Source: Pseudomonas sp. MUP55
GTDB taxonomy: Bacteria > Pseudomonadota > Gammaproteobacteria > Pseudomonadales > Pseudomonadaceae
NCBI RefSeq assembly: GCF_034043515.1
Contig: NZ_CP138214.1
Span: forward strand, 1,178,001 to 1,242,000
Length of the DNA: 64,000 nucleotides
Direction of reading: 5' to 3'
This document shows, piece after piece, positions 1 to 64,000 of this stretch (its first letter is position 1; every line of letters begins with the position of its first letter). The notes beneath the pieces were generated by a model that made no database searches, was not told the origin of the DNA, and saw nothing but the letters and a program-made list of their open reading frames with translations. Both the position numbers and the translations under genes were made by a program.

Positions 1-1057
1 AGCGGTGCACGCGGGACTGGGTGCCGGTCCAGTTCGAACGGTTGCTTTGCAGGCCGTTCTGTTCGTACTCGGCACTGGCGCGCGAATAGGCCGCGCCCAC
101 TTGCCACTGCGGGTCCAGGCGCAGGCGCACGCCGATATCGGTGGCCCAGCCACTCACGTCATCGCTGCGCTTGGCGTTGGTGGGGCGGGTGCCGTCGGCG
201 TTCAGCGCGTTGACCGTATCGCGATCGCCGCGCATGCCGGTGATGCTCGCCCAGTAGTTGACGGTGTTGGTGTTGCGCCAGTTATAGGCGTCGCTGTTGG
301 CTTCGATGCCGAGCCAGGTCAGGTCGCCGTTTTCGCGTTTGTCCAACGGGTCGCTGGCCACGCCCGGTTCGGCGTAGTCGAGCTTGCCGTCGTCATGGGT
401 GTGGTGGCCGCGCAGGCCGATCCACTGGCCCGGCGTCCACTGGTAGGCGGCGTCGGCGTAGAAGTGCTGGCGGTCCTTGTCCTTGGGCGACAGTTCCTTG
501 AGGTCGGTGCGGTATTCGCTGAAGCGTTCAGCGGCGCCGACGTTGGCCTTGAGCAGGGTGGTGTCGAAGGTCCAGTTCAGCGCTTCGATGTTGGTGTCGC
601 GCCATTGGCCGTCGTCATTGCGCAGGCGCTGGCGACCGAACTTGAGGATCTCGCCAGGGTAGGGCGTGAAGCCGCTGTAGCCCACCCAGAACTCGCGCAG
701 GGCCAGGTAGTTTTTCTTGGCCTTGCGGTCGTCGTTGCTCGATTGTTCGGTGGTGTCGTCGGACGACTGTTGCAGGGTGTCGGTCTCGATGATGTCGCTG
801 GACACCACCGCCTGGCCCATGGCGTAGGCACTCCACGCACCGCTTTCGCCGTAGATCCACGGGCGCAGGTCCAGGCCGATACCGTTGACGTCGCCGCCTT
901 TCTGGGTGCCCAGGTCGCGGTCGTCTTCGGACTGCGCGGTGGCTTTGACTTCCAGGCCGAAGTTCTTCGCTTCGGTCAGCGCCGCCAGGGTCGGGCACGA
1001 CCACAGCAGGGCGAAGGACAGGCCGATGCCGGCCTTGACGAATGGGTTGAGCTTCAT
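1..1057 (-). CDS. algE: Alginate export porin AlgE (partial, runs off left edge)
   Basis: AlgE is the outer-membrane beta-barrel through which alginate leaves the cell. About 352 codons are visible; the 3' end lies outside the window (the P. aeruginosa protein has about 490 residues). The product starts [18 protein letters not shown], has a Sec signal peptide ending near CPTLA, and continues with the family opening [19 protein letters not shown] and barrel strands containing PWIYGES and FGRQRLRN. Its ATG overlaps the algK stop as ATGA, with GAGGAA 6 bases upstream, so the two genes are translationally coupled in the order algK-algE known from Pseudomonas alginate operons. The identification rests on both sequence and position; only the truncation limits it. 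Confidence 0.93.
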
Positions 1058-2595
1058 AGGGATTCCTCGCCGTCTTCTTCTTGCAGGGCGTGCAGTTGCA
1101 GCGTGCTCTGGGCCAGGGTGCCGCGGGCCGCCAGTTCCTGTTGCACCAGGCGTTGGCCTTCGGCGCGTTGTTCAGGGGTCAGCGGGGCTTCGAGCTGGGT
1201 GGCCAGCTCAACGGCCTCTGGCGTGTCCTGGGCTTTGGCCAGTTGGCTGAAGACATAGGCGTTCAATGGGTCGGGCTTGGTGCCCTTGCCTTGGGAAAAC
1301 AGTTGGGCGATGGCGAAGTCGGCGCTGTTCTGGCCGTTGCGCGCAGCGGTCAGCAGGTGGTCCAGAGCTTTTTGCGGGTAGACCTTGCCCAGGTAGCCAC
1401 GGCGGTAGATCTGGCCGAGGTAGTAATCGGCGGCCACTTCACGGCCCACGGCTTTTTCGAAATGAGCTTCGGCGGCTTTGGCATCAGCCGGCACCCACTT
1501 GCCTTCGTAGTAGAGCTTGCCCAGCAACAGTTCGGCACGCGGCTGGTCGGCAGCGCGCCCGTTGTCGAGGTACTTCATCATCTGGTCGACGTCGCCCAGT
1601 TCGGGGAAGTCGTAGAGCAGTTGCGCCAGGCTGACCCAGGACGCCGGGTAGCCAGGGGCGATTTTTTCCAGCAGGGCCTGGGCGGTTTTCTCGTCCGGGG
1701 TGCCGAGGGTGGCATCGCCCAGCACGCGGGCAACGCTGTCGACACGCTGGGCGGTGACGGTGCCACGGCTGTAGCCTGCTTCCATTTGCTTGAGCAGTTC
1801 GGCCTGTTGCTCCGGCTGCTGTTTTTTCTGATAGACCGTGGCCAGCTCGACGTAGCAGATATCGGTGGTGTTCAGCGCGGCTTTGCAGATGCGCTCCACA
1901 TCATCCAGGTGCTGGTCGTAGGTGCCCTGGGTGCGATACAGCAGTACCTGGGCCAGGCCGGCTTCCGGATAACCGGCGGCTTGCCACTGGCTGATCTGCT
2001 GCTGGGCGTTCACGTTGGGAAAGCTGTGGGGGTATTGCAGGTACAGCATCGCCAACGGAATCAGGGTGTTGCCTTCGCCATTGGCAAAGGCCTTTTTCAG
2101 CAGGCTTTGGGCTTCATGGTGTTCGGCTTCGGTGGCGCCGGGCTTGGCTGCCAGCAGGCGGCCAAGGCGTGCCTGGGCGCGCGGCGAGGTGTCCGCCGCG
2201 GCGCGGTAAGTGGCTTCGGCCTGTTTGATCTGCGCTGGGTCGCGGGTGCCGACCTGGATATCGGCCAGGCCCACCTGGGCCTCGCTGTAGCCCAGGTCTG
2301 CCAGTTGCTGGTAGTTCTGCTGCGCGGTGACGGTGTCGCCGCGCTTGAGGGCTTCGTTGGCCAGACGCTGGTCGGGCAGGCCGGCGCAACCGGCCAGGCT
2401 GACCGCAACCGCCAGCAACGCTACGGAACCCATGTGGGACCGGCGTTTGTGGCGAGGGAGCTTGCTCCCGCTGGGGTGCGAAGCGCCCCCAAGAGCCGGC
2501 TCCAGCTGCGCTGTCGAGCGGGAGCAAGCTCCCTCGCCACAGCAAGCCCGCTCCCACAGGGATTGTGTTGTTCTTGAGATAGGGTTCACAGGCAT
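1054..2595 (-). CDS. algK: Alginate biosynthesis outer-membrane lipoprotein AlgK, with REP DNA inside its 5' coding end
   Basis: AlgK is the TPR/Sel1-repeat lipoprotein that joins the periplasmic alginate complex to AlgE. From residue 55 the protein reads [16 protein letters not shown], a lipoprotein signal with lipobox LAGC (Cys70), followed by [17 protein letters not shown] and helical repeats. I chose the start at 2595: it lies 8 bases after the alg44 stop and has a GCGAGGAC Shine-Dalgarno sequence. An internal ATG at 2433 would give a conventional short signal peptide (459 residues, against about 475 in P. aeruginosa) but has no ribosome site. Residues about 12-53 are translated from an inverted REP pair that keeps the frame open, giving a long basic n-region (LPRHKRRSH) before the hydrophobic stretch. 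Function is certain; the true N-terminus is not. Confidence 0.93.
2434..2562. repeat. REPIN (inverted REP pair) inside the algK reading frame
   Basis: Inverted arms TGTGGCGAGGGAGCTTGC (from 2448) and its complement (ending 2541) enclose a GC-rich centre. Outside them lie short outer remnants of the TGTGGGAGC type (near 2551-2560) and GTGGGAC (2434-2440). The element sits between the algK ribosome site and the codons for its lipobox, without a stop codon in the algK frame. Confidence 0.85.
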
Positions 2596-2603
2596 GTCCT
2601 CGC

Positions 2604-3770
2604 TTACAGACCGTGAGCCATGGCTTTATCGATCAGCCAGTTCAGCGAAGGGCCGCGGTCGCTGGTGACTTCCACCGGGCGGCCAGCGTAGCTGCTGTCC
2701 AGCGGTGCGTCTGGCTTGATTTGCACGCGAATGTCCGAAGACAGGTCGGCGCTGTTCAGGCTGGTGCTGCTGACGATGGTGCCGGTGCGTACCTGGTCTT
2801 CGTCGGCGACCTGGAAGGTCACTGGGGTACCTGGGCGCACGTCACCGAACTGGCGATAGGTGAAGCGTGCTTCCACATTGGCCTGGCTGCCGCGCGGCAC
2901 CAGTTGGAAGATCACATCACCTTTGCTGGCGTACTGGCCGTCGGCGACCAATTGCTGGGCGACCACGCAATCGCACGGCGAGGTCAGTGTGCCGGTCATT
3001 TGCTTGCCGAACAGCTCTTCGACCTTGGCCGGTTGCAGCTGGTCTTCGTCCAGATGGCCCTTGAGCACGTCGAGCATGCTGGTGCTGAACGTGGCCAGTG
3101 GCGCGCCCTTGGCCGCTACCGAATCACCTTTGAGCAGGCTTTGCACGGTGCCGTCGCGCGGCATGGTCACGTTCATCCCCGGTACGCTGACAAGGCCGGC
3201 CTGGGCGTGGCTGACGAAGTACATGCCGTACAGCGACTTGAACACAAAACCGAACGCGGCCAGGCCCACCAGGAAGATCGCCAGGCTGAACGTCACGGCG
3301 CGCAGGCGACCGAAGGCGGTCATGTTGCTGCCGCCGTCCTTGACCTTGCGCGCCTTGGTGAAGTTGTCGCGTTGCAGGGTGGCGAGTACGTCGCCCATGG
3401 TCACGATGTCGCCGGACAAGTGCGAGGTGATCAGGTGACGCAGGGTGGAAATGTCCTGGGCGTCGAGGTTCTGGAACTGGCAACCGGTGCGGCCGGTCTG
3501 GCGGTCGTAGGAGCGAATCTGCAGCTCCACGTCCATCGCCAGGCCGAGGTTATCGATGACAAATTGCAGGCGACCCTTGTGCACCTGGCCGACGGTCAGC
3601 GGCTGGGTGGCGGTGAACGCCAGGCCGCCGGCGGACAGGTCGATCACCCGCGCTTCGGTCGGCGTGCGGTCGCTGTTGAAAAAGCGCAGCTTGGCCGGGA
3701 TTTTGACCCGGGCGTGCTGGCGCTGGGCTTCGGATTCGTGGACTACGTTGGCGTTTACTTGGCTGTTCAT
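2604..3770 (-). CDS. alg44: Alginate polymerisation c-di-GMP receptor Alg44
   Basis: Alg44 is the inner-membrane c-di-GMP receptor that switches on alginate polymerisation by Alg8. The 388-residue product has a cytoplasmic PilZ domain (about 15-120) with the ligand motifs R17-QHA-R21 and D44-LSAGG49, the same positions as the c-di-GMP-binding residues in P. aeruginosa Alg44 (389 residues). One transmembrane helix follows at about 158-180, then a periplasmic HlyD-like region ending SLNWLIDKAMAHGL. An AAGGAA ribosome site precedes the ATG. It lies 38 bases after alg8 and 8 bases before algK, inside the operon, so production should follow the algD promoter. Nothing is odd in the sequence. Confidence 0.96.
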   Translation of the reverse strand: MNSQVNANVVHESEAQRQHARVKIPAKLRFFNSDRTPTEARVIDLSAGGLAFTATQPLTVGQVHKGRLQFVIDNLGLAMDVELQIRSYDRQTGRTGCQFQNLDAQDISTLRHLITSHLSGDIVTMGDVLATLQRDNFTKARKVKDGGSNMTAFGRLRAVTFSLAIFLVGLAAFGFVFKSLYGMYFVSHAQAGLVSVPGMNVTMPRDGTVQSLLKGDSVAAKGAPLATFSTSMLDVLKGHLDEDQLQPAKVEELFGKQMTGTLTSPCDCVVAQQLVADGQYASKGDVIFQLVPRGSQANVEARFTYRQFGDVRPGTPVTFQVADEDQVRTGTIVSSTSLNSADLSSDIRVQIKPDAPLDSSYAGRPVEVTSDRGPSLNWLIDKAMAHGL

Positions 3771-3808
3771 CAGGGCAATTTCCTTAAGTTAATTCAGGCT
3801 TGGCAGGG

Positions 3809-5278
3809 TCAGACCATCATCAGCAACACGGCAACGAAGATGCTGCCGGCGGAGAAGGTCATGGTCCGAGACGACCAGGTGTTGAACCAACGTTGAAAGC
3901 TGGCCAAATCGCGGGTCAGTTTGGTGTCCTGGCGGGTCCAGGACTGTTGATCAAGGCGGAAGAACACGTAGATCTTCACCAACGCGCCCATGATCTGGTT
4001 GTAATAGAGAATCAGCGGGTAGGCCGGGCCGATCGTGTGCCCGGAGCACGACAACAGCAGGGTGAGGATCAGGCGGGTGATGCCGATCCACAGCAGGTAC
4101 GCAAGGATGAACGCGCCGCCGTACTTGAAGGTGGCGATGATCGCCACGGTCAGGCCGAGCAGGGAGGTCCACATCGACACGCGCTGGTCGAACAGCACCA
4201 CGCTGGTGAACAGGCCGAGGCGGCGGATACCCAGGCCCAGGGCGCGAGAGTTCTGGCGCAGGTTGTTGCCGTACCAGCGGAACATCAGCTTGCGGCTGGC
4301 CTTGATGAAGCTCTTTTCCGGCGGGTGTTCCACGGTGTGGATGGCGGCATCCGGCACGTAGAACGTGTCGTAGCCCAGGCGCATCAGGCTGAACCAGCTG
4401 GATTTATCGTCACCGGTCAGGAATTTGAAGCGGCCCAGGCGCCAGTGTTGCAGCGAGTCGCTTTCCACGTCGGCGATAAAGCCCGGGTCGGTTACCACGC
4501 TGGCACGGAACACCGACATACGCCCGGTCATGGTCAGCACGCGCTTGGACAGGGCCATGGAACACATGTTGATGTGGCGTTGGGCGAAGCGCAGTTTGTG
4601 CCACTCGCTCATGATGTAGCCGCCGCGCACTTCGCAGAACTCGTTGGTGGTCAGGCCGCCGACGTTGCCGAACAGCTGGAACCACGGCACGGTCTTGCGC
4701 ACTACGCCCTCGGCAAGCACGGTGTCGCCATCGATCACGGCCACCACGGCACGGTCGTCCGGCAGGTGGCGCGAGATGGCGCGGAAACCGAAAGCCAGGC
4801 CGTCACGCTTGCCGGTACCGGCGATGCGCACGAAGTCGAGCTTGACGTGAGCCGGTGGGTTGAGTTTTTCCCAGAGGCTCTTGACCAGCAGTTCATCGGA
4901 CATTTCCACCAGCGAGCAGACCACGGTGGTGGGAAAGCCGCATTCGATGGCTTCGCGAATCACCGAGCTGTAGACCTGCGCGGTGGTCAGCGCGTCGATA
5001 CGAAAACTGGTGACCATCAGGAACACATGGGATGGGTCCGCGGCCTTGCCCAGCTTGCGCACTTTGCGGCGCAGATGCGGGTACACCACGTAGAGAAACA
5101 GCATGCCGCGAAAGAAATGCGTTGCACCCATCGAGTAGCGCCAGATACCGACGGCGCCAATCAGGAAAATAAAATTCTTCGATTGCGAGTCGAAGGTGCT
5201 GGCTGGCAGAGCCAGAGCTAGAAGCGCTAAAAGCCCCAAAAATAATAGCCAGCCAGTCGCTTGGTTTAGCCTTTGCAT
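3809..5278 (-). CDS. alg8: Mannuronan synthase Alg8
   Basis: Alg8 is the membrane glycosyltransferase (family GT2) that polymerises mannuronate from GDP-mannuronate and works with Alg44. The product of about 489 residues begins [20 protein letters not shown] with N-terminal membrane helices, carries the nucleotide-sugar motif [11 protein letters not shown] and the catalytic-loop segment [18 protein letters not shown], and ends in several hydrophobic helices. I prefer ATG 5278 over the ATG 33 bases upstream because the conserved protein begins at this point (P. aeruginosa Alg8 has 494 residues and a matching [12 protein letters not shown] segment). Second gene of the operon, about 100 bases after algD. 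Confidence 0.95.
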
Positions 5279-5304
5279 AGTGGTGTCCGTCACAGAGAAG
5301 TCGG

Positions 5305-5364
5305 GCGGCAAGCCACAAGCTACAAGCCGAAAATCAGCGCTTCTAACTTGCAGCTTGCCGCTTG
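5305..5364. repeat. Imperfect inverted repeat of the AAGCTACAAGC family, between algD and alg8
   Basis: Arms GCGGCAAGCCACAAGCTACAAG and the near-complement ACTTGCAGCTTGCCGCT face each other around a short centre. The same repeat family occurs at 12473-12533 after the phoH-like gene. Here it lies in the only sizeable gap inside the alginate operon and could fold in the mRNA; an effect on alg8 expression is inference. Confidence 0.6.
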
Positions 5365-5381
5365 AAACTAGCCGCTGCTCC

Positions 5382-6698
5382 TTACCAGCAAATACCTTCG
5401 GTACGGCCGCTCACGCTGGTGGCCTTGGACATGAAGCCCACCAGGTCGACCACTTGCTTGCCGTGCGGGGCGTTATGGGCCAGGGCACGGAATTTCTCGT
5501 CACGGTTGCCCAGGATGATCACGTCGGAGTTGTTGATCACTTCGTCGAAGTCCGAGTTGAGCAGGGACGACACGTGGGGGATCTTGCCTTCGATGTAGTC
5601 CTTGTTGGCACCGTGCACGCGGGCGTATTCGACGTTGCTGTCGTAGATGCTCAGGTCATAGCCCTTGCCGATCAGCATTTCCGCCAGTTCCACCAGTGGG
5701 CTTTCGCGCAGGTCGTCGGTACCGGCCTTGAAGCTCAGGCCCAGCAGGGCGACTTTGCGTTTTTCGTGGCTGGAGACGATGTCGAACGCGTTCTGTACCT
5801 GGGACTCGTTGCTGCGCATCAGCGAGTTGAGCAGCGGCGCTTCCACGTCCAGGGAGCCGGCGCGGTAGGTCAGGGCGCGCACGTCCTTTGGCAGGCACGA
5901 GCCGCCGAACGCGAAGCCAGGGCGCATGTAGTACTGGGACAGGTTGAGGGTCTTGTCCTGGCAGACAACTTCCATCACTTCACGGCCATCGACGCCGACG
6001 GCCTTGGCGATGTTGCCGATCTCGTTGGCAAAGGTGACTTTGGTGGCGTGCCACACGTTGCAGGTGTACTTGATCATCTCGGCGACAGCGATGTCCTTGC
6101 GGATGATCGGCGCGTCGAGTTCCTCGTACAGCGACTGCAGGACGTCGCCGGAGGCTGTGTCGAATTCGCCGATAACGGTCATCGGCGGCTGGTCGTAGTC
6201 GGCGATGGCGGTGGATTCACGCAGGAATTCCGGGTTGACCGCCACGCCGAAGTCGACACCGGCTTTCTTGCCGGAGCAGTCTTCGAGGATCGGGATTACC
6301 ACATTGGCCACGGTGCCCGGCAGTACGGTGCTGCGCACCACGATGGTGTGGCGGGTGGTCTTGTCGCGCAGGACAAAACCGATCTCACGGCATACCGATT
6401 CGATGTAGTTGAGTTCCAGGTCGCCGTTTTTCTTGCTCGGCGTGCCGACGCAAATCATCGACAGGTCGGTATCGCGGATGGCTTCGGCGAAGTTGGTGGT
6501 GCCACGCAGTCGGCCCGTCTGGATACCCTGGCTCAACAGCTCGCCCAGACCCGGCTCAACAATCGGCGATTTACCGGCGTTGATCAGGTCGATCTTTTCC
6601 TTGGAGATGTCTACGCCGACCACTTCATGGCCACGGGCAGACAAGCAACCGGCACACACTGCGCCAACGTAACCCAAACCGAATATGCTGATGCGCAT
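5382..6698 (-). CDS. algD: GDP-mannose 6-dehydrogenase AlgD
   Basis: AlgD oxidises GDP-mannose to GDP-mannuronate with two NAD+, the committing step of alginate synthesis. The 438-residue protein (436 in P. aeruginosa) starts [19 protein letters not shown], an NAD-binding Rossmann segment, and has the catalytic cysteine Cys268 in [15 protein letters not shown], the position known for the family. The C-terminal substrate domain carries [19 protein letters not shown] lies 8 bases before the ATG. It is the first gene of the alginate operon; a leader of several hundred bases and an AlgU-type promoter lie upstream. Confidence 0.98.
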
Positions 6699-7171
6699 CG
6701 CAATTACCTCTATATTTAAATCATGCCATTAGATGGCCGGAGTTCATGTTTGCAAGCGTCACTGATGCCGCGAAAGTTGGGCGAATAGACGCCGACTTAC
6801 CGCGTGCAGGCATGTTGAATAACGAGTGACTAACTATTGCACTCAAGTTGTGCGCAACCAGGCCTTATTATTGGGGCTTGCCCTGAAATGCAGCCGTGCT
6901 TCCTTGGAGGAAGGCTCCGGCGCCGGTGCGGTAAGGCGTGGATGAAGGCAAAATGCCTTTTTTATCAACGTCTTGAATGCGTGCACGGGCTCATCTAGGT
7001 CAGCGCTGCCTTGGCCTGTAGGGAATAGCAATGCGTCCTTGTCGCCACCCTTAACTCGATCAGTTGATAATGTGACCATTGAGTCAAAGTCTTTTTATGA
7101 CAACTTGACTACTTCCGTTGGTCGTTATGTAAGTCATCTCTTACAGGAACAGAGCATTTCGTTACCGGTGG
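6699..7171 (-). promoter_or_regulatory. Long untranslated leader of algD
   Basis: About 470 bases separate the predicted algD transcription start from its ATG. No convincing gene lies here: the one possible 78-codon minus-strand frame (6843-7079) has no ribosome site or family resemblance. A palindrome GTTGTGCGCAAC is at 6847-6858. P. aeruginosa algD also has a long leader under multiple controls; I could not find a clear AlgR box here. Confidence 0.6.
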
Positions 7172-7198
7172 TATGAGCGGTGCTTCAGGACGAAGTTC
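7172..7198 (-). promoter_or_regulatory. AlgU (sigma-22)-type promoter of the alginate operon
   Basis: On the minus strand GAACTT (complement of 7193-7198) is followed after exactly 16 bases by TCATA (complement of 7172-7176). This matches the AlgU/RpoE pattern GAACTT-N16/17-TCTGA, and GGAACTTC is how the known algD promoter begins. Transcription would start near 7165. Confidence 0.75.
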
Positions 7199-7460
7199 CT
7201 GGCCGCTCATCCTGTTTCCCGAAATTTTTTGAAATATTAGAAAAGATGGCACTGGTACTATATTGATAGCACTTGCTATTCAGGCCAGTAGTTGCGGGTA
7301 GTTGGCACGAAGGGATAGTTTTGTGCCACTACTGATAAAAAAATGCGGTGCCACTACGAAAAAAACCGACGAGTGTCGAGTGAATAAATTGTTAGAGTTG
7401 TATCTGTAAGTTTTTTTGACGTCAAATAAATGACTATTTGGATTTAAACCGCAGAAAAAA

Positions 7461-7549
7461 TGTGGGAGGGGGCTTGCTCCCGATAGCGGTGTGTCAGCCC
7501 CTATAGAGGTGACTGTTGCATCGCCATCGGGGGCAAGCCCCCTCCCACC
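7461..7549. repeat. REPIN
   Basis: Inverted arms TGTGGGAGGGGGCTTGCTCC and its near-complement ending at 7549 enclose a centre with GCGGTGTGTCAG. It sits just beyond the 3' end of yaaA. The A+T-rich stretch 7199-7460 upstream of the algD promoter holds no gene that I can see. Confidence 0.9.
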
Positions 7550-7574
7550 GTTGTAATTGAGTGCCTGTCGGGCC

Positions 7575-8354
7575 TTATTCCGGTGCGTGATCGCGCAGAA
7601 ATACCAGGTTATCCGGCTTGGACTGCTCCGCATTGAAGCGATAACCCTGTACGTCGAATTGCTTGAGCTTGGCCGGATCGTTGATCCGCTCTTCAATCAC
7701 AAACCGGCTCATCATGCCCCGGGCTTTTTTCGCATAGAAGCTGATGATCTTGTACTGGCCGTTCTTGAGGTCCTTGAACTCGGTGTTGATGATTCGCGCA
7801 TTCAGGGCCGTGCGCTTGACCGCCGAAAAATACTCGTTGGACGCCAGATTGAGCAGCACGTCGTCGCCTTGTTCGGCCAGTGCCTCGTTGAGCCACTCGC
7901 TGATGCGCGTGCCCCAGAAAGCGTAAAGGTCCTTGCCACGGGCGTTGGCCAGCTTGGTGCCCATTTCCAGGCGGTACGGCATCATCAGGTCCAGTGGGCG
8001 CAGCAGGCCGTACAGGCCCGAAAGCATGCGCAAGTGGTCCTGGGCGTAGCTGAAGTCGGCATCGCTGAAGGTTTGGGCGTTGAGGCCGGTGTACACGTCA
8101 CCCTTGAAGGCGAGCAGGGCCTGCTTGGCGTTCTCCGGGGTGAAAGCGGGATTCCAGCTGCCGAACCGAGCGGCATTGAGGCCGCCGATCTTGTCGGAGA
8201 CGTGCATCAGCTCGCTGATCTGCGCCGGGCTCAGCTCGCGCAGTTGCTCGATCAGCTCCTGGGAGTGGTCGAGGTATTGCGGCTGGGTGAAGCGCGGGGT
8301 TACCGCCTTTGACTCGAAATCGAGGGTCTTGGCGGGGGAAATCACCATCAGCAT
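7575..8354 (-). CDS. yaaA: Peroxide stress protein YaaA (DUF328)
   Basis: The 259-residue protein begins [19 protein letters not shown] and contains [40 protein letters not shown] and the C-terminal SYYAKKARG-like segment ([18 protein letters not shown]), all typical of the YaaA/DUF328 family. In E. coli YaaA is induced by OxyR and lowers free iron, limiting DNA damage under peroxide; it binds DNA. Length matches the family (about 257). It stands alone on the minus strand, bounded by a REPIN at its 3' end, and nothing in the neighbourhood suggests an operon partner. Confidence 0.95.
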
Positions 8355-8487
8355 GAAGTTGGCTCCTGAAATCGTGGCATGTAGCGTGGGCGCGATTCTA
8401 GGGGTTGGGGCGGTTTGACTCCACCTATGATGGTGATAGGTGTGCCGCGCCCCGGCAGTGCTCGATGTAGAGTGAGTTGAGGAGCAA

Positions 8488-9396
8488 TCAAGTCTGCACG
8501 TAGAAGTGATAACGATGAGCGACGGTCAATTCTTCCTGGCCGGTCGTGGGGTTTGTCTGAAATGCACCAAAGAAAAATAGGTAGGTTTTGTTGGCCAGTG
8601 GCGTCTGGTTGGTCAAATGCTTAGCCAACGCTTGGCCGGCAGTGCTTGAGTTGAGGATGGCGGCATCAATGATGACAACCTTAGGTACGGTGCTTGCTGT
8701 TTGCTCTTTCAGGTGAATATGAAAGTCGCCGCTGGATACCTTTCCGGACTCTATGGAAGCCGTATGGATTTTCTCCCCAATTGGCACCATTGTTTGCGTA
8801 TTTAGATAGTCGAACGGGTAGAAGGCGGACGCATAGGTGCCTCCGGTGTTCCAGGTGGCTCCCAGTGGGTGTGCCTTGCGGGCTTGTTGTGTCAGTTCGA
8901 GCCAGGCCTTGGCGAACCTTTCGACCCGCTGCGACTGGCTCTGGCTGGTTCCGGCTCCGACTCGGGATCGCCCTGAAGCAGATGTGCCCGATGGATTTAC
9001 CTGGCCAGGGGAGCCAGGTTTTGAGCTTCCCGTACCTTGGAAGGTGCCGACTGGGTTGACCCATACCACGGGGATAGTGCTTTTAAGCGGGTTGGCGGGC
9101 AGTGTGGGGGAAACATCGGCTGGGGTCTGGGCTGCCTGCGCGGGCTTGCGATCACATCCGAAAATGTGCGATCCACGAAAATGGGAAGACGGCGTTTTTT
9201 TCCTGCCCAGCTTGGCGCGTGAAATGATGGTAATACCGACTTTGACCTTGCATTTCGCGTTGGCACACGCGACTTTTACTGCATTGTTCGCATTCGCTGA
9301 GGTCGAGTAGATCCTCTCGATGTCTTCAATGGAAACCAGGTCGCCAACTTTACCCAATGTTGCATGATCCCTGGTCAATCTTGCTTGTTCATGCAT
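8488..9396 (-). CDS. Unrecognised protein with possible N-terminal zinc-binding site
   Basis: I do not recognise this 302-residue protein. It has no signal peptide or membrane helix. The N-terminal 90 residues hold Cys44, Cys49, His72, His77 and Cys81 ([12 protein letters not shown], then [11 protein letters not shown]), a spacing that could bind zinc. Residues about 85-155 are a linker rich in Pro, Ser and Gly. The C-terminal half looks folded, with [30 protein letters not shown] and [10 protein letters not shown]. Start ATG 9396 has AGGGA about 10 bases upstream. A short hairpin (CACCTAT/ATAGGTG, 8422-8442) lies after its stop. The gene is more A+T-rich than its neighbours and has no operon partner, so it may be acquired. 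Confidence 0.7.
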
Positions 9397-9600
9397 TTTC
9401 TAAAATCCCTTTAAGTGTTCAAGTAACTGCCTGTGGCGCGTTCGACGAGTTGGGTAGCCGTTGACTCTACCGGGCAAAGGCGCCTGCGCGCCACTGTGTG
9501 GCTGACCAATGGGCATGGCAGGGCACTGATTCCACAGCGTCTTGGGAGGGTGGTTGATCAGCTATAGTGCCGTTCGTCTTTGGAGAGGAGGAGGCCCGTT

Positions 9601-10725
9601 GTGCGAATTGCGATTTTATTATCAGCCTGTCTGTTATGTCTGAATGCCCAGGCAGCGCCGGTTGATGTTGCCAGCCTCGACCGCAGCACCTGGCCGGAAA
9701 AACTCGCCAGCCCGGCGCTGTTCGATGTGGCTTCGCGTGCCGAAATCCTCATGTTTACCCATGGCTTGATCGCCACTGAGGGCCAGGACGAAACCGCGCT
9801 CAAGCAACGTCTGGGGTTGAAAAATATCAACCTGGCGGCCATTGACGACCTGCGCCGCCAGCTCTGGCAGCGGTTGCTGGAGAACTACAGTCTGGCCCAG
9901 CAGAGCTGCGAGGAAGACGCCTCGTTCTGCTATCTGGTGGAAAACATGGATGACCTGCGCGAGCAGGCCGGCAAGTTCGAAGTCAGTGACAATTCGTTCT
10001 ATATAGGCTGGGCCGCCCCCAGCCGGCAGTTCCATGAACGCTATCTGGACGAGTTGCTGCGCAAGGCTGCGCTGTTGCCGCAGATCAGCAGCGAGGTGGC
10101 GCGCTTGGGTGACCATGAGCGCAACGGTGATGAGCTCAATGACCGGATGTTCCTGCTGACCTTCGACGGCGGCCCGGCTCCGGTCAACGGCAATACCGAC
10201 TGGCTCGCCGATTACCTGCGCAAGCAAAAGATCGACGCCACGTTCTTCGCCCTCGGCAGCAGCCTGCAGACTCGTGTGGAGCGAAGCTCGGCTGCCGATG
10301 TGCAGGCGCTGTACCAGGGGCAGTGCGTGGGCATCCAGGGTTGGCAATATCGCTCCCACAGCCATTGGGTCGACTGGCAGGACTCCATCACCCGCAGCGC
10401 TTCACTGGTGCAGAACCTGATGCCGGAAAACTACGTGCCGCTGTTTCGGCCGCCCTACGGGCAACGACGCGCGGACAGCCAGGGGTTCTTCCAGGCTCAA
10501 GGCCTGCAGGTGGCGTTGTGGGACATCGATTCCCAGGACGATCCGGGCAAACTCAAGGCCGAGGAATCGGCGCAACGGGTGCTGACGCTGATGCTGTTGT
10601 GGCGCAAAGGCGTGATTCTGTTTCACGACACCCAGGACAAGGCGCGGGTGGCATTGCCCATGTTGTTGCAGGCGACGGCGCAGAGTGGCCTGGGTTGGCA
10701 GGAGTGCCGCGAGGCATTTCGCTGA
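9601..10725 (+). CDS. Secreted polysaccharide deacetylase-like protein (NodB fold), altered metal site
   Basis: The start is GTG 9601, with AGGAGG about 8 bases upstream; the product has about 374 residues. A signal peptide (RIAILLSACLLCLNAQA) directs it to the periplasm or outside. The C-terminal half has NodB deacetylase motifs: LTFDGGPAP (motif 1), FRPPYGQR (motif 3), LWDIDSQDD (motif 4) and VILFHDTQ (motif 5). Motif 1 is usually TFDDG, so the metal-binding second Asp is Gly190 here, and motif 2 reads GWQYRSH where the first His is usually found (Gln249). The N-terminal 180 residues are not a known domain to me. Substrate and activity are unknown; the missing ligands suggest a changed or lost metal site. 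Confidence 0.82.
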   Translation: MRIAILLSACLLCLNAQAAPVDVASLDRSTWPEKLASPALFDVASRAEILMFTHGLIATEGQDETALKQRLGLKNINLAAIDDLRRQLWQRLLENYSLAQQSCEEDASFCYLVENMDDLREQAGKFEVSDNSFYIGWAAPSRQFHERYLDELLRKAALLPQISSEVARLGDHERNGDELNDRMFLLTFDGGPAPVNGNTDWLADYLRKQKIDATFFALGSSLQTRVERSSAADVQALYQGQCVGIQGWQYRSHSHWVDWQDSITRSASLVQNLMPENYVPLFRPPYGQRRADSQGFFQAQGLQVALWDIDSQDDPGKLKAEESAQRVLTLMLLWRKGVILFHDTQDKARVALPMLLQATAQSGLGWQECREAFR

Positions 10726-11065
10726 AAATGCCCGGCCCTGTTGGGTGAGGCGGATTTTTGGGGCGATTTTCTGCGACATTTCGATGCAGGCGGACTTCCG
10801 ACTTTAGCGGGGTAGCTGGCACCCGGCTAGTGCTATTCGTCATCCTGAAAAATAAACTTCAAAAAAGCGTCAAAGTGCTTTTTCCTGTCATGGGTTTTGC
10901 GGTATTACGAAGTCAGATCGCCGAAACCTGCAGCACAGGTGGCGTCTTCCAAGACTCCTCCTGTGGGCTTCGCACTTGACGTCACTCAGGTGCAATCGGT
11001 GGTCGAATCGAGGCGCAGCACCGCCCAGGTATTGCGTCGACTGGCTCCCACAAAGGTGACCGAGT
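10726..11065. other. 340-base intergenic region
   Basis: I see no gene, REP or clear terminator here. It should contain the promoter of the PhoH-like gene that starts at 11066. Confidence 0.5.
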
Positions 11066-12460
11066 ATGGATGATCATGGACGCACCCCTTCTTCCGACCA
11101 GCCTATCCTTTATGTGCTTGATACCAACGTACTGATTCACGATCCAAACGCACTGCTTAACTTTGAAGAACACCACGTCGCCATTCCCATGATCGTGCTG
11201 GAGGAACTCGACAAGCTCAAAAGCGGCCACCACAGCGTTGCCGCCGAATGCCGCCAGGCCATCCGCCTGATCGACAAGACCCTGGGTGAAGCTTCGCCCG
11301 AGGACGTTGAAGTCGGCGTACCGATCCAGCGCGGCAAGAGCGGACCCAAGGGTTTGCTGTCAATCCTGATGAGCAAGCGCAGCGAGCCCAACAGCCTGCT
11401 GCCGGAAAACCTCAACGACAACAAGATCATCAACCAATTGATCGACCTGCATGCGCGCGACAAGGACCTGCGTGTGGTGCTGGTGACCAAAGACATCAAT
11501 ATGCGCCTCAAGGCCCGCGCGTGTGGGATCGCCGCCGAGGACTACAGCACCGACCAACTGGTCGACGACGTCTCGATGCTGTCGCGTGGTTATCACATGA
11601 TGACCGGTTCGTTCTGGGACCGCGTCAGCAAGGTCGAAACCCGCCAGGACCATGGCCGCACCTGGCACCAGGTGCAGTTGATCGACAACCTGCCGGCCGT
11701 GCACATCAATGAATTCATCGTCGACGAGCAGGGCTTCGTGGGCTGGATCAAAGAGATCCAGGTCGACAAGCTGTTGATCCTCGACCTGCATCAGGAACCC
11801 CTGTTGCACCAGGAAGCCTGGGGCCTGAAACCGCGTGATATCTACCAGAGCCTGGCGTTGTATGCGCTGCTCGACCCGGACATCCACCTGGTCAACCTGA
11901 CCGGCGCCGCCGGCTCCGGCAAGACCATCCTTGCCCTGGCTGCGGCTATCGAGCAGACCATGGTGACCAAGCGCTATCGCCGCATCATCGCCACCCGCAG
12001 CGTGCAGGGCCTGGACCAGGAAATCGGCTTCCTGCCCGGCACCGAAGCGGAAAAAATGGAGCCGTGGCTGGGGGCGATCACCGACAACCTCGAAGCCTTG
12101 CACATGGATGACGAAAACACCCATGGCAGCGTCGACTACATCCTCAGCAAAGTGCCGTTGCAGTTCAAATCCCTCAACTACATCCGAGGTCGCAGCTTCC
12201 AGCAAAGCCTGATTCTGATCGATGAATGCCAGAACCTTACCCCGCACCAGATGAAAACCATCATCACCCGTGCCGGCGCCGGTTCCAAAGTGGTGTGCCT
12301 GGGCAACCTGGCACAGATCGACACCCCTTACCTGTCCGCGACCAGCTCCGGGCTGACCTACCTGACGGAACGCTTCAAAGACTTCCCGAACGGCGTGCAC
12401 ATCGCGCTGCAAGGGGTACCCCGTTCGATTCTGGCCGAGTACGCAGAGTCGCATCTCTGA
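11066..12460 (+). CDS. PIN domain-PhoH ATPase fusion protein
   Basis: This 464-residue protein joins an N-terminal PIN ribonuclease-type domain (residues about 12-150, beginning ILYVLDTNVLIHDPNAL) to a C-terminal PhoH-type ATPase. The Walker A motif GAAGSGKT spans residues 280-287 and the Walker B region LILIDECQN has its Asp at 386; RSVQGLDQEIGFLPG is also typical. The combination is the PhoH2 or YlaK-like arrangement, thought to be an RNA helicase/nuclease. AGGTGA precedes the ATG. It is not the PhoH next to ybeY, which lacks the PIN domain. It appears to be a single-gene unit followed by a possible terminator at 12473-12537. Confidence 0.93.
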   Translation: MDDHGRTPSSDQPILYVLDTNVLIHDPNALLNFEEHHVAIPMIVLEELDKLKSGHHSVAAECRQAIRLIDKTLGEASPEDVEVGVPIQRGKSGPKGLLSILMSKRSEPNSLLPENLNDNKIINQLIDLHARDKDLRVVLVTKDINMRLKARACGIAAEDYSTDQLVDDVSMLSRGYHMMTGSFWDRVSKVETRQDHGRTWHQVQLIDNLPAVHINEFIVDEQGFVGWIKEIQVDKLLILDLHQEPLLHQEAWGLKPRDIYQSLALYALLDPDIHLVNLTGAAGSGKTILALAAAIEQTMVTKRYRRIIATRSVQGLDQEIGFLPGTEAEKMEPWLGAITDNLEALHMDDENTHGSVDYILSKVPLQFKSLNYIRGRSFQQSLILIDECQNLTPHQMKTIITRAGAGSKVVCLGNLAQIDTPYLSATSSGLTYLTERFKDFPNGVHIALQGVPRSILAEYAESHL

Positions 12461-12472
12461 GTAGCAAGCTTT

Positions 12473-12537
12473 AAGCTACAAGCTGCAAGTTGATCCAGTG
12501 AGCTTTTCACTTGCCGCTTGCAGCTTGTAGCTTTTTT
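12473..12537 (+). terminator. Inverted repeat of AAGCTACAAGC family, probably ending the phoH-like transcript
   Basis: A perfect 17-base inverted repeat (AAGCTACAAGCTGCAAG at 12473-12489, complement at 12517-12533) is followed by a run of six T. The 27-base loop is long for an intrinsic terminator. The same repeat family lies between algD and alg8. Confidence 0.55.
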
Positions 12538-12556
12538 GCTGCCTCAAGGAGGCTCT

Positions 12557-13030
12557 GTGCTGACTCATCTCGATTCCCAAGGCCGCGCCCATATGGTCGA
12601 CGTCACTGACAAAGCCGTGACGTTCCGTGAAGCGGTGGCGCAAGCGCGGGTGCGCATGTTGCCGGACACCCTGAAAATGATTGTCGACGGCGCCCATCCC
12701 AAGGGTGACGTGTTCGCCGTGGCCCGCATCGCCGGGATCCAGGCGGCCAAGAAAACCAGTGATCTGATTCCCCTGTGTCACCCGCTGATGCTCACCGGCG
12801 TCAAGGTCGAACTGCGCGCCGAGGGTGATGACGCGGTGTACATCCTGGCGCGCTGCAAACTCTCCGGCCAGACCGGCGTCGAAATGGAAGCCCTGACCGC
12901 CGCCAGCGTCGCGGCATTGACGATCTATGACATGTGCAAGGCGGTGGATCGCGGCATGACCATCGAAAGTATTCGTCTGCTGGAAAAGCTTGGCGGTAAG
13001 AGCGGGCATTTCAAGGCGGATCAGCAATGA
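12557..13030 (+). CDS. moaC: Cyclic pyranopterin monophosphate synthase MoaC
   Basis: MoaC, working after MoaA, forms cyclic pyranopterin monophosphate, the first stable intermediate of molybdenum cofactor. The start is GTG 12557, preceded by AAGGAGG at 12546-12552; the product has 157 residues (about 160 in the family). It begins [21 protein letters not shown] and holds [17 protein letters not shown] and [21 protein letters not shown], both strongly conserved. An ATG reading 39 bases upstream would overlap the inverted repeat and is rejected. Its stop overlaps the moaD start by 4 bases, so moaC, moaD and moaE form one coupled operon. Confidence 0.97.
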
Positions 13031-13269
13031 GTATCAACGTACTGTTTTTTGCACGTTATGCCGAAGCGGTGGGCTTTGATTCGTTGGAGATGGAAGGTGA
13101 GTTTGCCACCGTTGATGCCGTGCGCCTGGCACTGGCCGCTGACCCGGAGTTCGCGGTACTCAACGAGGCGAGTCTGATGTGCGCGCGCAACGAAGAGCTG
13201 TGCAATCTCGACGAGCCGGTCCAGGCCGGTGACGAAGTCGCGTTTTTCCCGCCCGTGACCGGAGGCTGA
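13027..13269 (+). CDS. moaD: Molybdopterin synthase small subunit MoaD
   Basis: MoaD is the ubiquitin-like sulfur carrier of molybdopterin synthase. The 80-residue product starts [17 protein letters not shown] and ends in [10 protein letters not shown]; the terminal Gly-Gly is where the thiocarboxylate is made. It overlaps moaC by 4 bases (ATGA) and is followed after 2 bases by moaE, its partner subunit. Length and ends match the family, and there is nothing unusual. Confidence 0.97.
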
Positions 13270-13271
13270 GC

Positions 13272-13730
13272 ATGGCTATTCGCGTGCAGGTCGAAGCCTT
13301 TGATCCCGGTGCCGAAGTCAATGCGATGCACGCGGCCAATGTGGGCGTGGGCGCGGTGGTGAGTTTTGTCGGGTACGTGCGGGACTTCAACGATGGTCGC
13401 GACGTGTCGGGGATGTTTCTTGAACACTACCCCGGCATGACCGAAAAGGCCCTGGCCAAGATTGCCGTCGAGGCCGAACAGCGCTGGCCGCTGCTCAAGC
13501 TGGAAGTGCTGCACCGCATCGGCGCGTTGGAGCCGGGCGAACCGATTGTATTTGTCGCAGCCGCCAGTGCCCATCGCCAGGCCGCGTTCGATGCGTGTGC
13601 GTTCGTGATGGATTACCTCAAGACCCGGGCGCCGTTCTGGAAGAAGGAAAACACCAGTGAAGGGCCGCGCTGGGTCGAAGGGCGCAGCAGCGACCACGCC
13701 GCAGCGGATCGCTGGAAAATTAAGTTATAA
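13272..13730 (+). CDS. moaE: Molybdopterin synthase catalytic subunit MoaE
   Basis: MoaE inserts the sulfurs carried by MoaD into cyclic pyranopterin monophosphate to give molybdopterin. The 152-residue protein has the conserved blocks VGAVVSFVGYVRDFNDG, LEHYPGMTEKAL, VLHRIGALEPGEPIVFVA and KTRAPFWKKE, which includes the catalytic lysines. It is the last gene of moaCDE. No obvious terminator follows; the sequence turns A+T-richer a few dozen bases downstream, where the accessory block begins. Confidence 0.97.
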   Translation: MAIRVQVEAFDPGAEVNAMHAANVGVGAVVSFVGYVRDFNDGRDVSGMFLEHYPGMTEKALAKIAVEAEQRWPLLKLEVLHRIGALEPGEPIVFVAAASAHRQAAFDACAFVMDYLKTRAPFWKKENTSEGPRWVEGRSSDHAAADRWKIKL

Positions 13731-13774
13731 ACGGTAGTCCAAGGGTATGCCTCATTCCAAATATAGCTATAAAA

Positions 13775-13790
13775 CTGTCAGGTATGACAG
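13775..13790. promoter_or_regulatory. Inverted repeat upstream of the duplicated-domain gene
   Basis: CTGTCAGGTATGACAG has 6-base perfect arms around GGTA. It lies about 130 bases before the ATG at 13918 in the only sizeable non-coding stretch before the accessory block. It could be an operator or a small hairpin; I cannot assign a regulator. Confidence 0.4.
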
Positions 13791-13917
13791 TGGTCGCCCT
13801 CAGTTAATTCTGTTTTGATGCAGTCTGTACGCGAGGGTAAGTATCCCCGCCTTTATAACATAATTGGCTACCCGCAGCCGTTGATTGGCACGGGACTTAT
13901 TTGTCGGAGAGTGGGAT

Positions 13918-15930
13918 ATGAGCGCGCGCGAGATTTGCGTCAAGTTGGTCGGTTTCACAATTAGAACTCCTGACGGATCAAACTCAACAAACGAACTCTA
14001 TGCTAATGGTGTGCATCAATGTCACGTAATAATTGATATAGCTAAACAGACTAGCAGTGATGAGGGCGTATGGACTAACCTTGTGCTGACAGAAGAGGAG
14101 CGTGCGAGCGTTACTGTTTTTGAATGGAGCACGCAAGTAAGACCAGCTCTGCCTCAAGGATGGAGCTGCGATGAGCATAAAAATATTTATAGCCTGGGTC
14201 TCTGGCAGAGAAAACCCAGTGAAAGTACAGGTGATGGTTACTCTGAGTTTGTTATGTCTGCACAATCAGAAAGTGTCAGTCGGTATCTGCGCTGTGATCC
14301 TGATGCTCCTGCTGGGCCAAAAATACTTATGGCTCAAGTGGTTATAGATGGGCATGTTTACACCACCAATGGATACCCAGGTAGCGCGTCGTTCAAGTCT
14401 CATATTATCGTCGATCCTGTGCGCCCATTGAATTTGGGGGTGCGTGATTTAGATGCATATGTAGACGAAGCGGCATTTAAGCTTGTCGCGAGTCCTGACT
14501 ATTTTACTGATGTTGATGTTTATTATTGGGTGCCTCCTTCAGGTTTGCACTTCATTGCAAATAAAGGTCTTGATGATCCGGTGGATTTGGTTGAGGGGGG
14601 AAGAGACTTTCAGTGTTTCGCAACCTATGGAATTATTGCAGGGACTTCTTTGTCGGGCATGGTGGGGACGCTCATAAATAAAGATTCTGTGGACATGCCG
14701 GTGGATGTACGAGAGGTTTATCAGACCCTGTCATTGCCAGCGCAATATCCTCCCGTCGTCTTCAATAAATATCCAACTATTATGCGTGCTCTCAGATTGT
14801 ACGCGTTCCAGAACGTGCCTGTACTTGAGTCGCGAGGGGATTGGCACCTTGTGGATAATTTTGGAAATGAGCATAAATTTTTATTAGAAGCTGAGAAAGG
14901 CCTTGGAGGTGTCATATTGAGAGATGCGGTGGCGCCGCCTAGGTTCAGAGTGATCCATTTTGAAATAATACTTCCCGGTGGGCAGTCGTCAACTAACGCG
15001 CTTTACGCAAATGGTCGCCATCAATGTAAAGTCCTGATAGAAGTCGTTGTGGAACAGGAAACAAGCGAAGGCGGGTGGGAAGTTGCCCGACTGACCGCTG
15101 AGGAGCGTGAGAGTCTGGTCGTGACACTTTACTCGAGTAACATTAATCAACCGCTGCCGGATGGCTGGCATTGCGATAAGCAAAAGAATCAATACGACGC
15201 GGGTCTTCGGGGGCAGGTTGCTGATGAAAGAGTTATGCGTCTCGGGGTAGACGGTGCAGGCGAAAACACCGTGTTGCATAAGGAAGTTATTGAAAGATAT
15301 ATGCGTTTTGATTCTGGTAGGGCCGTTGAGCCCAATAGGTTTATGGCAAAAAACGTGATAGCAGGAGTGACTTATACAACTAACTCCAGCGTAGGTGATA
15401 TTCCATTTGATACGTCAGTGTATATTGCGCCTGTCAGGCCCTACGTCCTGAAAGTAGCGGATCTTAATCTTTATGTTGATACAGCCGCTTATGACGATGA
15501 TTACGCGGCGGTGGATGTTTATTACTGGTCGCCGAAGGACAACCTGCGCTTTCTAGTCAGTTTGGGGTTTGATGAACTGCTGCCTGTTCCTGGTGAGGGT
15601 GAAATTTTTCAAACCAGTTTTTCGCGTGATAGGTCTAGTTATGTTAGGCGGGGAGTGAAATTTGGGATAGTGACCAACAGGAATACCCCAGGTGTGAATA
15701 TACCCGTTGTCGGAATTTACAGGTGGCACCCTGCGGGAGGTAATAATATTGTCAGGTTTGATCAAGTTTCAACTATCATGCGCGCTGTCTGGATGTCTAC
15801 TACGGTCTCTTTGCAATACGACGGAGATTCCAGAAGTAAGTGGCGCCTATGGGATAACTATGGGTGCGAGCAAGTTTTCTGGTTACAGTCGCGGGAAAAT
15901 GAATATTCTCTTGAGCTAAGGGATGGCTAA
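13918..15930 (+). CDS. Unrecognised 670-residue protein made of two tandem copies of one domain; RHS neighbour
   Basis: I do not recognise the family. The protein is an internal duplication with a period of about 335 residues. Each copy has the same landmarks in order: STNxLYANGxHQC (Tyr28 and Tyr363), LTxEER, LPxGWxCDxxKNxY, a run ending RYxRxD, YTTN, PVRPxxLxVxDLxxYVDxAA, DVYYWxP, TIMRA, and WxLxDNxGxExxFxL. No signal peptide or membrane helix is seen, and the composition suggests beta-sandwich domains (inference). ATG 13918 has GGAGA 8 bases upstream; a TTG further up is less likely. Codon use is visibly more A+T-rich than in moaCDE. It lies 95 bases before an RHS gene on the same strand, so it may be that toxin's partner or cargo carrier. 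Confidence 0.75.
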   Translation: MSAREICVKLVGFTIRTPDGSNSTNELYANGVHQCHVIIDIAKQTSSDEGVWTNLVLTEEERASVTVFEWSTQVRPALPQGWSCDEHKNIYSLGLWQRKPSESTGDGYSEFVMSAQSESVSRYLRCDPDAPAGPKILMAQVVIDGHVYTTNGYPGSASFKSHIIVDPVRPLNLGVRDLDAYVDEAAFKLVASPDYFTDVDVYYWVPPSGLHFIANKGLDDPVDLVEGGRDFQCFATYGIIAGTSLSGMVGTLINKDSVDMPVDVREVYQTLSLPAQYPPVVFNKYPTIMRALRLYAFQNVPVLESRGDWHLVDNFGNEHKFLLEAEKGLGGVILRDAVAPPRFRVIHFEIILPGGQSSTNALYANGRHQCKVLIEVVVEQETSEGGWEVARLTAEERESLVVTLYSSNINQPLPDGWHCDKQKNQYDAGLRGQVADERVMRLGVDGAGENTVLHKEVIERYMRFDSGRAVEPNRFMAKNVIAGVTYTTNSSVGDIPFDTSVYIAPVRPYVLKVADLNLYVDTAAYDDDYAAVDVYYWSPKDNLRFLVSLGFDELLPVPGEGEIFQTSFSRDRSSYVRRGVKFGIVTNRNTPGVNIPVVGIYRWHPAGGNNIVRFDQVSTIMRAVWMSTTVSLQYDGDSRSKWRLWDNYGCEQVFWLQSRENEYSLELRDG

Positions 15931-16025
15931 GGCTTGCGTTCAGGTATCAATACGTTGCGTCACTGATCGATGATAGAGCCAGGGTTACGTTGCTAGCGGA
16001 ATGTTGAAGGTCGAGGTGCGTATAC

Positions 16026-19000
16026 ATGAATCTTTATTCCAATGCTTTCAATTTTTCTTCGTATGTTAGTGGCTCGGTTGATGTGCGCACGGGACAGTAT
16101 GGTATGCGAATTTGCCTGGCTACCTTGTTTTCAAAAGGACCGTTGGAGGCGAGTAGAGCTATTACTTTGTCGTTCTCGATGTTTAGGCAGGACGAAAGAG
16201 GAGGCGTTGGCCCCGGATGGGGTTTAAGTAATACCGAGTTTGACGTGAGCAGCTTCAAACTCAACTTGCTGAGTGGCGAGCAATATAAAACAGATGGGCT
16301 GCCACCCGTTGGAGGCGCATTGCTGATAAGGGATCGTAAGTTAAAGAATTTAGTGGTCAAGCGTCCCGATCCGAGCACACTGCATGTAATTTACCAAGAT
16401 GGCATCGTTGAGATTTTGCAGCGTACCGGCTCGACCGTGCCGTACCGAATTGTTGCCATGCTGTTCGAAAATGGTGAACGGTTGACCTTCTCCTACGGTA
16501 CGGCAGGTTTTCTGGAGCGCATCCTTAGCCACGAGCAAGAGGAGCTGCTTGTACTGACGTACTCTGGCGGGCGTTTGTCAGCGGCAGATACACGGATTGA
16601 TGGTGCACGTTATGCCCGTATTGGCTTCGCCTATACAAACAGTCGTCTGACATCGGTGACTGCCCCTTACGACCGCAGTGAATCGCCGGGTACCGCTGCT
16701 TATACGTTTGTCTACAGAGCGGCGTTTCGCAACGGCCTGGTGCCGCTCATGCGGGTGCGGAGTCCGATGGGCGGTGACGAATTGATTACCTACGCCGAGA
16801 ACGGTCATCAGTACGCCAATAACCGATACATTCCCCGGGTTGTCAGCTGGGTGCGCACACCCGCTAGCGCTCAGCCTGCCATGTCTCGAACCTATGTCTA
16901 TAGCTCGGGCAAGAATTTCACCGGCTATCCATATACAGGCGGTTTCCGCGAGGATGAGGACAACCTTTATCTGGTGGGGAGCGCCTACGACTACTGGACA
17001 GAGGAGACTAGCAGGGGGATCAGTAGTGAAGTGCTGAGTGTCACACGTACGACCTATAACAAATTCCATCTGCTGACCGAGGAGCAAGTCCTGCGCGAAG
17101 GTACCCGGGCTACCACTACCTTTGCTTACAATATCGTCCCCGGGCTCTTTCCTGCGCAGCCAGCCAATCTGCACATTCCCAAAACCGTTACCAAGCGCTT
17201 TGAATGGGGCGCAGGCGGTCCGCCAAGGGAGGAGATTGAACATATTACAACCGATGACTACGGCAACGAACTCAGCCGTACTGCAGCGTCCGGGGTGCGC
17301 ACCGAATACAGTTATTACCCGATAGATGGCGAGCCTGGAAAGTGTCCAGCCGATCCCCACGCGCTGTTCCAGCGCTATGTCAAGCAAGAGCGGCTTATCC
17401 CTGCAGGGGGCGCACTGGCCCCTCGACTCACGGAGTACACCCACACCCGAATACCGCAGACCGGCAGCAGTTACTTTGTCTTGCAGGCGTCGAGCATCTC
17501 GAACGGCGTGGACAGCACGCTGCAGACTTATTATGAAGCCCCAGTGGCGCTGGCTGGCCGCTTGAAAAGTATGACCAACACTATTGATGGCCTCTCGTTG
17601 GCCAGTGAGTTCAGTTACAGCATTACAGGCGACAACATCGTCGAAACCCGACGTCAGCATGGGCGGGAGGGGCAGTGGCTGGAATCGGTACGCACCCTCT
17701 CGCTGGTCAATCGTCGCCTGCTGTCGATGACCCGAGACGGCGGCAGTGCCCTGGCGCTGGCGTTCGACGTCAGTGGACGTCTGGTGGCGGAAACGGTATC
17801 ACCCGGCAAGCTGCAGCAAGCGGAGCGGCGTTACGCTTATCACTTTGCGACACAAACTCGGCGTGCTCATTTGATCAGCACCGATGCTCAGGGCAACCAG
17901 TCGATCACCTATTTCGATGGTCTGGGACGCCGCGTATCTGAAGCCCAACTGATGAGCGATGGCCTGGAGCGTGCTACGGGTGCGTGGCTTTATAACGCGC
18001 AGGGCTGGATCCAGGAGACGGTCCAGATCGACTATCTGACCGACGGGCCACGGTCGCTGAAAAGTACTCACACCTATAATCGCTGGGGCAATGCAAGTCG
18101 CGTGACACAGGCTGATGGGACTGTGGTGATCGATGAGTACGACCCGCAGCTGAATCTGAAAATAGAGGGTGTTGAAGGGGGAGCGCGGTTAAGAACCTGG
18201 TTCAACGACCACAATCAGCCGATCAAGGTGGAGCGTCTCGACACGGCCGATAACAGTGTTGAAGTGGAATCGCGCACCTACGATGGCTTGGGGCGCTGCC
18301 TGTCCGTACTGGATATCAGCAACAACCTCACCGAATTCACCTATGACCCGCACAGCCGGGTTCTGACGACTCTCCAGAAACCGGCGGATGGCACCCCGCC
18401 ACGGTTGCGCCGGAACGATTACGCGCCTGGCACCAGCGGTGAAAAGCTCAGCGCGTTGTCTGTGGATGGCAAGCGGTTGGGCGCCCGCAATTACGATAGC
18501 CTGGGCCGGATGACCAGCCAGATACGCGGGATGGGGCAGCCTACAACCTGGGAATATGAGGCGGGCTGGATCGAGCCTGTCGTCAGGCTTTCTCCGGGTG
18601 GCGGTCGTCAGATCCTGACGTACGACAAAGAGTTGGACTCACCTACTCGTATTGAAACGACAGGGCATCCTGTTATCACCTACCGGCACGACCCGGTTTC
18701 CGGAGCGGTCATCCACGCCGAGACCGGTGGCTTGATCCACAAAGTGTTCAACGGTGCGAACGGCTATCCGGAGAAGGAGATTCAGACGGCCAATGGTAAG
18801 TCCTTGACCACACTGTATGGCTACTCCCCCGGCGGGCGCTTGCTGTATCAAACCGCTGCCGACGGTCAGCGCAGCCAGCTTGAATATGATGAGTTTGGAC
18901 GTTTCCAGCGGATGACCACTGCCACCCTGGTGATCGAGCAGGGCTACGATACGTTTGGCCGGCCCCAAACACTGACCACCGCCCATGGAAGTACGCGGGT

Positions 19001-20759
19001 GGTCACCCGGATCGCCTACGATTCACTAGGGCGGGAAGCCGAGCGCCGCTTCGAGCAAGGTGCTGCGCTCTTACAAGTGATGATTAGCACGTATCACCCC
19101 AACAATATGCTGGCGACGCGCTTTCTTCGGGATGCCAATAATCAACTGGTGATCGGCGAAACGTTCTCCTACGACGCTTATCTGCGGTTGACGAACTATC
19201 GCTGCGAGGGTCTTGAACAACCTCAGGATCACCGGGGACGTCGTATCGTCGGGCAGGATTTTGGTTTTGACAGCCTCGATAACATCATCCATGTGGTGAC
19301 CTCCTTTTCCGACGGTACGCAAGATACCTGCGAGCGCTTTTTTACTGGTACCGACCCGACCCAGCTGACCCGTGTGACTCACACCCACCCGGTGCAGGAT
19401 TTCACTCTGACCTATGATGCGGCGGGTAACGTCCAGGCGGGGCCTTCAGGCCACGTGTACCGATTCAATGCATTAGAGCAACTGGTCGAGGTCCGGGCCG
19501 GCGCCTTCACCTACAGCTACCAGTACGATGCCGAGGCTCGTCAGGTACTTGCCTCTCGAGACACGGAGACGCCAGTGATGCTGGCTTATTCCGGCGAGCG
19601 TCTCGACACCTTGGTTGAAGGCGACAAAACGATCCGTTATCACACGGGTGAAGATCAGGTCGTTGCGCGCACTGGCGGTGTGGAGGGGCAGCAACTGCAT
19701 GTCAACGATGCCAGCGGCAGTGTGCGCGGCCTATCGGCGCCGGGGCAGGCACATATACGGCGACACTACACACCTTACGGCGACGCTCACATCGACCTCA
19801 ATGACGGCAAACCCCGAACCCTGGCCGACCTGCAATTCCCGGCGTTCAATGGCCAGCGCCTGGATGCGGCGGTCAACCTCTACTTCTTGGGCAATGGTGA
19901 GCGTGCGTACGATCCTGACCTGATGGTTTTTTTGCAAGCCGACCCGCTGAGCCCTTTTGATGAGGGCGGGCTCAACAGTTACGCCTACTGTGCGGGTAAC
20001 CCGATCAATATGCTGGACCCCAGCGGGTTGTTCCCGACTTGGTTGAGATGGGTGTTGGCGGGCGCGGCGTTAGCGCTGGGTGGAGTGGCGCTGGTGAGTG
20101 CGGTGGTAGGCATCGCGGCTGTTGGTCTGGCGGCGGCTACCACCGCACAATTAGTGAGTGCTGCCGGAACGGCGATGGGTTTTGTTGGCAGCACATTAGG
20201 TGTGACCGCATTGACTATAGATGCAGTGGATAAGGCGAACGGGTGGGACCGGTCCAGTGCCATCCAGGCGCTGGGGTGGGCCTCTTTCGCTTTCTCGATA
20301 GCAGCCATGGGGGTGAGCGTCTACAGCTCCTGGAATGCTGCCAGCTCGGCGTATGGAGCGGCGAAGGCGGGGGCAATGCGCTCGATGGTGATCGATGCCC
20401 GCATGAGTGCGGGCTTGAGAGCTGCGACCAAGGTGATGACCGGCCGGACCTTTAAATTTGGTTCGGCCAAGGCGCCGACCGCCGCCAGTAAAGCCTTCGG
20501 GTCGTTGCGGGCGGGCATCAGAATGATCAACTTAATGCGCTCCTTAACGGCGCGTTACAACGCCTTGGATGCATACTTCGATGAGCCTGATGACGCCTCA
20601 TCGCCCCAAGGGCACGAGGAGCAGCCGCAACCACAGCCGGAACTGGCGAGACTCACCGACATGCAGGACAGCGTCAGCCGTTATTACCAGACGTTCAGGG
20701 ATGACTGTACGCGCATCCGTAGGCCCATCTTGAGTGGGATGTACGCAGGCACGTCGTAA
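16026..20759 (+). CDS. RHS/YD-repeat protein with variable C-terminal domain
   Basis: The 1577-residue protein has many YD repeats, for example SRVLTTLQKP and YDSLGRMTSQIRG-type units, from about residue 150 to 1290. The RHS core signature follows (YDPDLMVFLQADPLSPFDEG, then NSYAYCAGNPINMLDPSG, residues about 1297-1334). RHS and TcC proteins form a shell around a C-terminal polypeptide that is usually cut off just after this core. The remaining 240 residues here (1336-1577) begin FPTWLRWVLAGAALALGG, contain hydrophobic segments at about 1339-1400 and 1412-1435, and match no toxin domain I know. No VgrG, PAAR, or immunity-like gene is nearby. GAGG precedes the ATG at a loose spacing. The 5' part is A+T-rich. 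Confidence 0.9.
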   Translation: MNLYSNAFNFSSYVSGSVDVRTGQYGMRICLATLFSKGPLEASRAITLSFSMFRQDERGGVGPGWGLSNTEFDVSSFKLNLLSGEQYKTDGLPPVGGALLIRDRKLKNLVVKRPDPSTLHVIYQDGIVEILQRTGSTVPYRIVAMLFENGERLTFSYGTAGFLERILSHEQEELLVLTYSGGRLSAADTRIDGARYARIGFAYTNSRLTSVTAPYDRSESPGTAAYTFVYRAAFRNGLVPLMRVRSPMGGDELITYAENGHQYANNRYIPRVVSWVRTPASAQPAMSRTYVYSSGKNFTGYPYTGGFREDEDNLYLVGSAYDYWTEETSRGISSEVLSVTRTTYNKFHLLTEEQVLREGTRATTTFAYNIVPGLFPAQPANLHIPKTVTKRFEWGAGGPPREEIEHITTDDYGNELSRTAASGVRTEYSYYPIDGEPGKCPADPHALFQRYVKQERLIPAGGALAPRLTEYTHTRIPQTGSSYFVLQASSISNGVDSTLQTYYEAPVALAGRLKSMTNTIDGLSLASEFSYSITGDNIVETRRQHGREGQWLESVRTLSLVNRRLLSMTRDGGSALALAFDVSGRLVAETVSPGKLQQAERRYAYHFATQTRRAHLISTDAQGNQSITYFDGLGRRVSEAQLMSDGLERATGAWLYNAQGWIQETVQIDYLTDGPRSLKSTHTYNRWGNASRVTQADGTVVIDEYDPQLNLKIEGVEGGARLRTWFNDHNQPIKVERLDTADNSVEVESRTYDGLGRCLSVLDISNNLTEFTYDPHSRVLTTLQKPADGTPPRLRRNDYAPGTSGEKLSALSVDGKRLGARNYDSLGRMTSQIRGMGQPTTWEYEAGWIEPVVRLSPGGGRQILTYDKELDSPTRIETTGHPVITYRHDPVSGAVIHAETGGLIHKVFNGANGYPEKEIQTANGKSLTTLYGYSPGGRLLYQTAADGQRSQLEYDEFGRFQRMTTATLVIEQGYDTFGRPQTLTTAHGSTRVVTRIAYDSLGREAERRFEQGAALLQVMISTYHPNNMLATRFLRDANNQLVIGETFSYDAYLRLTNYRCEGLEQPQDHRGRRIVGQDFGFDSLDNIIHVVTSFSDGTQDTCERFFTGTDPTQLTRVTHTHPVQDFTLTYDAAGNVQAGPSGHVYRFNALEQLVEVRAGAFTYSYQYDAEARQVLASRDTETPVMLAYSGERLDTLVEGDKTIRYHTGEDQVVARTGGVEGQQLHVNDASGSVRGLSAPGQAHIRRHYTPYGDAHIDLNDGKPRTLADLQFPAFNGQRLDAAVNLYFLGNGERAYDPDLMVFLQADPLSPFDEGGLNSYAYCAGNPINMLDPSGLFPTWLRWVLAGAALALGGVALVSAVVGIAAVGLAAATTAQLVSAAGTAMGFVGSTLGVTALTIDAVDKANGWDRSSAIQALGWASFAFSIAAMGVSVYSSWNAASSAYGAAKAGAMRSMVIDARMSAGLRAATKVMTGRTFKFGSAKAPTAASKAFGSLRAGIRMINLMRSLTARYNALDAYFDEPDDASSPQGHEEQPQPQPELARLTDMQDSVSRYYQTFRDDCTRIRRPILSGMYAGTS

Positions 20760-20785
20760 AGGTAGAGAAGGCGTTGGAAAAGAAA

Positions 20786-20867
20786 TGTGGGAGGGGGCTC
20801 TACATAGCGGTGTGTCAGTTACGAATACACTGGCGAACACCCTGCCATCGGGACAAGCTCCTCCCAC
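20786..20867. repeat. REPIN (partly degenerate)
   Basis: TGTGGGAGGGGGCTC at 20786 pairs with the complementary GACAAGCTCCTCCCAC ending 20867, around a centre with GCGGTGTGTCAG. A few mismatches suggest an older copy. Confidence 0.8.
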
Positions 20868-20913
20868 GCTCCTGCTGAGTCGCTGGAAATAGCATGCCAA
20901 ACACAAAACCAAA

Positions 20914-20996
20914 TGTGGGGGCTTGCCCTCGATAGCAGTCTGTCAGTTACTTATCAGTAGCTGACCCACTGCTATCGGGGCAAGCCCCCTCCCACA
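20914..20996. repeat. REPIN
   Basis: TGTGGGGGCTTGCCC at 20914 pairs with GGGCAAGCCCCCTCCCACA ending 20996. Together with the previous copy it fills the gap between the convergent RHS and rhlB genes, where an RHS immunity gene would otherwise be expected. Confidence 0.85.
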
Positions 20997-21015
20997 TTTT
21001 TGATCGGGTTTGGGC

Positions 21016-22482
21016 TTAGGGACGTTTGCGTTCCACGGCCCGCAACAAGTGCGTGGGCGGCGTCTCGCAACTGATCTTGCGCCCCAGCAACGTCTCGATC
21101 GACGGCAGCTGATACGAATCATCCTCCCCGGCAAAGCTGATCGACACACCCGCAGCCCCGGCGCGGCCGGTACGGCCGATACGGTGTACGTAGTCGTCCG
21201 GCACTTCCGGCAGGGTGAAGTTGATCACGTGGCTGATGCCGTCGATGTGGATACCACGGCCCGCCACGTCGGTGGCCACCAGCACGCGGATCTTGCCTTC
21301 GCGAAAGCCTTCCAGGGTCTTGATGCGTTTGTGCTGCGGCACGTCGCCGGACAGTTGCGCGGCGTTGACGCCGTCACGCACCAGGCGCTCTTCGATGCGG
21401 CGCACTTCGTCCTTGCGGTTGGCAAATACCATTACCCGCTCCCAACCGTTGTCGTTGATCAGGTTATAGAGCAGTTTGTACTTGTCGGCACCGGCGACGG
21501 CATAGATGTGCTGCTCGACGTTTTCGCTGGCGACGTTGAGTGCTTCGATCTCGACGATGGACGGGTCGGTGGTCCACTGCTTGGCGAGGTTCATCACGTC
21601 TTCGGTGAAGGTCGCCGAGAACAGCAGGGTCTGACGCTCGCTTTTCGGCGGGGTCTGGCGAATGATCTGGCGCACTTGCGGGATGAAACCCATGTCGAGC
21701 ATGCGGTCGGCTTCGTCCAGCACCATCACTTCGACCATGTCCAGGTGCACGTCGCCGCGCTGGTTGAAGTCCAGCAGGCGGCCTGGGGTGGCGACCAGGA
21801 TGTCGCAGTGGCGGGCTTCGAGGTGCTTGAGCTGCTTGTCGAAGTCCATGCCGCCGACGAAGGTCATCACGTTGAGACCGGTGTACTTGGTCAGGTCGGC
21901 AGCGTCCTTGGCAATCTGCACCACCAGCTCCCGCGTCGGGGCGATGATCAGTGCACGCGGCTCACCCATGTAGCGCTCTTTGGGCGGCGGTGTCTGCAGC
22001 AGCTGGGTGATGATCGAGATCAGGAACGCGGCGGTCTTGCCGGTGCCGGTCTGGGCGCGGCCGATGGCGTCTTTGCCCGCCAGGGTGAAGCCCAGCACCT
22101 GCGCCTGGATCGGCGTGCAGTAGGGGAAGCCCAGGTCCTGGATGGCATGCATCAATTCTGGAGCCAGTTTGAAGTCGTGGAAGCGGGTCTTGCCTTCCTG
22201 GGGCTCGACGACGAAGTCTTCGAGTTTCCACGGCGTCACGGGCGGCTTGGGCGCGCGTTCGCGACGGGGTTTGGCAACGGGTGCGGCGACAGTCTCCGCG
22301 GGCTTTGCCGGTTCAGGCGGCGTCACCGGATGTGTTTTCGGTGAGGCGGCAGGTGCGGTCCGGTCGGGCCGAATACCGTCATTGCGGTTGCCGGGCTGGG
22401 GAGCGGGAGCACTGTGAACAGGCGCGAGCGGCTCAGCCTCGCTTTTGCCGAACATCTTCTTGAGTGCTTTGAGCACGGTCAT
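21016..22482 (-). CDS. rhlB: DEAD-box ATP-dependent RNA helicase RhlB
   Basis: RhlB unwinds structured RNA and in E. coli feeds RNase E and PNPase in the degradosome. The 488-residue product begins [19 protein letters not shown], has a Pro/Ala/Lys-rich extension of about 80 residues, then the helicase core: Q motif region [14 protein letters not shown], Walker [16 protein letters not shown] box [16 protein letters not shown] in LFSATF, and RIGRTGRAG. The start region and basic N-terminal tail match pseudomonad RhlB. The gene stands alone, convergent with the RHS gene and separated from it by two REPINs. Assignment to RhlB rather than another DEAD-box helicase rests on the N-terminus. Confidence 0.88.
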
Positions 22483-22577
22483 CTCATTAATTGATTAAGG
22501 AATGTACGCCGGCCAGTGTAATGCAAGAATCGGGCGCGGCGTAGTGCGTCTGTCATACAACTACATAGAGTGGCGGT

Positions 22578-23462
<885 letters not shown>

Positions 23463-23579
23463 TTATCGCGACTGCCTCATGCCGCTTGACCCTATAAAAA
23501 GCCAACACGGGTCGATATCGCCTCATAAGGGTGCGCTGAGGTTGGAGCTTCGACACAACAAGAGCAACTGGAGGTTTGA

Positions 23580-24611
23580 ATGAAGGTATTGAAATCCACC
23601 CTGGCCATCGTGACCGCGGCCGCTGTACTGGGTGTCAGTGGTTTTGCCCAGGCTGGCGCCACCCTGGATGCCGTGCAGAAGAAAGGCTTTGTGCAATGTG
23701 GCGTGAGTGACGGTTTGCCGGGTTTCTCGGTGCCGGATGCCAGCGGCAAGATCCTCGGGATCGACGCTGACGTGTGCCGCGCCGTCGCCGCCGCTGTTTT
23801 CGGTGACGCCACCAAAGTCAAATTCAGCCAGTTGAATGCCAAGGAGCGTTTCACCGCGCTTCAGTCCGGCGAAGTCGACATCCTGTCGCGCAACACCACC
23901 ATGACCAGTTCCCGCGATGCGGGCATGGGCCTGAAATTCCCGGGCTTCATCACTTACTATGACGGCATCGGCTTTCTGGTAAACAACAAGCTGGGCGTGA
24001 AAAGCGCCAAGGAACTGGACGGTGCAACCATCTGCATCCAGGCCGGTACCACCACTGAGCTGAACGTTTCGGACTACTTCCGCGGCAACAACCTCAAGTA
24101 CACCCCGATCACCTTCGACACCTCCGACGAAAGCGCCAAGTCGCTGGAATCCGGTCGTTGCGACGTGCTGACCTCCGACAAATCCCAGCTGTTCGCCCAG
24201 CGCAGCAAGCTGGCCTCGCCGAAGGACTACGTGGTACTGCCGGAAACCATCTCCAAGGAGCCGCTGGGCCCGGTCGTGCGTAACGGCGACGACGAGTGGC
24301 TGGCCATCGTGCGCTGGGTAGGCTACGCCATGCTCAACGCTGAAGAGGCCGGTATCACCTCGAAAAACGTCGAAGCTGAAGCCAAGTCCACCAAGAACCC
24401 GGACGTTGCACGTCTGCTTGGTGCCGACGGCGAATACGGCAAGGATCTCAAGGTCAAGAAAGACTGGGTGGTACAGATCGTCAAGCAGGTGGGTAACTAC
24501 GGCGAAGTGTTCGAGCGCAACCTGGGCAAGAGCACCCCGCTGGAAATCGACCGTGGCCTGAATGCGCTGTGGAACAACGGCGGCATTCAATACGCACCCC
24601 CTGTGCGCTGA
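23580..24611 (+). CDS. aapJ: Amino acid ABC transporter, periplasmic binding protein AapJ
   Basis: AapJ binds amino acids, chiefly glutamate and aspartate types, in the periplasm and delivers them to AapQM. The 343-residue product has a signal peptide (MKVLKSTLAIVTAAAVLG, cleaved near GFAQA) and then LDAVQKKGFVQCGVSDGLPGF, the standard opening of the Aap/Bzt family, with KLGVKSAKELDGATICIQAG further on. GGAGG lies 6 bases before the ATG. It is first in aapJQMP, driven from the sigma-54 promoter at 23370. The family is known to be broad in substrate range; which amino acids are preferred cannot be read from the sequence. Confidence 0.94.
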   Translation: MKVLKSTLAIVTAAAVLGVSGFAQAGATLDAVQKKGFVQCGVSDGLPGFSVPDASGKILGIDADVCRAVAAAVFGDATKVKFSQLNAKERFTALQSGEVDILSRNTTMTSSRDAGMGLKFPGFITYYDGIGFLVNNKLGVKSAKELDGATICIQAGTTTELNVSDYFRGNNLKYTPITFDTSDESAKSLESGRCDVLTSDKSQLFAQRSKLASPKDYVVLPETISKEPLGPVVRNGDDEWLAIVRWVGYAMLNAEEAGITSKNVEAEAKSTKNPDVARLLGADGEYGKDLKVKKDWVVQIVKQVGNYGEVFERNLGKSTPLEIDRGLNALWNNGGIQYAPPVR

Positions 24612-24683
24612 TCGCTGATGGTTCTGTCACCCGGTGGGCCAACCGCCGGGTGATGTTCTGTTCCATTTTTTGCGGGGCACTTC

Positions 24684-25865
24684 ATGCAAACTCAAATCGG
24701 CGCACCAAAGCAGAAGCTCAGCTTCAGCGATCCCAAAGTGCGTGCGTGGCTCTTCCAGATCATCACCATAGTGGCGGTGGTCTCGCTGGGCTGGTACCTC
24801 TTCAACAATACTCAGACCAACCTGCAACACCGGGGCATCACCTCGGGTTTCGACTTTCTTGAGCGCAGTGCCGGCTTCGGCATCGCGCAGCATTTGATCG
24901 ATTACACCGAATCGGACAGCTATGCCCGCGTCTTTGTGATCGGCCTGCTCAACACCTTGCTGGTGACCGTGATCGGTGTGGTGCTGGCGACCCTGCTCGG
25001 CTTCATCATCGGCGTGGCACGCCTGTCGCCCAACTGGATGATCAACAAGCTTGCGACGGTGTACGTGGAGGTGTTCCGCAACATTCCGCCGCTGCTGCAG
25101 ATCCTGTTCTGGTACTTCGCGGTGTTCCTGACCATGCCGGGGCCGCGCAACAGCCATAACTTCGGTGACACCTTTTTCGTCAGCAGCCGGGGCCTGAACA
25201 TGCCGGCCGCGCTGGCCGCCGACGGGTTCTGGCCGTTCGTGGGCAGCGTCGTGGTGGCGATTGTCGCCATCGTGCTGATGACCCGCTGGGCCAATAAGCG
25301 CTTTGAAGCCACTGGCGTGCCGTTCCACAAGTTCTGGGCGGGCCTGGCGCTGCTCATCGTGATCCCGGCGCTGTGCGCGCTGATCTTCGGTGCGCCGCTG
25401 CACTGGGAAATGCCGAAGCTTTCAGGCTTCAACTTTGTCGGTGGCTGGGTGCTGATCCCGGAGCTGCTGGCGCTGACCCTGGCACTTACCGTCTACACCG
25501 CAGCGTTTATCGCCGAGATCGTGCGTTCGGGCATCAAGTCCGTCAGCCACGGCCAGACCGAAGCCGCACGTTCCCTGGGCCTGCGCCCCGGGCCGACGTT
25601 GCGCAAGGTCATCATCCCGCAAGCGTTGCGGGTGATCATTCCGCCGCTGACCAGCCAATACCTGAACCTGGCGAAGAACTCGTCGCTGGCCGCCGGTATC
25701 GGTTACCCGGAAATGGTTTCGCTGTTTGCCGGCACGGTGCTCAACCAGACCGGCCAGGCCATCGAAGTCATTGCCATCACCATGAGCGTGTACCTGGCGA
25801 TCAGCATCAGCATTTCGCTGCTGATGAACTGGTACAACAAGCGCATTGCGCTGATCGAGCGGTGA
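24684..25865 (+). CDS. aapQ: Amino acid ABC transporter permease AapQ
   Basis: AapQ is one of the two inner-membrane permease subunits. The 393-residue protein has an N-terminal helix (LFQIITIVAVVSLGWYLFNN), an inserted periplasmic region, and the C-terminal permease fold. The ABC-contact EAA loop is GQTEAARSLGLRPGPTLRKV, near residue 295. ERSAGFGIAQHLIDYTESDS is characteristic of the AapQ/BztB branch. It follows aapJ by 72 bases and precedes aapM by 10, and is co-transcribed with them. Length agrees with the family. Confidence 0.94.
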   Translation: MQTQIGAPKQKLSFSDPKVRAWLFQIITIVAVVSLGWYLFNNTQTNLQHRGITSGFDFLERSAGFGIAQHLIDYTESDSYARVFVIGLLNTLLVTVIGVVLATLLGFIIGVARLSPNWMINKLATVYVEVFRNIPPLLQILFWYFAVFLTMPGPRNSHNFGDTFFVSSRGLNMPAALAADGFWPFVGSVVVAIVAIVLMTRWANKRFEATGVPFHKFWAGLALLIVIPALCALIFGAPLHWEMPKLSGFNFVGGWVLIPELLALTLALTVYTAAFIAEIVRSGIKSVSHGQTEAARSLGLRPGPTLRKVIIPQALRVIIPPLTSQYLNLAKNSSLAAGIGYPEMVSLFAGTVLNQTGQAIEVIAITMSVYLAISISISLLMNWYNKRIALIER

Positions 25866-25875
25866 GGAAACCTGC

Positions 25876-26973
25876 ATGAGTTCGCATACGTTCAAACCTG
25901 ATATGCCGCCACCGAGCAAAGTCTTCGGGCCGATGGCATGGATGCGCGCCAACCTGTTTTCCAGCTGGCTCAATACCCTGCTGACATTGCTGGCGTTCTA
26001 CCTGATCTACCTGGTCGTGCCGCCCATCCTGCACTGGGCCATCCTCGACGCCAACTGGGTCGGCACCACCCGCGCCGACTGCACCAAGGAAGGCGCCTGC
26101 TGGGTGTTCATCCAGCAGCGCTTCGGCCAGTTCATGTACGGCTACTACCCCGGCGACCTGCGCTGGCGCGTGGACCTGACCGTGTGGCTGGCCATCGTCG
26201 GCGTGGCGCCGTTGTTCATCTCGCGCTTCCCGCGCAAGGCGATCTATGGCCTGAGCTTTCTGGTGCTGTACCCGATCATCGCGTTTTTCCTGCTGCACGG
26301 CGGGATCTTCGGCCTGGCCAACGTGGCCACCAGTCAATGGGGCGGCCTGATGCTGACCCTGGTGATCGCCACCGTCGGCATCGCCGGCGCCTTGCCCCTG
26401 GGCATCGTGCTGGCGTTGGGGCGGCGTTCGAACATGCCGGCGATTCGGGTGGTCTGCGTGACCTTCATCGAATTCTGGCGCGGCGTGCCGTTGATCACGG
26501 TGCTGTTCATGTCCTCGGTGATGCTGCCGTTGTTCCTGCCCGAAGGCATGAACTTCGACAAGCTGCTGCGGGCGCTGATCGGCGTGATCCTGTTCCAGTC
26601 GGCCTATGTGGCCGAAGTGGTGCGCGGTGGGTTGCAGGCCATTCCCAAAGGCCAGTACGAAGCAGCGGCCGCGATGGGCCTGGGTTACTGGCGCAGCATG
26701 GGCCTGGTGATTCTGCCGCAAGCCTTGAAGATGGTGATCCCCGGGATCGTCAACACCTTCATCGCCCTGTTCAAGGACACCAGCCTTGTGATCATCATCG
26801 GCCTGTTCGACCTGCTCAACAGCGTCAAGCAAGCCGCCGCCGACCCCAAATGGCTGGGCATGGCCACCGAAGGCTACGTGTTCGCCGCCCTGGTGTTCTG
26901 GATTTTCTGTTTTGGTATGTCGCGCTATTCCATGCATCTGGAACGCAAGCTCGACACAGGCCACAAGCGTTAG
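25876..26973 (+). CDS. aapM: Amino acid ABC transporter permease AapM
   Basis: AapM is the second permease subunit and pairs with AapQ. The 365-residue protein starts [20 protein letters not shown], has membrane helices from about residue 30, the segment [20 protein letters not shown] typical of AapM/BztC, and the EAA loop [28 protein letters not shown] precedes the ATG. It lies 10 bases after aapQ and 11 before aapP. Nothing unusual is seen. Confidence 0.94.
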
Positions 26974-26984
26974 GAGTTCTTTTT

Positions 26985-27749
26985 ATGAGCGAAGCAATCA
27001 AACAGCCTGTGAGCCCTGAAGGCATTATCCAGATGCAGGGCGTCAACAAGTGGTACGGCCAGTTCCACGTGTTGAAAGACATCAACCTCAACGTCAAGCA
27101 GGGCGAGCGCATTGTGTTGTGCGGCCCTTCGGGTTCGGGCAAGTCCACCACCATCCGCTGCCTCAACCGTCTGGAAGAGCACCAGCAGGGCCGCATCGTG
27201 GTCGATGGCGTGGAGTTGACCAACGATCTCAAGCAGATCGAGGCGATCCGCCGTGAAGTCGGCATGGTGTTCCAGCACTTCAACCTGTTCCCGCACCTGA
27301 CCATCCTGCAGAACTGCACGCTGGCACCGATGTGGGTACGCAAGATGCCCAAGCGCAAGGCCGAAGAAATTGCCATGCATTACCTTGAGCGCGTGCGTAT
27401 TCCGGAGCAGGCCCACAAGTTTCCGGGGCAACTGTCCGGTGGCCAGCAACAGCGCGTGGCCATTGCCCGTGCGCTGTGCATGAAGCCCAAAATCATGCTG
27501 TTCGACGAGCCGACTTCGGCCCTCGACCCGGAAATGGTGAAAGAGGTTCTCGACACCATGATCGGCCTGGCCGAAGACGGCATGACCATGTTGTGCGTGA
27601 CCCACGAAATGGGCTTTGCCCGCACCGTGGCCAACCGCGTGATCTTCATGGACAAGGGCGAAATCGTGGAGCAGGCGGCGCCGAATGACTTCTTCGACAA
27701 CCCGCAGAATGAGCGGACCAAGTTGTTCCTGAGCCAGATCCTGCATTGA
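26985..27749 (+). CDS. aapP: Amino acid ABC transporter ATP-binding protein AapP
   Basis: AapP is the ATPase that powers uptake. The 254-residue protein has Walker [10 protein letters not shown], the Q-loop ([12 protein letters not shown]), the signature LSGGQQQR and Walker [16 protein letters not shown] with a following H-loop (VTHEMGFA). I start it at ATG 26985, with TAGGAG 9 bases upstream; an open frame continues far upstream through aapM but is not coding. The gene ends the operon: a 15-base-pair hairpin terminator follows 11 bases later. Confidence 0.97.
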
Positions 27750-27759
27750 TCGATGTTTG

Positions 27760-27795
27760 AACAATAAACCCGGCCTTGGTGCCGGGTTTATTGTT
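27760..27795. terminator. Bidirectional intrinsic terminator between aapP and mqsA
   Basis: AACAATAAACCCGGC (27760-27774) and its exact complement (27781-27795) form a 15-bp stem around CTTGGT. A T-rich arm lies on both strands, so it can end both aapP and the convergent mqsRA operon. Confidence 0.9.
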
Positions 27796-27802
27796 TGCAG
27801 GA

Positions 27803-28291
27803 TCAGAAGGCTTTGAGGGCTTCCTGCGTTTCGTTGTTGATGGTGTGGGTGAAGGCGTTACGCAGGTCTGCGCCCTCGGCCAGCGCCCTGGCGTCGTCGA
27901 GCAAGTGCGGGTGATGGTCCAGCAGGCGCATCAGCACCATCAGCGGTTTGGGCGGCGTTATTTCGCCGCGTTCGTAGCGGGAAAATGCGTTGTGCCCGCC
28001 GCCGGACAGCCATTGCACGGTTTCTTTCTGCGTGAGCTGCAGCTTGCGGCGAATACGCTTGAGTTCGGCGCCCATCATCTGCCGGGCGGCGTGGAGCAGT
28101 TCATCACCTGCCTTGGCATGGCGTTCGCTGCTGTCGGGATCGTACATGCCGTCCTCGCACACCTGGCATTCCCAGCCTGAAAGGTCATCAATGCGCCGCT
28201 CCATCCCTTTTATGCGCAGGGTTTCGCTGCGACCTTCAAAGCGTGTCATGGCGTCGGGGGCACCACAGATACAGCATTGTTGGGTTTTCAT
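27803..28291 (-). CDS. mqsA: MqsA-type antitoxin / autorepressor
   Basis: MqsA neutralises MqsR and represses the operon. The 162-residue protein has an N-terminal zinc domain (Cys6/Cys9 and Cys42/Cys45 as CxxC pairs) and a C-terminal HTH-XRE domain (LQLTQKETVQWLSGGGHNAF, then SRYERGE). The GGGxNAFSRYE segment is the DNA-recognition helix of E. coli MqsA, including its Asn and Arg contacts. It is longer than E. coli MqsA (131 residues) at the C-terminus. Its start overlaps the mqsR stop by 4 bases; toxin first and antitoxin second is the normal mqsRA order. A palindromic operator lies upstream of mqsR. Confidence 0.93.
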   Translation of the reverse strand: MKTQQCCICGAPDAMTRFEGRSETLRIKGMERRIDDLSGWECQVCEDGMYDPDSSERHAKAGDELLHAARQMMGAELKRIRRKLQLTQKETVQWLSGGGHNAFSRYERGEITPPKPLMVLMRLLDHHPHLLDDARALAEGADLRNAFTHTINNETQEALKAF

Positions 28292-28599
28292 GGGTTCATC
28301 CCTTTGAAGGAGATCACCGGAGGATTACTGCCGGAGCAGTAAGTCACCTTGATGTAAATCTCCAGACCATGTGAGTGGATGTGGTAGACGTCTTGCCAGA
28401 CCCGATGATCGGCGTAGGTGGTCATCGACTTGTACAACATCCGGTTTTTGAGTTCGTAAACGATCGCCTGCATCTCGCTGATATCGAGGTCGAGAGCCTT
28501 TCCCGTTTCCTTGGCCGCACGGGTGAATGCTCGTGCTCCCAGCCGCCTGACATCCGCCTTGATCACCGCCAGATCGTAATGAGGTGTGTACTTTTCCAT
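28288..28599 (-). CDS. mqsR: MqsR-type mRNA interferase toxin
   Basis: MqsR is a RelE-fold ribonuclease that cuts mRNA, in E. coli mainly at GCU, and slows growth. The 103-residue product starts MEKYTPHYDLAVIKADVRRL and carries DLDISEMQAIVYELKNRML, YKSMTTYADHRVWQDVYH and YIKVTY, which correspond to the E. coli protein (98 residues) along its length. No frameshift or truncation is seen, so the toxin looks intact. It overlaps mqsA and is transcribed from the promoter containing the palindrome at 28618-28638. Confidence 0.93.
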   Translation of the reverse strand: MEKYTPHYDLAVIKADVRRLGARAFTRAAKETGKALDLDISEMQAIVYELKNRMLYKSMTTYADHRVWQDVYHIHSHGLEIYIKVTYCSGSNPPVISFKGMNP

Positions 28600-28617
28600 A
28601 AGACACCTGAGTCCAAT

Positions 28618-28638
28618 AATTACCCTTTAAGGGTAATT
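28618..28638 (-). promoter_or_regulatory. Palindromic operator of mqsRA
   Basis: AATTACCC (28618-28625) and its complement GGGTAATT (28631-28638) are separated by TTTAA, 19 bases upstream of the mqsR ATG. The position and symmetry fit an MqsA dimer site, although the core differs from the E. coli AACCT/AGGTT arms. Confidence 0.7.
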
Positions 28639-28758
28639 TTACCAATCGAAAATACTGCTCGTTTTCCTGCTTAGGAACCCTAGTGCGTTGCCTTTGTAGG
28701 CCGCTCCGAATAGGCTGTAGGAAAATTCATCCTATGATTGGACGAAAGCCTAAAATCC

Positions 28759-29418
28759 ATGACAGACATCGCACCACTGATCAAACGTTCCCTGGTTGAC
28801 CAGGCCCTTGAGCAACTGCGCCTGCGCATTGCCCAGGGCGTGTGGGCCATCGGCGAGCGGCTGCCCACCGAGCCTGAGTTGTCCGCCGAGCTGGGCATCA
28901 GCCGTAATACCGTGCGTGAAGCCATGCGGGTGTTGGCGTTTTCCGGGCTGATCGATATTCGCCAGGGCGACGGCAGTTACTTGCGTTCGATCACCGATCC
29001 ACTGGGGACGATGCGGGCGTTGTCCCATTGCACCCTGGAGCAGGCGCAGGAGACCCGCGCGATTCTGGAGGTGGAGGCCATCGGGCTCGCGGCGCTGCGG
29101 CGTACCGATGACGATCTGCACCGGCTGCGCGAAGCGCTCACTGCCAGCGCCGAGCTGTTTCAAGGTGACCTTGAGGCCTATATCAGCGCCGACCTGCTGT
29201 TCCATCAACAGCTGGTGGATGCGGCGCACAACCCGGCCTTGAGTGAGCTGTACCAGTACTTTTCGGCCATCGTCGGCGCTCAGTTGCGCCAGACCCTGAA
29301 CACCTCGCCACGACGCCAGGCGGTCTTCGACCTGCACGGCGCCCTGCTCGATGCGGTGGAACAACACGACCCGCAACGCGCCAAATCCCTCTGCCGGCAG
29401 TTGATCAATGAACCTTGA
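28759..29418 (+). CDS. GntR-family (FadR subfamily) transcriptional regulator
   Basis: The 219-residue protein has an N-terminal winged helix-turn-helix (LRLRIAQGVWAIGERLPTEP, then ELSAELGISRNTVREAMRVL) and a C-terminal helical FCD ligand domain. Such proteins are usually repressors released by a small carboxylate or related ligand. The ATG at 28759 has no good Shine-Dalgarno sequence; a TTG 21 bases upstream is an alternative. It overlaps the downstream MFS gene by 11 bases, so it very probably controls that transporter and itself. The ligand is unknown. Confidence 0.88.
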   Translation: MTDIAPLIKRSLVDQALEQLRLRIAQGVWAIGERLPTEPELSAELGISRNTVREAMRVLAFSGLIDIRQGDGSYLRSITDPLGTMRALSHCTLEQAQETRAILEVEAIGLAALRRTDDDLHRLREALTASAELFQGDLEAYISADLLFHQQLVDAAHNPALSELYQYFSAIVGAQLRQTLNTSPRRQAVFDLHGALLDAVEQHDPQRAKSLCRQLINEP

Positions 29419-30673
29419 AACCAAACCTGTGCCCGACCTGGAAGAACTGTTGATTGACGCCGAAGCGGACGACGAGGCCGTGCAACAGGCGCATCCGACC
29501 GTCACGCGTCCCTTGCTGTTGCTGCTGGGCCTGGTGCTGGTGGCGCTGAACCTGCGACCGGCGTTATCGAGCCTGTCGCCGTTGCTGGCCGAGATATCTG
29601 GCAACCTGGGGTTATCGGCGGCCAAGGCCGGGCTGCTGACGACATTGCCGGTGCTGTGCCTGGGGCTGTTCGCGCCCACGGCGCCGATCCTGGCGCGGCG
29701 CTTTGGTGCCGAGCGTGTGGTGCTCGGCATCCTGCTGACCCTGGCCGGCGGGATCATCCTGCGCAGTTCGTTCGGCGAAGTGGGGTTGTTTGCCGGCAGC
29801 CTGATTGCCGGGGCCAGTATCGGCATCATCGGCGTGTTGCTGCCCGGCATCGTCAAGCGTGATTTCGCCCGGCAGGCCGGCGCCATGACGGGTGTCTACA
29901 CCATGGCATTGTGCTTGGGGGCCGCACTGGCTGCCGGTGCCACTGTGCCGTTGACCCGTTACTTCGGCGACAGCTGGCAGATTGGCCTGGGTTTCTGGAT
30001 CGTGCCGGCGCTGGTGGCGGCGCTGTTCTGGCTGCCGCAGCTCGGGCACAAACACGGCACCCACCGAGTTGCCTACCGAGTCAAAGGCCTGCTGCGCGAC
30101 CCGCTGGCCTGGCAGGTGACCCTGTACATGGGCCTGCAATCCTCCCTGGCCTACATCGTGTTCGGCTGGTTGCCGTCGATCCTCATCGGTCGCGGCCTGA
30201 GCGCCACCGAGGCCGGGCTGGCGCTGTCCGGCTCGATCATCGTGCAGTTGCTCAGTTCCCTGGCCGCGCCATGGCTGGCCACACGGGGCAAGGATCAGCG
30301 GCTGGCGATCGTGGTGGTGATGCTGCTCACACTGGGCGGTCTGTTCGGTTGCCTGTATGCACCGCTCGATGGCCTGTGGGGCTGGGCGATTGTGCTGGGC
30401 CTGGGCCAGGGCGGCACCTTCAGCCTGGCGCTGACCCTGATCGTGCTGCGCTCCCGGGATTCCCATGTGGCCGCCAACTTGTCGAGCATGGCCCAGGGCA
30501 TTGGCTACACCCTGGCCTCGATGGGCCCGTTTGCGGTCGGCCTGGTGCATGACTGGACCGGTGGCTGGACGGCGATCGGCTGGATCTTCGCCGTGATCGG
30601 CCTCGGCGCGATTATCGCCGGCCTCGGCGCCGGTCGCGCACGCTACGTCAATGTCACCAGCGAGAAAGTCTAG
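29408..30673 (+). CDS. MFS transporter, CynX/NimT family
   Basis: The 421-residue protein has 12 predicted membrane helices and the CynX/NimT opening LVLVALNLRPALSSLSPLL, followed by LGLFAPTAPILARRFGAERV. The family includes the cyanate-operon CynX and 2-nitroimidazole exporter NimT; the physiological substrate here is not known. The start lies within the last codons of the GntR gene (11-base overlap), which indicates co-transcription and likely regulation by it. Its TAG stop shares four bases (CTAG) with the stop of the convergent fimbrial adhesin gene. Confidence 0.9.
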   Translation: MNLETKPVPDLEELLIDAEADDEAVQQAHPTVTRPLLLLLGLVLVALNLRPALSSLSPLLAEISGNLGLSAAKAGLLTTLPVLCLGLFAPTAPILARRFGAERVVLGILLTLAGGIILRSSFGEVGLFAGSLIAGASIGIIGVLLPGIVKRDFARQAGAMTGVYTMALCLGAALAAGATVPLTRYFGDSWQIGLGFWIVPALVAALFWLPQLGHKHGTHRVAYRVKGLLRDPLAWQVTLYMGLQSSLAYIVFGWLPSILIGRGLSATEAGLALSGSIIVQLLSSLAAPWLATRGKDQRLAIVVVMLLTLGGLFGCLYAPLDGLWGWAIVLGLGQGGTFSLALTLIVLRSRDSHVAANLSSMAQGIGYTLASMGPFAVGLVHDWTGGWTAIGWIFAVIGLGAIIAGLGAGRARYVNVTSEKV

Positions 30674-31809
30674 AGATAGACGATCTCGACGGTGCCGGAC
30701 CCATTGAGGCGCACGATGTCACGTAGATCCAGGCTTTGCAGCGGTGCCAGGTAGGTCTTGATGCGCAGCGTGCCGGTCAGGGTCTGCATGGCGACCGGCC
30801 CGGTGCTCACGCCGCTCTTGTCGGTAAAGCCCAGCAGGCTGTTGGCGGCCATGGGGATTTGCCGCGCGGTGGCCGTGCTCCACGCCACGCCATCGCTGGT
30901 GGAGTCGGTGCGGTACAGCGTGGGAAGGCTGTCGGCGCTGAACTCTGCCGGATCAATGGTCAGGTAAAAACGCCCGATTTTGTTGCCGCTGGCATCCAGG
31001 TCCAGGCCATAGGCGGTTTCGTCGGTGCCGCCGGTGGCCGAGCCGTCGCGGTTGTCTTTCATGCGCAGGGCGAAGCGAATCGGCGCATCGCAGGTCACGC
31101 TCAGGCGCAGGGTGCGGGTGGGCAGCGGGGTGTCCGTGGTGGCGTTGAGGTCCTTGGCATACAACGTGGCGTAGTCCACCACGCCGTGGTCGGATAACGT
31201 CGGCAGGCAGGCGATGGGCGCAAAGTGCGCGCGCAGCGTCAGTTCCCGATAACGTGCGCTGCGGGGGCCGTGGAAGGTGCCGGAGACTTCCCAGGTGGCG
31301 GCGTCCTGCACGTGTGTCGCTGCGCTGTCGGCCCAGGCGCGCAGGGTCAGTTGCAGCGACAGGGTTTTTCCGGTGAGCACCGCACCCTGTTCGACCGGCG
31401 CGATGCCATGGCCGGCGCGCCACTCCAGCGCGCTGCCGGTGGACACGGGCGCCTGGCCCGCAGCTGGCAGCGTACCCAATTCCACGGCGCGGCCGTCCAG
31501 GACGGCGTTGCCCACCTCGATGGCATAGCTGCCGTGCTCGGTAAACAGCAGGCGGTGCGCGCTGTTGGCCGGTGCGCGGTAGAACAGGCTGAGGTCCTGG
31601 ACCTGCGCGCAATTGATCGTCAGGCTCAAGCGCCGCTCGCCAAGCAGACGTTGGGCCGCGCTGTCATTTTGCGCAAGGCGGTTCATCCAGCCGAAATCCA
31701 CCTGCGGTTCGCTGATGCCCAGTTGGCATTCGTCCTGGGCCTGAGCGGTAGCGGCAAACCCGAGCAATAGCCCCAGGCTCAGTTGACGCAAACAGGTGAC
31801 AAGGGGCAT
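30670..31809 (-). CDS. Two-domain fimbrial tip protein (N-terminal domain plus DUF1120-like pilin domain)
   Basis: The 379-residue product has a signal peptide (MPLVTCLRQLSLGLLLGFAA) and two parts. Residues about 25-185 form an unrecognised domain with its own cysteines (Cys29, Cys67). Residues about 190-379 repeat the plan of the DUF1120 subunits upstream: Cys201 and Cys240, exactly 39 apart, an AKDLN motif between them, and a C-terminal strand LNGSGTVEIVYL. That is the architecture of a chaperone-usher tip adhesin. I start at ATG 31809, which has GAGGA upstream; ATG 31824 overlapping the usher stop (ATGA) is also possible. Last gene of the fimbrial operon; its receptor is unknown. Confidence 0.8.
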   Translation of the reverse strand: MPLVTCLRQLSLGLLLGFAATAQAQDECQLGISEPQVDFGWMNRLAQNDSAAQRLLGERRLSLTINCAQVQDLSLFYRAPANSAHRLLFTEHGSYAIEVGNAVLDGRAVELGTLPAAGQAPVSTGSALEWRAGHGIAPVEQGAVLTGKTLSLQLTLRAWADSAATHVQDAATWEVSGTFHGPRSARYRELTLRAHFAPIACLPTLSDHGVVDYATLYAKDLNATTDTPLPTRTLRLSVTCDAPIRFALRMKDNRDGSATGGTDETAYGLDLDASGNKIGRFYLTIDPAEFSADSLPTLYRTDSTSDGVAWSTATARQIPMAANSLLGFTDKSGVSTGPVAMQTLTGTLRIKTYLAPLQSLDLRDIVRLNGSGTVEIVYL

Positions 31810-31820
31810 GGCGATAGTCC

Positions 31821-34247
31821 TCATGGGAGGTTGCACCGGGCAGGCGCGGTTTCGAAGTACACCGAGGGGTCGGCTGCTTGCGCCAGTTCGTAGCGCAGCT
31901 CGCAGCGTCCACCTTGCGGCGTGGTTATCCACAGCGTGGGTTGATCCAGCACGTTGGGCAGAAACACCTGGCTGCCTTCCTGGACCAAGGTAATGAATTC
32001 ACCGCTACCGCTGCTGACGGACGCGCCGGCAGGCAACGCTTGGCCTCGGTCGGTGCTGACGGTGAGCAGCACGCGGCGAGTCAGGCCGACGCCGAATTCG
32101 ACCCGGTCCACCGCGCCGCGCCCGGCCGAGATCATCGCCAGGCCGTTGTTGATATCGGCATTGCGCGGCAGCGAGCGGGTCTGGACTTCCACCGGGCTGC
32201 GGCCATAAGCGGCCACGTGCGGCACCACGGCCTGGCCTTGCCAGTCGGTCCAGACCGGGCCGCTGGGGGTGCTGAGCTTGATACCGCTGATCTCGCCCAC
32301 AGACACCAGGGCAAAGGTGTCGCGCACCGAGTAGGGGGAAAACGTCACGCCGTCACCGTGCAGCACCACGGCGCCGCGAGCGCCACCCTGGTAGCTCGAA
32401 CGCTCGGCATCGGAGCGGCTGTAGCTCAGATCGAGCTGGCTGTAGCGCGGCAGCGCCGAGATGCCCAGGGTGCTTTGCACTTGATGGTCGCGGCTGTCGT
32501 GTTCGGCGCTGACGCGGTAGCTGAGCTGGTCGTCGATCTGTTCGGTCAGGCCCAGGCCGGTGCGATTTTCACCGCCTGAGTTGCGCACCCAACTGCGCAG
32601 CCGGCGATTCTCGCCCAGCGGTACGCTGAGGGTGAGATAGAGCGCGTTGTCCTGTTGCTGGCTGCCGCTCATTTGCCACTCGGCGCTGGCTGACACAGAC
32701 ACCGCGCGCAGGCTTGTGCCCCAGGACGCCAACGCGCGGCTGCTGCTTTTCCCGCTAAAGTTGGTCGAACGCGAAGCCCCGGCGCTGAACGCACCCAGCA
32801 GCGGATGTGACCATCCCAGGTTGAGGCTTTGCTGGTCGCGATAGCGTGCGTTGTGATGGCGGTCATCAGCCTCATAGCTGCTTTCTTCGAGTTCGCGATA
32901 ACCGATGCTGCGCCAGGAATTGGCGGCGCTGATCGACCACTGTTCCCCCAGGCGCTGTGACCAGGAAAGATCGGTCTGTACGCCGGACACTGTTTCCAGC
33001 GCCTGGGTATTGGAGACTTGCGTGGCCAGTTGAACCTGACTGTCCAACCATGGCATCCAGCCGAGGCTGGCGCCCACCGAGCGGTATTCGCTGGCCGCCA
33101 TCACGCCGCTGCCCAGCGTCAATTGCGGATGCAGAGAGCCGGTCCAACCGGCGCTGACCACCCAGGGATCATCGCCCTTGGCGTCGCCGACAGTGCGCAC
33201 CCGGCCTGCCGCCAATGAATAACCCGGCGCTGGCAAGCCCAGGCCGAGCATGGCGGCCGGTACGCTGAAGCGCCGTTCACCGCCGACACTTTCCTTGACC
33301 GTGACTTCGACGTCCGAGCGCGTGTTCAAGCGGCGCACATCGGTCAAGGCAAAGGGGCCGGCGGGCACCACGGTGGAGTGAATCAGGACGCCGTTCTGGC
33401 GTACTTCAACCTGTGCCGGGCTGTTGGCGATGCCCTGGATCAGCGCACCCTGGCCCTGTTCCTGTAGAGCATGCTCGGTGAGCACCTGGACGCCGGTGAT
33501 CTGCGCGCCGGACAGCACCGGGTTGTAGAGGTTGATCTGCCCGGCCTGCAGCACCGCCTGCTGGTTGGCAAACGTGCGTTGGGCATAGGCTTGCAGATGG
33601 GTGCTGCGCGACAGGCCGTCCTGCCAGGTCTGCACCTGGCGGCTGCGCACGATCCAATCGCCGGCATTGAATCCCACTTCGGTGTTGGCCGAGCCAAACC
33701 GGCTGGCGTCATCGCCGAAGCGGTTGTAGAACCCGCTGAAGTCGTAATTGAGCAGCCCGCCGAACCCGCCGGTTTCATAGCCCGAGGTATCCTGCTGCGC
33801 GGGACGCAGGGCCTCGGTGGGCACCACCAGCGATACCGTCAGCATTGCCGGGTCCGGCTCCACCAGGCTCTGGGGATACCGCGCGATAAAATCGTGACAG
33901 CCCGGCGTTTCACTGGGCATCACCAGGTTGGCGGCGTCCAGCAAGGCGCGGTCGAAGCACAGATTGCCCTGCTGATCGAAATTCACTTCGTGCCGACCAC
34001 GTGGCTGGCCGTTGACGCGCAGGTTGACGCTGTGCCCGCCGGCGGCGAAACGCGGGGCGGCCAGCAACAGGCTGGCCAACTGCGGGTCGATGCCGCGCTG
34101 GTGCAGGGTCTGGACGTCGAAACCTGAGGTGTCGGCCCGGGCAACGCCCGGCACCAGCGCGCACAGCAGAGCCATCAGCGCCAAGGTGGGGGTGGCCTGG
34201 GTCGCGGGCACGGCTGCGCCGTCACGGTAACTCAATACTGTTCTCAC
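31821..34247 (-). CDS. Outer-membrane fimbrial usher (FimD/PapC family)
   Basis: The usher is the outer-membrane pore that assembles and extrudes pilus subunits. The 808-residue product starts at GTG 34247 and has a signal peptide ending VPGVARA. It then has the N-terminal periplasmic domain (VNLRVNGQPRGRHEVNFDQQ), the 24-stranded barrel with plug segments (YSLAAGRVRTVGDAKGDDPW), and C-terminal domains including GRSPVEVQTRSLPRNADINN and CELRYELAQ. It lies 84 bases after the chaperone gene and overlaps the adhesin reading frame. The start has no clear ribosome site, so the first residues are uncertain. Confidence 0.93.
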   Translation of the reverse strand: MRTVLSYRDGAAVPATQATPTLALMALLCALVPGVARADTSGFDVQTLHQRGIDPQLASLLLAAPRFAAGGHSVNLRVNGQPRGRHEVNFDQQGNLCFDRALLDAANLVMPSETPGCHDFIARYPQSLVEPDPAMLTVSLVVPTEALRPAQQDTSGYETGGFGGLLNYDFSGFYNRFGDDASRFGSANTEVGFNAGDWIVRSRQVQTWQDGLSRSTHLQAYAQRTFANQQAVLQAGQINLYNPVLSGAQITGVQVLTEHALQEQGQGALIQGIANSPAQVEVRQNGVLIHSTVVPAGPFALTDVRRLNTRSDVEVTVKESVGGERRFSVPAAMLGLGLPAPGYSLAAGRVRTVGDAKGDDPWVVSAGWTGSLHPQLTLGSGVMAASEYRSVGASLGWMPWLDSQVQLATQVSNTQALETVSGVQTDLSWSQRLGEQWSISAANSWRSIGYRELEESSYEADDRHHNARYRDQQSLNLGWSHPLLGAFSAGASRSTNFSGKSSSRALASWGTSLRAVSVSASAEWQMSGSQQQDNALYLTLSVPLGENRRLRSWVRNSGGENRTGLGLTEQIDDQLSYRVSAEHDSRDHQVQSTLGISALPRYSQLDLSYSRSDAERSSYQGGARGAVVLHGDGVTFSPYSVRDTFALVSVGEISGIKLSTPSGPVWTDWQGQAVVPHVAAYGRSPVEVQTRSLPRNADINNGLAMISAGRGAVDRVEFGVGLTRRVLLTVSTDRGQALPAGASVSSGSGEFITLVQEGSQVFLPNVLDQPTLWITTPQGGRCELRYELAQAADPSVYFETAPARCNLP

Positions 34248-34331
34248 GCAGGGTACTCAAGTCGTGACGATCAATGCGCCGTCAGTGGGTTATCCAGGCG
34301 GCGAGGTGCAGCTGGCCGCCTGCGATCGGCA

Positions 34332-35039
34332 TCAGAGGACGATCGGTGCGTCGTAGGCCTTGACCGCAAATCCGTACACGGTGGCCGGCTGCAGCCTGAC
34401 GGTGGTGGCCTGGCCACCGCTGGCCGGCACGCTCAAGGCTTCGCCCGGCAGCACGTAGGTGCGCGGCAGCATCGCCTTGCCATCGCCGGGCAATAGCAGC
34501 AGCTCCTGCGCCAGACGCACCACATACGGCGTGTCATTGCGCACCTGCAACTGGCCGGCGTGCAGGGCCCAGGTCAGGCCGGTCCACGGCGTGCGGTTGA
34601 GCGCCAGGCCCTTGGGGTGCACGATCACCGGCAAGTTCTGGCGCACGGTCACGCCCACGCGGGCATGCCCGGCGGCAATGGCTGCGCGGCCCTGGGGCAT
34701 GCCTTCGAACACCGCGCGCTTGAGCCTTTGGGTGAGCAGCGGTTGCTGGTTTTGCAGAATGAAGCGCACCAGCTGGGATTTGGAGGCTTCGACCCGCGAC
34801 AGCGGCGGCGTCACTACCAGCAGCGGCTCGGTGTCCTCGGGTATGTCCTGCAACGTGACATGCAGCAGCGCGAGCTGGCTGTCGGTGTTGGTAACCGACA
34901 CCGCCGCTTCGCCATCGGCTTCATGCACGATGACCACGGAGGTGTCGGGCACCATGCCGTCGGCCATGGCTGGATTGCCGAGCATCAGCAGCAGGGCGGT
35001 CAGGCCGGCAGTGGTGTGTGAGCGTGTCGTCGTTATCAC
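34332..35039 (-). CDS. Periplasmic fimbrial chaperone (PapD-like)
   Basis: The chaperone completes the fold of pilin subunits by donor-strand complementation and hands them to the usher. The product of 235 residues starts at GTG 35039 with the signal SHTTAGLTALLLMLGNPAMA. The Ig-like domain has VIVHEADGEAAVSVTNTDSQ, the subunit-binding edge VTPPLSRVEASKSQLVRFIL with its alternating hydrophobics and basic anchor, and the second domain LPVIVHPKGLA. It follows the third DUF1120 gene by 20 bases and precedes the usher, so it is expected to serve the DUF1120 subunits. Confidence 0.92.
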   Translation of the reverse strand: MITTTRSHTTAGLTALLLMLGNPAMADGMVPDTSVVIVHEADGEAAVSVTNTDSQLALLHVTLQDIPEDTEPLLVVTPPLSRVEASKSQLVRFILQNQQPLLTQRLKRAVFEGMPQGRAAIAAGHARVGVTVRQNLPVIVHPKGLALNRTPWTGLTWALHAGQLQVRNDTPYVVRLAQELLLLPGDGKAMLPRTYVLPGEALSVPASGGQATTVRLQPATVYGFAVKAYDAPIVL

Positions 35040-35059
35040 GGGTTTTCCAGGTGAGCGGG

Positions 35060-35743
35060 TCAGAGGTAGCGCAAGTCCAGGACAATGGAGCCGTCAAGCG
35101 GGACCTCCTGATCCAGGGTCAATTGCTGCGAAAAGTTGATGGCGGTGTCCACCTGAAGCTGGACGGTCAATTGGCTGACAAAGTCCGGTTGCCGGTCGCC
35201 TGCCGGCGCGAAGGCCATATAGGAACGGGGGTAGGCGTTGGGGTCCGGTGTCCAGCTTTCGCCGTTGCTGGTGGAGGCCAACACCTGCATGGGTTGTGCG
35301 TCGCCCACTGGGTTGCGATAGGACAACGCCACCGAGCCAAGGCGTTCAGTGGGGGCGTGGATGTTGCGGCCCAGCCCGTAGAAAAAATCCGGCGCCATCG
35401 AGGACTCCGCACGATTGTCCACGCCCACCAGCGCAAACAGCATCGGGCGAGCGCATTGCACGTGCAGTTCGAGCGTTCGGCTGGGCAGCACGGTGTACTC
35501 GTCGGGGTTGAGGCTATGCGAGGCAATCCTGCCGTGGTCAACCGAGCCGCCATTGGTCAGCTCGATATGGCAGGCATCCGGTATGACCCGGCCGGTCACC
35601 CTGAGGTCGACGGTTGAAGCCGCATGGACCTCGCCCAGGGGCGCGAGGCAGACGAGGGGAACCAGGTAGCGGATGAACCTGTTCAGCACCGGCACAGGTA
35701 GGCGCAGCCCATGCCCGTCAGTGTTCAAGGGATGGGCGGCCAT
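35060..35743 (-). CDS. DUF1120 protein, probable fimbrial subunit 3
   Basis: The 227-residue product has a signal peptide (cleaved near GEVHA) and a mature start STVDLRVTGRVIPDAC, resembling a donor strand followed by the first pilin cysteine. Cys58 and Cys97 are 39 residues apart, as in the other subunits. It ends VPLDGSIVLDLRYL, with the penultimate Tyr and alternating hydrophobics of a chaperone-bound pilin strand. It begins 2 bases after the previous gene's stop with no clear ribosome site, so it is translationally coupled. The N-terminus is longer than in its paralogues and might begin at a later codon. Pilin identity is inference. Confidence 0.82.
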   Translation of the reverse strand: MAAHPLNTDGHGLRLPVPVLNRFIRYLVPLVCLAPLGEVHAASTVDLRVTGRVIPDACHIELTNGGSVDHGRIASHSLNPDEYTVLPSRTLELHVQCARPMLFALVGVDNRAESSMAPDFFYGLGRNIHAPTERLGSVALSYRNPVGDAQPMQVLASTSNGESWTPDPNAYPRSYMAFAPAGDRQPDFVSQLTVQLQVDTAINFSQQLTLDQEVPLDGSIVLDLRYL

Positions 35744-35745
35744 GG

Positions 35746-36366
35746 TTACAGGTACTTCACTTCGAGCGTGGCGGAGCCGTCGATGGTGACCTCGTTGCTC
35801 AGGTCCAGGCCGTCGGCGCGGTTGATCACGGTCTGCACGCCCAGATCGAGGCGCAGATCCTTGACTGCCACAGGCTGGGTGTCGTCATCCATGGACGCTA
35901 CGGACATGTACATGCCTGGCTCCCAGATATTTTCTCTGAACCAGGTGTTGCCTTGGTCATAGGAGCCGATGGGCTGCACCACTGTCCCGCCTTCCGCAAC
36001 CGGATTGCGCAGGCTGAGGGAGTACCAGCCCAGCTTCTGACTATCGTTGACAAACCCCAGGCCGTAGCTCGACGTGGCACCCGACGCTGCACGGTTGTCG
36101 ACCGAGTGCAAGGCGAACTGGATCGCAGCGTCGCAGCTGACCGCCATGCTCAGGGTGTGATTGCCAATGATGGTGTAGCTGTCCGGGTTCAGGTCCTTGG
36201 CGGAGATCTTGCCGTGGTCAATCACGCCACCCCCGGAAAAGCTGGGCGTACAGGCGCTGGGCACGATCAGGCCCTTGACGGTGAGGTCCACGTTGGAGGC
36301 GGCAAGGGTGGTGGCTGAGGCGAGCAGCAAGACGCTGCTGGCCAGGGCGGTCAGGCGGGTTTTCAT
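35746..36366 (-). CDS. DUF1120 protein, probable fimbrial subunit 2
   Basis: The 206-residue product has a signal peptide (MKTRLTALASSVLLLASATT) and a mature start ASNVDLTVKGLIVPSAC. Cys39 and Cys78 are 39 apart with AKDLN between them. It ends VTIDGSATLEVKYL, a typical pilin G strand with Tyr next to last. AAGGAG lies 6 bases upstream of the ATG, the strongest ribosome site in the operon after the first gene. It is 10 bases from the previous DUF1120 gene. DUF1120 has no assigned function; the features here and the chaperone and usher downstream argue for a structural subunit. Confidence 0.85.
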   Translation of the reverse strand: MKTRLTALASSVLLLASATTLAASNVDLTVKGLIVPSACTPSFSGGGVIDHGKISAKDLNPDSYTIIGNHTLSMAVSCDAAIQFALHSVDNRAASGATSSYGLGFVNDSQKLGWYSLSLRNPVAEGGTVVQPIGSYDQGNTWFRENIWEPGMYMSVASMDDDTQPVAVKDLRLDLGVQTVINRADGLDLSNEVTIDGSATLEVKYL

Positions 36367-36376
36367 GAAAAGCTCC

Positions 36377-36991
36377 TTAGAGGTAATTGACTTGTACGGT
36401 GGCGTGGCCGTCGATGGGGACTTCGTCGGTGAGCGTCAGGCTTTGGGCGGGTGCGATGTGGGTGATCAGACGGATTTGCGCGTCCAGCTCCCGGACCGCA
36501 ATCGGCACGATGCCGTCGCTGCTGGCGACGGCGGTGAGCAAGGTATGGCTGAGCATCACGGAGGGCATCCAGGTCACGCCGCCATCCCTTGAGGTAATGG
36601 TGCGTACGGGAACGCCGTCGGCTACCGGCAGGTAAAGGCCGAGCCCGGCATCGCCGACTTTTTCATCGTTGGGCGTGGTGCCCAGACCATGCCAGCTGAA
36701 GTGGCTGGCGGCAGTGCCCGCGCGGTTGTCGAGGGTGTTGAGGGTAAAAAACGTTGGCCCGTCGCAGCGCACGCTCAGCCGCATGGTTTCTCTGGGCAGT
36801 TCGGTGTAGGTCTGGGTGTTGAGGTCCTTGACCGACACTTTGCCGAAGTCGACAGTGCCGGCGCCGGAAATCACTGGTGCGCAGGCGCTGGGCGTGATGG
36901 CGCCCTGGACAAGCAATTCGGTATGGCTGGCGGCGAATACGCTCGGGCAAAGCAGCAAGGCGCCCATCAAACCGGGTGCGAAAACCTTCAT
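36377..36991 (-). CDS. DUF1120 protein, probable fimbrial subunit 1 (first gene of operon)
   Basis: The 204-residue product has a signal peptide (MKVFAPGLMGALLLCPSVFA) and a mature start ASHTELLVQGAITPSAC. Cys37 and Cys76 are 39 apart with VKDLN between them, and the C-terminus reads VPIDGHATVQVNYL. I start at ATG 36991, which has AAGGAG 11 bases upstream and a good signal peptide; the open frame further upstream is not coding. As the first gene of the fimbrial operon it is a candidate for the major subunit, which is inference from order only. A 534-base divergent regulatory gap separates it from the response-regulator gene. Confidence 0.85.
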   Translation of the reverse strand: MKVFAPGLMGALLLCPSVFAASHTELLVQGAITPSACAPVISGAGTVDFGKVSVKDLNTQTYTELPRETMRLSVRCDGPTFFTLNTLDNRAGTAASHFSWHGLGTTPNDEKVGDAGLGLYLPVADGVPVRTITSRDGGVTWMPSVMLSHTLLTAVASSDGIVPIAVRELDAQIRLITHIAPAQSLTLTDEVPIDGHATVQVNYL

Positions 36992-37525
36992 GGCGAATGA
37001 ATCTCCTTGGGTGAAACGGGAGTGCGGGGTGTTGCAGGTACAGCAGCTCAACGGTGGCGCAAACGATCGATGGCCACTCTTCGACTCAAGGTCAGGCACG
37101 GCAGGCGCGACCCTTCGGCGACAGGGCCTGGTCATCGCAGCGTGTTCCATCGCTTGTGGTATCGAAACGCGTGCGGGGCTGCGCCCGGCCTGTGTGGGCG
37201 GGTGCCTGGCTCGGCGGCGTTTTCTGATGGTTGTTGGCGGTTGCCGGGGAGTGGCGAGCCGTCCCTCTATGGGGGTGGGCACACTGTAGCGAGCGGTTCG
37301 CGCAGGGGAAATACAACTAATACGACACGGGTGGCATAGGCAGGCCACGCTCAAAGAGGTGCTTTTTCGTAGTTGTTGTATCGGCATGGAGGCACTCAAA
37401 AGGTTATCTGTCTCTGGCCGATACCCCTCCAAAAGGATGTGGCAATCATCCTGCACAAGGCCTTCCAGGGCGATTGCATCAGTGTCACAGGTTGCCGCTG
37501 GATCAATAGCCATAACGAGGTAGTG
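36992..37525. promoter_or_regulatory. Divergent control region between fimbrial operon and response-regulator gene
   Basis: No gene is supported in these 534 bases. AGTTGTAT-type elements face each other: ATACAACTA at 37311-37319 and TAGTTGTTGTAT at 37370-37381. They resemble the GTTGTAGGC repeats near the next regulator gene, so they may be sites for one of these response regulators; this is inference. Confidence 0.4.
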
Positions 37526-38341
37526 ATGGTTTCGCAGGAAGGTTCAACCGCAGGACCGAGCCGCAAACCAGATCCGCCTGTTGTCCCAACGCGTCATTGG
37601 CAGCACATGAATATCCTGGTGGTGGAGGACCACTCAGCCTACCGCCTGCTGTTGGGCTGGATGTTGCAGAAGCTGGGCCTGGGGCACGAGTTGGCTGCCG
37701 ATGGGTTCATGGGACTGGAGGCGTTTACCCGCCGGCCCTTTGACTTGGTGATCTGCGATTGCCAGATGCCGTTCATGGATGGTTACAGCATGGCCAGCGC
37801 CATCCGCGAGCATGAGCGCGATCAGGCGTTGAACCGCGTACCGATCATTGCCTTGACCGCCAACCTGCAAAACGACAGCCCCCGGCGCTGTCACAAAGCG
37901 GGCATGGATGCCTGGTTGCTCAAACCACTGACGCTTGAACAACTGCACGCCGTGCTGATGCGCTGGTTGCCAGGCAGCGATGCTCCGCAAGCCGGCGAGC
38001 AGACTGCGCCAGTCGCGAGTTGGCCAACCCGTGACACGCTTGTCGCGACGTTTGGCAGCGACGTGATCGTCGATCAGTTACTGGAGGGTCTGCTGGTGGA
38101 GGCCTGGGAAGACTTGCGCGTCTTGCGCCATGCCTGTTCGGCCCAGGACGCCTCATTGGCTGCCGAGCGCCTGCATCGCCTGGTGGGGAGCCTGGCGTTT
38201 CTGGGCGGCAGCGACCTGGAATTCACCGCTGTTCAACTGATGGAGCAGGTCCGGTCTGGTGAGGTGGCTTCCCACACGGTGCAGATGGAGCTGTTCCAGG
38301 CACGCTTGCGCGTCTATCTCGACTATTTGGCCAGTATTTGA
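37526..38341 (+). CDS. Response regulator receiver-HPt protein
   Basis: The 271-residue protein joins a receiver domain (residues about 28-145) to a histidine phosphotransfer domain (about 170-270) and has no output domain. The receiver has acidic Glu34/Asp35, phosphoacceptor Asp78 in VICDCQMPFMDG, and the conserved Lys in WLLKPLT. The HPt motif ERLHRLVGSLAF places the phosphorylated histidine at 217. Such proteins relay phosphate between a hybrid kinase and a response regulator. The ATG at 37526 has GAGG upstream; a later ATG at 37607 (MNILVVEDH) is an alternative. It is divergent from the fimbrial operon and followed by a NarL-type regulator. No sensor kinase is nearby, so its kinase is elsewhere. 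Confidence 0.88.
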   Translation: MVSQEGSTAGPSRKPDPPVVPTRHWQHMNILVVEDHSAYRLLLGWMLQKLGLGHELAADGFMGLEAFTRRPFDLVICDCQMPFMDGYSMASAIREHERDQALNRVPIIALTANLQNDSPRRCHKAGMDAWLLKPLTLEQLHAVLMRWLPGSDAPQAGEQTAPVASWPTRDTLVATFGSDVIVDQLLEGLLVEAWEDLRVLRHACSAQDASLAAERLHRLVGSLAFLGGSDLEFTAVQLMEQVRSGEVASHTVQMELFQARLRVYLDYLASI

Positions 38342-38386
38342 ACCCGTGCCTGCGAGGGCTCTCAGTCCCCCTGCGAGCTGATTTTG

Positions 38387-38417
38387 GTTGTAGGCGTTTT
38401 CCTATTGTGTTGTAGGC
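38387..38417 (+). promoter_or_regulatory. Direct repeats GTTGTAGGC upstream of the NarL-type regulator gene
   Basis: GTTGTAGGC occurs at 38387-38395 and 38409-38417, 22 bases apart, about two helical turns. They lie about 120 bases before the regulator start, suggesting a tandem protein-binding site, perhaps autoregulatory. Confidence 0.5.
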
Positions 38418-38538
38418 AAAAAAATAGCCAGTACTGAACATTGGGCGTGGCTGCAAGTGACGCTTTGTTAGCTGTTGTTGATGATCGCTGGCGGAGGTAT
38501 TTTGCGCGGATTCAAGTTGCCATCATTCGTGGGTACCT

Positions 38539-39174
38539 ATGCTTCGAGTAATTATTGCTGACGATCACCCTATTGTTCGCGTCGGGCAAAGGGTCGTGAT
38601 CGAGGCGAATGGAAGATGCAAAGTGGTCGGCGAGGCCGACGGTCCCGATCAGTTGCTTGACGTGTTGAGCAAAAACCCATGCGACGTGCTGGTCACGGAC
38701 TTCGCCATGCCAGGCGGCCAGCAGGCCGATGGCTACGGTTTGTTGGGCCTGCTGCACCGCCAGTATCCGCAGGTGCCGGTGATTGTGGTGACGATGTTCG
38801 CCAGCATCGCCATCTTGCGTGCGGCTTTCTCCCATGGCGTTCGCGGCGTGGTCGCCAAGAGCGCGTCGGCCAAGGAGTTGCCCCAGGCGATCAAGGCCGT
38901 GTGTGCCGGCCAGACCTTCACCAGCGAATCCCTGCGCTTGCAGTTAGTGGAGTCGGGGGTGAGCGACCAGTCCGCGCAGCCCAGGTTGTCCGACAAAGAG
39001 CGCGAGGTGGTGCGCATGTTGGCCAGCGGCATGACCGTCAGCCAGATTGCGGCGCAGGTCAACCGCAGTATTTCCACGATCAGCAAGCAGAAAAGCACGG
39101 CCATGCAACGGTTGAGCATTTCCACCGATGTCGATCTGTTTGCTTATGCGCGCGATACGGGAATGGTGCCGTAG
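38539..39174 (+). CDS. NarL/FixJ-family response regulator (BvgA/RocA-like)
   Basis: The 211-residue protein has a receiver domain (MLRVIIADDHPIVRVGQRVV, acidic Asp8/Asp9, phosphoacceptor Asp54 in LVTDFAMPGG) and a C-terminal LuxR-type helix-turn-helix. The latter reads LSDKEREVVRMLASGMTVSQ, then IAAQVNRSISTISKQKSTAM. The layout is that of BvgA, EvgA and RocA regulators, several of which control fimbriae. Together with the receiver-HPt gene upstream it probably forms a phosphorelay acting on the neighbouring fimbrial operon. That link is inferred from position only. Confidence 0.9.
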   Translation: MLRVIIADDHPIVRVGQRVVIEANGRCKVVGEADGPDQLLDVLSKNPCDVLVTDFAMPGGQQADGYGLLGLLHRQYPQVPVIVVTMFASIAILRAAFSHGVRGVVAKSASAKELPQAIKAVCAGQTFTSESLRLQLVESGVSDQSAQPRLSDKEREVVRMLASGMTVSQIAAQVNRSISTISKQKSTAMQRLSISTDVDLFAYARDTGMVP

Positions 39175-39243
39175 AAAGCAATGGCTTTCTCGTGTTGCGC
39201 GGACTATCGTTCGGCACCCCTGTTCATCCTGCGAAAACTGCCC

Positions 39244-39714
39244 ATGAGTGATGCCCATAACGCCCTGATCACTGAGTTCTACAGCGCCTTTGAGCGCCTG
39301 GACGCCGAAGCCATGGCCGCCTGTTATACCCAGGACGTGCTGTTCAGCGATCCGGCCTTCGGCCAATTGCGCGGGCAGGATGCCGGCGACATGTGGCGGA
39401 TGCTCACCACGCGGGCCAAGGATTTTTCCCTGACCTTTGACAACGTGCGCAGCGAGGGCAATGAGGGCAGCGCGCACTGGGTGGCGACCTACCTGTTCAG
39501 CGCGACCGGCAATACGGTGGTCAACGATATTCAAGCGCGCTTTGTGTTTCGTGACGGCAGGATCTGCGAGCACCACGACCATTTCGACCTGTGGCGCTGG
39601 TCGCGTCAGGCGTTGGGCACCAAGGGCCTGTTGCTGGGCTGGACGCCCCTGGTGAAAAACGCCGTACGCGCCCAGGCGCGCAAAGGTTTGAAGGCATTCC
39701 AGGCCGCTCGTTGA
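39244..39714 (+). CDS. SnoaL/NTF2-like domain protein
   Basis: The 156-residue protein starts MSDAHNALITEFYSAFERLD and has the NTF2/SnoaL cone features: MAACYTQDVLFSDPAFGQLR, WVATYLFSATGNTVVNDIQA and ICEHHDHFDLWRW. The fold covers enzymes and ligand-binding proteins, so the biochemical role cannot be stated. The ATG at 39244 is chosen because the conserved domain starts at once; the frame extends 21 codons upstream without support. It is followed after 21 bases by a GIY-YIG gene, possibly co-transcribed. Confidence 0.85.
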   Translation: MSDAHNALITEFYSAFERLDAEAMAACYTQDVLFSDPAFGQLRGQDAGDMWRMLTTRAKDFSLTFDNVRSEGNEGSAHWVATYLFSATGNTVVNDIQARFVFRDGRICEHHDHFDLWRWSRQALGTKGLLLGWTPLVKNAVRAQARKGLKAFQAAR

Positions 39715-39735
39715 TAAGCTGGGTGCCTCTGTACC

Positions 39736-40023
39736 GTGCCGAATCCCGTCGTGAACACGCCTGAATCCAAACCCTGGTTCGTCTACCTGGTACGCGCCGC
39801 CAATGGCTCGCTGTATTGCGGCATCAGCAATGACCCGGTGCGCCGGTTCGCCACGCATCAGAGCGGCAAGGGCGCGCGGTTCTTTCTTTCCAGCCCCGCC
39901 GTTGCGCTGGTGTACACCGAGCAATGCGCGAGCAAGGGCGAAGCGCTGCGCCAGGAACGCCTGATCAAGAAATTGAAGAAGAGCGCCAAGGAGTGCCTGG
40001 CGGCGAGCGGTCCATCACGCTGA
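39736..40023 (+). CDS. GIY-YIG nuclease-family protein (UPF0213/YhbQ-like)
   Basis: The 95-residue protein has the GIY-YIG catalytic fold: [20 protein letters not shown] (the GIY and YIG positions replaced by VYL and YCG), then [20 protein letters not shown] and the Glu-containing [14 protein letters not shown]. It corresponds to the short single-domain YhbQ type, whose biological role is poorly known. The start is a GTG at 39736 without a strong ribosome site; GTG 39751 is equally possible. No partner gene suggests a repair pathway. Confidence 0.85.
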
Positions 40024-40098
40024 CTGATAGGTTCCCATCACGCCGCCCAGCTGTTTTGCGCGCTAAGCTGCGGGCTCATTCCTCAAGTAGACCCCTGC

Positions 40099-41034
40099 AT
40101 GTCTGAACTCATCCTGCACCATTACCCGACGTCGCCGTTTGCGGAAAAAGCTCGGCTGCTGCTGGGCTTCAAAGGCTTGTCCTGGCATTCGGTACACATC
40201 TCGCCAGTGATGCCCAAGCCCGACCTGACGGCCTTGACCGGCGGCTACCGGAAAACCCCGGTGCTGCAGGTCGGCGCGGACATCTATTGCGACACCGCCT
40301 TGATCGCCCGGCGCCTGGAGCAGGAAAAATCTTCGCCGGCGCTGTTCCCCCTGGGCCAGGAAATGATCACCCAGACCTTCGCCACCTGGGCCGACAGCGT
40401 CGTGTTCGCTCACGCCGTCAGCCTGGTGTTCCAGCCCGAGTCGGTGGCGGTGCGGTTTGGCAAGTTGCCGCCGGAAGCGATCAAGGCGTTTATGGCCGAC
40501 CGCGCCGCGCTGTTCAGCGGGGGCACGGCAAGCAAGCTGCCGGCCGAACTGGCCAAGCAGCAATGGCCGGCGATCATGGCGCGCCTGGAGCAACAGTTGC
40601 AGCGCGAACCGGGGGACTTTCTGTTTGGCGAACCGACGATTGCCGACTTTGCCCTGGCTCACTCGCTGTGGTTTCTCAAGGCCACCCCGGTGACCGCGCC
40701 GTTGGTGGATGCCTATCCGGCCGTGTTGGCGTGGCTGGGGCGCGTGCAGGGCTTTGGCCATGGCACCGCCAGCCCGATGACGGCGGAGCAGGCGTTGCAG
40801 ATCGCCCGCGAGGCCACGCCTGCGGCTTTGCCGGATGAAGTGTTCGAGGACCTCAATGGCTTTACGGCCGGCCAGCAGGTCACGATTGCGGCGATTGACT
40901 ACGGCGTCGATCCGGTGGCTGGAGAGCTGATGTTTGTCGGGCGCGAAGCCTTGATCCTGCGCCGCACCGACGAGCGCGCCGGCACGGTGCATGTGCATTT
41001 CCCACGCTTTGGTTTCCGCATTCAGGCGCAATAG
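40099..41034 (+). CDS. Glutathione S-transferase-family protein
   Basis: The 311-residue protein has an N-terminal thioredoxin-like GST domain (ELILHHYPTSPFAEKARLLL, then GGYRKTPVLQVGADIYCDTA) and a C-terminal helical domain with FLFGEPTIADFALAHSLWFL. It is longer than typical GSTs because of about 90 extra residues at the C-terminus (from TAEQALQIAREATPA), seen in a subgroup of pseudomonad GST-like proteins. The substrate is unknown. A single gene with its own ATG 40099; no operon is evident. Confidence 0.88.
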   Translation: MSELILHHYPTSPFAEKARLLLGFKGLSWHSVHISPVMPKPDLTALTGGYRKTPVLQVGADIYCDTALIARRLEQEKSSPALFPLGQEMITQTFATWADSVVFAHAVSLVFQPESVAVRFGKLPPEAIKAFMADRAALFSGGTASKLPAELAKQQWPAIMARLEQQLQREPGDFLFGEPTIADFALAHSLWFLKATPVTAPLVDAYPAVLAWLGRVQGFGHGTASPMTAEQALQIAREATPAALPDEVFEDLNGFTAGQQVTIAAIDYGVDPVAGELMFVGREALILRRTDERAGTVHVHFPRFGFRIQAQ

Positions 41035-41141
41035 CAAAAATATTTGCAAACAAGGGTGAGGTAAACCGCTCGCCCATCCGTGTAGTGCTTGAAACTGCGA
41101 TCAATTCGCATTAACAGCGTTTTTACACGGATGCTCACAGC

Positions 41142-43556
41142 ATGAAATCGACGGCGGGCGGTTGGGTCAAACAGTGGCTGGGAGCCTCGGTATTTTCAGT
41201 CTCGGCGCTGGCGTTGCTGCCCCTGGCCGTGGCACAGCCGCAGGAACAGCAAAGCGCCCAGTTCAACTTTGCCCTGGCGGCCAAACCACTGCCCCAGGCG
41301 CTGAGCGATTTCAGCCGGGTTACCGGAATCAGCGTGATCTATACCGACGAAGCGCCCTATGGCCTCAGCGCCCCGGCGCTCAACGGGCACATGAGCGCGA
41401 CCCAGGCGCTGCAACGCCTGCTGGGCAATTCGGGCTTCACCTTCCGCCAGATCGACGCCCGTACCCTGGCGCTGGAACCGCAGCCCGCCGATGGCGCGGT
41501 CAATCTCGGTGCCACCACCATCAGCGCCGCCAGCCCTGGTCAGGACAGCACCAGCTATCAGCCGCCACCGACCAGCTCGGTGATGCGCTCGCGCGGCTTG
41601 CTGCTGGAAACCCCGCAAACCGTCAACGTGGTGCCCGCCCAGGTATTGCGCGATCAACAGCCGCGCAACCTGGACGATGCGCTGGGCAATGTCAGCGGTA
41701 TCACCCAGTCCAACACCCTGGGCAGCACCCAGGACGCGGTGATGCTGCGCGGCTTTGGCGACAACCGCAATGGCTCGATCATGAAGGACGGCATGCCGGT
41801 GGTGCAGGGCCGCGCGTTGAACGCCACCGCCGACCGCGTGGAAGTGCTCAAGGGCCCGTCATCGCTGCTGTACGGCATCCAGGACCCGGGCGGCGTGGTC
41901 AACATCGTCAGCAAAAAGCCCGAGTTGGTGCAGTCCACTTCCCTGACTGCGCGCGGCTCCACGTTCGGCAGCGGCAAGAACGGCAGTGGCGGCAACCTCG
42001 ATACCACCGGCCCGATAGGCGACAGCGGCCTGGCCTATCGCCTGATCGTCGACCATGAAGACGAAGACTATTGGCGCAACTACGGCACCCACCGCGAAAC
42101 CCTGGTGGCGCCGTCGCTGGGCTGGTATGGCGACGCGACCCAAGTGGTGGTTGCCTATGAACACCGCGAGTTTCTGTCGCCGTTCGACCGTGGCACAGCC
42201 ATCGACCCAAAAACCAATCACCCCCTGAACATCCCCGCGACCCGCCGCCTGGATGAGCCTTTCAACAACATGCAAGGCCGCTCCGACCTGTACCGCCTGA
42301 CGGTCGATCACGACCTCAACGATGACTGGAAAGCCCACTTCGGCTACAGCTGGAACCGCGAAACCTACGACGCCAGCCAGGTGCGTGTGGTCAAGGTCAA
42401 TACCAACGGCACCTTGACCCGCAGCATGGACGGCACCCAGGGCGCGCTGACCACCGACCGCTTCGCCACCGCCAGCCTTGAAGGCAAGGTCGACGTTGCC
42501 GGCATGCAGCACGACCTGGTGTTCGGGCTGGACGATGAATACCGCAAGATCTACCGCGCCGACCTGATCCGCCAGGCGCCACGCGGCAGCTTCAACTACA
42601 ACGATCCGGTCTACGGCAACGAAGTCGCGGGCTCCAACGTCAGTGCGCCGGACAGCAACCAGACCGACCTGCTGCGCAGCGATTCGCTGTTCTTCCAGGA
42701 TGCCATCCACCTGAACGACCAGTGGATCCTGGTGGGCGGTGCGCGCTACCAGATGTACGACCAATACGCCGGCAAGGGCGTGCCGTTCACCGCCAACACC
42801 GATGGCAACGGCCAGAAGTGGGTGCCGCGTGCCGGGCTGGTGTATCGCTACACCGATGAGCTGTCGTTCTACGGCAGCTACACCGAGTCGTTCAAACCCA
42901 ACTCCACCATCGCGCCGCTGGCCAACAAAACCGTGCTCGATGGCAGCCTGCAGCCGGAAGAGTCCAAGGCCTGGGAGCTGGGCACCAAGTTCGACTTGCC
43001 GGGGCGTATCACCGCGAGCGCGGCGCTGTTCACCATCGACAAGCGCAACGTGCTGGTGCAGGTGGGCGAGGGGCTGACCTCGGTCTACAGCGTGGCGGGC
43101 AAGGTTCGTTCCCGTGGCCTGGAGCTGGATGCCAGCGGCCAGCTGAGCGACAAGTGGAGCCTGATCGGCAGTTACGCCTATACCGATGCCGAGGTCACCG
43201 AAGACCCGACCCTCAAGGGCAACCGCCTGCAGAACGTGGCAAAGAACACCGCCTCGTTGTCGGCCGTGTATGACTTCGGCAGCATCCTGGGCGGCGATCA
43301 ATTGCGCGTCGGTGCCGGTGCGCGTTACGTGGGCGAGCGGGCAGGGGACGCGGCCAACAGCTTCGAACTGCCCAGCTACACCGTGGCCGATGTGTTCGCC
43401 AGCTATGACACCCGGCTCGACGGGCAGAAGGTCAAGTTCCAGCTCAACGTGAAGAACCTGTTCGACCGTACCTACTACACCTCGTCGGTGAACACGCAGT
43501 TTGTGTCCATTGGCGATGCGCGGCAGGTGTCGGTGTCCAGCACCCTTACCTTCTGA
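41142..43556 (+). CDS. TonB-dependent siderophore receptor with N-terminal signalling (STN) domain
   Basis: This 804-residue outer-membrane receptor imports a ferric siderophore using TonB energy. A signal peptide (SVFSVSALALLPLAVAQP region) is followed by an STN domain (residues about 40-105: PLPQALSDFSRVTGISVIYT), the plug (QTVNVVPAQVLRDQQPRNLD, then VEVLKGPSSLLYGIQDPGG), and the 22-stranded barrel ending in a terminal Phe (VSVSSTLTF). The STN domain normally talks to a FecR-type anti-sigma factor, but no such pair is adjacent. Sequence type resembles FpvA/FoxA/FiuA receptors; the ligand cannot be named. Confidence 0.93.
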   Translation: MKSTAGGWVKQWLGASVFSVSALALLPLAVAQPQEQQSAQFNFALAAKPLPQALSDFSRVTGISVIYTDEAPYGLSAPALNGHMSATQALQRLLGNSGFTFRQIDARTLALEPQPADGAVNLGATTISAASPGQDSTSYQPPPTSSVMRSRGLLLETPQTVNVVPAQVLRDQQPRNLDDALGNVSGITQSNTLGSTQDAVMLRGFGDNRNGSIMKDGMPVVQGRALNATADRVEVLKGPSSLLYGIQDPGGVVNIVSKKPELVQSTSLTARGSTFGSGKNGSGGNLDTTGPIGDSGLAYRLIVDHEDEDYWRNYGTHRETLVAPSLGWYGDATQVVVAYEHREFLSPFDRGTAIDPKTNHPLNIPATRRLDEPFNNMQGRSDLYRLTVDHDLNDDWKAHFGYSWNRETYDASQVRVVKVNTNGTLTRSMDGTQGALTTDRFATASLEGKVDVAGMQHDLVFGLDDEYRKIYRADLIRQAPRGSFNYNDPVYGNEVAGSNVSAPDSNQTDLLRSDSLFFQDAIHLNDQWILVGGARYQMYDQYAGKGVPFTANTDGNGQKWVPRAGLVYRYTDELSFYGSYTESFKPNSTIAPLANKTVLDGSLQPEESKAWELGTKFDLPGRITASAALFTIDKRNVLVQVGEGLTSVYSVAGKVRSRGLELDASGQLSDKWSLIGSYAYTDAEVTEDPTLKGNRLQNVAKNTASLSAVYDFGSILGGDQLRVGAGARYVGERAGDAANSFELPSYTVADVFASYDTRLDGQKVKFQLNVKNLFDRTYYTSSVNTQFVSIGDARQVSVSSTLTF

Positions 43557-43571
43557 CTGGATGTGCTTTTT

Positions 43572-43775
43572 TGTGGGAGAGGGCTTGCCCCGATGCCAGT
43601 CAGTTAAGAAGCAGCAGAAGCGAGAAGCATCTGTGGCGAGGGAGCTTGCTCCCGCTGGGCCGCGAAGCGGCCCCAAACAATGGGACTGCTGCGCAGTCCA
43701 GCGGGAGCAAGCTCCCTCGCCACAGGTTTGGTGTTCGCGTTAACCGACCGGCATTAGGGCTTGCCCCCTCCCACA
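43572..43775. repeat. REPIN interrupted by a second REPIN (nested elements)
   Basis: The outer pair is TGTGGGAGAGGGCTTGCCCC at 43572 and GGGCTTGCCCCCTCCCACA ending 43775. Inside it lies a complete second pair: TGTGGCGAGGGAGCTTGC at 43632 and its complement ending 43724. The two belong to different REP arm types. Confidence 0.85.
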
Positions 43776-43831
43776 TTGGCACCTGAGCTGTTAGCGTTGC
43801 CGGCATTCGATGCCTACGGAAAACGCTACCG

Positions 43832-45289
43832 ATGCACTTTGGAAGATGGTTACACAACGGCGCCCTGCTGGTTGGCTTGAGCTTTGTGCTGGGCGGCTGC
43901 GCCAGCGTTTCATCCACCTCTACCCCTGCGACGCTCGACAAGGTGCTGGCCGATCCTGCGTTGCACGGTGCCAGCGTCTCGCTGATGGTGCGCGACGCCC
44001 GCAGCGGCAGCACGCTCTACCAGCACAACCCAGGCACGCGCCTGGTGCCGGCTTCCAACCTCAAGCTGCTGACCACTGCGGCGGCCATGGATGTGCTGGG
44101 CCCGCAATACCGCTTCGCCACGCAACTGTTGAGCGACGGCATCCGCCAGGGCGATCGACTGACCGGTAATCTTTACCTGCGCGGCCTGGGCGACCCGACC
44201 ATCCAGTACGCCGACTATCAAGCGCTGGCCGCGCAATTGGCCAGCCAGGGCGTGCGCCAGGTGCAGGGCGACCTGGTGTTCGACGACACCTGGTTCGACG
44301 CCGAACGCCTGGGTGTCGATTGGTCCCACGACGATGAAACCACCTACTACGGTGCGCAAATTTCCGCGCTGACGGTGTCGCCCAATTCAGATTTTGACGC
44401 AGGCAGCGTGCTGGTCACCGCCAAGGCGCCGGCGCGGGCGGGCTTGCCGGTGAGCGTCGACCTGTTCCCGCCCAGCGATTACCTGCAATTGAGTAATCAT
44501 GCCGTCAGTGGGCCGGGCAACAGTTATGGGATCAACCGCCGGCATGGCACCAACCTGTTGCAGCTCAGTGGCGCGGTTACGCCCGGCAAGCAGAGCGAGC
44601 AACTGGTGAGCGTGTGGGAGCCCACGCAATGGGTGGCCAATCTGTTTGAACAGGCGCTGGCGCAACAGGGCATCAGGGTGCAGGGCCGTCGCGTGATGGG
44701 CGGGGCAAGCCCGGCCACGGCGACGCTGCTGGCCGAGCACCGTTCGGCGCCCTTGCAGGCGTTGATCACGCCGCTGCTCAAGCTTTCCAACAACAGCATG
44801 TCCGAAGCCTTGCTAAAGGCCATGGGGCGACAGACCGCCAACAGCGGCACGGCGGCGGCAGGCACAGTGGCGGTGGCGGGGTTCCTCAAGCGTCAGGGCC
44901 TGGATGCGGCGACGCTGAGCCAGGTGGACGGTTCCGGCCTGTCGCGCCGCAACCTGGTGTCGACGCAAACCCTCACCGACGTGCTGCTCGCCGCGAGCAA
45001 GCAACCGTGGTTCAACGCTTGGTACAGCGCACTGCCGATTGCCGGCAACAGCGATCGCATGAGCGGGGGCAGCTTGCGTTATCGCCTGCGCGGCACGCCG
45101 GCGCAAAACAATCTGCACGCCAAGACCGGCTCGATGAGCGGCGTGTCGTCCTTGAGCGGTTATGTCACCGATGCCCACGGGCGCCAGCTGGCATTTTCCA
45201 TGGTGACCAACAACTACGTGGTCGCCGGCGCACAGGTCAAGGCTCTGGAAAACCGGGTGGCGGTGGCCCTGTCACGCTGGGACGATTGA
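43832..45289 (+). CDS. dacB: D-alanyl-D-alanine carboxypeptidase/endopeptidase (PBP4, DacB)
   Basis: DacB trims and cuts peptidoglycan cross-links in the periplasm. The 485-residue product has a lipoprotein-type signal (VGLSFVLGGCAS, lipobox Cys23). The penicillin-binding motifs are Ser75-x-x-Lys78 (PASNLKLLT), the SxN motif as SNN in LSNNSMSEALLK, and KTG in AKTGSMSG. An inserted domain between the first two motifs, here VFDDTWFDAERLGVDWSHDD, is typical of PBP4. ATG 43832 has only a weak upstream GGA. Just upstream are the nested REPINs. A membrane-anchored form is suggested by the lipobox, which is inference. Confidence 0.93.
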   Translation: MHFGRWLHNGALLVGLSFVLGGCASVSSTSTPATLDKVLADPALHGASVSLMVRDARSGSTLYQHNPGTRLVPASNLKLLTTAAAMDVLGPQYRFATQLLSDGIRQGDRLTGNLYLRGLGDPTIQYADYQALAAQLASQGVRQVQGDLVFDDTWFDAERLGVDWSHDDETTYYGAQISALTVSPNSDFDAGSVLVTAKAPARAGLPVSVDLFPPSDYLQLSNHAVSGPGNSYGINRRHGTNLLQLSGAVTPGKQSEQLVSVWEPTQWVANLFEQALAQQGIRVQGRRVMGGASPATATLLAEHRSAPLQALITPLLKLSNNSMSEALLKAMGRQTANSGTAAAGTVAVAGFLKRQGLDAATLSQVDGSGLSRRNLVSTQTLTDVLLAASKQPWFNAWYSALPIAGNSDRMSGGSLRYRLRGTPAQNNLHAKTGSMSGVSSLSGYVTDAHGRQLAFSMVTNNYVVAGAQVKALENRVAVALSRWDD

Positions 45290-45290
45290 C

Positions 45291-46070
45291 TCAGGGCTGA
45301 TAGCCCATGCGCCAACTCACGGCCTTGGTTGCCGCCAGCAATCGCTGGGCGGCCGGGCCGTCCTCATCGGCATGGAACAACGAGGTGGGGCCGACCACGG
45401 TCATCACTGCCGCCACCTGCCCGATGGCGTTGAACACCGGTGCCGATAACGCATCCACCCCCGGCATCAGCAAGCCATGCACAAAGTGCAGGCCGCGGCG
45501 GCGGATCTGCTCGCAGGCAGCCGCGTAGGCCTGGTCATCCGCCAGGCTGTGGGCCAGGCCCGCTTGAATCTCACGCTCGCGCAGTTCCACGGTTTCCCGC
45601 GTGGGCAGGTAGGCGCTGAACACCAGCCCGGTGGAGGAACTGAGCAGCGGTAACACCGAGCCTAGCTGGGTCACCACCGTCACGGCGCGCACGGCCGGTT
45701 CGATCTGCACCACGGTCGCCCCCTGGTTGCCCCATACCGCCAGGAAGCAGGTTTCATTCAGTTCATCGCGCAGCTCCGCCAAGGGCATCGCGCCCACCTT
45801 CAACACATCCATGCTGCCCAGCGCGGCCAGGCCCACGCGCAAGGCTTCGCGGCCCAGGCCGTAATGGTTGGTGGCGGCGTTCTGTTCGGCAAAGCCCGAT
45901 GCGATCAGGGCCTGCAGGTAGCGGTGGACCTTGCTCGCCGGCATCTGCACATGCTCGGCCAGGCGCGACAGCGACGTGGCCGGCGACAGCTGCGCCAGGG
46001 CCTTGAGGATGTCGGTGCCTACTTCGGCCGAGCGGACTTTCTGTTTGCCGGTGTCGCGGGGCTTTTCCAT
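45291..46070 (-). CDS. hmgR: IclR-family repressor of homogentisate catabolism HmgR
   Basis: HmgR represses hmgABC until homogentisate is present, as known in P. putida. The 259-residue protein starts MEKPRDTGKQKVRSAEVGTD and has a winged helix-turn-helix (SLSRLAEHVQMPASKVHRYL) and the IclR ligand-binding domain (VFSAYLPTRETVELREREIQ). I start it at ATG 46070; a longer frame to 46133 would run into the operator region. It is divergent from hmgA, with overlapping TTACG/CGTAA palindromes between them. The assignment rests on family plus location. Confidence 0.9.
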   Translation of the reverse strand: MEKPRDTGKQKVRSAEVGTDILKALAQLSPATSLSRLAEHVQMPASKVHRYLQALIASGFAEQNAATNHYGLGREALRVGLAALGSMDVLKVGAMPLAELRDELNETCFLAVWGNQGATVVQIEPAVRAVTVVTQLGSVLPLLSSSTGLVFSAYLPTRETVELREREIQAGLAHSLADDQAYAAACEQIRRRGLHFVHGLLMPGVDALSAPVFNAIGQVAAVMTVVGPTSLFHADEDGPAAQRLLAATKAVSWRMGYQP

Positions 46071-46134
46071 GGGGGAGCGGGAATCCGAGAGATGAGTGGG
46101 CGTCTTTATAGCTTGACGGTCGATAGTGATCAAA

Positions 46135-46159
46135 TTACGTTATGCGTAACTGGATTACG
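46135..46159. promoter_or_regulatory. Predicted HmgR operator
   Basis: Three half-sites form two overlapping inverted repeats: TTACG (46135) N5 CGTAA (46145-46149), and the same CGTAA N5 TTACG (46155-46159). They lie 30 bases before the hmgA ATG and 65 bases from the hmgR start, suiting joint repression. Confidence 0.75.
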
Positions 46160-46189
46160 ATAAAAACAACTTCCGTCTGAGGATGATCC

Positions 46190-47473
46190 ATGCACCTCGA
46201 ATACCAATCGGGCTTTGGCAATCAATTCGCCAGCGAAGCCCTGCCTGGCGCGTTGCCCGTCGGCCAGAACTCCCCGCAAAAAGCGCCCTACGGCCTTTAC
46301 ACCGAACTGTTCTCCGGCACCGCCTTCACCATGGCCCGCAGCGAAGCCCGGCGCACCTGGCTGTACCGCATTCAGCCGTCGGCCAATCACCCGGCGTTCA
46401 TCAAGTTGCAAAGGCAATTGGCCGGTGGCCCGCTGGGCGCCGTGACGCCCAATCGCCTGCGCTGGAACCCGCTGGACATGCCCGGCGAGCCCACCGACTT
46501 TATCGACGGGCTGGTACGCACGGTGGCCAATTCGGGCCTGGAAAACCCCTCAGGCATCAGCATCTACAACTACCGCGCCAACCGTTCGATGGAGCGGGTG
46601 TTCTTCAACGCCGATGGCGAACTGTTGATCGTGCCCGAGCAGGGCCGCCTGCGCGTCGCAACGGAATTGGGCGTGCTTGAGGTCGAGCCGCTGGAAATCG
46701 TCGTGCTGCCACGCGGGCTCAAGTTCCGTGTCGAATTGCTCGACGCCCAGGCGCGTGGCTATGTCGCTGAAAACCACGGCGCGCCGCTGCGCCTGCCGGA
46801 CCTGGGTCCCATCGGCAGCAACGGCCTGGCCAACCCGCGCGACTTTCTCAGCCCGGTCGCCCACTACGAAGACCTCAAGCAACCGACCACCCTGGTGCAG
46901 AAATTCCTCGGCGAGCTATGGGCCTGCGAGCTCGACCATTCGCCGCTGAACGTGGTGGCCTGGCACGGCAACAACGTGCCGTACAAATACGACCTGCGCC
47001 GCTTCAACACCATCGGCACGGTGAGTTTCGACCACCCGGACCCGTCGATCTTCACCGTATTGACCTCGCCCACCAGCGTGCATGGCCTGGCCAACCTCGA
47101 CTTCGTGATATTCCCGCCGCGCTGGATGGTGGCCGAGAACACCTTCCGGCCGCCGTGGTTCCACCGCAACCTGATGAACGAATACATGGGCCTGATCCAG
47201 GGTGCCTACGACGCCAAGGCCGAGGGCTTCGTGCCTGGCGGCGCCTCGCTGCACAGCTGCATGAGCGCCCACGGCCCGGACGGCGAGACCTGTACCAAGG
47301 CGATCAACGCCGAACTGGCGCCGCACAAGATCGATCACACCATGGCGTTCATGTTCGAAACCAGCCAGGTGCTGCGCCCCACCCAGTTCGCCCTGGAATG
47401 TCCGCAACTGCAACCCGCTTATGACGCGTGCTGGGCTTCACTGCCCGCCACCTTCAACCCGAATCGGAGATAA
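46190..47473 (+). CDS. hmgA: Homogentisate 1,2-dioxygenase HmgA
   Basis: HmgA is the iron(II) dioxygenase that opens homogentisate to maleylacetoacetate in phenylalanine and tyrosine breakdown. The 427-residue protein starts [20 protein letters not shown] and carries the metal-site region of the cupin domain, [31 protein letters not shown] and [23 protein letters not shown] precedes the ATG. It is the first of hmgA-fahA-maiA, controlled by HmgR. Loss of this gene gives brown pyomelanin in pseudomonads. Confidence 0.98.
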
Positions 47474-47476
47474 CCC

Positions 47477-48763
47477 ATGACTCAACCCACACACGCCCGC
47501 AGCTGGGTAGCCTCCGCCAACGGCCACGCGGATTTCCCGCTGCAGAACCTGCCGCTGGGGGTGTTCAGCATCAACGGTTCGGCACCGCGCAGTGGCGTGG
47601 CGATTGGCGACGCGATCCTCGACCTGCACGCCGCGCTGGATGAATTTGACGGTGAAGCTCGGCGTGCCGTCGAGGCAACTGCCGGCGGCCAGTTGAACGC
47701 GTTTTTCGAACTCGGCCGCGGCCCCCGCGTGGCCCTGCGCGAGCGTCTGCTGGAACTGCTTGCCGAAGGCAGCAAGCTCAAGACCCGCGAGGCGCAGGTG
47801 CTGCACCGCGCCGCCGACTGCCAAATGCACCTGCCGGCCAAAATCAACGATTACACCGACTTCTATGTCGGTATCGAACATGCGCAGAACGTCGGCAAAC
47901 TGTTCCGCCCCGACAACCCGCTGTTGCCCAACTACAAGTACGTGCCGATTGGTTACCACGGCCGCGCCTCGACCATCCGCCCGTCCGGCACCGAAGTGCG
48001 TCGCCCCAAAGGGCAGACCTTGCCCGCCGGCCAGGCCGAGCCGACGTTCGGCCCCTGCGCCCGCCTGGACTATGAACTGGAACTGGGCATCTGGATCGGC
48101 CAGGGCAATGCCATGGGCGACGCGATTGCCATCAGCGATGCGGCCGAGCACATCGCCGGTTTCTGCCTGCTAAACGATTGGTCGGCCCGCGACATCCAGG
48201 CCTGGGAATACCAGCCGCTGGGTCCGTTCCTGTCCAAGAGCTTCATCACCAGCATCTCGCCCTGGGTGGTGACGGCCGAAGCGCTGGAACCGTTCCGCAA
48301 GGCGCAACCGGCGCGGCCCGAAGGTGATCCGCAACCGTTGCCGTACCTGCTGGACCCTCGCGATCAGAAGGCGGGCGCCTTCGATATCGAACTGGAAGTG
48401 CTGCTGACCACCGCCGCTATGCGTGAACAGAACCTGCCGGCCCATCGCCTGACCTTGAGCAACACCGAGCATATGTACTGGACCGTGGCGCAAATGGTTG
48501 CGCACCACAGCGTCAACGGCTGCCAGTTGCAGGCTGGCGACCTGTTTGGTTCGGGTACGCTGTCGGGGCCTCAGCCGGGGCAGTTCGGCAGCCTGCTGGA
48601 AATCACCGAGGGCGGTAAAAAGCCGATTGAGCTGGCGTCCGGCGAGGTGCGCAAGTTCCTCGAAGACGGCGATGAAATCATCCTGCGCGCGCGTTGCAAC
48701 CGCGAAGGCTTTGCCTCCATCGGCTTCGGTGAATGCCGCGGCACCGTAGTCGCCGCACGCTGA
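47477..48763 (+). CDS. fahA: Fumarylacetoacetase (FahA/HmgB)
   Basis: This enzyme hydrolyses fumarylacetoacetate to fumarate and acetoacetate, the last step of the pathway. The 428-residue protein contains KINDYTDFYVGIEHAQNVGK (with the metal-binding Asp and catalytic His), YKYVPIGYHGRASTI, YELELGIWIGQGN, NDWSARDIQAWEYQPLGPF and SFITSISPWVV. All are family landmarks. It begins 3 bases after hmgA, with GGAG in the hmgA stop region as ribosome site. Confidence 0.97.
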   Translation: MTQPTHARSWVASANGHADFPLQNLPLGVFSINGSAPRSGVAIGDAILDLHAALDEFDGEARRAVEATAGGQLNAFFELGRGPRVALRERLLELLAEGSKLKTREAQVLHRAADCQMHLPAKINDYTDFYVGIEHAQNVGKLFRPDNPLLPNYKYVPIGYHGRASTIRPSGTEVRRPKGQTLPAGQAEPTFGPCARLDYELELGIWIGQGNAMGDAIAISDAAEHIAGFCLLNDWSARDIQAWEYQPLGPFLSKSFITSISPWVVTAEALEPFRKAQPARPEGDPQPLPYLLDPRDQKAGAFDIELEVLLTTAAMREQNLPAHRLTLSNTEHMYWTVAQMVAHHSVNGCQLQAGDLFGSGTLSGPQPGQFGSLLEITEGGKKPIELASGEVRKFLEDGDEIILRARCNREGFASIGFGECRGTVVAAR

Positions 48764-48775
48764 GAGGGCAGGGTG

Positions 48776-49411
48776 ATGGAACTCTATACTTACTACCGTT
48801 CTACCGCGTCGTACCGGGTGCGGATTGCCCTGGCGCTCAAGGGCCTGGATTTCACCGCGGTGCCGGTCAATCTGCTGGTGCCGGCGGGTGGCGCCAATCG
48901 TCAGCCCGAGTACCTGTCGATCAACCCGCAAGGGCGCGTGCCGGCCTTGCGCACCGATGACGGCGAGCTGTTGATCCAGTCATTGCCGATCATCGAATAC
49001 CTGGAGGAACGTTATCCACAGGTGCCGCTGCTCTCCACCGACCTTGCCGCCCGAGCCCACGCGCGCGCCGTGGCGTCGATCATTGCCTGCGACATTCACC
49101 CGTTGCACAACTCCAGCACCCAGAACCTGCTGCGCCAGTGGGGGCACAACGAGGAGCAGTTGCTGGAGTGGATCGGGCACTGGATCAGCCAGGGCCTTGG
49201 CGCAGTGGAGCAGTTGATCGGCGACCAGGGGTTTTGCCTCGGCGAGCAGCCGGGCTTGGCCGATGCGTTCCTGATCCCGCAGCTTTACGCGGCCGAGCGT
49301 TTCAAGGTGTCGCTGGCGGCGTACCCGCGTATCGGGCGGGTGGCCGCATTGGCGGCGCAGCACCCGGCCTTCGTGCAGGCGCACCCTGCCAATCAGCCCG
49401 ATACCCCCTGA
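48776..49411 (+). CDS. maiA: Maleylacetoacetate isomerase (MaiA/HmgC)
   Basis: A zeta-class GST that isomerises maleylacetoacetate to fumarylacetoacetate with glutathione. The 211-residue protein starts MELYTYYRSTASYRVRIALA, whose SSxxYRVRIAL-type segment holds the active-site Ser, and contains NPQGRVPALRTDDGELLIQS and QPGLADAFLIPQLYAAERF. ATG 48776 is preferred over the GTG three bases upstream; GAGAGGG precedes both. It ends the hmgA-fahA-maiA operon, 12 bases after fahA, and a REPIN follows. Confidence 0.97.
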   Translation: MELYTYYRSTASYRVRIALALKGLDFTAVPVNLLVPAGGANRQPEYLSINPQGRVPALRTDDGELLIQSLPIIEYLEERYPQVPLLSTDLAARAHARAVASIIACDIHPLHNSSTQNLLRQWGHNEEQLLEWIGHWISQGLGAVEQLIGDQGFCLGEQPGLADAFLIPQLYAAERFKVSLAAYPRIGRVAALAAQHPAFVQAHPANQPDTP

Positions 49412-49425
49412 CACACTCAGGTCAA

Positions 49426-49513
49426 TGTGGGAGGGGGCTTGCCCCCGATAGCAGTGGGTCAGCTATGAATGTGCCGACTGACACACCGCATCGGGAGCAA
49501 GCCCCCTCCCACA
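49426..49513. repeat. REPIN
   Basis: TGTGGGAGGGGGCTTGCCCC at 49426 pairs with GAGCAAGCCCCCTCCCACA ending 49513. It separates maiA from the transporter gene, so read-through between them is uncertain. Confidence 0.9.
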
Positions 49514-49557
49514 GTTGATTTGTGTCAGCCAATAAAAATAATTAAAGGTACCTTGCG

Positions 49558-50919
49558 ATGCACAACCAGATTGCCAGCTTTCGCGCGGCACTCGACGCCC
49601 GTCCGGTGTCGCGCTATCAGTGGTTGATCCTCCTGCTGCTGGCCTTGCTGCTGGTGACCGACGGCTACGACGCCCAGGTGCTGGGCTATGTGGTGCCGGC
49701 GCTGGCCAAGGACTGGGGCCTGGAAAAAGCTGCGTTCGGCCCGGTGTTCAGTGCCAACCTGCTCGGCCTGACCTTCGGCTCGCTGCTGGTGACGCCGCTG
49801 GCCGACCGGTTCGGCGTGCGGCGCATCCTGCTGGGCTGTGTGCTGATCTACGCCAGCCTCACGGTGTTGATGGTGTTCGCCAACTCCCTGACAACGCTGA
49901 TGGCCGCACGCTTTATCTGCGGCATCGGCATGGGCGGCGCGATGCCCAGCGCCATGGCGTTGATGTCGGAATATTCACCGCCGCGCCTGCGCACCTTGAT
50001 GGTGACCCTGGCCGCGTGTGGCTTCTCGTTCGGCGGGGCGGCCGGCGGGTTTGTGGCGGCGGGGTTTATCGACGGGTTTGGCTGGCAGGCGGTGTTCCTG
50101 GCGGGCGGTGTAACGCCGCTGCTGTTGTTTCCGTTTTTGCTGTGGCTGTTGCCCGAATCCCTGCCGCGTCTGCTGCGCGATGCACCACCCTATGCGCGTT
50201 TGCACAAGGTCACTGCGCGCATGCTGCCCGGTTGGCGCGCGCCCCTGGCGAGCGAGGCGCAAAACCGCCAGGAGCAGGGCAGCCGATTGACCGTGGTGGA
50301 GCTGTTCCGTAACGGCTATGCCCGCCCGACGGTGCTGATCTGGGCGACCTTTTTTGTCAGCCTGATCCTGCTGTATTTCATGATCAGCTGGCTGCCGTCG
50401 CTGTTGCTCGAAAGCGGGCTGGCACTGAACGAGGCTAACCTGGTGACCTCGATGTTCCTGTTCGCCGGCACCGTGGGCGCCATCGCCATGGCCTGGTTCG
50501 CCGACCGGCTCAAAAGCAAAGTGCGCCTGCTGTCCGCAGTGCTGGCCGCAGCGGCGGTGTGCACGGTGCTGCTGGGCCTGAATCACGACAACCCGCGTTA
50601 CCTGGTGGCCTGTGTGTTCGCCGCCGGGTTCTGCATCATCGGCGGGCAACTGACCCTCAATGCGTTCGCCAGTAATTTCTACCCGGCACAGGTGCGCGCC
50701 ACCGGTACGGGCTGGGCATTGGGTGTGGGGCGATTCGGTTCGATTCTGGGGCCATTGCTGGGCAGCATGCTGCTGGCGATGCATATTCCGGTGCAGCAGA
50801 TTTTCTTCCTCTGTGGGATTCCGGCGGTGATCGCGGCGCTGTTGATTATCCAGGTGCGTTCGCCCAGCGCGAACGCGCCCACCAACCCTGTGCAGGGCGA
50901 CATCCTCAAGGCGCCCTAA
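49558..50919 (+). CDS. MFS transporter, aromatic acid:H+ symporter (AAHS) family
   Basis: The 453-residue protein has 12 predicted helices and the AAHS signature in helix 1, LLLVTDGYDAQVLGYVVPAL, then the loop LADRFGVRRILLG. The DGYD aspartate region is characteristic of PcaK-type proteins that import aromatic acids. AAGGT lies upstream of the ATG. It follows the hmg operon by 146 bases, so import of homogentisate or a related aromatic acid is plausible but unproven. Its stop overlaps the stop of the convergent SirB1-like gene by 4 bases. Confidence 0.9.
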   Translation: MHNQIASFRAALDARPVSRYQWLILLLLALLLVTDGYDAQVLGYVVPALAKDWGLEKAAFGPVFSANLLGLTFGSLLVTPLADRFGVRRILLGCVLIYASLTVLMVFANSLTTLMAARFICGIGMGGAMPSAMALMSEYSPPRLRTLMVTLAACGFSFGGAAGGFVAAGFIDGFGWQAVFLAGGVTPLLLFPFLLWLLPESLPRLLRDAPPYARLHKVTARMLPGWRAPLASEAQNRQEQGSRLTVVELFRNGYARPTVLIWATFFVSLILLYFMISWLPSLLLESGLALNEANLVTSMFLFAGTVGAIAMAWFADRLKSKVRLLSAVLAAAAVCTVLLGLNHDNPRYLVACVFAAGFCIIGGQLTLNAFASNFYPAQVRATGTGWALGVGRFGSILGPLLGSMLLAMHIPVQQIFFLCGIPAVIAALLIIQVRSPSANAPTNPVQGDILKAP

Positions 50920-51719
50920 TGCACCACGGCATTGGGCGGCAGATGGCCAAGCCGCTCGGTCAGACGCAGGCGCTGGATCGGGTCTTCGCTGAGCATCAGC
51001 GCATGTTCCAGGTCGAAGCGCTCGGCGCTGGGGCAGTCCAGGCGTTGATACAGGCTGGCCCGCGCCAGGTAGTCGGCGGCGCTGGCATTGCCCAGCTCGA
51101 GGACACGCTCGGCATCTATCAGGGCGGCCAGCGGTTCGTCGTTGGCGAGGTACAGCTGGCGCAGGTTGCGTGACAGCCGCTGCAGGATCGCGCGGGGCTC
51201 GGCGCTGAGCAGGTGCTCGGCCTGCAGTTTGAGATTGGCCCCGTACTGGCGGTGCAGCAGCTCGCGACAGTCGTTGGGGTACAGGCGCCGACCGCCGCAC
51301 GGGTCCAGCAGGTGATCGGCACCCGGGACCCGCAACAGGAAGTGGCCAGGGAAATTCACGCCGACCATGGGGATTTCCAGGCGCCGCGCCAGCTCCAGCG
51401 CGATCAGGCCCATGGCCAGGGGCTGTCCGCGTTTACGTTGCAACACCTCGTCCAGCAATGCGGCGGCGGGGCGTAGCGGGGTGAAATCATCCCGGGCAAA
51501 CCCCAGGTCGTTCATGCACCGCAGCAGCGGCTGGCCCAATTCATCGGCCGGCAGCAGCGGCAAGCCCAGGCTGACCTGTTGTTGCAGCGCGCCGAATGCC
51601 TGCAGGATCAGCGGTGGCTGCACGGCGGCGTCGTGCTCGGCCGCAATCCAGAGCGCGGCTTCAAACAGCGCTGGGGGCGAGCGGTCCAGGCAGGCGAAAA
51701 AGGCTTGGCGGGGCTTCAT
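50916..51719 (-). CDS. SirB1-family (transglutaminase-like/TPR) protein
   Basis: The 267-residue protein has a SirB1/YchA-type transglutaminase-like core. Landmarks are LLDEVLQRKRGQPLAMGLIA, VGVNFPGHFLLRV, LLDPCGGRRLY and a C-terminal pair of TPR-like helices (ALIDAERVLELGN, then SEDPIQRLRLTERLGHLPPN). E. coli YchA/SirB1 is linked to PrmC/prfA but its reaction is unknown. The catalytic Cys of true transglutaminases is not evident at the usual place; the His in PGHF and Asp in DPCGG remain. Single gene. Confidence 0.85.
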   Translation of the reverse strand: MKPRQAFFACLDRSPPALFEAALWIAAEHDAAVQPPLILQAFGALQQQVSLGLPLLPADELGQPLLRCMNDLGFARDDFTPLRPAAALLDEVLQRKRGQPLAMGLIALELARRLEIPMVGVNFPGHFLLRVPGADHLLDPCGGRRLYPNDCRELLHRQYGANLKLQAEHLLSAEPRAILQRLSRNLRQLYLANDEPLAALIDAERVLELGNASAADYLARASLYQRLDCPSAERFDLEHALMLSEDPIQRLRLTERLGHLPPNAVVH

Positions 51720-51905
51720 TGCGTTCTCCGGCGTATGCCTCGTTTTAGCCTTGCTGCGAATTTTCGTCCAGCGTCTTGAGTAAATATCCTACGCTCTTAT
51801 GCCGCAGATCCCGCGAAATGGCGGTGCTTATTCCAGTGCAATCCAGCAGCGTGCTGCCGTAAGCCTATACTTGGGCCACTACCAGAAGTGATTCGGGAGC
51901 CCTTG

Positions 51906-52925
51906 ATGTTTGCGCTCATGCACAGCACCCGCCTTGAATCGCTGCACCTGAGCGTCGACCCGGTGAGCGGGCTGAAGGCCATCATCGCCATTCATAACAG
52001 CCGCCTGGGCCCGGCTCTGGGCGGCTGCCGCTACCTTGCCTACCCCGACGATGACAGTGCCGTGGCCGATGCCGCGCGCCTGGCCCAGGGCATGAGCTAC
52101 AAGGCCGCCCTGGCGGGCTTGCCGGTGGGAGGCGGCACGGCGGTGATCCTGCGCCCGGCCCATGTGGAGAGCCGCGCCAGCGTGTTTGAAGCCTTCGGTC
52201 GCTGTGTGGAGCAATTGGGGGGGCGCTACATCACTGCCATCGACAGCGGCACCTCGGTCGCCGACATGGACTGCATCGCCCAGCACACCCGCTTCGTCAC
52301 CAGCACCACGGCCGCCGGCGACCCTGCGCCCCATGCGGCCATGGGCGTGTTCACCGGTATCCGCGCCACCGCCATGGCCCGCCTGGGCAGCGACAACCTC
52401 GAAGGCCTGCGCGTGGCGGTGCAGGGCCTGGGCAACGTCGGCTATGCCCTGGCCGAACAGCTGCACGCGGCGGGCGCCGAACTGCTGGTCAGCGACATCG
52501 ACCACGGCAGGGTCCAACTGGCCATGGAACAACTGGGCGCCCACCCCATCGCCAACGACGCCTTGCTCAGCACCCCGTGCGATATCCTCGCCCCCTGCGG
52601 CGTCGGGGCGGTGTTCAACCGCCAGAGCGTCGGCCAACTGCGCTGCGCCGCCGTGGCTGGCTCCGCCAGCGCCCAGCTGACCAACCTGCAAGTGGCCGAC
52701 CAACTGGAAGGGCGCGGCATCCTCTACGCCCCGGACTACGTGATCAACTCCGGCGGGCTGATCTACGTCGCGCTCAAACACAGCGGCGCCGAGCTGCCGA
52801 GCATCACCGCGCACCTGTCCAACATCGCCCTGCGCCTGACCGAAATCTACGCCCATGCCCAGGCGGAAAAACGCTCTCCGGCGCGGGTTGCGGATGAGCT
52901 TGCCGAGCGCTTGCTTTACCAATAA
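51906..52925 (+). CDS. ldh: Leucine dehydrogenase (Glu/Leu/Phe/Val dehydrogenase family)
   Basis: The enzyme deaminates branched-chain L-amino acids to 2-oxo acids with NAD+. The 339-residue protein has the N-terminal substrate region LGPALGGCRYLAYPDDDSAV and LAQGMSYKAALAGLPVGGGT, where the catalytic Lys is expected. The NAD-binding segment VQGLGNVGYALAEQL and the C-terminal PDYVINSGGLI follow. I start at ATG 51906 with GGGAG upstream; a start 18 bases earlier is possible. Length (about 340) suits leucine rather than glutamate dehydrogenase (over 410). A hairpin follows the stop. Confidence 0.88.
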   Translation: MFALMHSTRLESLHLSVDPVSGLKAIIAIHNSRLGPALGGCRYLAYPDDDSAVADAARLAQGMSYKAALAGLPVGGGTAVILRPAHVESRASVFEAFGRCVEQLGGRYITAIDSGTSVADMDCIAQHTRFVTSTTAAGDPAPHAAMGVFTGIRATAMARLGSDNLEGLRVAVQGLGNVGYALAEQLHAAGAELLVSDIDHGRVQLAMEQLGAHPIANDALLSTPCDILAPCGVGAVFNRQSVGQLRCAAVAGSASAQLTNLQVADQLEGRGILYAPDYVINSGGLIYVALKHSGAELPSITAHLSNIALRLTEIYAHAQAEKRSPARVADELAERLLYQ

Positions 52926-52938
52926 CCGGGCATTAAAA

Positions 52939-52965
52939 AGGCCCTGAATCCATGATTCAGGGCCT
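52939..52965. terminator. Hairpin terminator between ldh and yebG
   Basis: AGGCCCTGAATC and its exact complement form a 12-bp stem around CAT. The T-rich tail is on the minus strand (complement of the A-run before 52939), so it mainly ends yebG, and the stem may also stop ldh. Confidence 0.85.
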
Positions 52966-52979
52966 GTTCAATTCGGGCT

Positions 52980-53240
52980 TTATTCCGCCGCCGCGCTCAG
53001 CAACTCGGACAGCGCATCCGGTTGGCTCTTGAACGCCTTGGCAAATACATCGCGGTTCTTCGCCATGTAGATCCCGGCTTCTTCCACCTGCTGCTCACTC
53101 AGGGATGGCACGGCTTTTTGCAACACTTCTGCCAGCAACTCAGCGAGTTCAAGCATCTTGTCATGACGGTCAGCTTCGGCTTTATCCATGAACAAACGCT
53201 CCAGATCTCGGCTGCTGCGGTATACCACTTCGACGGCCAT
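52980..53240 (-). CDS. yebG: YebG-family SOS-response protein
   Basis: YebG is a small DNA damage-inducible protein of unknown function. The 86-residue product starts MAVEVVYRSSRDLERLFMDK, continues AEADRHDKMLELAELLAEVL and ends with a helical tail; the MAVEV start and the KxEADxxDKMLxxAxLL segment match E. coli YebG. A GAGG ribosome site precedes the ATG, and a LexA box lies 44 bases upstream, consistent with SOS control. It is a single gene with a strong terminator. Confidence 0.93.
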   Translation of the reverse strand: MAVEVVYRSSRDLERLFMDKAEADRHDKMLELAELLAEVLQKAVPSLSEQQVEEAGIYMAKNRDVFAKAFKSQPDALSELLSAAAE

Positions 53241-53283
53241 TCACCACCTCACATGCCTTCACGATAGTTGTCTTTTGCGACTA

Positions 53284-53299
53284 CTGTATTTACATACAG
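53284..53299 (-). promoter_or_regulatory. LexA-binding SOS box of yebG
   Basis: CTGTATTTACATACAG matches the LexA palindrome CTG-N10-CAG, with the favoured CTGTAT and ATACAG arms. It lies 44 bases upstream of the yebG start codon. Confidence 0.92.
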
Positions 53300-53515
53300 T
53301 GAAAAGGATAAGCCAAACGCCGGGGTTTGGATAGTAGGTTTTTAATGTAGTTGGGAAATGGGGGTTTGCTACAGCGGAAATTTCGCACAGCACGTCGAGG
53401 TTGCTGAGCAATCCTACGGTGGCTTACCTTTCACGAGCTGTGCATTCGCATGGCCGAGCTTGGCGGCTCGATTTAAGGGAAGGAGAACCTACGTGTTTAC
53501 TTTTGGAGTCGTACC

Positions 53516-53776
53516 ATGGAAAGAAATACCTCAGTCAATACCGACCATCTGAATCCAGAGCCGCCTGTCACGCTTTTCAGTGTAACGCCCAACACTGACA
53601 CAGAGGCCTTGCTTGCTAACGCAAGCGAAACCTTGCGCAGCGCCCGTGAAATGGCCAACACGCTAGCCTTCGACCTTGAAGGTCCTCAGCGAAGCTTGGT
53701 ATTGGGGATTCACCAACTGGTGGAGCTGGGAGGCTTGTTAGTCGACCGAGCGCTGGAACACGTCGCACCCGTCTGA
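53516..53776 (+). CDS. DUF3077-family small protein
   Basis: The 86-residue protein starts MERNTSVNTDHLNPEPPVTL and has the Pseudomonas small-family pattern: LFSVTPNTDTEALLANASET, then LRSAREMANTLAFDLEGPQR and LVLGIHQLVELGGLLVDRAL. No function is known for DUF3077/DUF6124-type proteins. The ATG follows a short A+T-richer region with an upstream GGAAAG. Just downstream is a REP pair, then an orphan antitoxin-like gene. Whether 53330-53510 holds a further coding segment is not supported. Confidence 0.8.
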   Translation: MERNTSVNTDHLNPEPPVTLFSVTPNTDTEALLANASETLRSAREMANTLAFDLEGPQRSLVLGIHQLVELGGLLVDRALEHVAPV

Positions 53777-53809
53777 GTCCCAACGACACCTTTGCCGAAT
53801 GCGTTGGAC

Positions 53810-53940
53810 GTGGCGAGCGAGCTTGCTCGCGCTGGGCTGCGTAGCAGCCCAATTCAGGCAAAGGTGTGCTTTCAGAAAAAATCCCAGTGACAGTTTGTGG
53901 GGGCGCTTCGCGCTCCAGCGGGGCAAGCTCCCTCGCCACA
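53810..53940. repeat. REPIN, diverged arms
   Basis: GTGGCGAGCGAGCTTGCTCG at 53810 and GGGCAAGCTCCCTCGCCACA ending 53940 are inverted REP arms around a longer, less regular centre with a TTCAGGCAAAGGTG segment. It lies directly upstream of the antitoxin-like gene. Confidence 0.8.
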
Positions 53941-53954
53941 CAAGAGGCGTTCAT

Positions 53955-54137
53955 ATGAAAAATGAGTGTTTTGAAAGCCCTCAAAGCTGGAATGACGATT
54001 CGGCCTACGACCAATGGTTTCGAGCCAAGGTGCAAAAAGCCTTGGATGACCCATGCTCAGGCATTTCTCATGAGGAAGTCATGAGCGAGATGAACGCACT
54101 CATCGAGTCGAAGCTTTCCCTCCATCAAGCCGATTAA
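53955..54137 (+). CDS. Orphan StbD/PaaA2-type antitoxin-like protein
   Basis: The 60-residue protein has SAYDQWFRAKVQKALDDPCS and GISHEEVMSEMNALIESKLS, the pattern of small plasmid-stability antitoxins (stability determinant/PaaA2 type). GAGG lies 7 bases before the ATG. The expected toxin gene (RelE/ParE type) is missing: psiE starts 120 bases downstream and a REPIN lies upstream. It may be an orphan left after toxin loss, or a stand-alone regulator. Confidence 0.75.
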   Translation: MKNECFESPQSWNDDSAYDQWFRAKVQKALDDPCSGISHEEVMSEMNALIESKLSLHQAD

Positions 54138-54172
54138 GTGCCTAATATCAGCCTGCCACCATCTCACTACCC

Positions 54173-54189
54173 GGCCTCTGGCCTTTTTT
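54173..54189 (+). terminator. Weak intrinsic terminator after the antitoxin-like gene
   Basis: GGCC-TCT-GGCC is followed by six T (54184-54189). The 4-bp stem is short, so strength is uncertain. Confidence 0.4.
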
Positions 54190-54257
54190 CTGCATGCAGA
54201 ACAACCGTCACGTCCATCCCGCATTATCCGGTCGAGCCGACCTAAGGAAGCATCATC

Positions 54258-54746
54258 GTGAAAATCAACTGGGCCGAAAAGCTGCGCCAGCAAGTCCATG
54301 GGCTGGCCGAGTCGCTGGGCAATCTGTTTGTCGAGTCGTTCCACTACCTGGCGCTGTTCGCCATCGGAGCGGTGACCGCCTGGGCGGCGGTGATGGAATT
54401 TCTGGGGATGCTGGAGAACGGGCACATCAAGATCGATGACATCCTGCTGCTGTTCATCTACCTGGAATTGGGCGCCATGGTCGGGATTTACTTCAAGACC
54501 AACCACATGCCGGTGCGCTTCCTGATCTACGTGGCGATCACCGCGCTGACGCGTCTGCTGATCTCCAACGTGTCCCATCACAACCCGCCGGATGTGGGCA
54601 TTATCTATTTGTGCGGTGGGATTCTGCTGTTGGCCTTCGCGATTCTGGTGGTGCGCTATGCGTCGTCGGCCTTTCCTTCGGTGAAGGTTGAAGGCCCGCG
54701 TCGCAAGGGCGAGGCGAGCCTGGAGACCGAGAAGGGCGAGCTTTAA
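54258..54746 (+). CDS. psiE: PsiE-family phosphate-starvation-inducible membrane protein
   Basis: The 162-residue protein has four predicted membrane helices, including YLALFAIGAVTAWAAVMEFL, the cytoplasmic-face motif IYLELGAMVGIYFKTNHMPV and VGIIYLCGGILLLAFAILVV. The LELGAMVxIYFxxxHxPVRF motif is diagnostic of PsiE. The protein is phosphate-starvation induced in E. coli; its role is unknown. The AAGGAAGC before GTG/ATG supports the start at 54258. I did not find a clear PhoB box in the 120 bases upstream. Its stop overlaps the stop of the convergent DUF3509 gene by 4 bases. Confidence 0.9.
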   Translation: MKINWAEKLRQQVHGLAESLGNLFVESFHYLALFAIGAVTAWAAVMEFLGMLENGHIKIDDILLLFIYLELGAMVGIYFKTNHMPVRFLIYVAITALTRLLISNVSHHNPPDVGIIYLCGGILLLAFAILVVRYASSAFPSVKVEGPRRKGEASLETEKGEL

Positions 54747-55060
54747 AGCCCGACGCTGAACGGCAGGTCACGGGTGGGCGGACGCTGCAGTAGCTTGTGG
54801 TTGTCGCCATCCGTCATCACCGCGAGGATTTCCATGGCGCTGTGGCCCTGCTCGATGGCGATGCCGAACTGGATGCTTTGCACCAGGCGCTTGAGCCGCT
54901 GCGGATCGTTGCGCTGTTCGGCGCTGATCATGCGTTTGGCGACCACGCCGGTTTCATCCGAGAGGGTGAGCATGATGCTGCCGTCCAGCCGCTGGATGCT
55001 CAGGTTGACGCGGTATTGTGGGCTGAAGGTGTCGGTGATGATCTGAAAAGGGTTGTCCAT
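54743..55060 (-). CDS. DUF3509-family protein
   Basis: The 105-residue protein starts MDNPFQIITDTFSPQYRVNL and ends RDLPFSVGL. It matches the Pseudomonas-specific DUF3509 pattern, with VNLSIQRLDGSIMLTLSDET and RLVQSIQFGIAIEQG. Its function is unknown. It is a single gene, convergent with psiE, with shared stop-codon bases (TTAA). No membrane segment or signal peptide is seen, so it is likely cytoplasmic. Confidence 0.88.
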   Translation of the reverse strand: MDNPFQIITDTFSPQYRVNLSIQRLDGSIMLTLSDETGVVAKRMISAEQRNDPQRLKRLVQSIQFGIAIEQGHSAMEILAVMTDGDNHKLLQRPPTRDLPFSVGL

Positions 55061-55203
55061 GGTGCGCTACCGCCTGATAAGAACATGCAGTCATTGACGA
55101 CCGGTGTCGCGAATAGTTCGTGTTGCCTGACCACCGGCCAAAGTCCGTTTTCCTCACAGGCTCTACAGCAAGGGCCGTGCCGTACAGGCGCTGAAGCTCT
55201 GAA

Positions 55204-55292
55204 TGTGGGAGGGGGCTTGCCCCCGATTGCGGTGTTCCAGCCGAGTATTTGTTGGCTGATACACCGCTATCGGGAGCAAGCCCCCTCCCACA
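55204..55292. repeat. REPIN
   Basis: TGTGGGAGGGGGCTTGCCCC at 55204 pairs with GAGCAAGCCCCCTCCCACA ending 55292, around a centre with GCGGTGT. It lies just downstream of sdaC. Confidence 0.9.
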
Positions 55293-55328
55293 GGTGACCT
55301 GGGTTGTTTCTCAGGGCGGTGACCCGTT

Positions 55329-56615
55329 TCAGGGCAGCACAGAGAAAACGATCGCAGACAGCGCAATCAAGCCGATCACCACCACGAACACATTCGACAC
55401 TTGGCCCGAATACTGGCGCAGAGCCGGCACACGACGAATCGCGTACATCGGCATCAGGAACAGCAGGCACGCAATGATCGGCCCGCCCAGGGTTTCGATC
55501 ATGCCCAGGATGCTTGGGTTGAACGTGGCCACGGCCCAGCAGGCCAGCACCATGAACAGCGCGGTGCAGCGTTCCAGCCCTTTGGACGACATAGTGCGAT
55601 TGCGCCCGCGCAGGGATTTGACGATCAGGCCCTGAAAGCCTTCGCTGGCACCGATGTAGTGGCCGAGGAAGGATTTGGTGATCGCCACCAGTGCAATCAG
55701 CGGCGCAGCGTAGGCGATCACCGGGGTCTGGAAGTGGTTGGCCAGGTACGACAGGATCGAGATGTTCTGTGCCTTGGCCGCGGCGAGGTCAGCCGGCGAC
55801 AGCGCCAGCACGCAGCTGAAGCAGAAGAACATCACGGTCACCACCATCATGCCGTGGGCGGTGGCGAGGATGCCGCTGCTTTTGCGTTCGGCCTGGGCGC
55901 CGTACACGCGCTTCTGGTCGACGGCGAACGCGGAGATGATCGGCGAGTGGTTGAAGGAAAACACCATCACCGGGATCGCCAGCCACAGGGTCTTGAAGAA
56001 CAGCGGCAACGGCATGCCTTCGCTGGCGGAGGCGAAGAACGCGCCGTTCCAGTTGGGGATCAGGCTGACGGCGAGCAACAGCAAGGCGGCGACGAACGGG
56101 TACACCAGCACGCTCATGGCCTTGACGATCACGCCCTGGCCGCAGCGCACGATGGCCATCAGGCCCAGGATCAGCACCAGCGACAGGATTGCCCGCGGCG
56201 GCGGGGTCATGTGCAGCTGGTGTTGCATGAAACTGCCCAGGGTATTGGTCAGCGCCACGCTGTACACCAGCAGAATCGGGAAGATTGCAAAGAAGTACAG
56301 CAGGGTGATCAGCTTGCCTGCACCCACGCCGAAGTGTTCTTCGACCACTTCGGTGATGTCGCCGGATTTGCCCGACAGCACAAAGCGCGTCAGCCCACGG
56401 TGGGCGAAGAAGGTCATCGGGAAGGCCAGCAGAGCCAGCACGATCAACGGCCAGAAGCCGCCCACGCCGGCATTGATCGGCAGGAACAAGGTGCCTGCGC
56501 CAATGGCGGTGCCGTAGAGGCCGAGCATCCAGGTGGTGTCGTGTTTGGTCCAGCCGGTGGTGACAGTGCTCTCTACAGCGGGATTTTCGGCAGCAGGTGT
56601 ACGTACATCAGTCAT
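55329..56615 (-). CDS. sdaC: Serine/threonine:H+ symporter SdaC-like (HAAAP family)
   Basis: This inner-membrane symporter imports serine, possibly threonine. The 428-residue protein starts MTDVRTPAAENPAVESTVTT, and 11 predicted helices follow, with WTKHDTTWMLGLYGTAIGAG and LFLPINAGVGGFWPLIVLAL in helix 1, the family hallmark. The ATG at 56615 has GAGG 8 bases upstream; a longer frame reaching 56735 has no support. It lies 61 bases after sdaA on the same strand, so uptake and deamination of serine are encoded together, as in E. coli sdaCB. Confidence 0.9.
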   Translation of the reverse strand: MTDVRTPAAENPAVESTVTTGWTKHDTTWMLGLYGTAIGAGTLFLPINAGVGGFWPLIVLALLAFPMTFFAHRGLTRFVLSGKSGDITEVVEEHFGVGAGKLITLLYFFAIFPILLVYSVALTNTLGSFMQHQLHMTPPPRAILSLVLILGLMAIVRCGQGVIVKAMSVLVYPFVAALLLLAVSLIPNWNGAFFASASEGMPLPLFFKTLWLAIPVMVFSFNHSPIISAFAVDQKRVYGAQAERKSSGILATAHGMMVVTVMFFCFSCVLALSPADLAAAKAQNISILSYLANHFQTPVIAYAAPLIALVAITKSFLGHYIGASEGFQGLIVKSLRGRNRTMSSKGLERCTALFMVLACWAVATFNPSILGMIETLGGPIIACLLFLMPMYAIRRVPALRQYSGQVSNVFVVVIGLIALSAIVFSVLP

Positions 56616-56676
56616 CGATATTGCCTCGTTATTATTTTTGCGCGGGCTCACGTTGGGGCGGGTGCAAGTGCTCCGA

Positions 56677-58053
56677 TCAGCACTCCACCCAGCTGACCGC
56701 CAGGCCGCCCCGTGAAGTTTCTTTGTATTTGTCATGCATGTCGGCGCCGGTATCGCGCATGGTGCGGATCACCCGGTCCAGGGAAATGAAGTGCTTGCCG
56801 TCGCCGCGCAGGGCCATCTGGGTGGCGTTGATCGCTTTGACGGCTGCGATGGCGTTGCGCTCGATGCAGGGCACCTGCACGAGGCCGCCGACCGGGTCGC
56901 AGGTCAGGCCGAGGTTGTGTTCCAGGCCGATTTCGGCGGCGTTCTCCAATTGCTCAGGGGTGGCGCCGAGGATATCGGCCAGCCCGGCGGCGGCCATGGC
57001 GCAGGCCGAGCCGACTTCGCCCTGGCAGCCGACTTCGGCACCGGAGATCGAGGCGTTCTTCTTGCAAAGGATGCCGACGGCGGCGGCGGCCAGGAAGAAA
57101 TTGACGACGTCGTCGTCGGACGCGTCGGCGTTGAACTTCATATAGTAATGCAGCACCGCCGGGATGATGCCCGCCGCGCCATTGGTCGGCGCGGTGACCA
57201 TGCGCCCACCGGCGGCGTTCTCTTCGTTGACGGCGAGGGCGAACAGGTTGACCCATTCCATGGCCGACAAGGTCGAGGTGATCACGTTCGGCTTGCCGAT
57301 TTCCAGCAGGCTGCGGTGCAGTTTCGCCGCGCGACGTGGAACGTCCAGGCCACCGGGCAGGATGCCTTCATCGCGCAGGCCTTGCTCCACGCACTCGCGC
57401 ATCACCGACCAGATGTGCAGCAGGCCGCTGCGGATTTCGTCGTCGCTGCGCCAGGCCCGTTCGTTGGCCATCATCAGTTCCGAAACCCGCAGGCCGTGCT
57501 GGTTGCACAAGGCCAGCAATTCGACGGCGCTGGAAAAGTCGTAGGGCAACTGCACGTCGCTGGTCGGCGCAATGCCTGACGCGGCTTCGGCAGCCTCGAT
57601 AATGAAGCCGCCGCCCACCGAATAGTAGGTCTGCTCGCTCAGCAGGCCGCTGTCGCCGTAGGCGTGCAGGGACATGGCGTTGGGGTGGTAGGGCAGGCTT
57701 TCGTCGAGCAGCAGCAGGTCGGTGTGCCAGTTGAAGGCAATGGTGTGCTGGCCGGCGAGGAGCAGTTGGCCGGACTCACGCAGTTGCTGGATGCGGGCGT
57801 TGATCGAGGTGGGGTCGACGCGATCCGGCCATTCGCCCATCAGGCCCATCACGCAGGCGCGGTCGGTGGCGTGGCCGACGCCGGTCGCGGACAGCGAACC
57901 GTATAAACGCACTTCGACGCGGCGGGTCTGGCTGAGCACCTGCTGGTCGGTCAGCGCCTGGGCAAAGGTTGCCGCCGCACGCATGGGGCCGACGGTATGG
58001 GAGCTGGACGGGCCGATGCCCACTTTGAATAGATCGAAAACACTGATAGCCAT
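56677..58053 (-). CDS. sdaA: L-serine ammonia-lyase (L-serine dehydratase, SdaA type)
   Basis: The enzyme deaminates L-serine to pyruvate and ammonia with a [4Fe-4S] cluster. The 458-residue single-chain form starts [20 protein letters not shown] and has [20 protein letters not shown] and [19 protein letters not shown], with cluster cysteines. [15 protein letters not shown] is another conserved block. Catalytic length is standard. It is divergent from a LysR regulator and precedes sdaC. The LysR protein is a plausible activator. Confidence 0.96.
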
Positions 58054-58190
58054 GCTAAAGCCTTACAAGCAATGGAGTAGAAATCGCTGCCATGTTTTGT
58101 AGAGCAGGCGGAATTGGCGCGATACTGAGCCTCTGGATCGGCACTGACCAACGAATTATCCTAAGACACCCTTTAGCAGGACTAAACGCT

Positions 58191-59138
58191 ATGACCCGCC
58201 CGCTTCATGGCCAGACGTACGTCTGGCTGCACGTGTTTTCCTGCGCTGCACGGCATTTGTCGTTCACCCGCTGCGCCGAAGAACTGCACATCACGCCGGG
58301 GGCGGTGAGCCAGCAGATTCGCCAGTTGGAGGAGCGCCTGGGCTTTCGCCTGTTTCACCGCCGGGCCAGGGGCGTGGAACTGAGTGCCGAAGGGCAGCGC
58401 CTGGCAAAAGTGGTGGGGGAGGCCTACGGCAGCATTGACGCCGAATTACAGCGCTTGGACGCCGGGATGATCAGCGGCACCTTGCGCCTGCGTTCGATTC
58501 CGTCGTTTCTCGGCAAGTGGCTGACCCCGCGTCTGCCACGTCTGCAACAGCGCTTTCCGGACATCCAGCTGCGCATGGTCGCCGAAGACAGCAGCATCGC
58601 CCTGCATGAGGGCGACTTCGACCTGGCCATCGACCTCAACGACGGCAGCTACCCAGGCCTGTTATCCACAGCGCTGCTGGACGAACAGATCTTTCCGGTG
58701 TGCGCCCCCAGCCTGCTGCGCGGGCGCCCGCCGCTGCATGGGCCGGCGGACCTGGCGCACTTCCCGCTGCTGCACGACATTACCGCCTGGCGTGGGAGTT
58801 ATGAATACGCCGAGTGGGAGTTCTACCTGAATGCCATCGGTTACCACGATGCCGACGTGCGCCGCGGGCACACCTTCAACCGCAACCACCTGACCATCGA
58901 AGCCGCCATTGCCGGCATGGGCGTGGCGATTGCGCGGCGCACGCTGCTCAACGACGAACTGGAACGCGGCACCCTGATCGTGCCGTTCGGCCTGGCCGTG
59001 CCCAACCACAAACGCTACGTGCTGCTGTATGCCCCAGGCGCATTGAGCCATCCGGGCGTACGCGCGGTGCATGATTGGCTGGTGGAGGAGGCGGGGATTT
59101 TTCGTGCGTTGCACCCCTTGGGAGAGGGGCAATTGTGA
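58191..59138 (+). CDS. LysR-family transcriptional regulator
   Basis: The 315-residue protein has an N-terminal LysR helix-turn-helix (VFSCAARHLSFTRCAEELHI, then TPGAVSQQIRQLEERLGFRL) and a C-terminal periplasmic-binding-like ligand domain (IPSFLGKWLTPRLPRLQQRF). It resembles GcvA/DsdC-type regulators that respond to amino acids. I start it at ATG 58191, with CAGGA upstream; a start 99 bases earlier is unlikely. Divergence from sdaA, with 137 bases between starts, suggests control of serine degradation; this is inference. Confidence 0.88.
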   Translation: MTRPLHGQTYVWLHVFSCAARHLSFTRCAEELHITPGAVSQQIRQLEERLGFRLFHRRARGVELSAEGQRLAKVVGEAYGSIDAELQRLDAGMISGTLRLRSIPSFLGKWLTPRLPRLQQRFPDIQLRMVAEDSSIALHEGDFDLAIDLNDGSYPGLLSTALLDEQIFPVCAPSLLRGRPPLHGPADLAHFPLLHDITAWRGSYEYAEWEFYLNAIGYHDADVRRGHTFNRNHLTIEAAIAGMGVAIARRTLLNDELERGTLIVPFGLAVPNHKRYVLLYAPGALSHPGVRAVHDWLVEEAGIFRALHPLGEGQL

Positions 59139-59351
59139 AGATCTTCGGGTGTAGGAAGATGTGACTAACTCCCCACCCTAACAGCGTTTTTGCTTGTCGT
59201 CAGGGTTAATTTGTAATGTAGGATTTATCTTTGCAAAGGGGTTGAATTGTTTCAGCGAGTGCTCAATTGTGTAATCAAGAGGTCATGGTTTCACCACCCC
59301 GGTGTTGCAGTTTGTGATCTCTGGCGAGCTAGCTGAAATAAGGGAAGAACT

Positions 59352-59762
59352 ATGCAAATCCAAGTCAATAGCGATAACCATATTGAAAGCAGCATCCGAC
59401 TGGAGGAGTGGGTACGTACCACCATTGAGAGCACGCTCGAACGTTATGAAGAAGACCTGACCCGCGTTGAGGTTTTCCTGCGCGATGAGAACGGCGACAA
59501 GCCCGGCCCCCACGATCTGAGTTGCCGTCTGGAAGCACGGCCAAAGGGCCATCAGCCAGTTTCGGTCATTCATAAAGCCGATACGCTGGAACAAGCGATC
59601 GATGGCGCGGCCACCAAGCTTGATCACGCGCTGGAACATCTGTTCGGCAAACTGCAAGGCAAGCCCCGCGCTGCCGGGAAGAACCAGCCGACCACCAAAG
59701 TCAATGAAGATGAGCTTGAGCAGGAGTTTCTGGAAAAAGAACGCGCCGTGTTCAACGGCTGA
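59352..59762 (+). CDS. Ribosome-associated inhibitor / hibernation factor (HPF/RaiA-like)
   Basis: The 136-residue protein starts MQIQVNSDNHIESSIRLEEW and has the beta-alpha-beta HPF/RaiA fold: VRTTIESTLERYEEDLTRVE, VFLRDENGDKPGPHDLSCRL, EARPKGHQPVSVIHKADTLE and LDHALEHLFGKLQ. Such proteins block or dimerise ribosomes in stationary phase. It is longer than the short E. coli HPF (95 residues) but lacks the full C-terminal dimerisation domain of long HPFs. GGAAG lies upstream of the ATG. A strong hairpin terminator follows, so it is a single-gene unit. The 213-base region before it (59139-59351) holds no gene. Confidence 0.88.
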   Translation: MQIQVNSDNHIESSIRLEEWVRTTIESTLERYEEDLTRVEVFLRDENGDKPGPHDLSCRLEARPKGHQPVSVIHKADTLEQAIDGAATKLDHALEHLFGKLQGKPRAAGKNQPTTKVNEDELEQEFLEKERAVFNG

Positions 59763-59784
59763 TAACGGTTCAACTCCCCATTGA

Positions 59785-59814
59785 AAACGGGCCTGCACAT
59801 GCAGGCCCGTTTTC
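59785..59814 (+). terminator. Intrinsic terminator of the hibernation-factor gene
   Basis: AAAACGGGCCTGC and its complement GCAGGCCCGTTTT form a 13-bp stem around ACAT, followed by TTTTCGTTTC. It could also end transcription from the other strand. Confidence 0.92.
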
Positions 59815-59839
59815 GTTTCTGGGCATCTTGGGTATCAAA

Positions 59840-59928
59840 TGTGGGAGGGGGCTTGCCCCCGATTGCGGTGGGTCAGCCACAGATTAGCTGACTGACACAC
59901 CGCCATCGGGGGCAAGCCCCCTCCCACA
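59840..59928. repeat. REPIN
   Basis: TGTGGGAGGGGGCTTGCCCC at 59840 pairs with GGGCAAGCCCCCTCCCACA ending 59928. It lies between the terminator and the fecA 3' end. Confidence 0.9.
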
Positions 59929-59966
59929 TTTGGATCTGTGGTGGTCTGCAAATTGAAGGCAGCCAG

Positions 59967-62303
59967 TCAGAACGCGATGGACGTTTGCACGTACACCGTA
60001 CGCGGCTCACCCACGTACTTGCCCTTGTTGTTATCGTCGAACGAGCGTGTGTAGTACTGCTTGTTGAAAATGTTTTTCACACCGACCGCCACGTTCAAGT
60101 CCGACAGCTGCGGGCCGAAGTCATAGGCTGCGCGGCTGCTGAACAGCATGTAGCCGGGGATGCGCCGATTCGCGCCGTCGGCGCTTTCGGCCTTGGTGTT
60201 GGCGTTGTCGGCGAACTGGCTGCTCTGGTAGCTGCTGTCCAGGTTGAGCTTCCACGGCCCTTCGGTGTAACCCACGCCGAGGGTGCCTTTGTGCCTGGAC
60301 GAGAAGGGCACGCGGTTGCCTTTGTTCGGGCCGTCTTCGCGGATGGTCGCGTCGACATACGCGTAGGTGGCGTACACATCGAAGCCGGCCAGCGCCGGGC
60401 TCAGGCCGTCGAGGGCGTAATTGATGCTCGACTCGATGCCCTGGTGCCGGGTTTCACCGCGGGCGATTACGGTGTCGTTGGTCTGGTTGCTGTCGTACTG
60501 GTTATCGAAATTGATCAGAAACGCGCCGATTTCCGCGCGCAGGCTGCCGTTGTCATAGCGCGTACCCAGCTCCCAGGTGCGGGCTTTTTCCGGCTTCACT
60601 TCGCCGCTGTTCACACGGTTGGGCATCTGGCTGTACTGCACGCTGCCGAACGAGCCTTCGGTGTTGGCGTACAGGTTCCAGTCATCGGTGAGGTGGTAGA
60701 GCACGTTCAACGCCGGCAGCGCGGTGTTGTAGTCGCCCTTGTAGTTGACGTTGGTGAGGTTGTTGCTCTGCTGGGACTTGATCATCTCGTAGCGCACGCC
60801 CGGTGTGATCGTCCACTTGCCGATATCGATACGGTCGTCGATGAAGAATGCATTGGCTTCGGTGCCGCCGCGCGTGTCGCGGTCGTTACGGCTGTCGGTG
60901 CTCGGCATTGGCTGGTTGGCGGCAATCGGCGTGCGGTAGCGCAACTCGTGGCCGGCTTCGTTGATGTAGCGGTAGCCGACGCCCACTTCGTGGCGGGTGG
61001 GGCCGAGGTCGAAGCCTTGGGCGAAGCGGGTTTCCAGGCCACGTACCCAGTACTCGCGGGGTGACAGCGAGAGGAAGCTGCCCTGGTCGAGGTAACCGCT
61101 GCGCAGGGTCTTGGTGAAGAAGCTGTTGACCGTGAATTCGCGGCGATCCTGCTCGTAGCGGTAGCCGACGTTGAACATCGTACGACGGCCCCAGAATTTG
61201 TCGTAAGGGCGGGTCGACTGATAGGGATCGGCCTTGTAGTCCTTGACGTTCAAACCGCCGGGCATATCGGCCTGGCCTTCGTAGTACTGCGCCATGGCGT
61301 TGAAGCTGTTGGCATCGTCCAGTTGGTATTTGCCTTTCAGGATCAGGTCATCGATGCGCGTGTTGCTGTTTTCACGCCAGTCGCCGCCGCGGGTGCCGGA
61401 GTACAGCAGCGCGCCGCCCAGGCCATTGTCGGCGGTGCCGCCGGCCAGCAGGTTGCCGGTGGTCTTGAAGCCATCGTGACTGGAGGACGGGCTGGTCTCG
61501 GTCTGCAGGCCGCCTTTGACGGTGGGCGCCTGCGGGATGGCACGGGTCACGAAGTTGACGATGCCGCCGACGTTCTGCGGGCCGTAGCGCACCGCGCCGC
61601 CGCCGCGTACCACGTCGACCGCGTCCATGTTGCCCATGCTGATCGGGGCGAAGGACAGTTGCGGCTGGCCGTAAGGCGCGAAGGGCACGGGGATGCCGTC
61701 CATCAGCACCGTGGAGCGCGACGCCAGGCGTGGGTTGAGCCCGCGAATGCCGAAGTTCAGCGCCATGTCATGGCTGCCGGTGCCGTTGTTGTCCGGGGCG
61801 TTGACGCCGGGAATGCGGTTGAGCACGTCGCGGGCCTGGGTGGCGCCTTGGCGTTCGAAGGTTTCGCGGCGGATCACGTCGCGTGCGCCGGGGTGTTCGA
61901 ACACGTTGGTCTGGGCCGCATCGCCGAGCCAGTCGCCGACCACGTTGGATGTCTGCAGCTCGAGGGTGGCCGGGGCGCTGGCCGGTTGCAGGCTGTAGGC
62001 ATTGTCGCCCTCGGCACGGGCTTGCAGGCCACTGCCTTCCAACAGTTTTTGCAGGCCCTCGGCGGCGCTGTAGTTGCCCGACAAACCTGGGCTTTGCAGG
62101 CCGGCAGTGAGGTCGGAACCGAACGACACCAGCACGCCGGCTTCGCGGCCGAACTGGTTCAGGGCCGCTTCCAGGCTGGTGGGCGCGATGTGATAGGTCT
62201 TGTCTTGGGCCGCCATTACCGTGGGCAACACGGTCAGGCTGAGGCTGGCGCCGAGCAGGAGTTGGCGCAGAGAGCGGGCGAGAAGCGTTGGTTGCAGGGG
62301 CAT
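59967..62303 (-). CDS. fecA: Ferric citrate-type TonB-dependent receptor FecA
   Basis: FecA imports ferric dicitrate through the outer membrane and signals to FecR. The 778-residue product starts MPLQPTLLARSLRQLLLGAS, with a signal peptide (LGASLSLTVLPTVMAAQ) and an STN signalling domain (residues about 35-105, TSLEAALNQFGREAGVLVSF). The plug has NRIPGVNAPDNNGTGSHDMA and VLMDGIPVPFAPYGQPQLSF, and the barrel ends VYVQTSIAF. I start at ATG 62303 with AGGA 9 bases upstream; a frame to 62354 is less likely. Order fecI-fecR-fecA is the usual one. Ferric dicitrate as ligand is inferred from the family. Confidence 0.92.
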   Translation of the reverse strand: MPLQPTLLARSLRQLLLGASLSLTVLPTVMAAQDKTYHIAPTSLEAALNQFGREAGVLVSFGSDLTAGLQSPGLSGNYSAAEGLQKLLEGSGLQARAEGDNAYSLQPASAPATLELQTSNVVGDWLGDAAQTNVFEHPGARDVIRRETFERQGATQARDVLNRIPGVNAPDNNGTGSHDMALNFGIRGLNPRLASRSTVLMDGIPVPFAPYGQPQLSFAPISMGNMDAVDVVRGGGAVRYGPQNVGGIVNFVTRAIPQAPTVKGGLQTETSPSSSHDGFKTTGNLLAGGTADNGLGGALLYSGTRGGDWRENSNTRIDDLILKGKYQLDDANSFNAMAQYYEGQADMPGGLNVKDYKADPYQSTRPYDKFWGRRTMFNVGYRYEQDRREFTVNSFFTKTLRSGYLDQGSFLSLSPREYWVRGLETRFAQGFDLGPTRHEVGVGYRYINEAGHELRYRTPIAANQPMPSTDSRNDRDTRGGTEANAFFIDDRIDIGKWTITPGVRYEMIKSQQSNNLTNVNYKGDYNTALPALNVLYHLTDDWNLYANTEGSFGSVQYSQMPNRVNSGEVKPEKARTWELGTRYDNGSLRAEIGAFLINFDNQYDSNQTNDTVIARGETRHQGIESSINYALDGLSPALAGFDVYATYAYVDATIREDGPNKGNRVPFSSRHKGTLGVGYTEGPWKLNLDSSYQSSQFADNANTKAESADGANRRIPGYMLFSSRAAYDFGPQLSDLNVAVGVKNIFNKQYYTRSFDDNNKGKYVGEPRTVYVQTSIAF

Positions 62304-62317
62304 GAAGGGCGGTCCTG

Positions 62318-62347
62318 AGAAGGAAGGATCAAGGTGGCTTTCCTTCT
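62318..62347 (-). promoter_or_regulatory. Inverted repeat in the fecR-fecA gap
   Basis: AGAAGGAA (62318-62325) and TTCCTTCT (62340-62347) can pair in the 90-base gap between fecR and fecA. It may be an mRNA hairpin setting the fecR:fecA ratio or part of a FecI-dependent promoter; I cannot tell which. Confidence 0.4.
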
Positions 62348-62393
62348 CTGTCACGCGAGGGCTGGAAAACGGCTCACTGTTTTTTAAAAATTT

Positions 62394-63335
62394 TCAGGCG
62401 CGGGCCTGCACGGTCACCCAGTAGCGGGTAAAGCGCCGCACGGTGACCGGCAGGCTGACCTCCAGCAGGTCGAGAATGCGTTCGCTGTCATCCAGTGGAT
62501 AACTGCCGGACAGCAGCAGGTTGGCCACCTGCGGGTCGCAGTTGAGCTGGCCGCGACGGTAGCGCCCCAGTTCGGCGAGGAAATCCGCCAGGCGCATGTG
62601 CGCGGCCACCAGCATGCCGTCAGCCCAAGCGCCGCTGTTGACGTCTGTGGGGCGAGGGCTGTCCCAGCCTTTGCGGGTGAAGTTGACCTGATGCGCGGCC
62701 ACGACGCTCAGCGGCAGGCCGCTGTAGTGGTTGGGCATCACGTCGACATGGCCGTCGAGCACCGCCAGTTGGGTATGGTCGTTGAACTGCCGCACGTTCA
62801 AGCGCGCCGCCTGGCTGCTGAGCAGGCCCTGGCCGGTGAGTACGCGCAGCGGCGTGGTGCCTGTGCGGGCGGTCAGCTGGATTTCACCTTCGAGCAGGCG
62901 CACCAGGCGCTGCTGACCATCGAAATGCACATCCACCGCGCTGCTGGTATTGAGCTGCAACTGGCTGCCGTCGGCCAACTGCACGGTGCGGCGCTGACCA
63001 ACCGGGCTGCGGTAGTCGGCCGTCAACGGCGGCAGGATATGTTGCTGGCGCAGGCTCCAGGCTGCCGCCGACCCGGCGCCGAGGATCAACAACAGCTTGA
63101 GCGCCTGGCGCCGGCTGTTGGATGTGGGGGCATTCAACGCCGCATGCGCCAGGGGCGAAGGCACGCCGCGCAGGCGCTGGTTGACGCGCTGGATCTGGTC
63201 CCAGGCGCGCTGGTGTTCGCTGTGCGCCTCCAGCCATTGCTGCCAGGCCAACTGCTGGCGCGGGGTGAGCCGACCTTGCTGCATTTCCAGCAACCAGTGC
63301 ACGGCTTGTTCGGCGACTTGAGAGGAAACGTTCAT
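62394..63335 (-). CDS. fecR: Anti-sigma factor / transmembrane sensor FecR
   Basis: FecR spans the inner membrane, holds FecI inactive and relays the signal from loaded FecA. The 313-residue product has an N-terminal cytoplasmic domain (EQAVHWLLEMQQGRLTPRQQ, then WLEAHSEHQRAWDQIQRVNQ), one membrane helix (ALKLLLILGAGSAAAW, about 92-110), and a periplasmic FecR domain (VQLADGSQLQLNTSSAVDVH). The C-terminus ending VTVQARA interacts with the FecA STN domain. It overlaps fecI by 4 bases, so it is coupled to it. Confidence 0.94.
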   Translation of the reverse strand: MNVSSQVAEQAVHWLLEMQQGRLTPRQQLAWQQWLEAHSEHQRAWDQIQRVNQRLRGVPSPLAHAALNAPTSNSRRQALKLLLILGAGSAAAWSLRQQHILPPLTADYRSPVGQRRTVQLADGSQLQLNTSSAVDVHFDGQQRLVRLLEGEIQLTARTGTTPLRVLTGQGLLSSQAARLNVRQFNDHTQLAVLDGHVDVMPNHYSGLPLSVVAAHQVNFTRKGWDSPRPTDVNSGAWADGMLVAAHMRLADFLAELGRYRRGQLNCDPQVANLLLSGSYPLDDSERILDLLEVSLPVTVRRFTRYWVTVQARA

Positions 63336-63820
63336 AAGGCGAAGTAGCAGCGCAGGGCGGCTTTGGTCAGGTGGCGTTTGACGGTGGCAATGGAGATGCC
63401 CAGTTGCGCGCCGATTTGCGCGTAGGTCAGCCCGTCGAGCTGGGCCAGCAGGAAGGCGCGTTTGACCTGCACCGGCAGGCCGTCGAGCAGTTGGTCCAGT
63501 TCCACCAGGGTTTGCAGGATGATTGCGCGGTCTTCTTCCGAGGGTGCCACGTGCTGCGGCATTTGCGCGAGGGCATCGAGGTAGGCGCGTTCCAGGTCCT
63601 GGCGACGGTAGAAGTTGAACAGCACGCGCTTGGCGACGGTGACGAGAAAGGCGCGGGGTTCGTTCAGTGTTGGCGCTTCGCGGGCGCTGAGCAGTCGGAT
63701 GAAGGTGTCCTGCGCCAGGTCGGCCGCGCTTTCCGGGCAGCCGAGCTTGCGTCGCAACCAGCCGGTAAGCCAGTGGTGATGGTCGTTGTAAAGAACTTCG
63801 ACGGTGTTGGACGGCGGCAA
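63332..63820 (-). CDS. fecI: ECF sigma factor FecI
   Basis: FecI is the iron-starvation ECF sigma factor that transcribes fecA. The 162-residue protein has sigma region 2 (LYNDHHHWLTGWLRRKLGCP, AADLAQDTFIRLL, RAFLVTVAKRVLFNFYRRQD) and region 4 (LPVQVKRAFLLAQLDGLTYA, then QIGAQLGISIATVKRHLTKA). It is the first gene of fecIRA. The Fur box upstream of it (63940-63958) makes iron starvation the trigger. Confidence 0.94.
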   Translation of the reverse strand: MPPSNTVEVLYNDHHHWLTGWLRRKLGCPESAADLAQDTFIRLLSAREAPTLNEPRAFLVTVAKRVLFNFYRRQDLERAYLDALAQMPQHVAPSEEDRAIILQTLVELDQLLDGLPVQVKRAFLLAQLDGLTYAQIGAQLGISIATVKRHLTKAALRCYFAL

Positions 63821-63939
63821 GTGATCACTCCATCAGCATCGGCATGCTTTAGAGAACAAGAATTGTTCGCATTGTAGGGCCGGGGACGCGGTTCGGCAAT
63901 CGGCCGTGGTCGGTGATTCATCCGTTCTCTTTTGCTTAT

Positions 63940-63958
63940 GAGAATATTTATCATTAAT
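63940..63958 (-). promoter_or_regulatory. Fur box upstream of fecI
   Basis: The minus strand reads ATTAATGATAAATATTCTC, which matches GATAATGATAATCATTATC at 14 of 19 positions. It lies about 120 bases upstream of the fecI start codon. The remaining stretch 63821-64000 shows no other gene. Confidence 0.85.
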
Positions 63959-64000
63959 ATTGCGCGCTGATGAACTTGGCGCCTGCCGCATGAAAAGCAA

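What the first reader, a model, noticed from the sequence alone, without database searches (positions are those of the whole stretch)
30670..39174. A chaperone-usher fimbrial system built from DUF1120 proteins, with a dedicated phosphorelay
Three tandem DUF1120 proteins and the C-terminal half of the last gene all have two cysteines exactly 39 residues apart (37/76, 39/78, 58/97, 201/240), a (K/S)DLN-like motif between them in most, a mature start of the form xLxVxGxIxPxAC, and a C-terminus ending in alternating hydrophobics and Tyr-Leu. These are the marks of donor-strand pilins. They sit in one operon with a PapD-like chaperone and a usher, and the last gene adds a separate N-terminal domain like a tip adhesin. 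A receiver-HPt protein and a NarL-type regulator lie divergently next to it. DUF1120 has no assigned function, so this would define it as a pilin family. Family names and motifs are established; the pilin role is my inference.
Basis: partly seen in the sequence, partly recalled or inferred. Interest (0 to 1): 0.85.

Follow-up and report, generated by a model that had tools for sequence, protein, structure and literature searches.

The report
Beta-fimbriae with a pilin-derived tip
This Pseudomonas gene cluster most likely builds a thin hair-like fibre of a known but little-studied class (beta-fimbriae), and its last gene looks like the tip piece that this class was thought to lack, fused to the first piece of the shaft.

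Summary
A minus-strand operon encodes three DUF1120 proteins, a PapD-like chaperone, an usher and a two-domain last protein; a receiver-HPt gene and an RcsB/NarL-type regulator are divergent to it. Calling DUF1120 a pilin is right but not new: the usher groups with E. coli YhcD, a published beta-fimbrial usher, whose DUF1120 neighbours are already called putative subunits.

What looks new is the last gene. Its N-terminal domain is a diverged DUF1120 pilin (hhalign 97.9%, E 4e-13) without the N-terminal donor strand: 306 of 307 pilin ORFs carry that motif, 0 of 84 tip domains do. It is homologous to E. coli YhcE, published as having no predictable function in a class said to lack tip subunits. 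I conclude that it is the tip. In Pseudomonas it was probably fused once to the adjacent DUF1120 pilin, whose N-terminal strand then probably completes it in cis.

The regulator ortholog occurs in exactly the 30 of 149 Pseudomonas genomes with this locus. No kinase ATPase domain lies in the 64-kb window, so "phosphorelay" is only partly supported. Nothing was tested at the bench.

The parts
36377..36991 (-). DUF1120 pilin D1, 204 aa, N-terminal extension ...TELLVQGAITPSAC
   Evidence: PF06551 53.1 bits on the longer mechanical ORF; Nte and Cys 37/76
35746..36366 (-). DUF1120 pilin D2, 206 aa
   Evidence: PF06551 64.3 bits; AlphaFold2 pLDDT 87.5; 50 of 50 VIA rows shown are chaperone-usher pilins or adhesins
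35060..35743 (-). DUF1120 pilin D3, 227 aa as listed (start uncertain)
   Evidence: PF06551 45.1 bits; Cys 58/97, Nte
34332..35039 (-). PapD-like periplasmic chaperone of the beta type (classical Arg8/Lys112 pair absent)
   Evidence: PF00345 64 bits; NF007392 242 bits, cut-off 183; V and P in 65 of 65 beta-type chaperones versus R and K in 7 of 7 other E. coli ones
31821..34247 (-). outer-membrane usher, beta clade
   Evidence: PF00577 304.8 bits; NF011832 652.5 bits, cut-off 723; tree with YhcD 99/99
30670..31824 (-). two-domain last protein, 384 aa (start 31824 or 31809): tip domain fused to a DUF1120 pilin domain; ends in a 4-base overlap with the convergent MFS gene
31252..31731 (-). tip domain (YhcE/PRK15301-like), residues 32-191: diverged DUF1120 pilin domain without an N-terminal donor strand
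   Evidence: NF011829 85.6 bits, cut-off 226; hhalign to DUF1120 pilins 97.9%, E 4.3e-13, 155 columns; no donor motif in 62 of 62 main-locus relatives, first Cys 3-5 residues after a signal-peptidase-like box in 61 of 62
31207..31248 (-). linker RELTLRAHFAPIAC (residues 193-206), in register with pilin donor strands, Ala in place of the Gly at -7; proposed cis donor strand
30673..31218 (-). DUF1120 pilin domain of the fusion (YhcF-like)
   Evidence: PF06551 56.2 bits; NF011831 62.1 and NF011830 56.9 bits, below cut-offs; hhalign to D2-type pilins 99.9%
36992..37606 (.). divergent intergenic region; no sigma-70-like site found by the scan and no inverted repeat (no invertible switch seen)
37607..38341 (+). 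receiver-HPt protein, 244 aa (upstream start 37526 possible), like the C-terminal module of large hybrid kinases
   Evidence: PF00072, PF01627; weaker relatives lie in frames of hybrid-kinase size
38539..39174 (+). RcsB/NarL-type response regulator, 211 aa
   Evidence: PF00072, PF00196; NF008098 RcsB 161.6 bits, below its cut-off 235; 30 of 30 co-occurrence

Best explanation
This is a beta-clade chaperone-usher fimbria. DUF1120 proteins D1-D3 are donor-strand pilins: each lacks its last Ig strand and offers an N-terminal extension to the next subunit. The chaperone holds them in the periplasm with a non-classical C-terminal anchor, and the usher polymerises and exports them. The last gene is the tip and leaves first. 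Its N-terminal domain is a pilin-derived domain that kept the acceptor side but lost the donor strand, so nothing can be added beyond it. In this Pseudomonas lineage it was fused, probably once, to the neighbouring pilin (separate overlapping genes yhcE and yhcF in E. coli), and that pilin's N-terminal strand now probably fills the tip domain's groove in cis. Expression is probably set by the linked RcsB/NarL-type regulator, fed through the receiver-HPt protein by a kinase encoded elsewhere. Shown by computation: gene content, homology, missing donor motif, clustering of fusions on one branch, co-occurrence. Inferred: assembly, tip position, cis complementation, adhesion, phosphotransfer.
For: Pfam and NCBIfam; usher tree, window + own second locus + YhcD 99/99 apart from six other E. 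coli ushers and two other own ushers; donor-strand motif in 306 of 307 pilin ORFs, Gly at -7 in 306 of 306, same register as FimA, FimF, FimG; the motif in 0 of 62 main-locus tips and 0 of 22 others; tip-pilin homology hhalign 97.9%, E 4.3e-13, against 0.6% for chaperones; YhcE matches the tip model NF011829 over residues 3-179, with yhcE-yhcF overlapping by 4 bases after the usher; fused tips form one side of one branch, 99/97, 98% of bootstrap trees; models and fold matches; tip and DUF1120 each in 52 of 149 genomes, 51 shared; regulator in exactly the 30 genomes with this locus.
Against: No bench evidence for this cluster. The structure list for the two-domain model mixes in unrelated Ig-like proteins at similar Z (OCRL1 9.1, CEP192 8.6, integrins 7.2-8.2), and strand pairing was not read directly, only alignment ranges and pLDDT. 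Tip-pilin homology was weak with near-identical rows only (60%, E 8.5e-5; 8.8% against the fused pilin domain). The tips of L140 and L142 have about 20 residues between a possible signal peptide and the first Cys, though without the motif. In L145 the tip gene lies before the usher. One pilin ORF of 307 missed the motif, and E. coli YhcF, which is not fused, has Val and not Gly at -7, so the loss of Gly is not a mark of fusion as such. No kinase is linked.
Confidence: 0.82

Rival explanations
1. The N-terminal domain of the last protein is an ordinary complete lectin-type adhesin domain, as in FimH or UcaD; residues 192-201 are its own last strand and not a borrowed donor strand.
Against: Standalone homologs (YhcE, own second locus) end soon after the preceding strand and lack residues 192-201; the strand matches pilin donor strands in register; the domain is homologous to DUF1120 pilins along its whole length.
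Confidence: 0.2
2. The fused last protein is not the tip but a terminator or base subunit, or a minor adaptor in the shaft.
For: Terminator subunits also depart from the pilin pattern (recalled for PapH); the gene is last in the operon.
Against: A base or adaptor subunit needs a donor strand at its N-terminus to join the subunit before it (recalled from type 1 and P pili); this protein has none there. Its DUF1120 half keeps the C-terminal pilin signature, which needs a partner's strand.
Confidence: 0.1
3. The DUF1120 proteins form non-fibrous surface layers or very thin fibrillae and not a rod.
For: Beta-fimbriae were predicted to be thin fibrillae or afimbrial (cited in PMC3373541, and PMC5216030; passages); Salmonella Stj fibres fell in the 2.3-3.5 nm group (PMC5583245, passages).
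Against: Stj was seen as slightly curved appendages when expressed. That Stj subunits are DUF1120 proteins was not tested here.
Confidence: 0.3
4. The regulators only happen to be neighbours and do not control the fimbria.
For: No kinase ATPase domain in the window; the receiver-HPt gene was found in only 44 of 63 loci.
Against: The response regulator is present in 59 of 63 loci, the other four being cut by contig ends, and its ortholog occurs in 30 of 149 genomes, exactly those with this locus. Shared descent of the region weakens this as proof.
Confidence: 0.15

Closest known systems
E. coli gltF-yhcADEF (Yhc beta-fimbriae)
   Same: Chaperone, usher, DUF1120 subunits, YhcE-type protein; usher in the same tree clade
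   Different: yhcE and yhcF are separate genes overlapping by 4 bases; one pilin gene before and one after; no regulator pair among the annotated neighbours shown
Salmonella Stj beta-fimbriae (StjB usher)
   Same: Published beta clade (PMC9238391, passages); probably the source of NCBIfam PRK15301-15304, which match the window (the link to stj is recalled, not tested)
   Different: Those models describe a separate 189-aa tip-like protein and 229-aa pilins; here they are fused
Own second locus, G000:C1:5682030-5686554 (L011:6030-10554)
   Same: Pilin, chaperone, usher, tip; beta type
   Different: Minimal set: one DUF1120 pilin and a standalone 194-aa tip; the regulator has a single ortholog in this genome, the window's
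Type 1 and P pili
   Same: Pilin fold, donor-strand register with Gly 7 before Cys, two-domain tip
   Different: Usher clade; FimC keeps Arg8/Lys112, absent here; only D1 hits PF00419, below cut-off (17.4 bits against 25.6)
CupB6 tip adhesin, P. aeruginosa
   Different: 12% identity; usher class not compared here

Membership tests
Beta-fimbriae | usher groups with a published beta usher (YhcD) | tested here: met
   99/99 clade against six other E. coli ushers and two other own ushers; yhc called beta in PMC5216030 (passages); NF011832 is the best family at 652.5 bits but below its cut-off 723, while YhcD scores 1268.8
Beta-fimbriae | DUF1120 structural subunits | tested here: met
   that this marks the clade is recalled from Nuccio and Baumler 2007, which is not held
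Beta-fimbriae | chaperone without classical anchoring residues | tested here: met
   65 of 65; stated for beta chaperones in PMC4654587 (passages)
Beta-fimbriae | no tip subunit (published expectation, not a defining part) | tested here: inconclusive
   a subunit without donor strand is in 62 of 63 main loci, in 20 of 20 further regions chosen because they hold it, in E. coli and in the own second locus; that it sits at the tip is inferred
Donor-strand pilins | incomplete Ig fold with free N-terminal extension | tested here: met
   model of D2 only
Donor-strand pilins | alternating hydrophobic Nte with Gly 7 before the first Cys | tested here: met
   306 of 307 ORFs have the motif, Gly in 306 of 306; E. 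coli GltF has it, YhcF does not
Donor-strand pilins | polymerisation by donor-strand exchange | not testable with these tools
   needs protein work
Classical FGS/FGL chaperone-usher systems | Arg8 and Lys112 anchor in the chaperone | tested here: not met
   V and P in 65 of 65 beta-type rows
Two-domain tip adhesins | extra N-terminal domain plus C-terminal pilin domain, no N-terminal donor strand | tested here: met
Two-domain tip adhesins | receptor binding by the N-terminal domain | not testable with these tools
   needs binding assays
RcsB equivalog (NF008098) | score over 235 bits | tested here: not met
   161.6 bits; RcsB/NarL-type only
Phosphorelay with its own kinase | histidine kinase in the same cluster | tested here: not met
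   none of the 70 HATPase_c matches of the genome lies in the window's range 1178001-1242000; a partner elsewhere is not excluded

The most novel reading that the evidence does not exclude
All beta-fimbriae have a tip subunit after all: the YhcE/PRK15301 family, a DUF1120 pilin that lost its donor strand. Its partner is the neighbouring DUF1120 pilin, whose donor strand lacks the usual Gly (Val in E. coli YhcF, Ala in the Pseudomonas linker). In Pseudomonas tip and partner became one protein, turning a donor-strand exchange step into a permanent cis complementation, so tip and shaft start are made as one piece.
Probability: 0.65. Interest if true: 0.65.

Novelty: new variant of a known kind. 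Interest (0 to 1): 0.5.

Why it matters
Beta-fimbriae were described as lacking a typical adhesin or tip subunit, and YhcE as having no predictable function (PMC3373541, PMC5216030, passages). The fused Pseudomonas gene gives both a concrete identity that a deletion and a micrograph can test. It is also a natural tip-shaft fusion, and it places a domain of unknown function firmly in the pilin fold, with a non-classical chaperone anchor.

Tried and rejected
DUF1120 as a new pilin family: rejected, already annotated as beta-fimbrial subunits. Cys spacing as a DUF1120 mark: rejected, general to pilins. Gly-to-Ala as a mark of the fusion itself: dropped, since unfused E. coli YhcF has Val there. 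Solved relatives by sequence: nothing significant (best FimG, E 0.24; best E 0.058 to an unrelated enzyme). A class-wide survey of the tip domain hit 2 of 369 genomes, the own one and a 25.9-bit partial match in a 1845-residue frame; DUF1120 hit 1 of 369, the own one. These surveys are insensitive: the DUF1120 control hit 0 of 14 named genomes although that set holds an E. coli and K-12 YhcF is annotated DUF1120. Promoter and inverted-repeat scans: nothing. Rfam and tRNA scans of the window: none. hhalign with the narrow tip alignment was weak (60%, E 8.5e-5); A3 gave 94.3%, E 1e-7 and the diverse alignment 97.9%.

Literature searched for a beta-fimbrial tip or a Pseudomonas DUF1120 fimbria. 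I saw none in the listings, which show at most 20 papers each, of an open-licence library. Papers were seen as listings or passages; of PMC4654587 also abstract and outline. Nuccio and Baumler 2007 is not held.
Full report
WHAT IS THERE. The minus strand from 36991 to 30670 reads D1, D2, D3 (DUF1120), PapD-like chaperone, usher, and a two-domain last protein. All four DUF1120 matches lie above the Pfam cut-off (45.1 to 64.3 bits against 21). The last gene starts inside the usher stop codon (ATGA, 31824) or 15 bases later, and ends in a 4-base overlap with a convergent MFS gene. Divergently lie a receiver-HPt gene and an RcsB/NarL-type regulator. By its relatives the window is a Pseudomonas, probably of the fluorescens group.

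WHAT KIND. An usher tree puts the window with the second own locus and E. coli YhcD (99/99), apart from FimD, ElfC, YraJ, HtrE, YehB, YbgQ and the two other own ushers, one of which has a very long branch. YhcD belongs to a published beta locus (PMC5216030, passages), and Salmonella StjB is a published beta usher (PMC9238391, passages). The chaperone model NF007392 is met (242 bits, cut-off 183). In 65 of 65 beta-type chaperones (62 loci, window, second locus, YhcA) the classical Arg8 and Lys112 positions hold V and P, while 7 of 7 other E. coli chaperones hold R and K. PMC4654587 had stated this for beta-fimbriae chaperones in 2015 (passages), so it supports membership and is not new.

TIP. 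In the 62 loci that hold the domain, 0 of 62 tips have the donor motif before the first Cys, and in 61 of 62 that Cys is 3-5 residues behind a signal-peptidase-like box (the box pattern is loose). Of 22 further tips (20 Pseudomonas regions, an E. coli strain, the second own locus) 0 have the motif; two, L140 and L142, have about 20 residues there. A diverse tip alignment (31 rows) aligns with DUF1120 pilins at 97.9%, E 4.3e-13, 155 columns, against 0.6% for the Ig-fold chaperones. A narrow alignment was weak (60%, E 8.5e-5). Pfam sees DUF1120 in two standalone tips only below cut-off (12.0 and 13.6 bits) and not in the window's tip domain. So the tip looks like a diverged pilin domain that kept its acceptor side and lost its donor strand, which is what an end subunit needs.

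THE SAME PROTEIN ELSEWHERE. E. coli YhcE matches NF011829 (PRK15301) over residues 3-179 (54.3 bits); the window's N-domain matches it at 85.6 bits and the second locus's 194-aa protein over residues 22-119 (51.3). All are below that equivalog's cut-off of 226. In an intact E. coli locus the order is gltF-yhcA-yhcD-yhcE-yhcF, yhcE and yhcF overlapping by 4 bases. In print YhcE has no predictable function and beta pili are said to lack tip subunits (PMC5216030; similarly PMC3373541; passages). All 20 further Pseudomonas regions, taken because they hold the domain, have usher and chaperone beside it; the tip gene follows the usher in 19 and precedes it in L145.

REGULATION. The regulator is in 59 of 63 loci and the receiver-HPt in 44 of 63; the four loci without the regulator end at a contig border. 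In 149 genomes the regulator ortholog (E at most 1e-60) occurs in 30, exactly the 30 whose best tip match has E at most 1e-60 (lists compared), on the same contig within 10 kb by their coordinates. Strong receiver-HPt matches (E below 1e-50) occur in 18, all within those 30; of the eight weaker matches seven lie in frames of 1118-1246 residues, the size of hybrid kinases, and one in a frame of 651. None of 70 HATPase_c matches in the genome lies in the window. So the pair looks dedicated, but the kinase is elsewhere and phosphotransfer is inference.

CO-OCCURRENCE. DUF1120 and the tip domain each occur in 52 of 149 genomes and share 51 (G457 has only a weak tip match with a stop, G468 only DUF1120).

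PRIOR SIGHT OF SUCH FIBRES. Salmonella Stj, the beta-fimbria there, was seen by AFM and TEM as slightly curved appendages in a group of 2.3-3.5 nm (PMC5583245, passages). That its subunits are DUF1120 proteins is my inference.

VERDICT. Real and well conserved; a member of a known class; the pilin claim is not new; the tip identity and the tip-shaft fusion appear new within what I could search.

Noticed in passing
window 27803-28599: MqsR/MqsA toxin-antitoxin pair (PF15723 99.5 bits, PF15731 91.7 bits) beside the GntR-MFS genes; both found in 39 of the 63 relatives' loci too.
   Followed up: partly
G000:C1:5682030-5686554 (L011:6030-10554): Second, minimal beta-fimbrial locus in the same genome: one DUF1120 pilin, chaperone, usher and a standalone tip.
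   Followed up: yes
L013-L073, just after the fused gene: 56 of 61 loci that hold both fused gene and MFS gene carry at least one more DUF1120 pilin ORF over 150 aa between them; L012, L030, L053, L059 and L064 do not, nor does the window, where the two genes overlap by 4 bases.
   Followed up: partly
63 loci L012-L074: Number of DUF1120 pilin ORFs, fragments included, varies from 1 to 11 per locus region, suggesting frequent duplication and loss.
   Followed up: no
L010:13927-14643 (E. coli yhcF): YhcF, next to the tip gene, has Val and not Gly at the donor-strand position -7, like the non-Gly linker of the fused proteins.
   Followed up: partly
L145 (G391): Beta-type locus with the tip gene before the usher and pilins on both sides.
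   Followed up: no
L010:12186-13930 (E. coli K-12): yhcE is interrupted by an IS5 element in K-12, while an intact copy is annotated in another strain.
   Followed up: partly
window 41142-43556: TonB-dependent receptor with an N-terminal STN signalling domain (PF07660).
   Followed up: no
window 39181-41034: SnoaL-like, GIY-YIG and glutathione S-transferase genes follow the regulator; found in 58, 58 and 36 of 63 relatives' loci.
   Followed up: no
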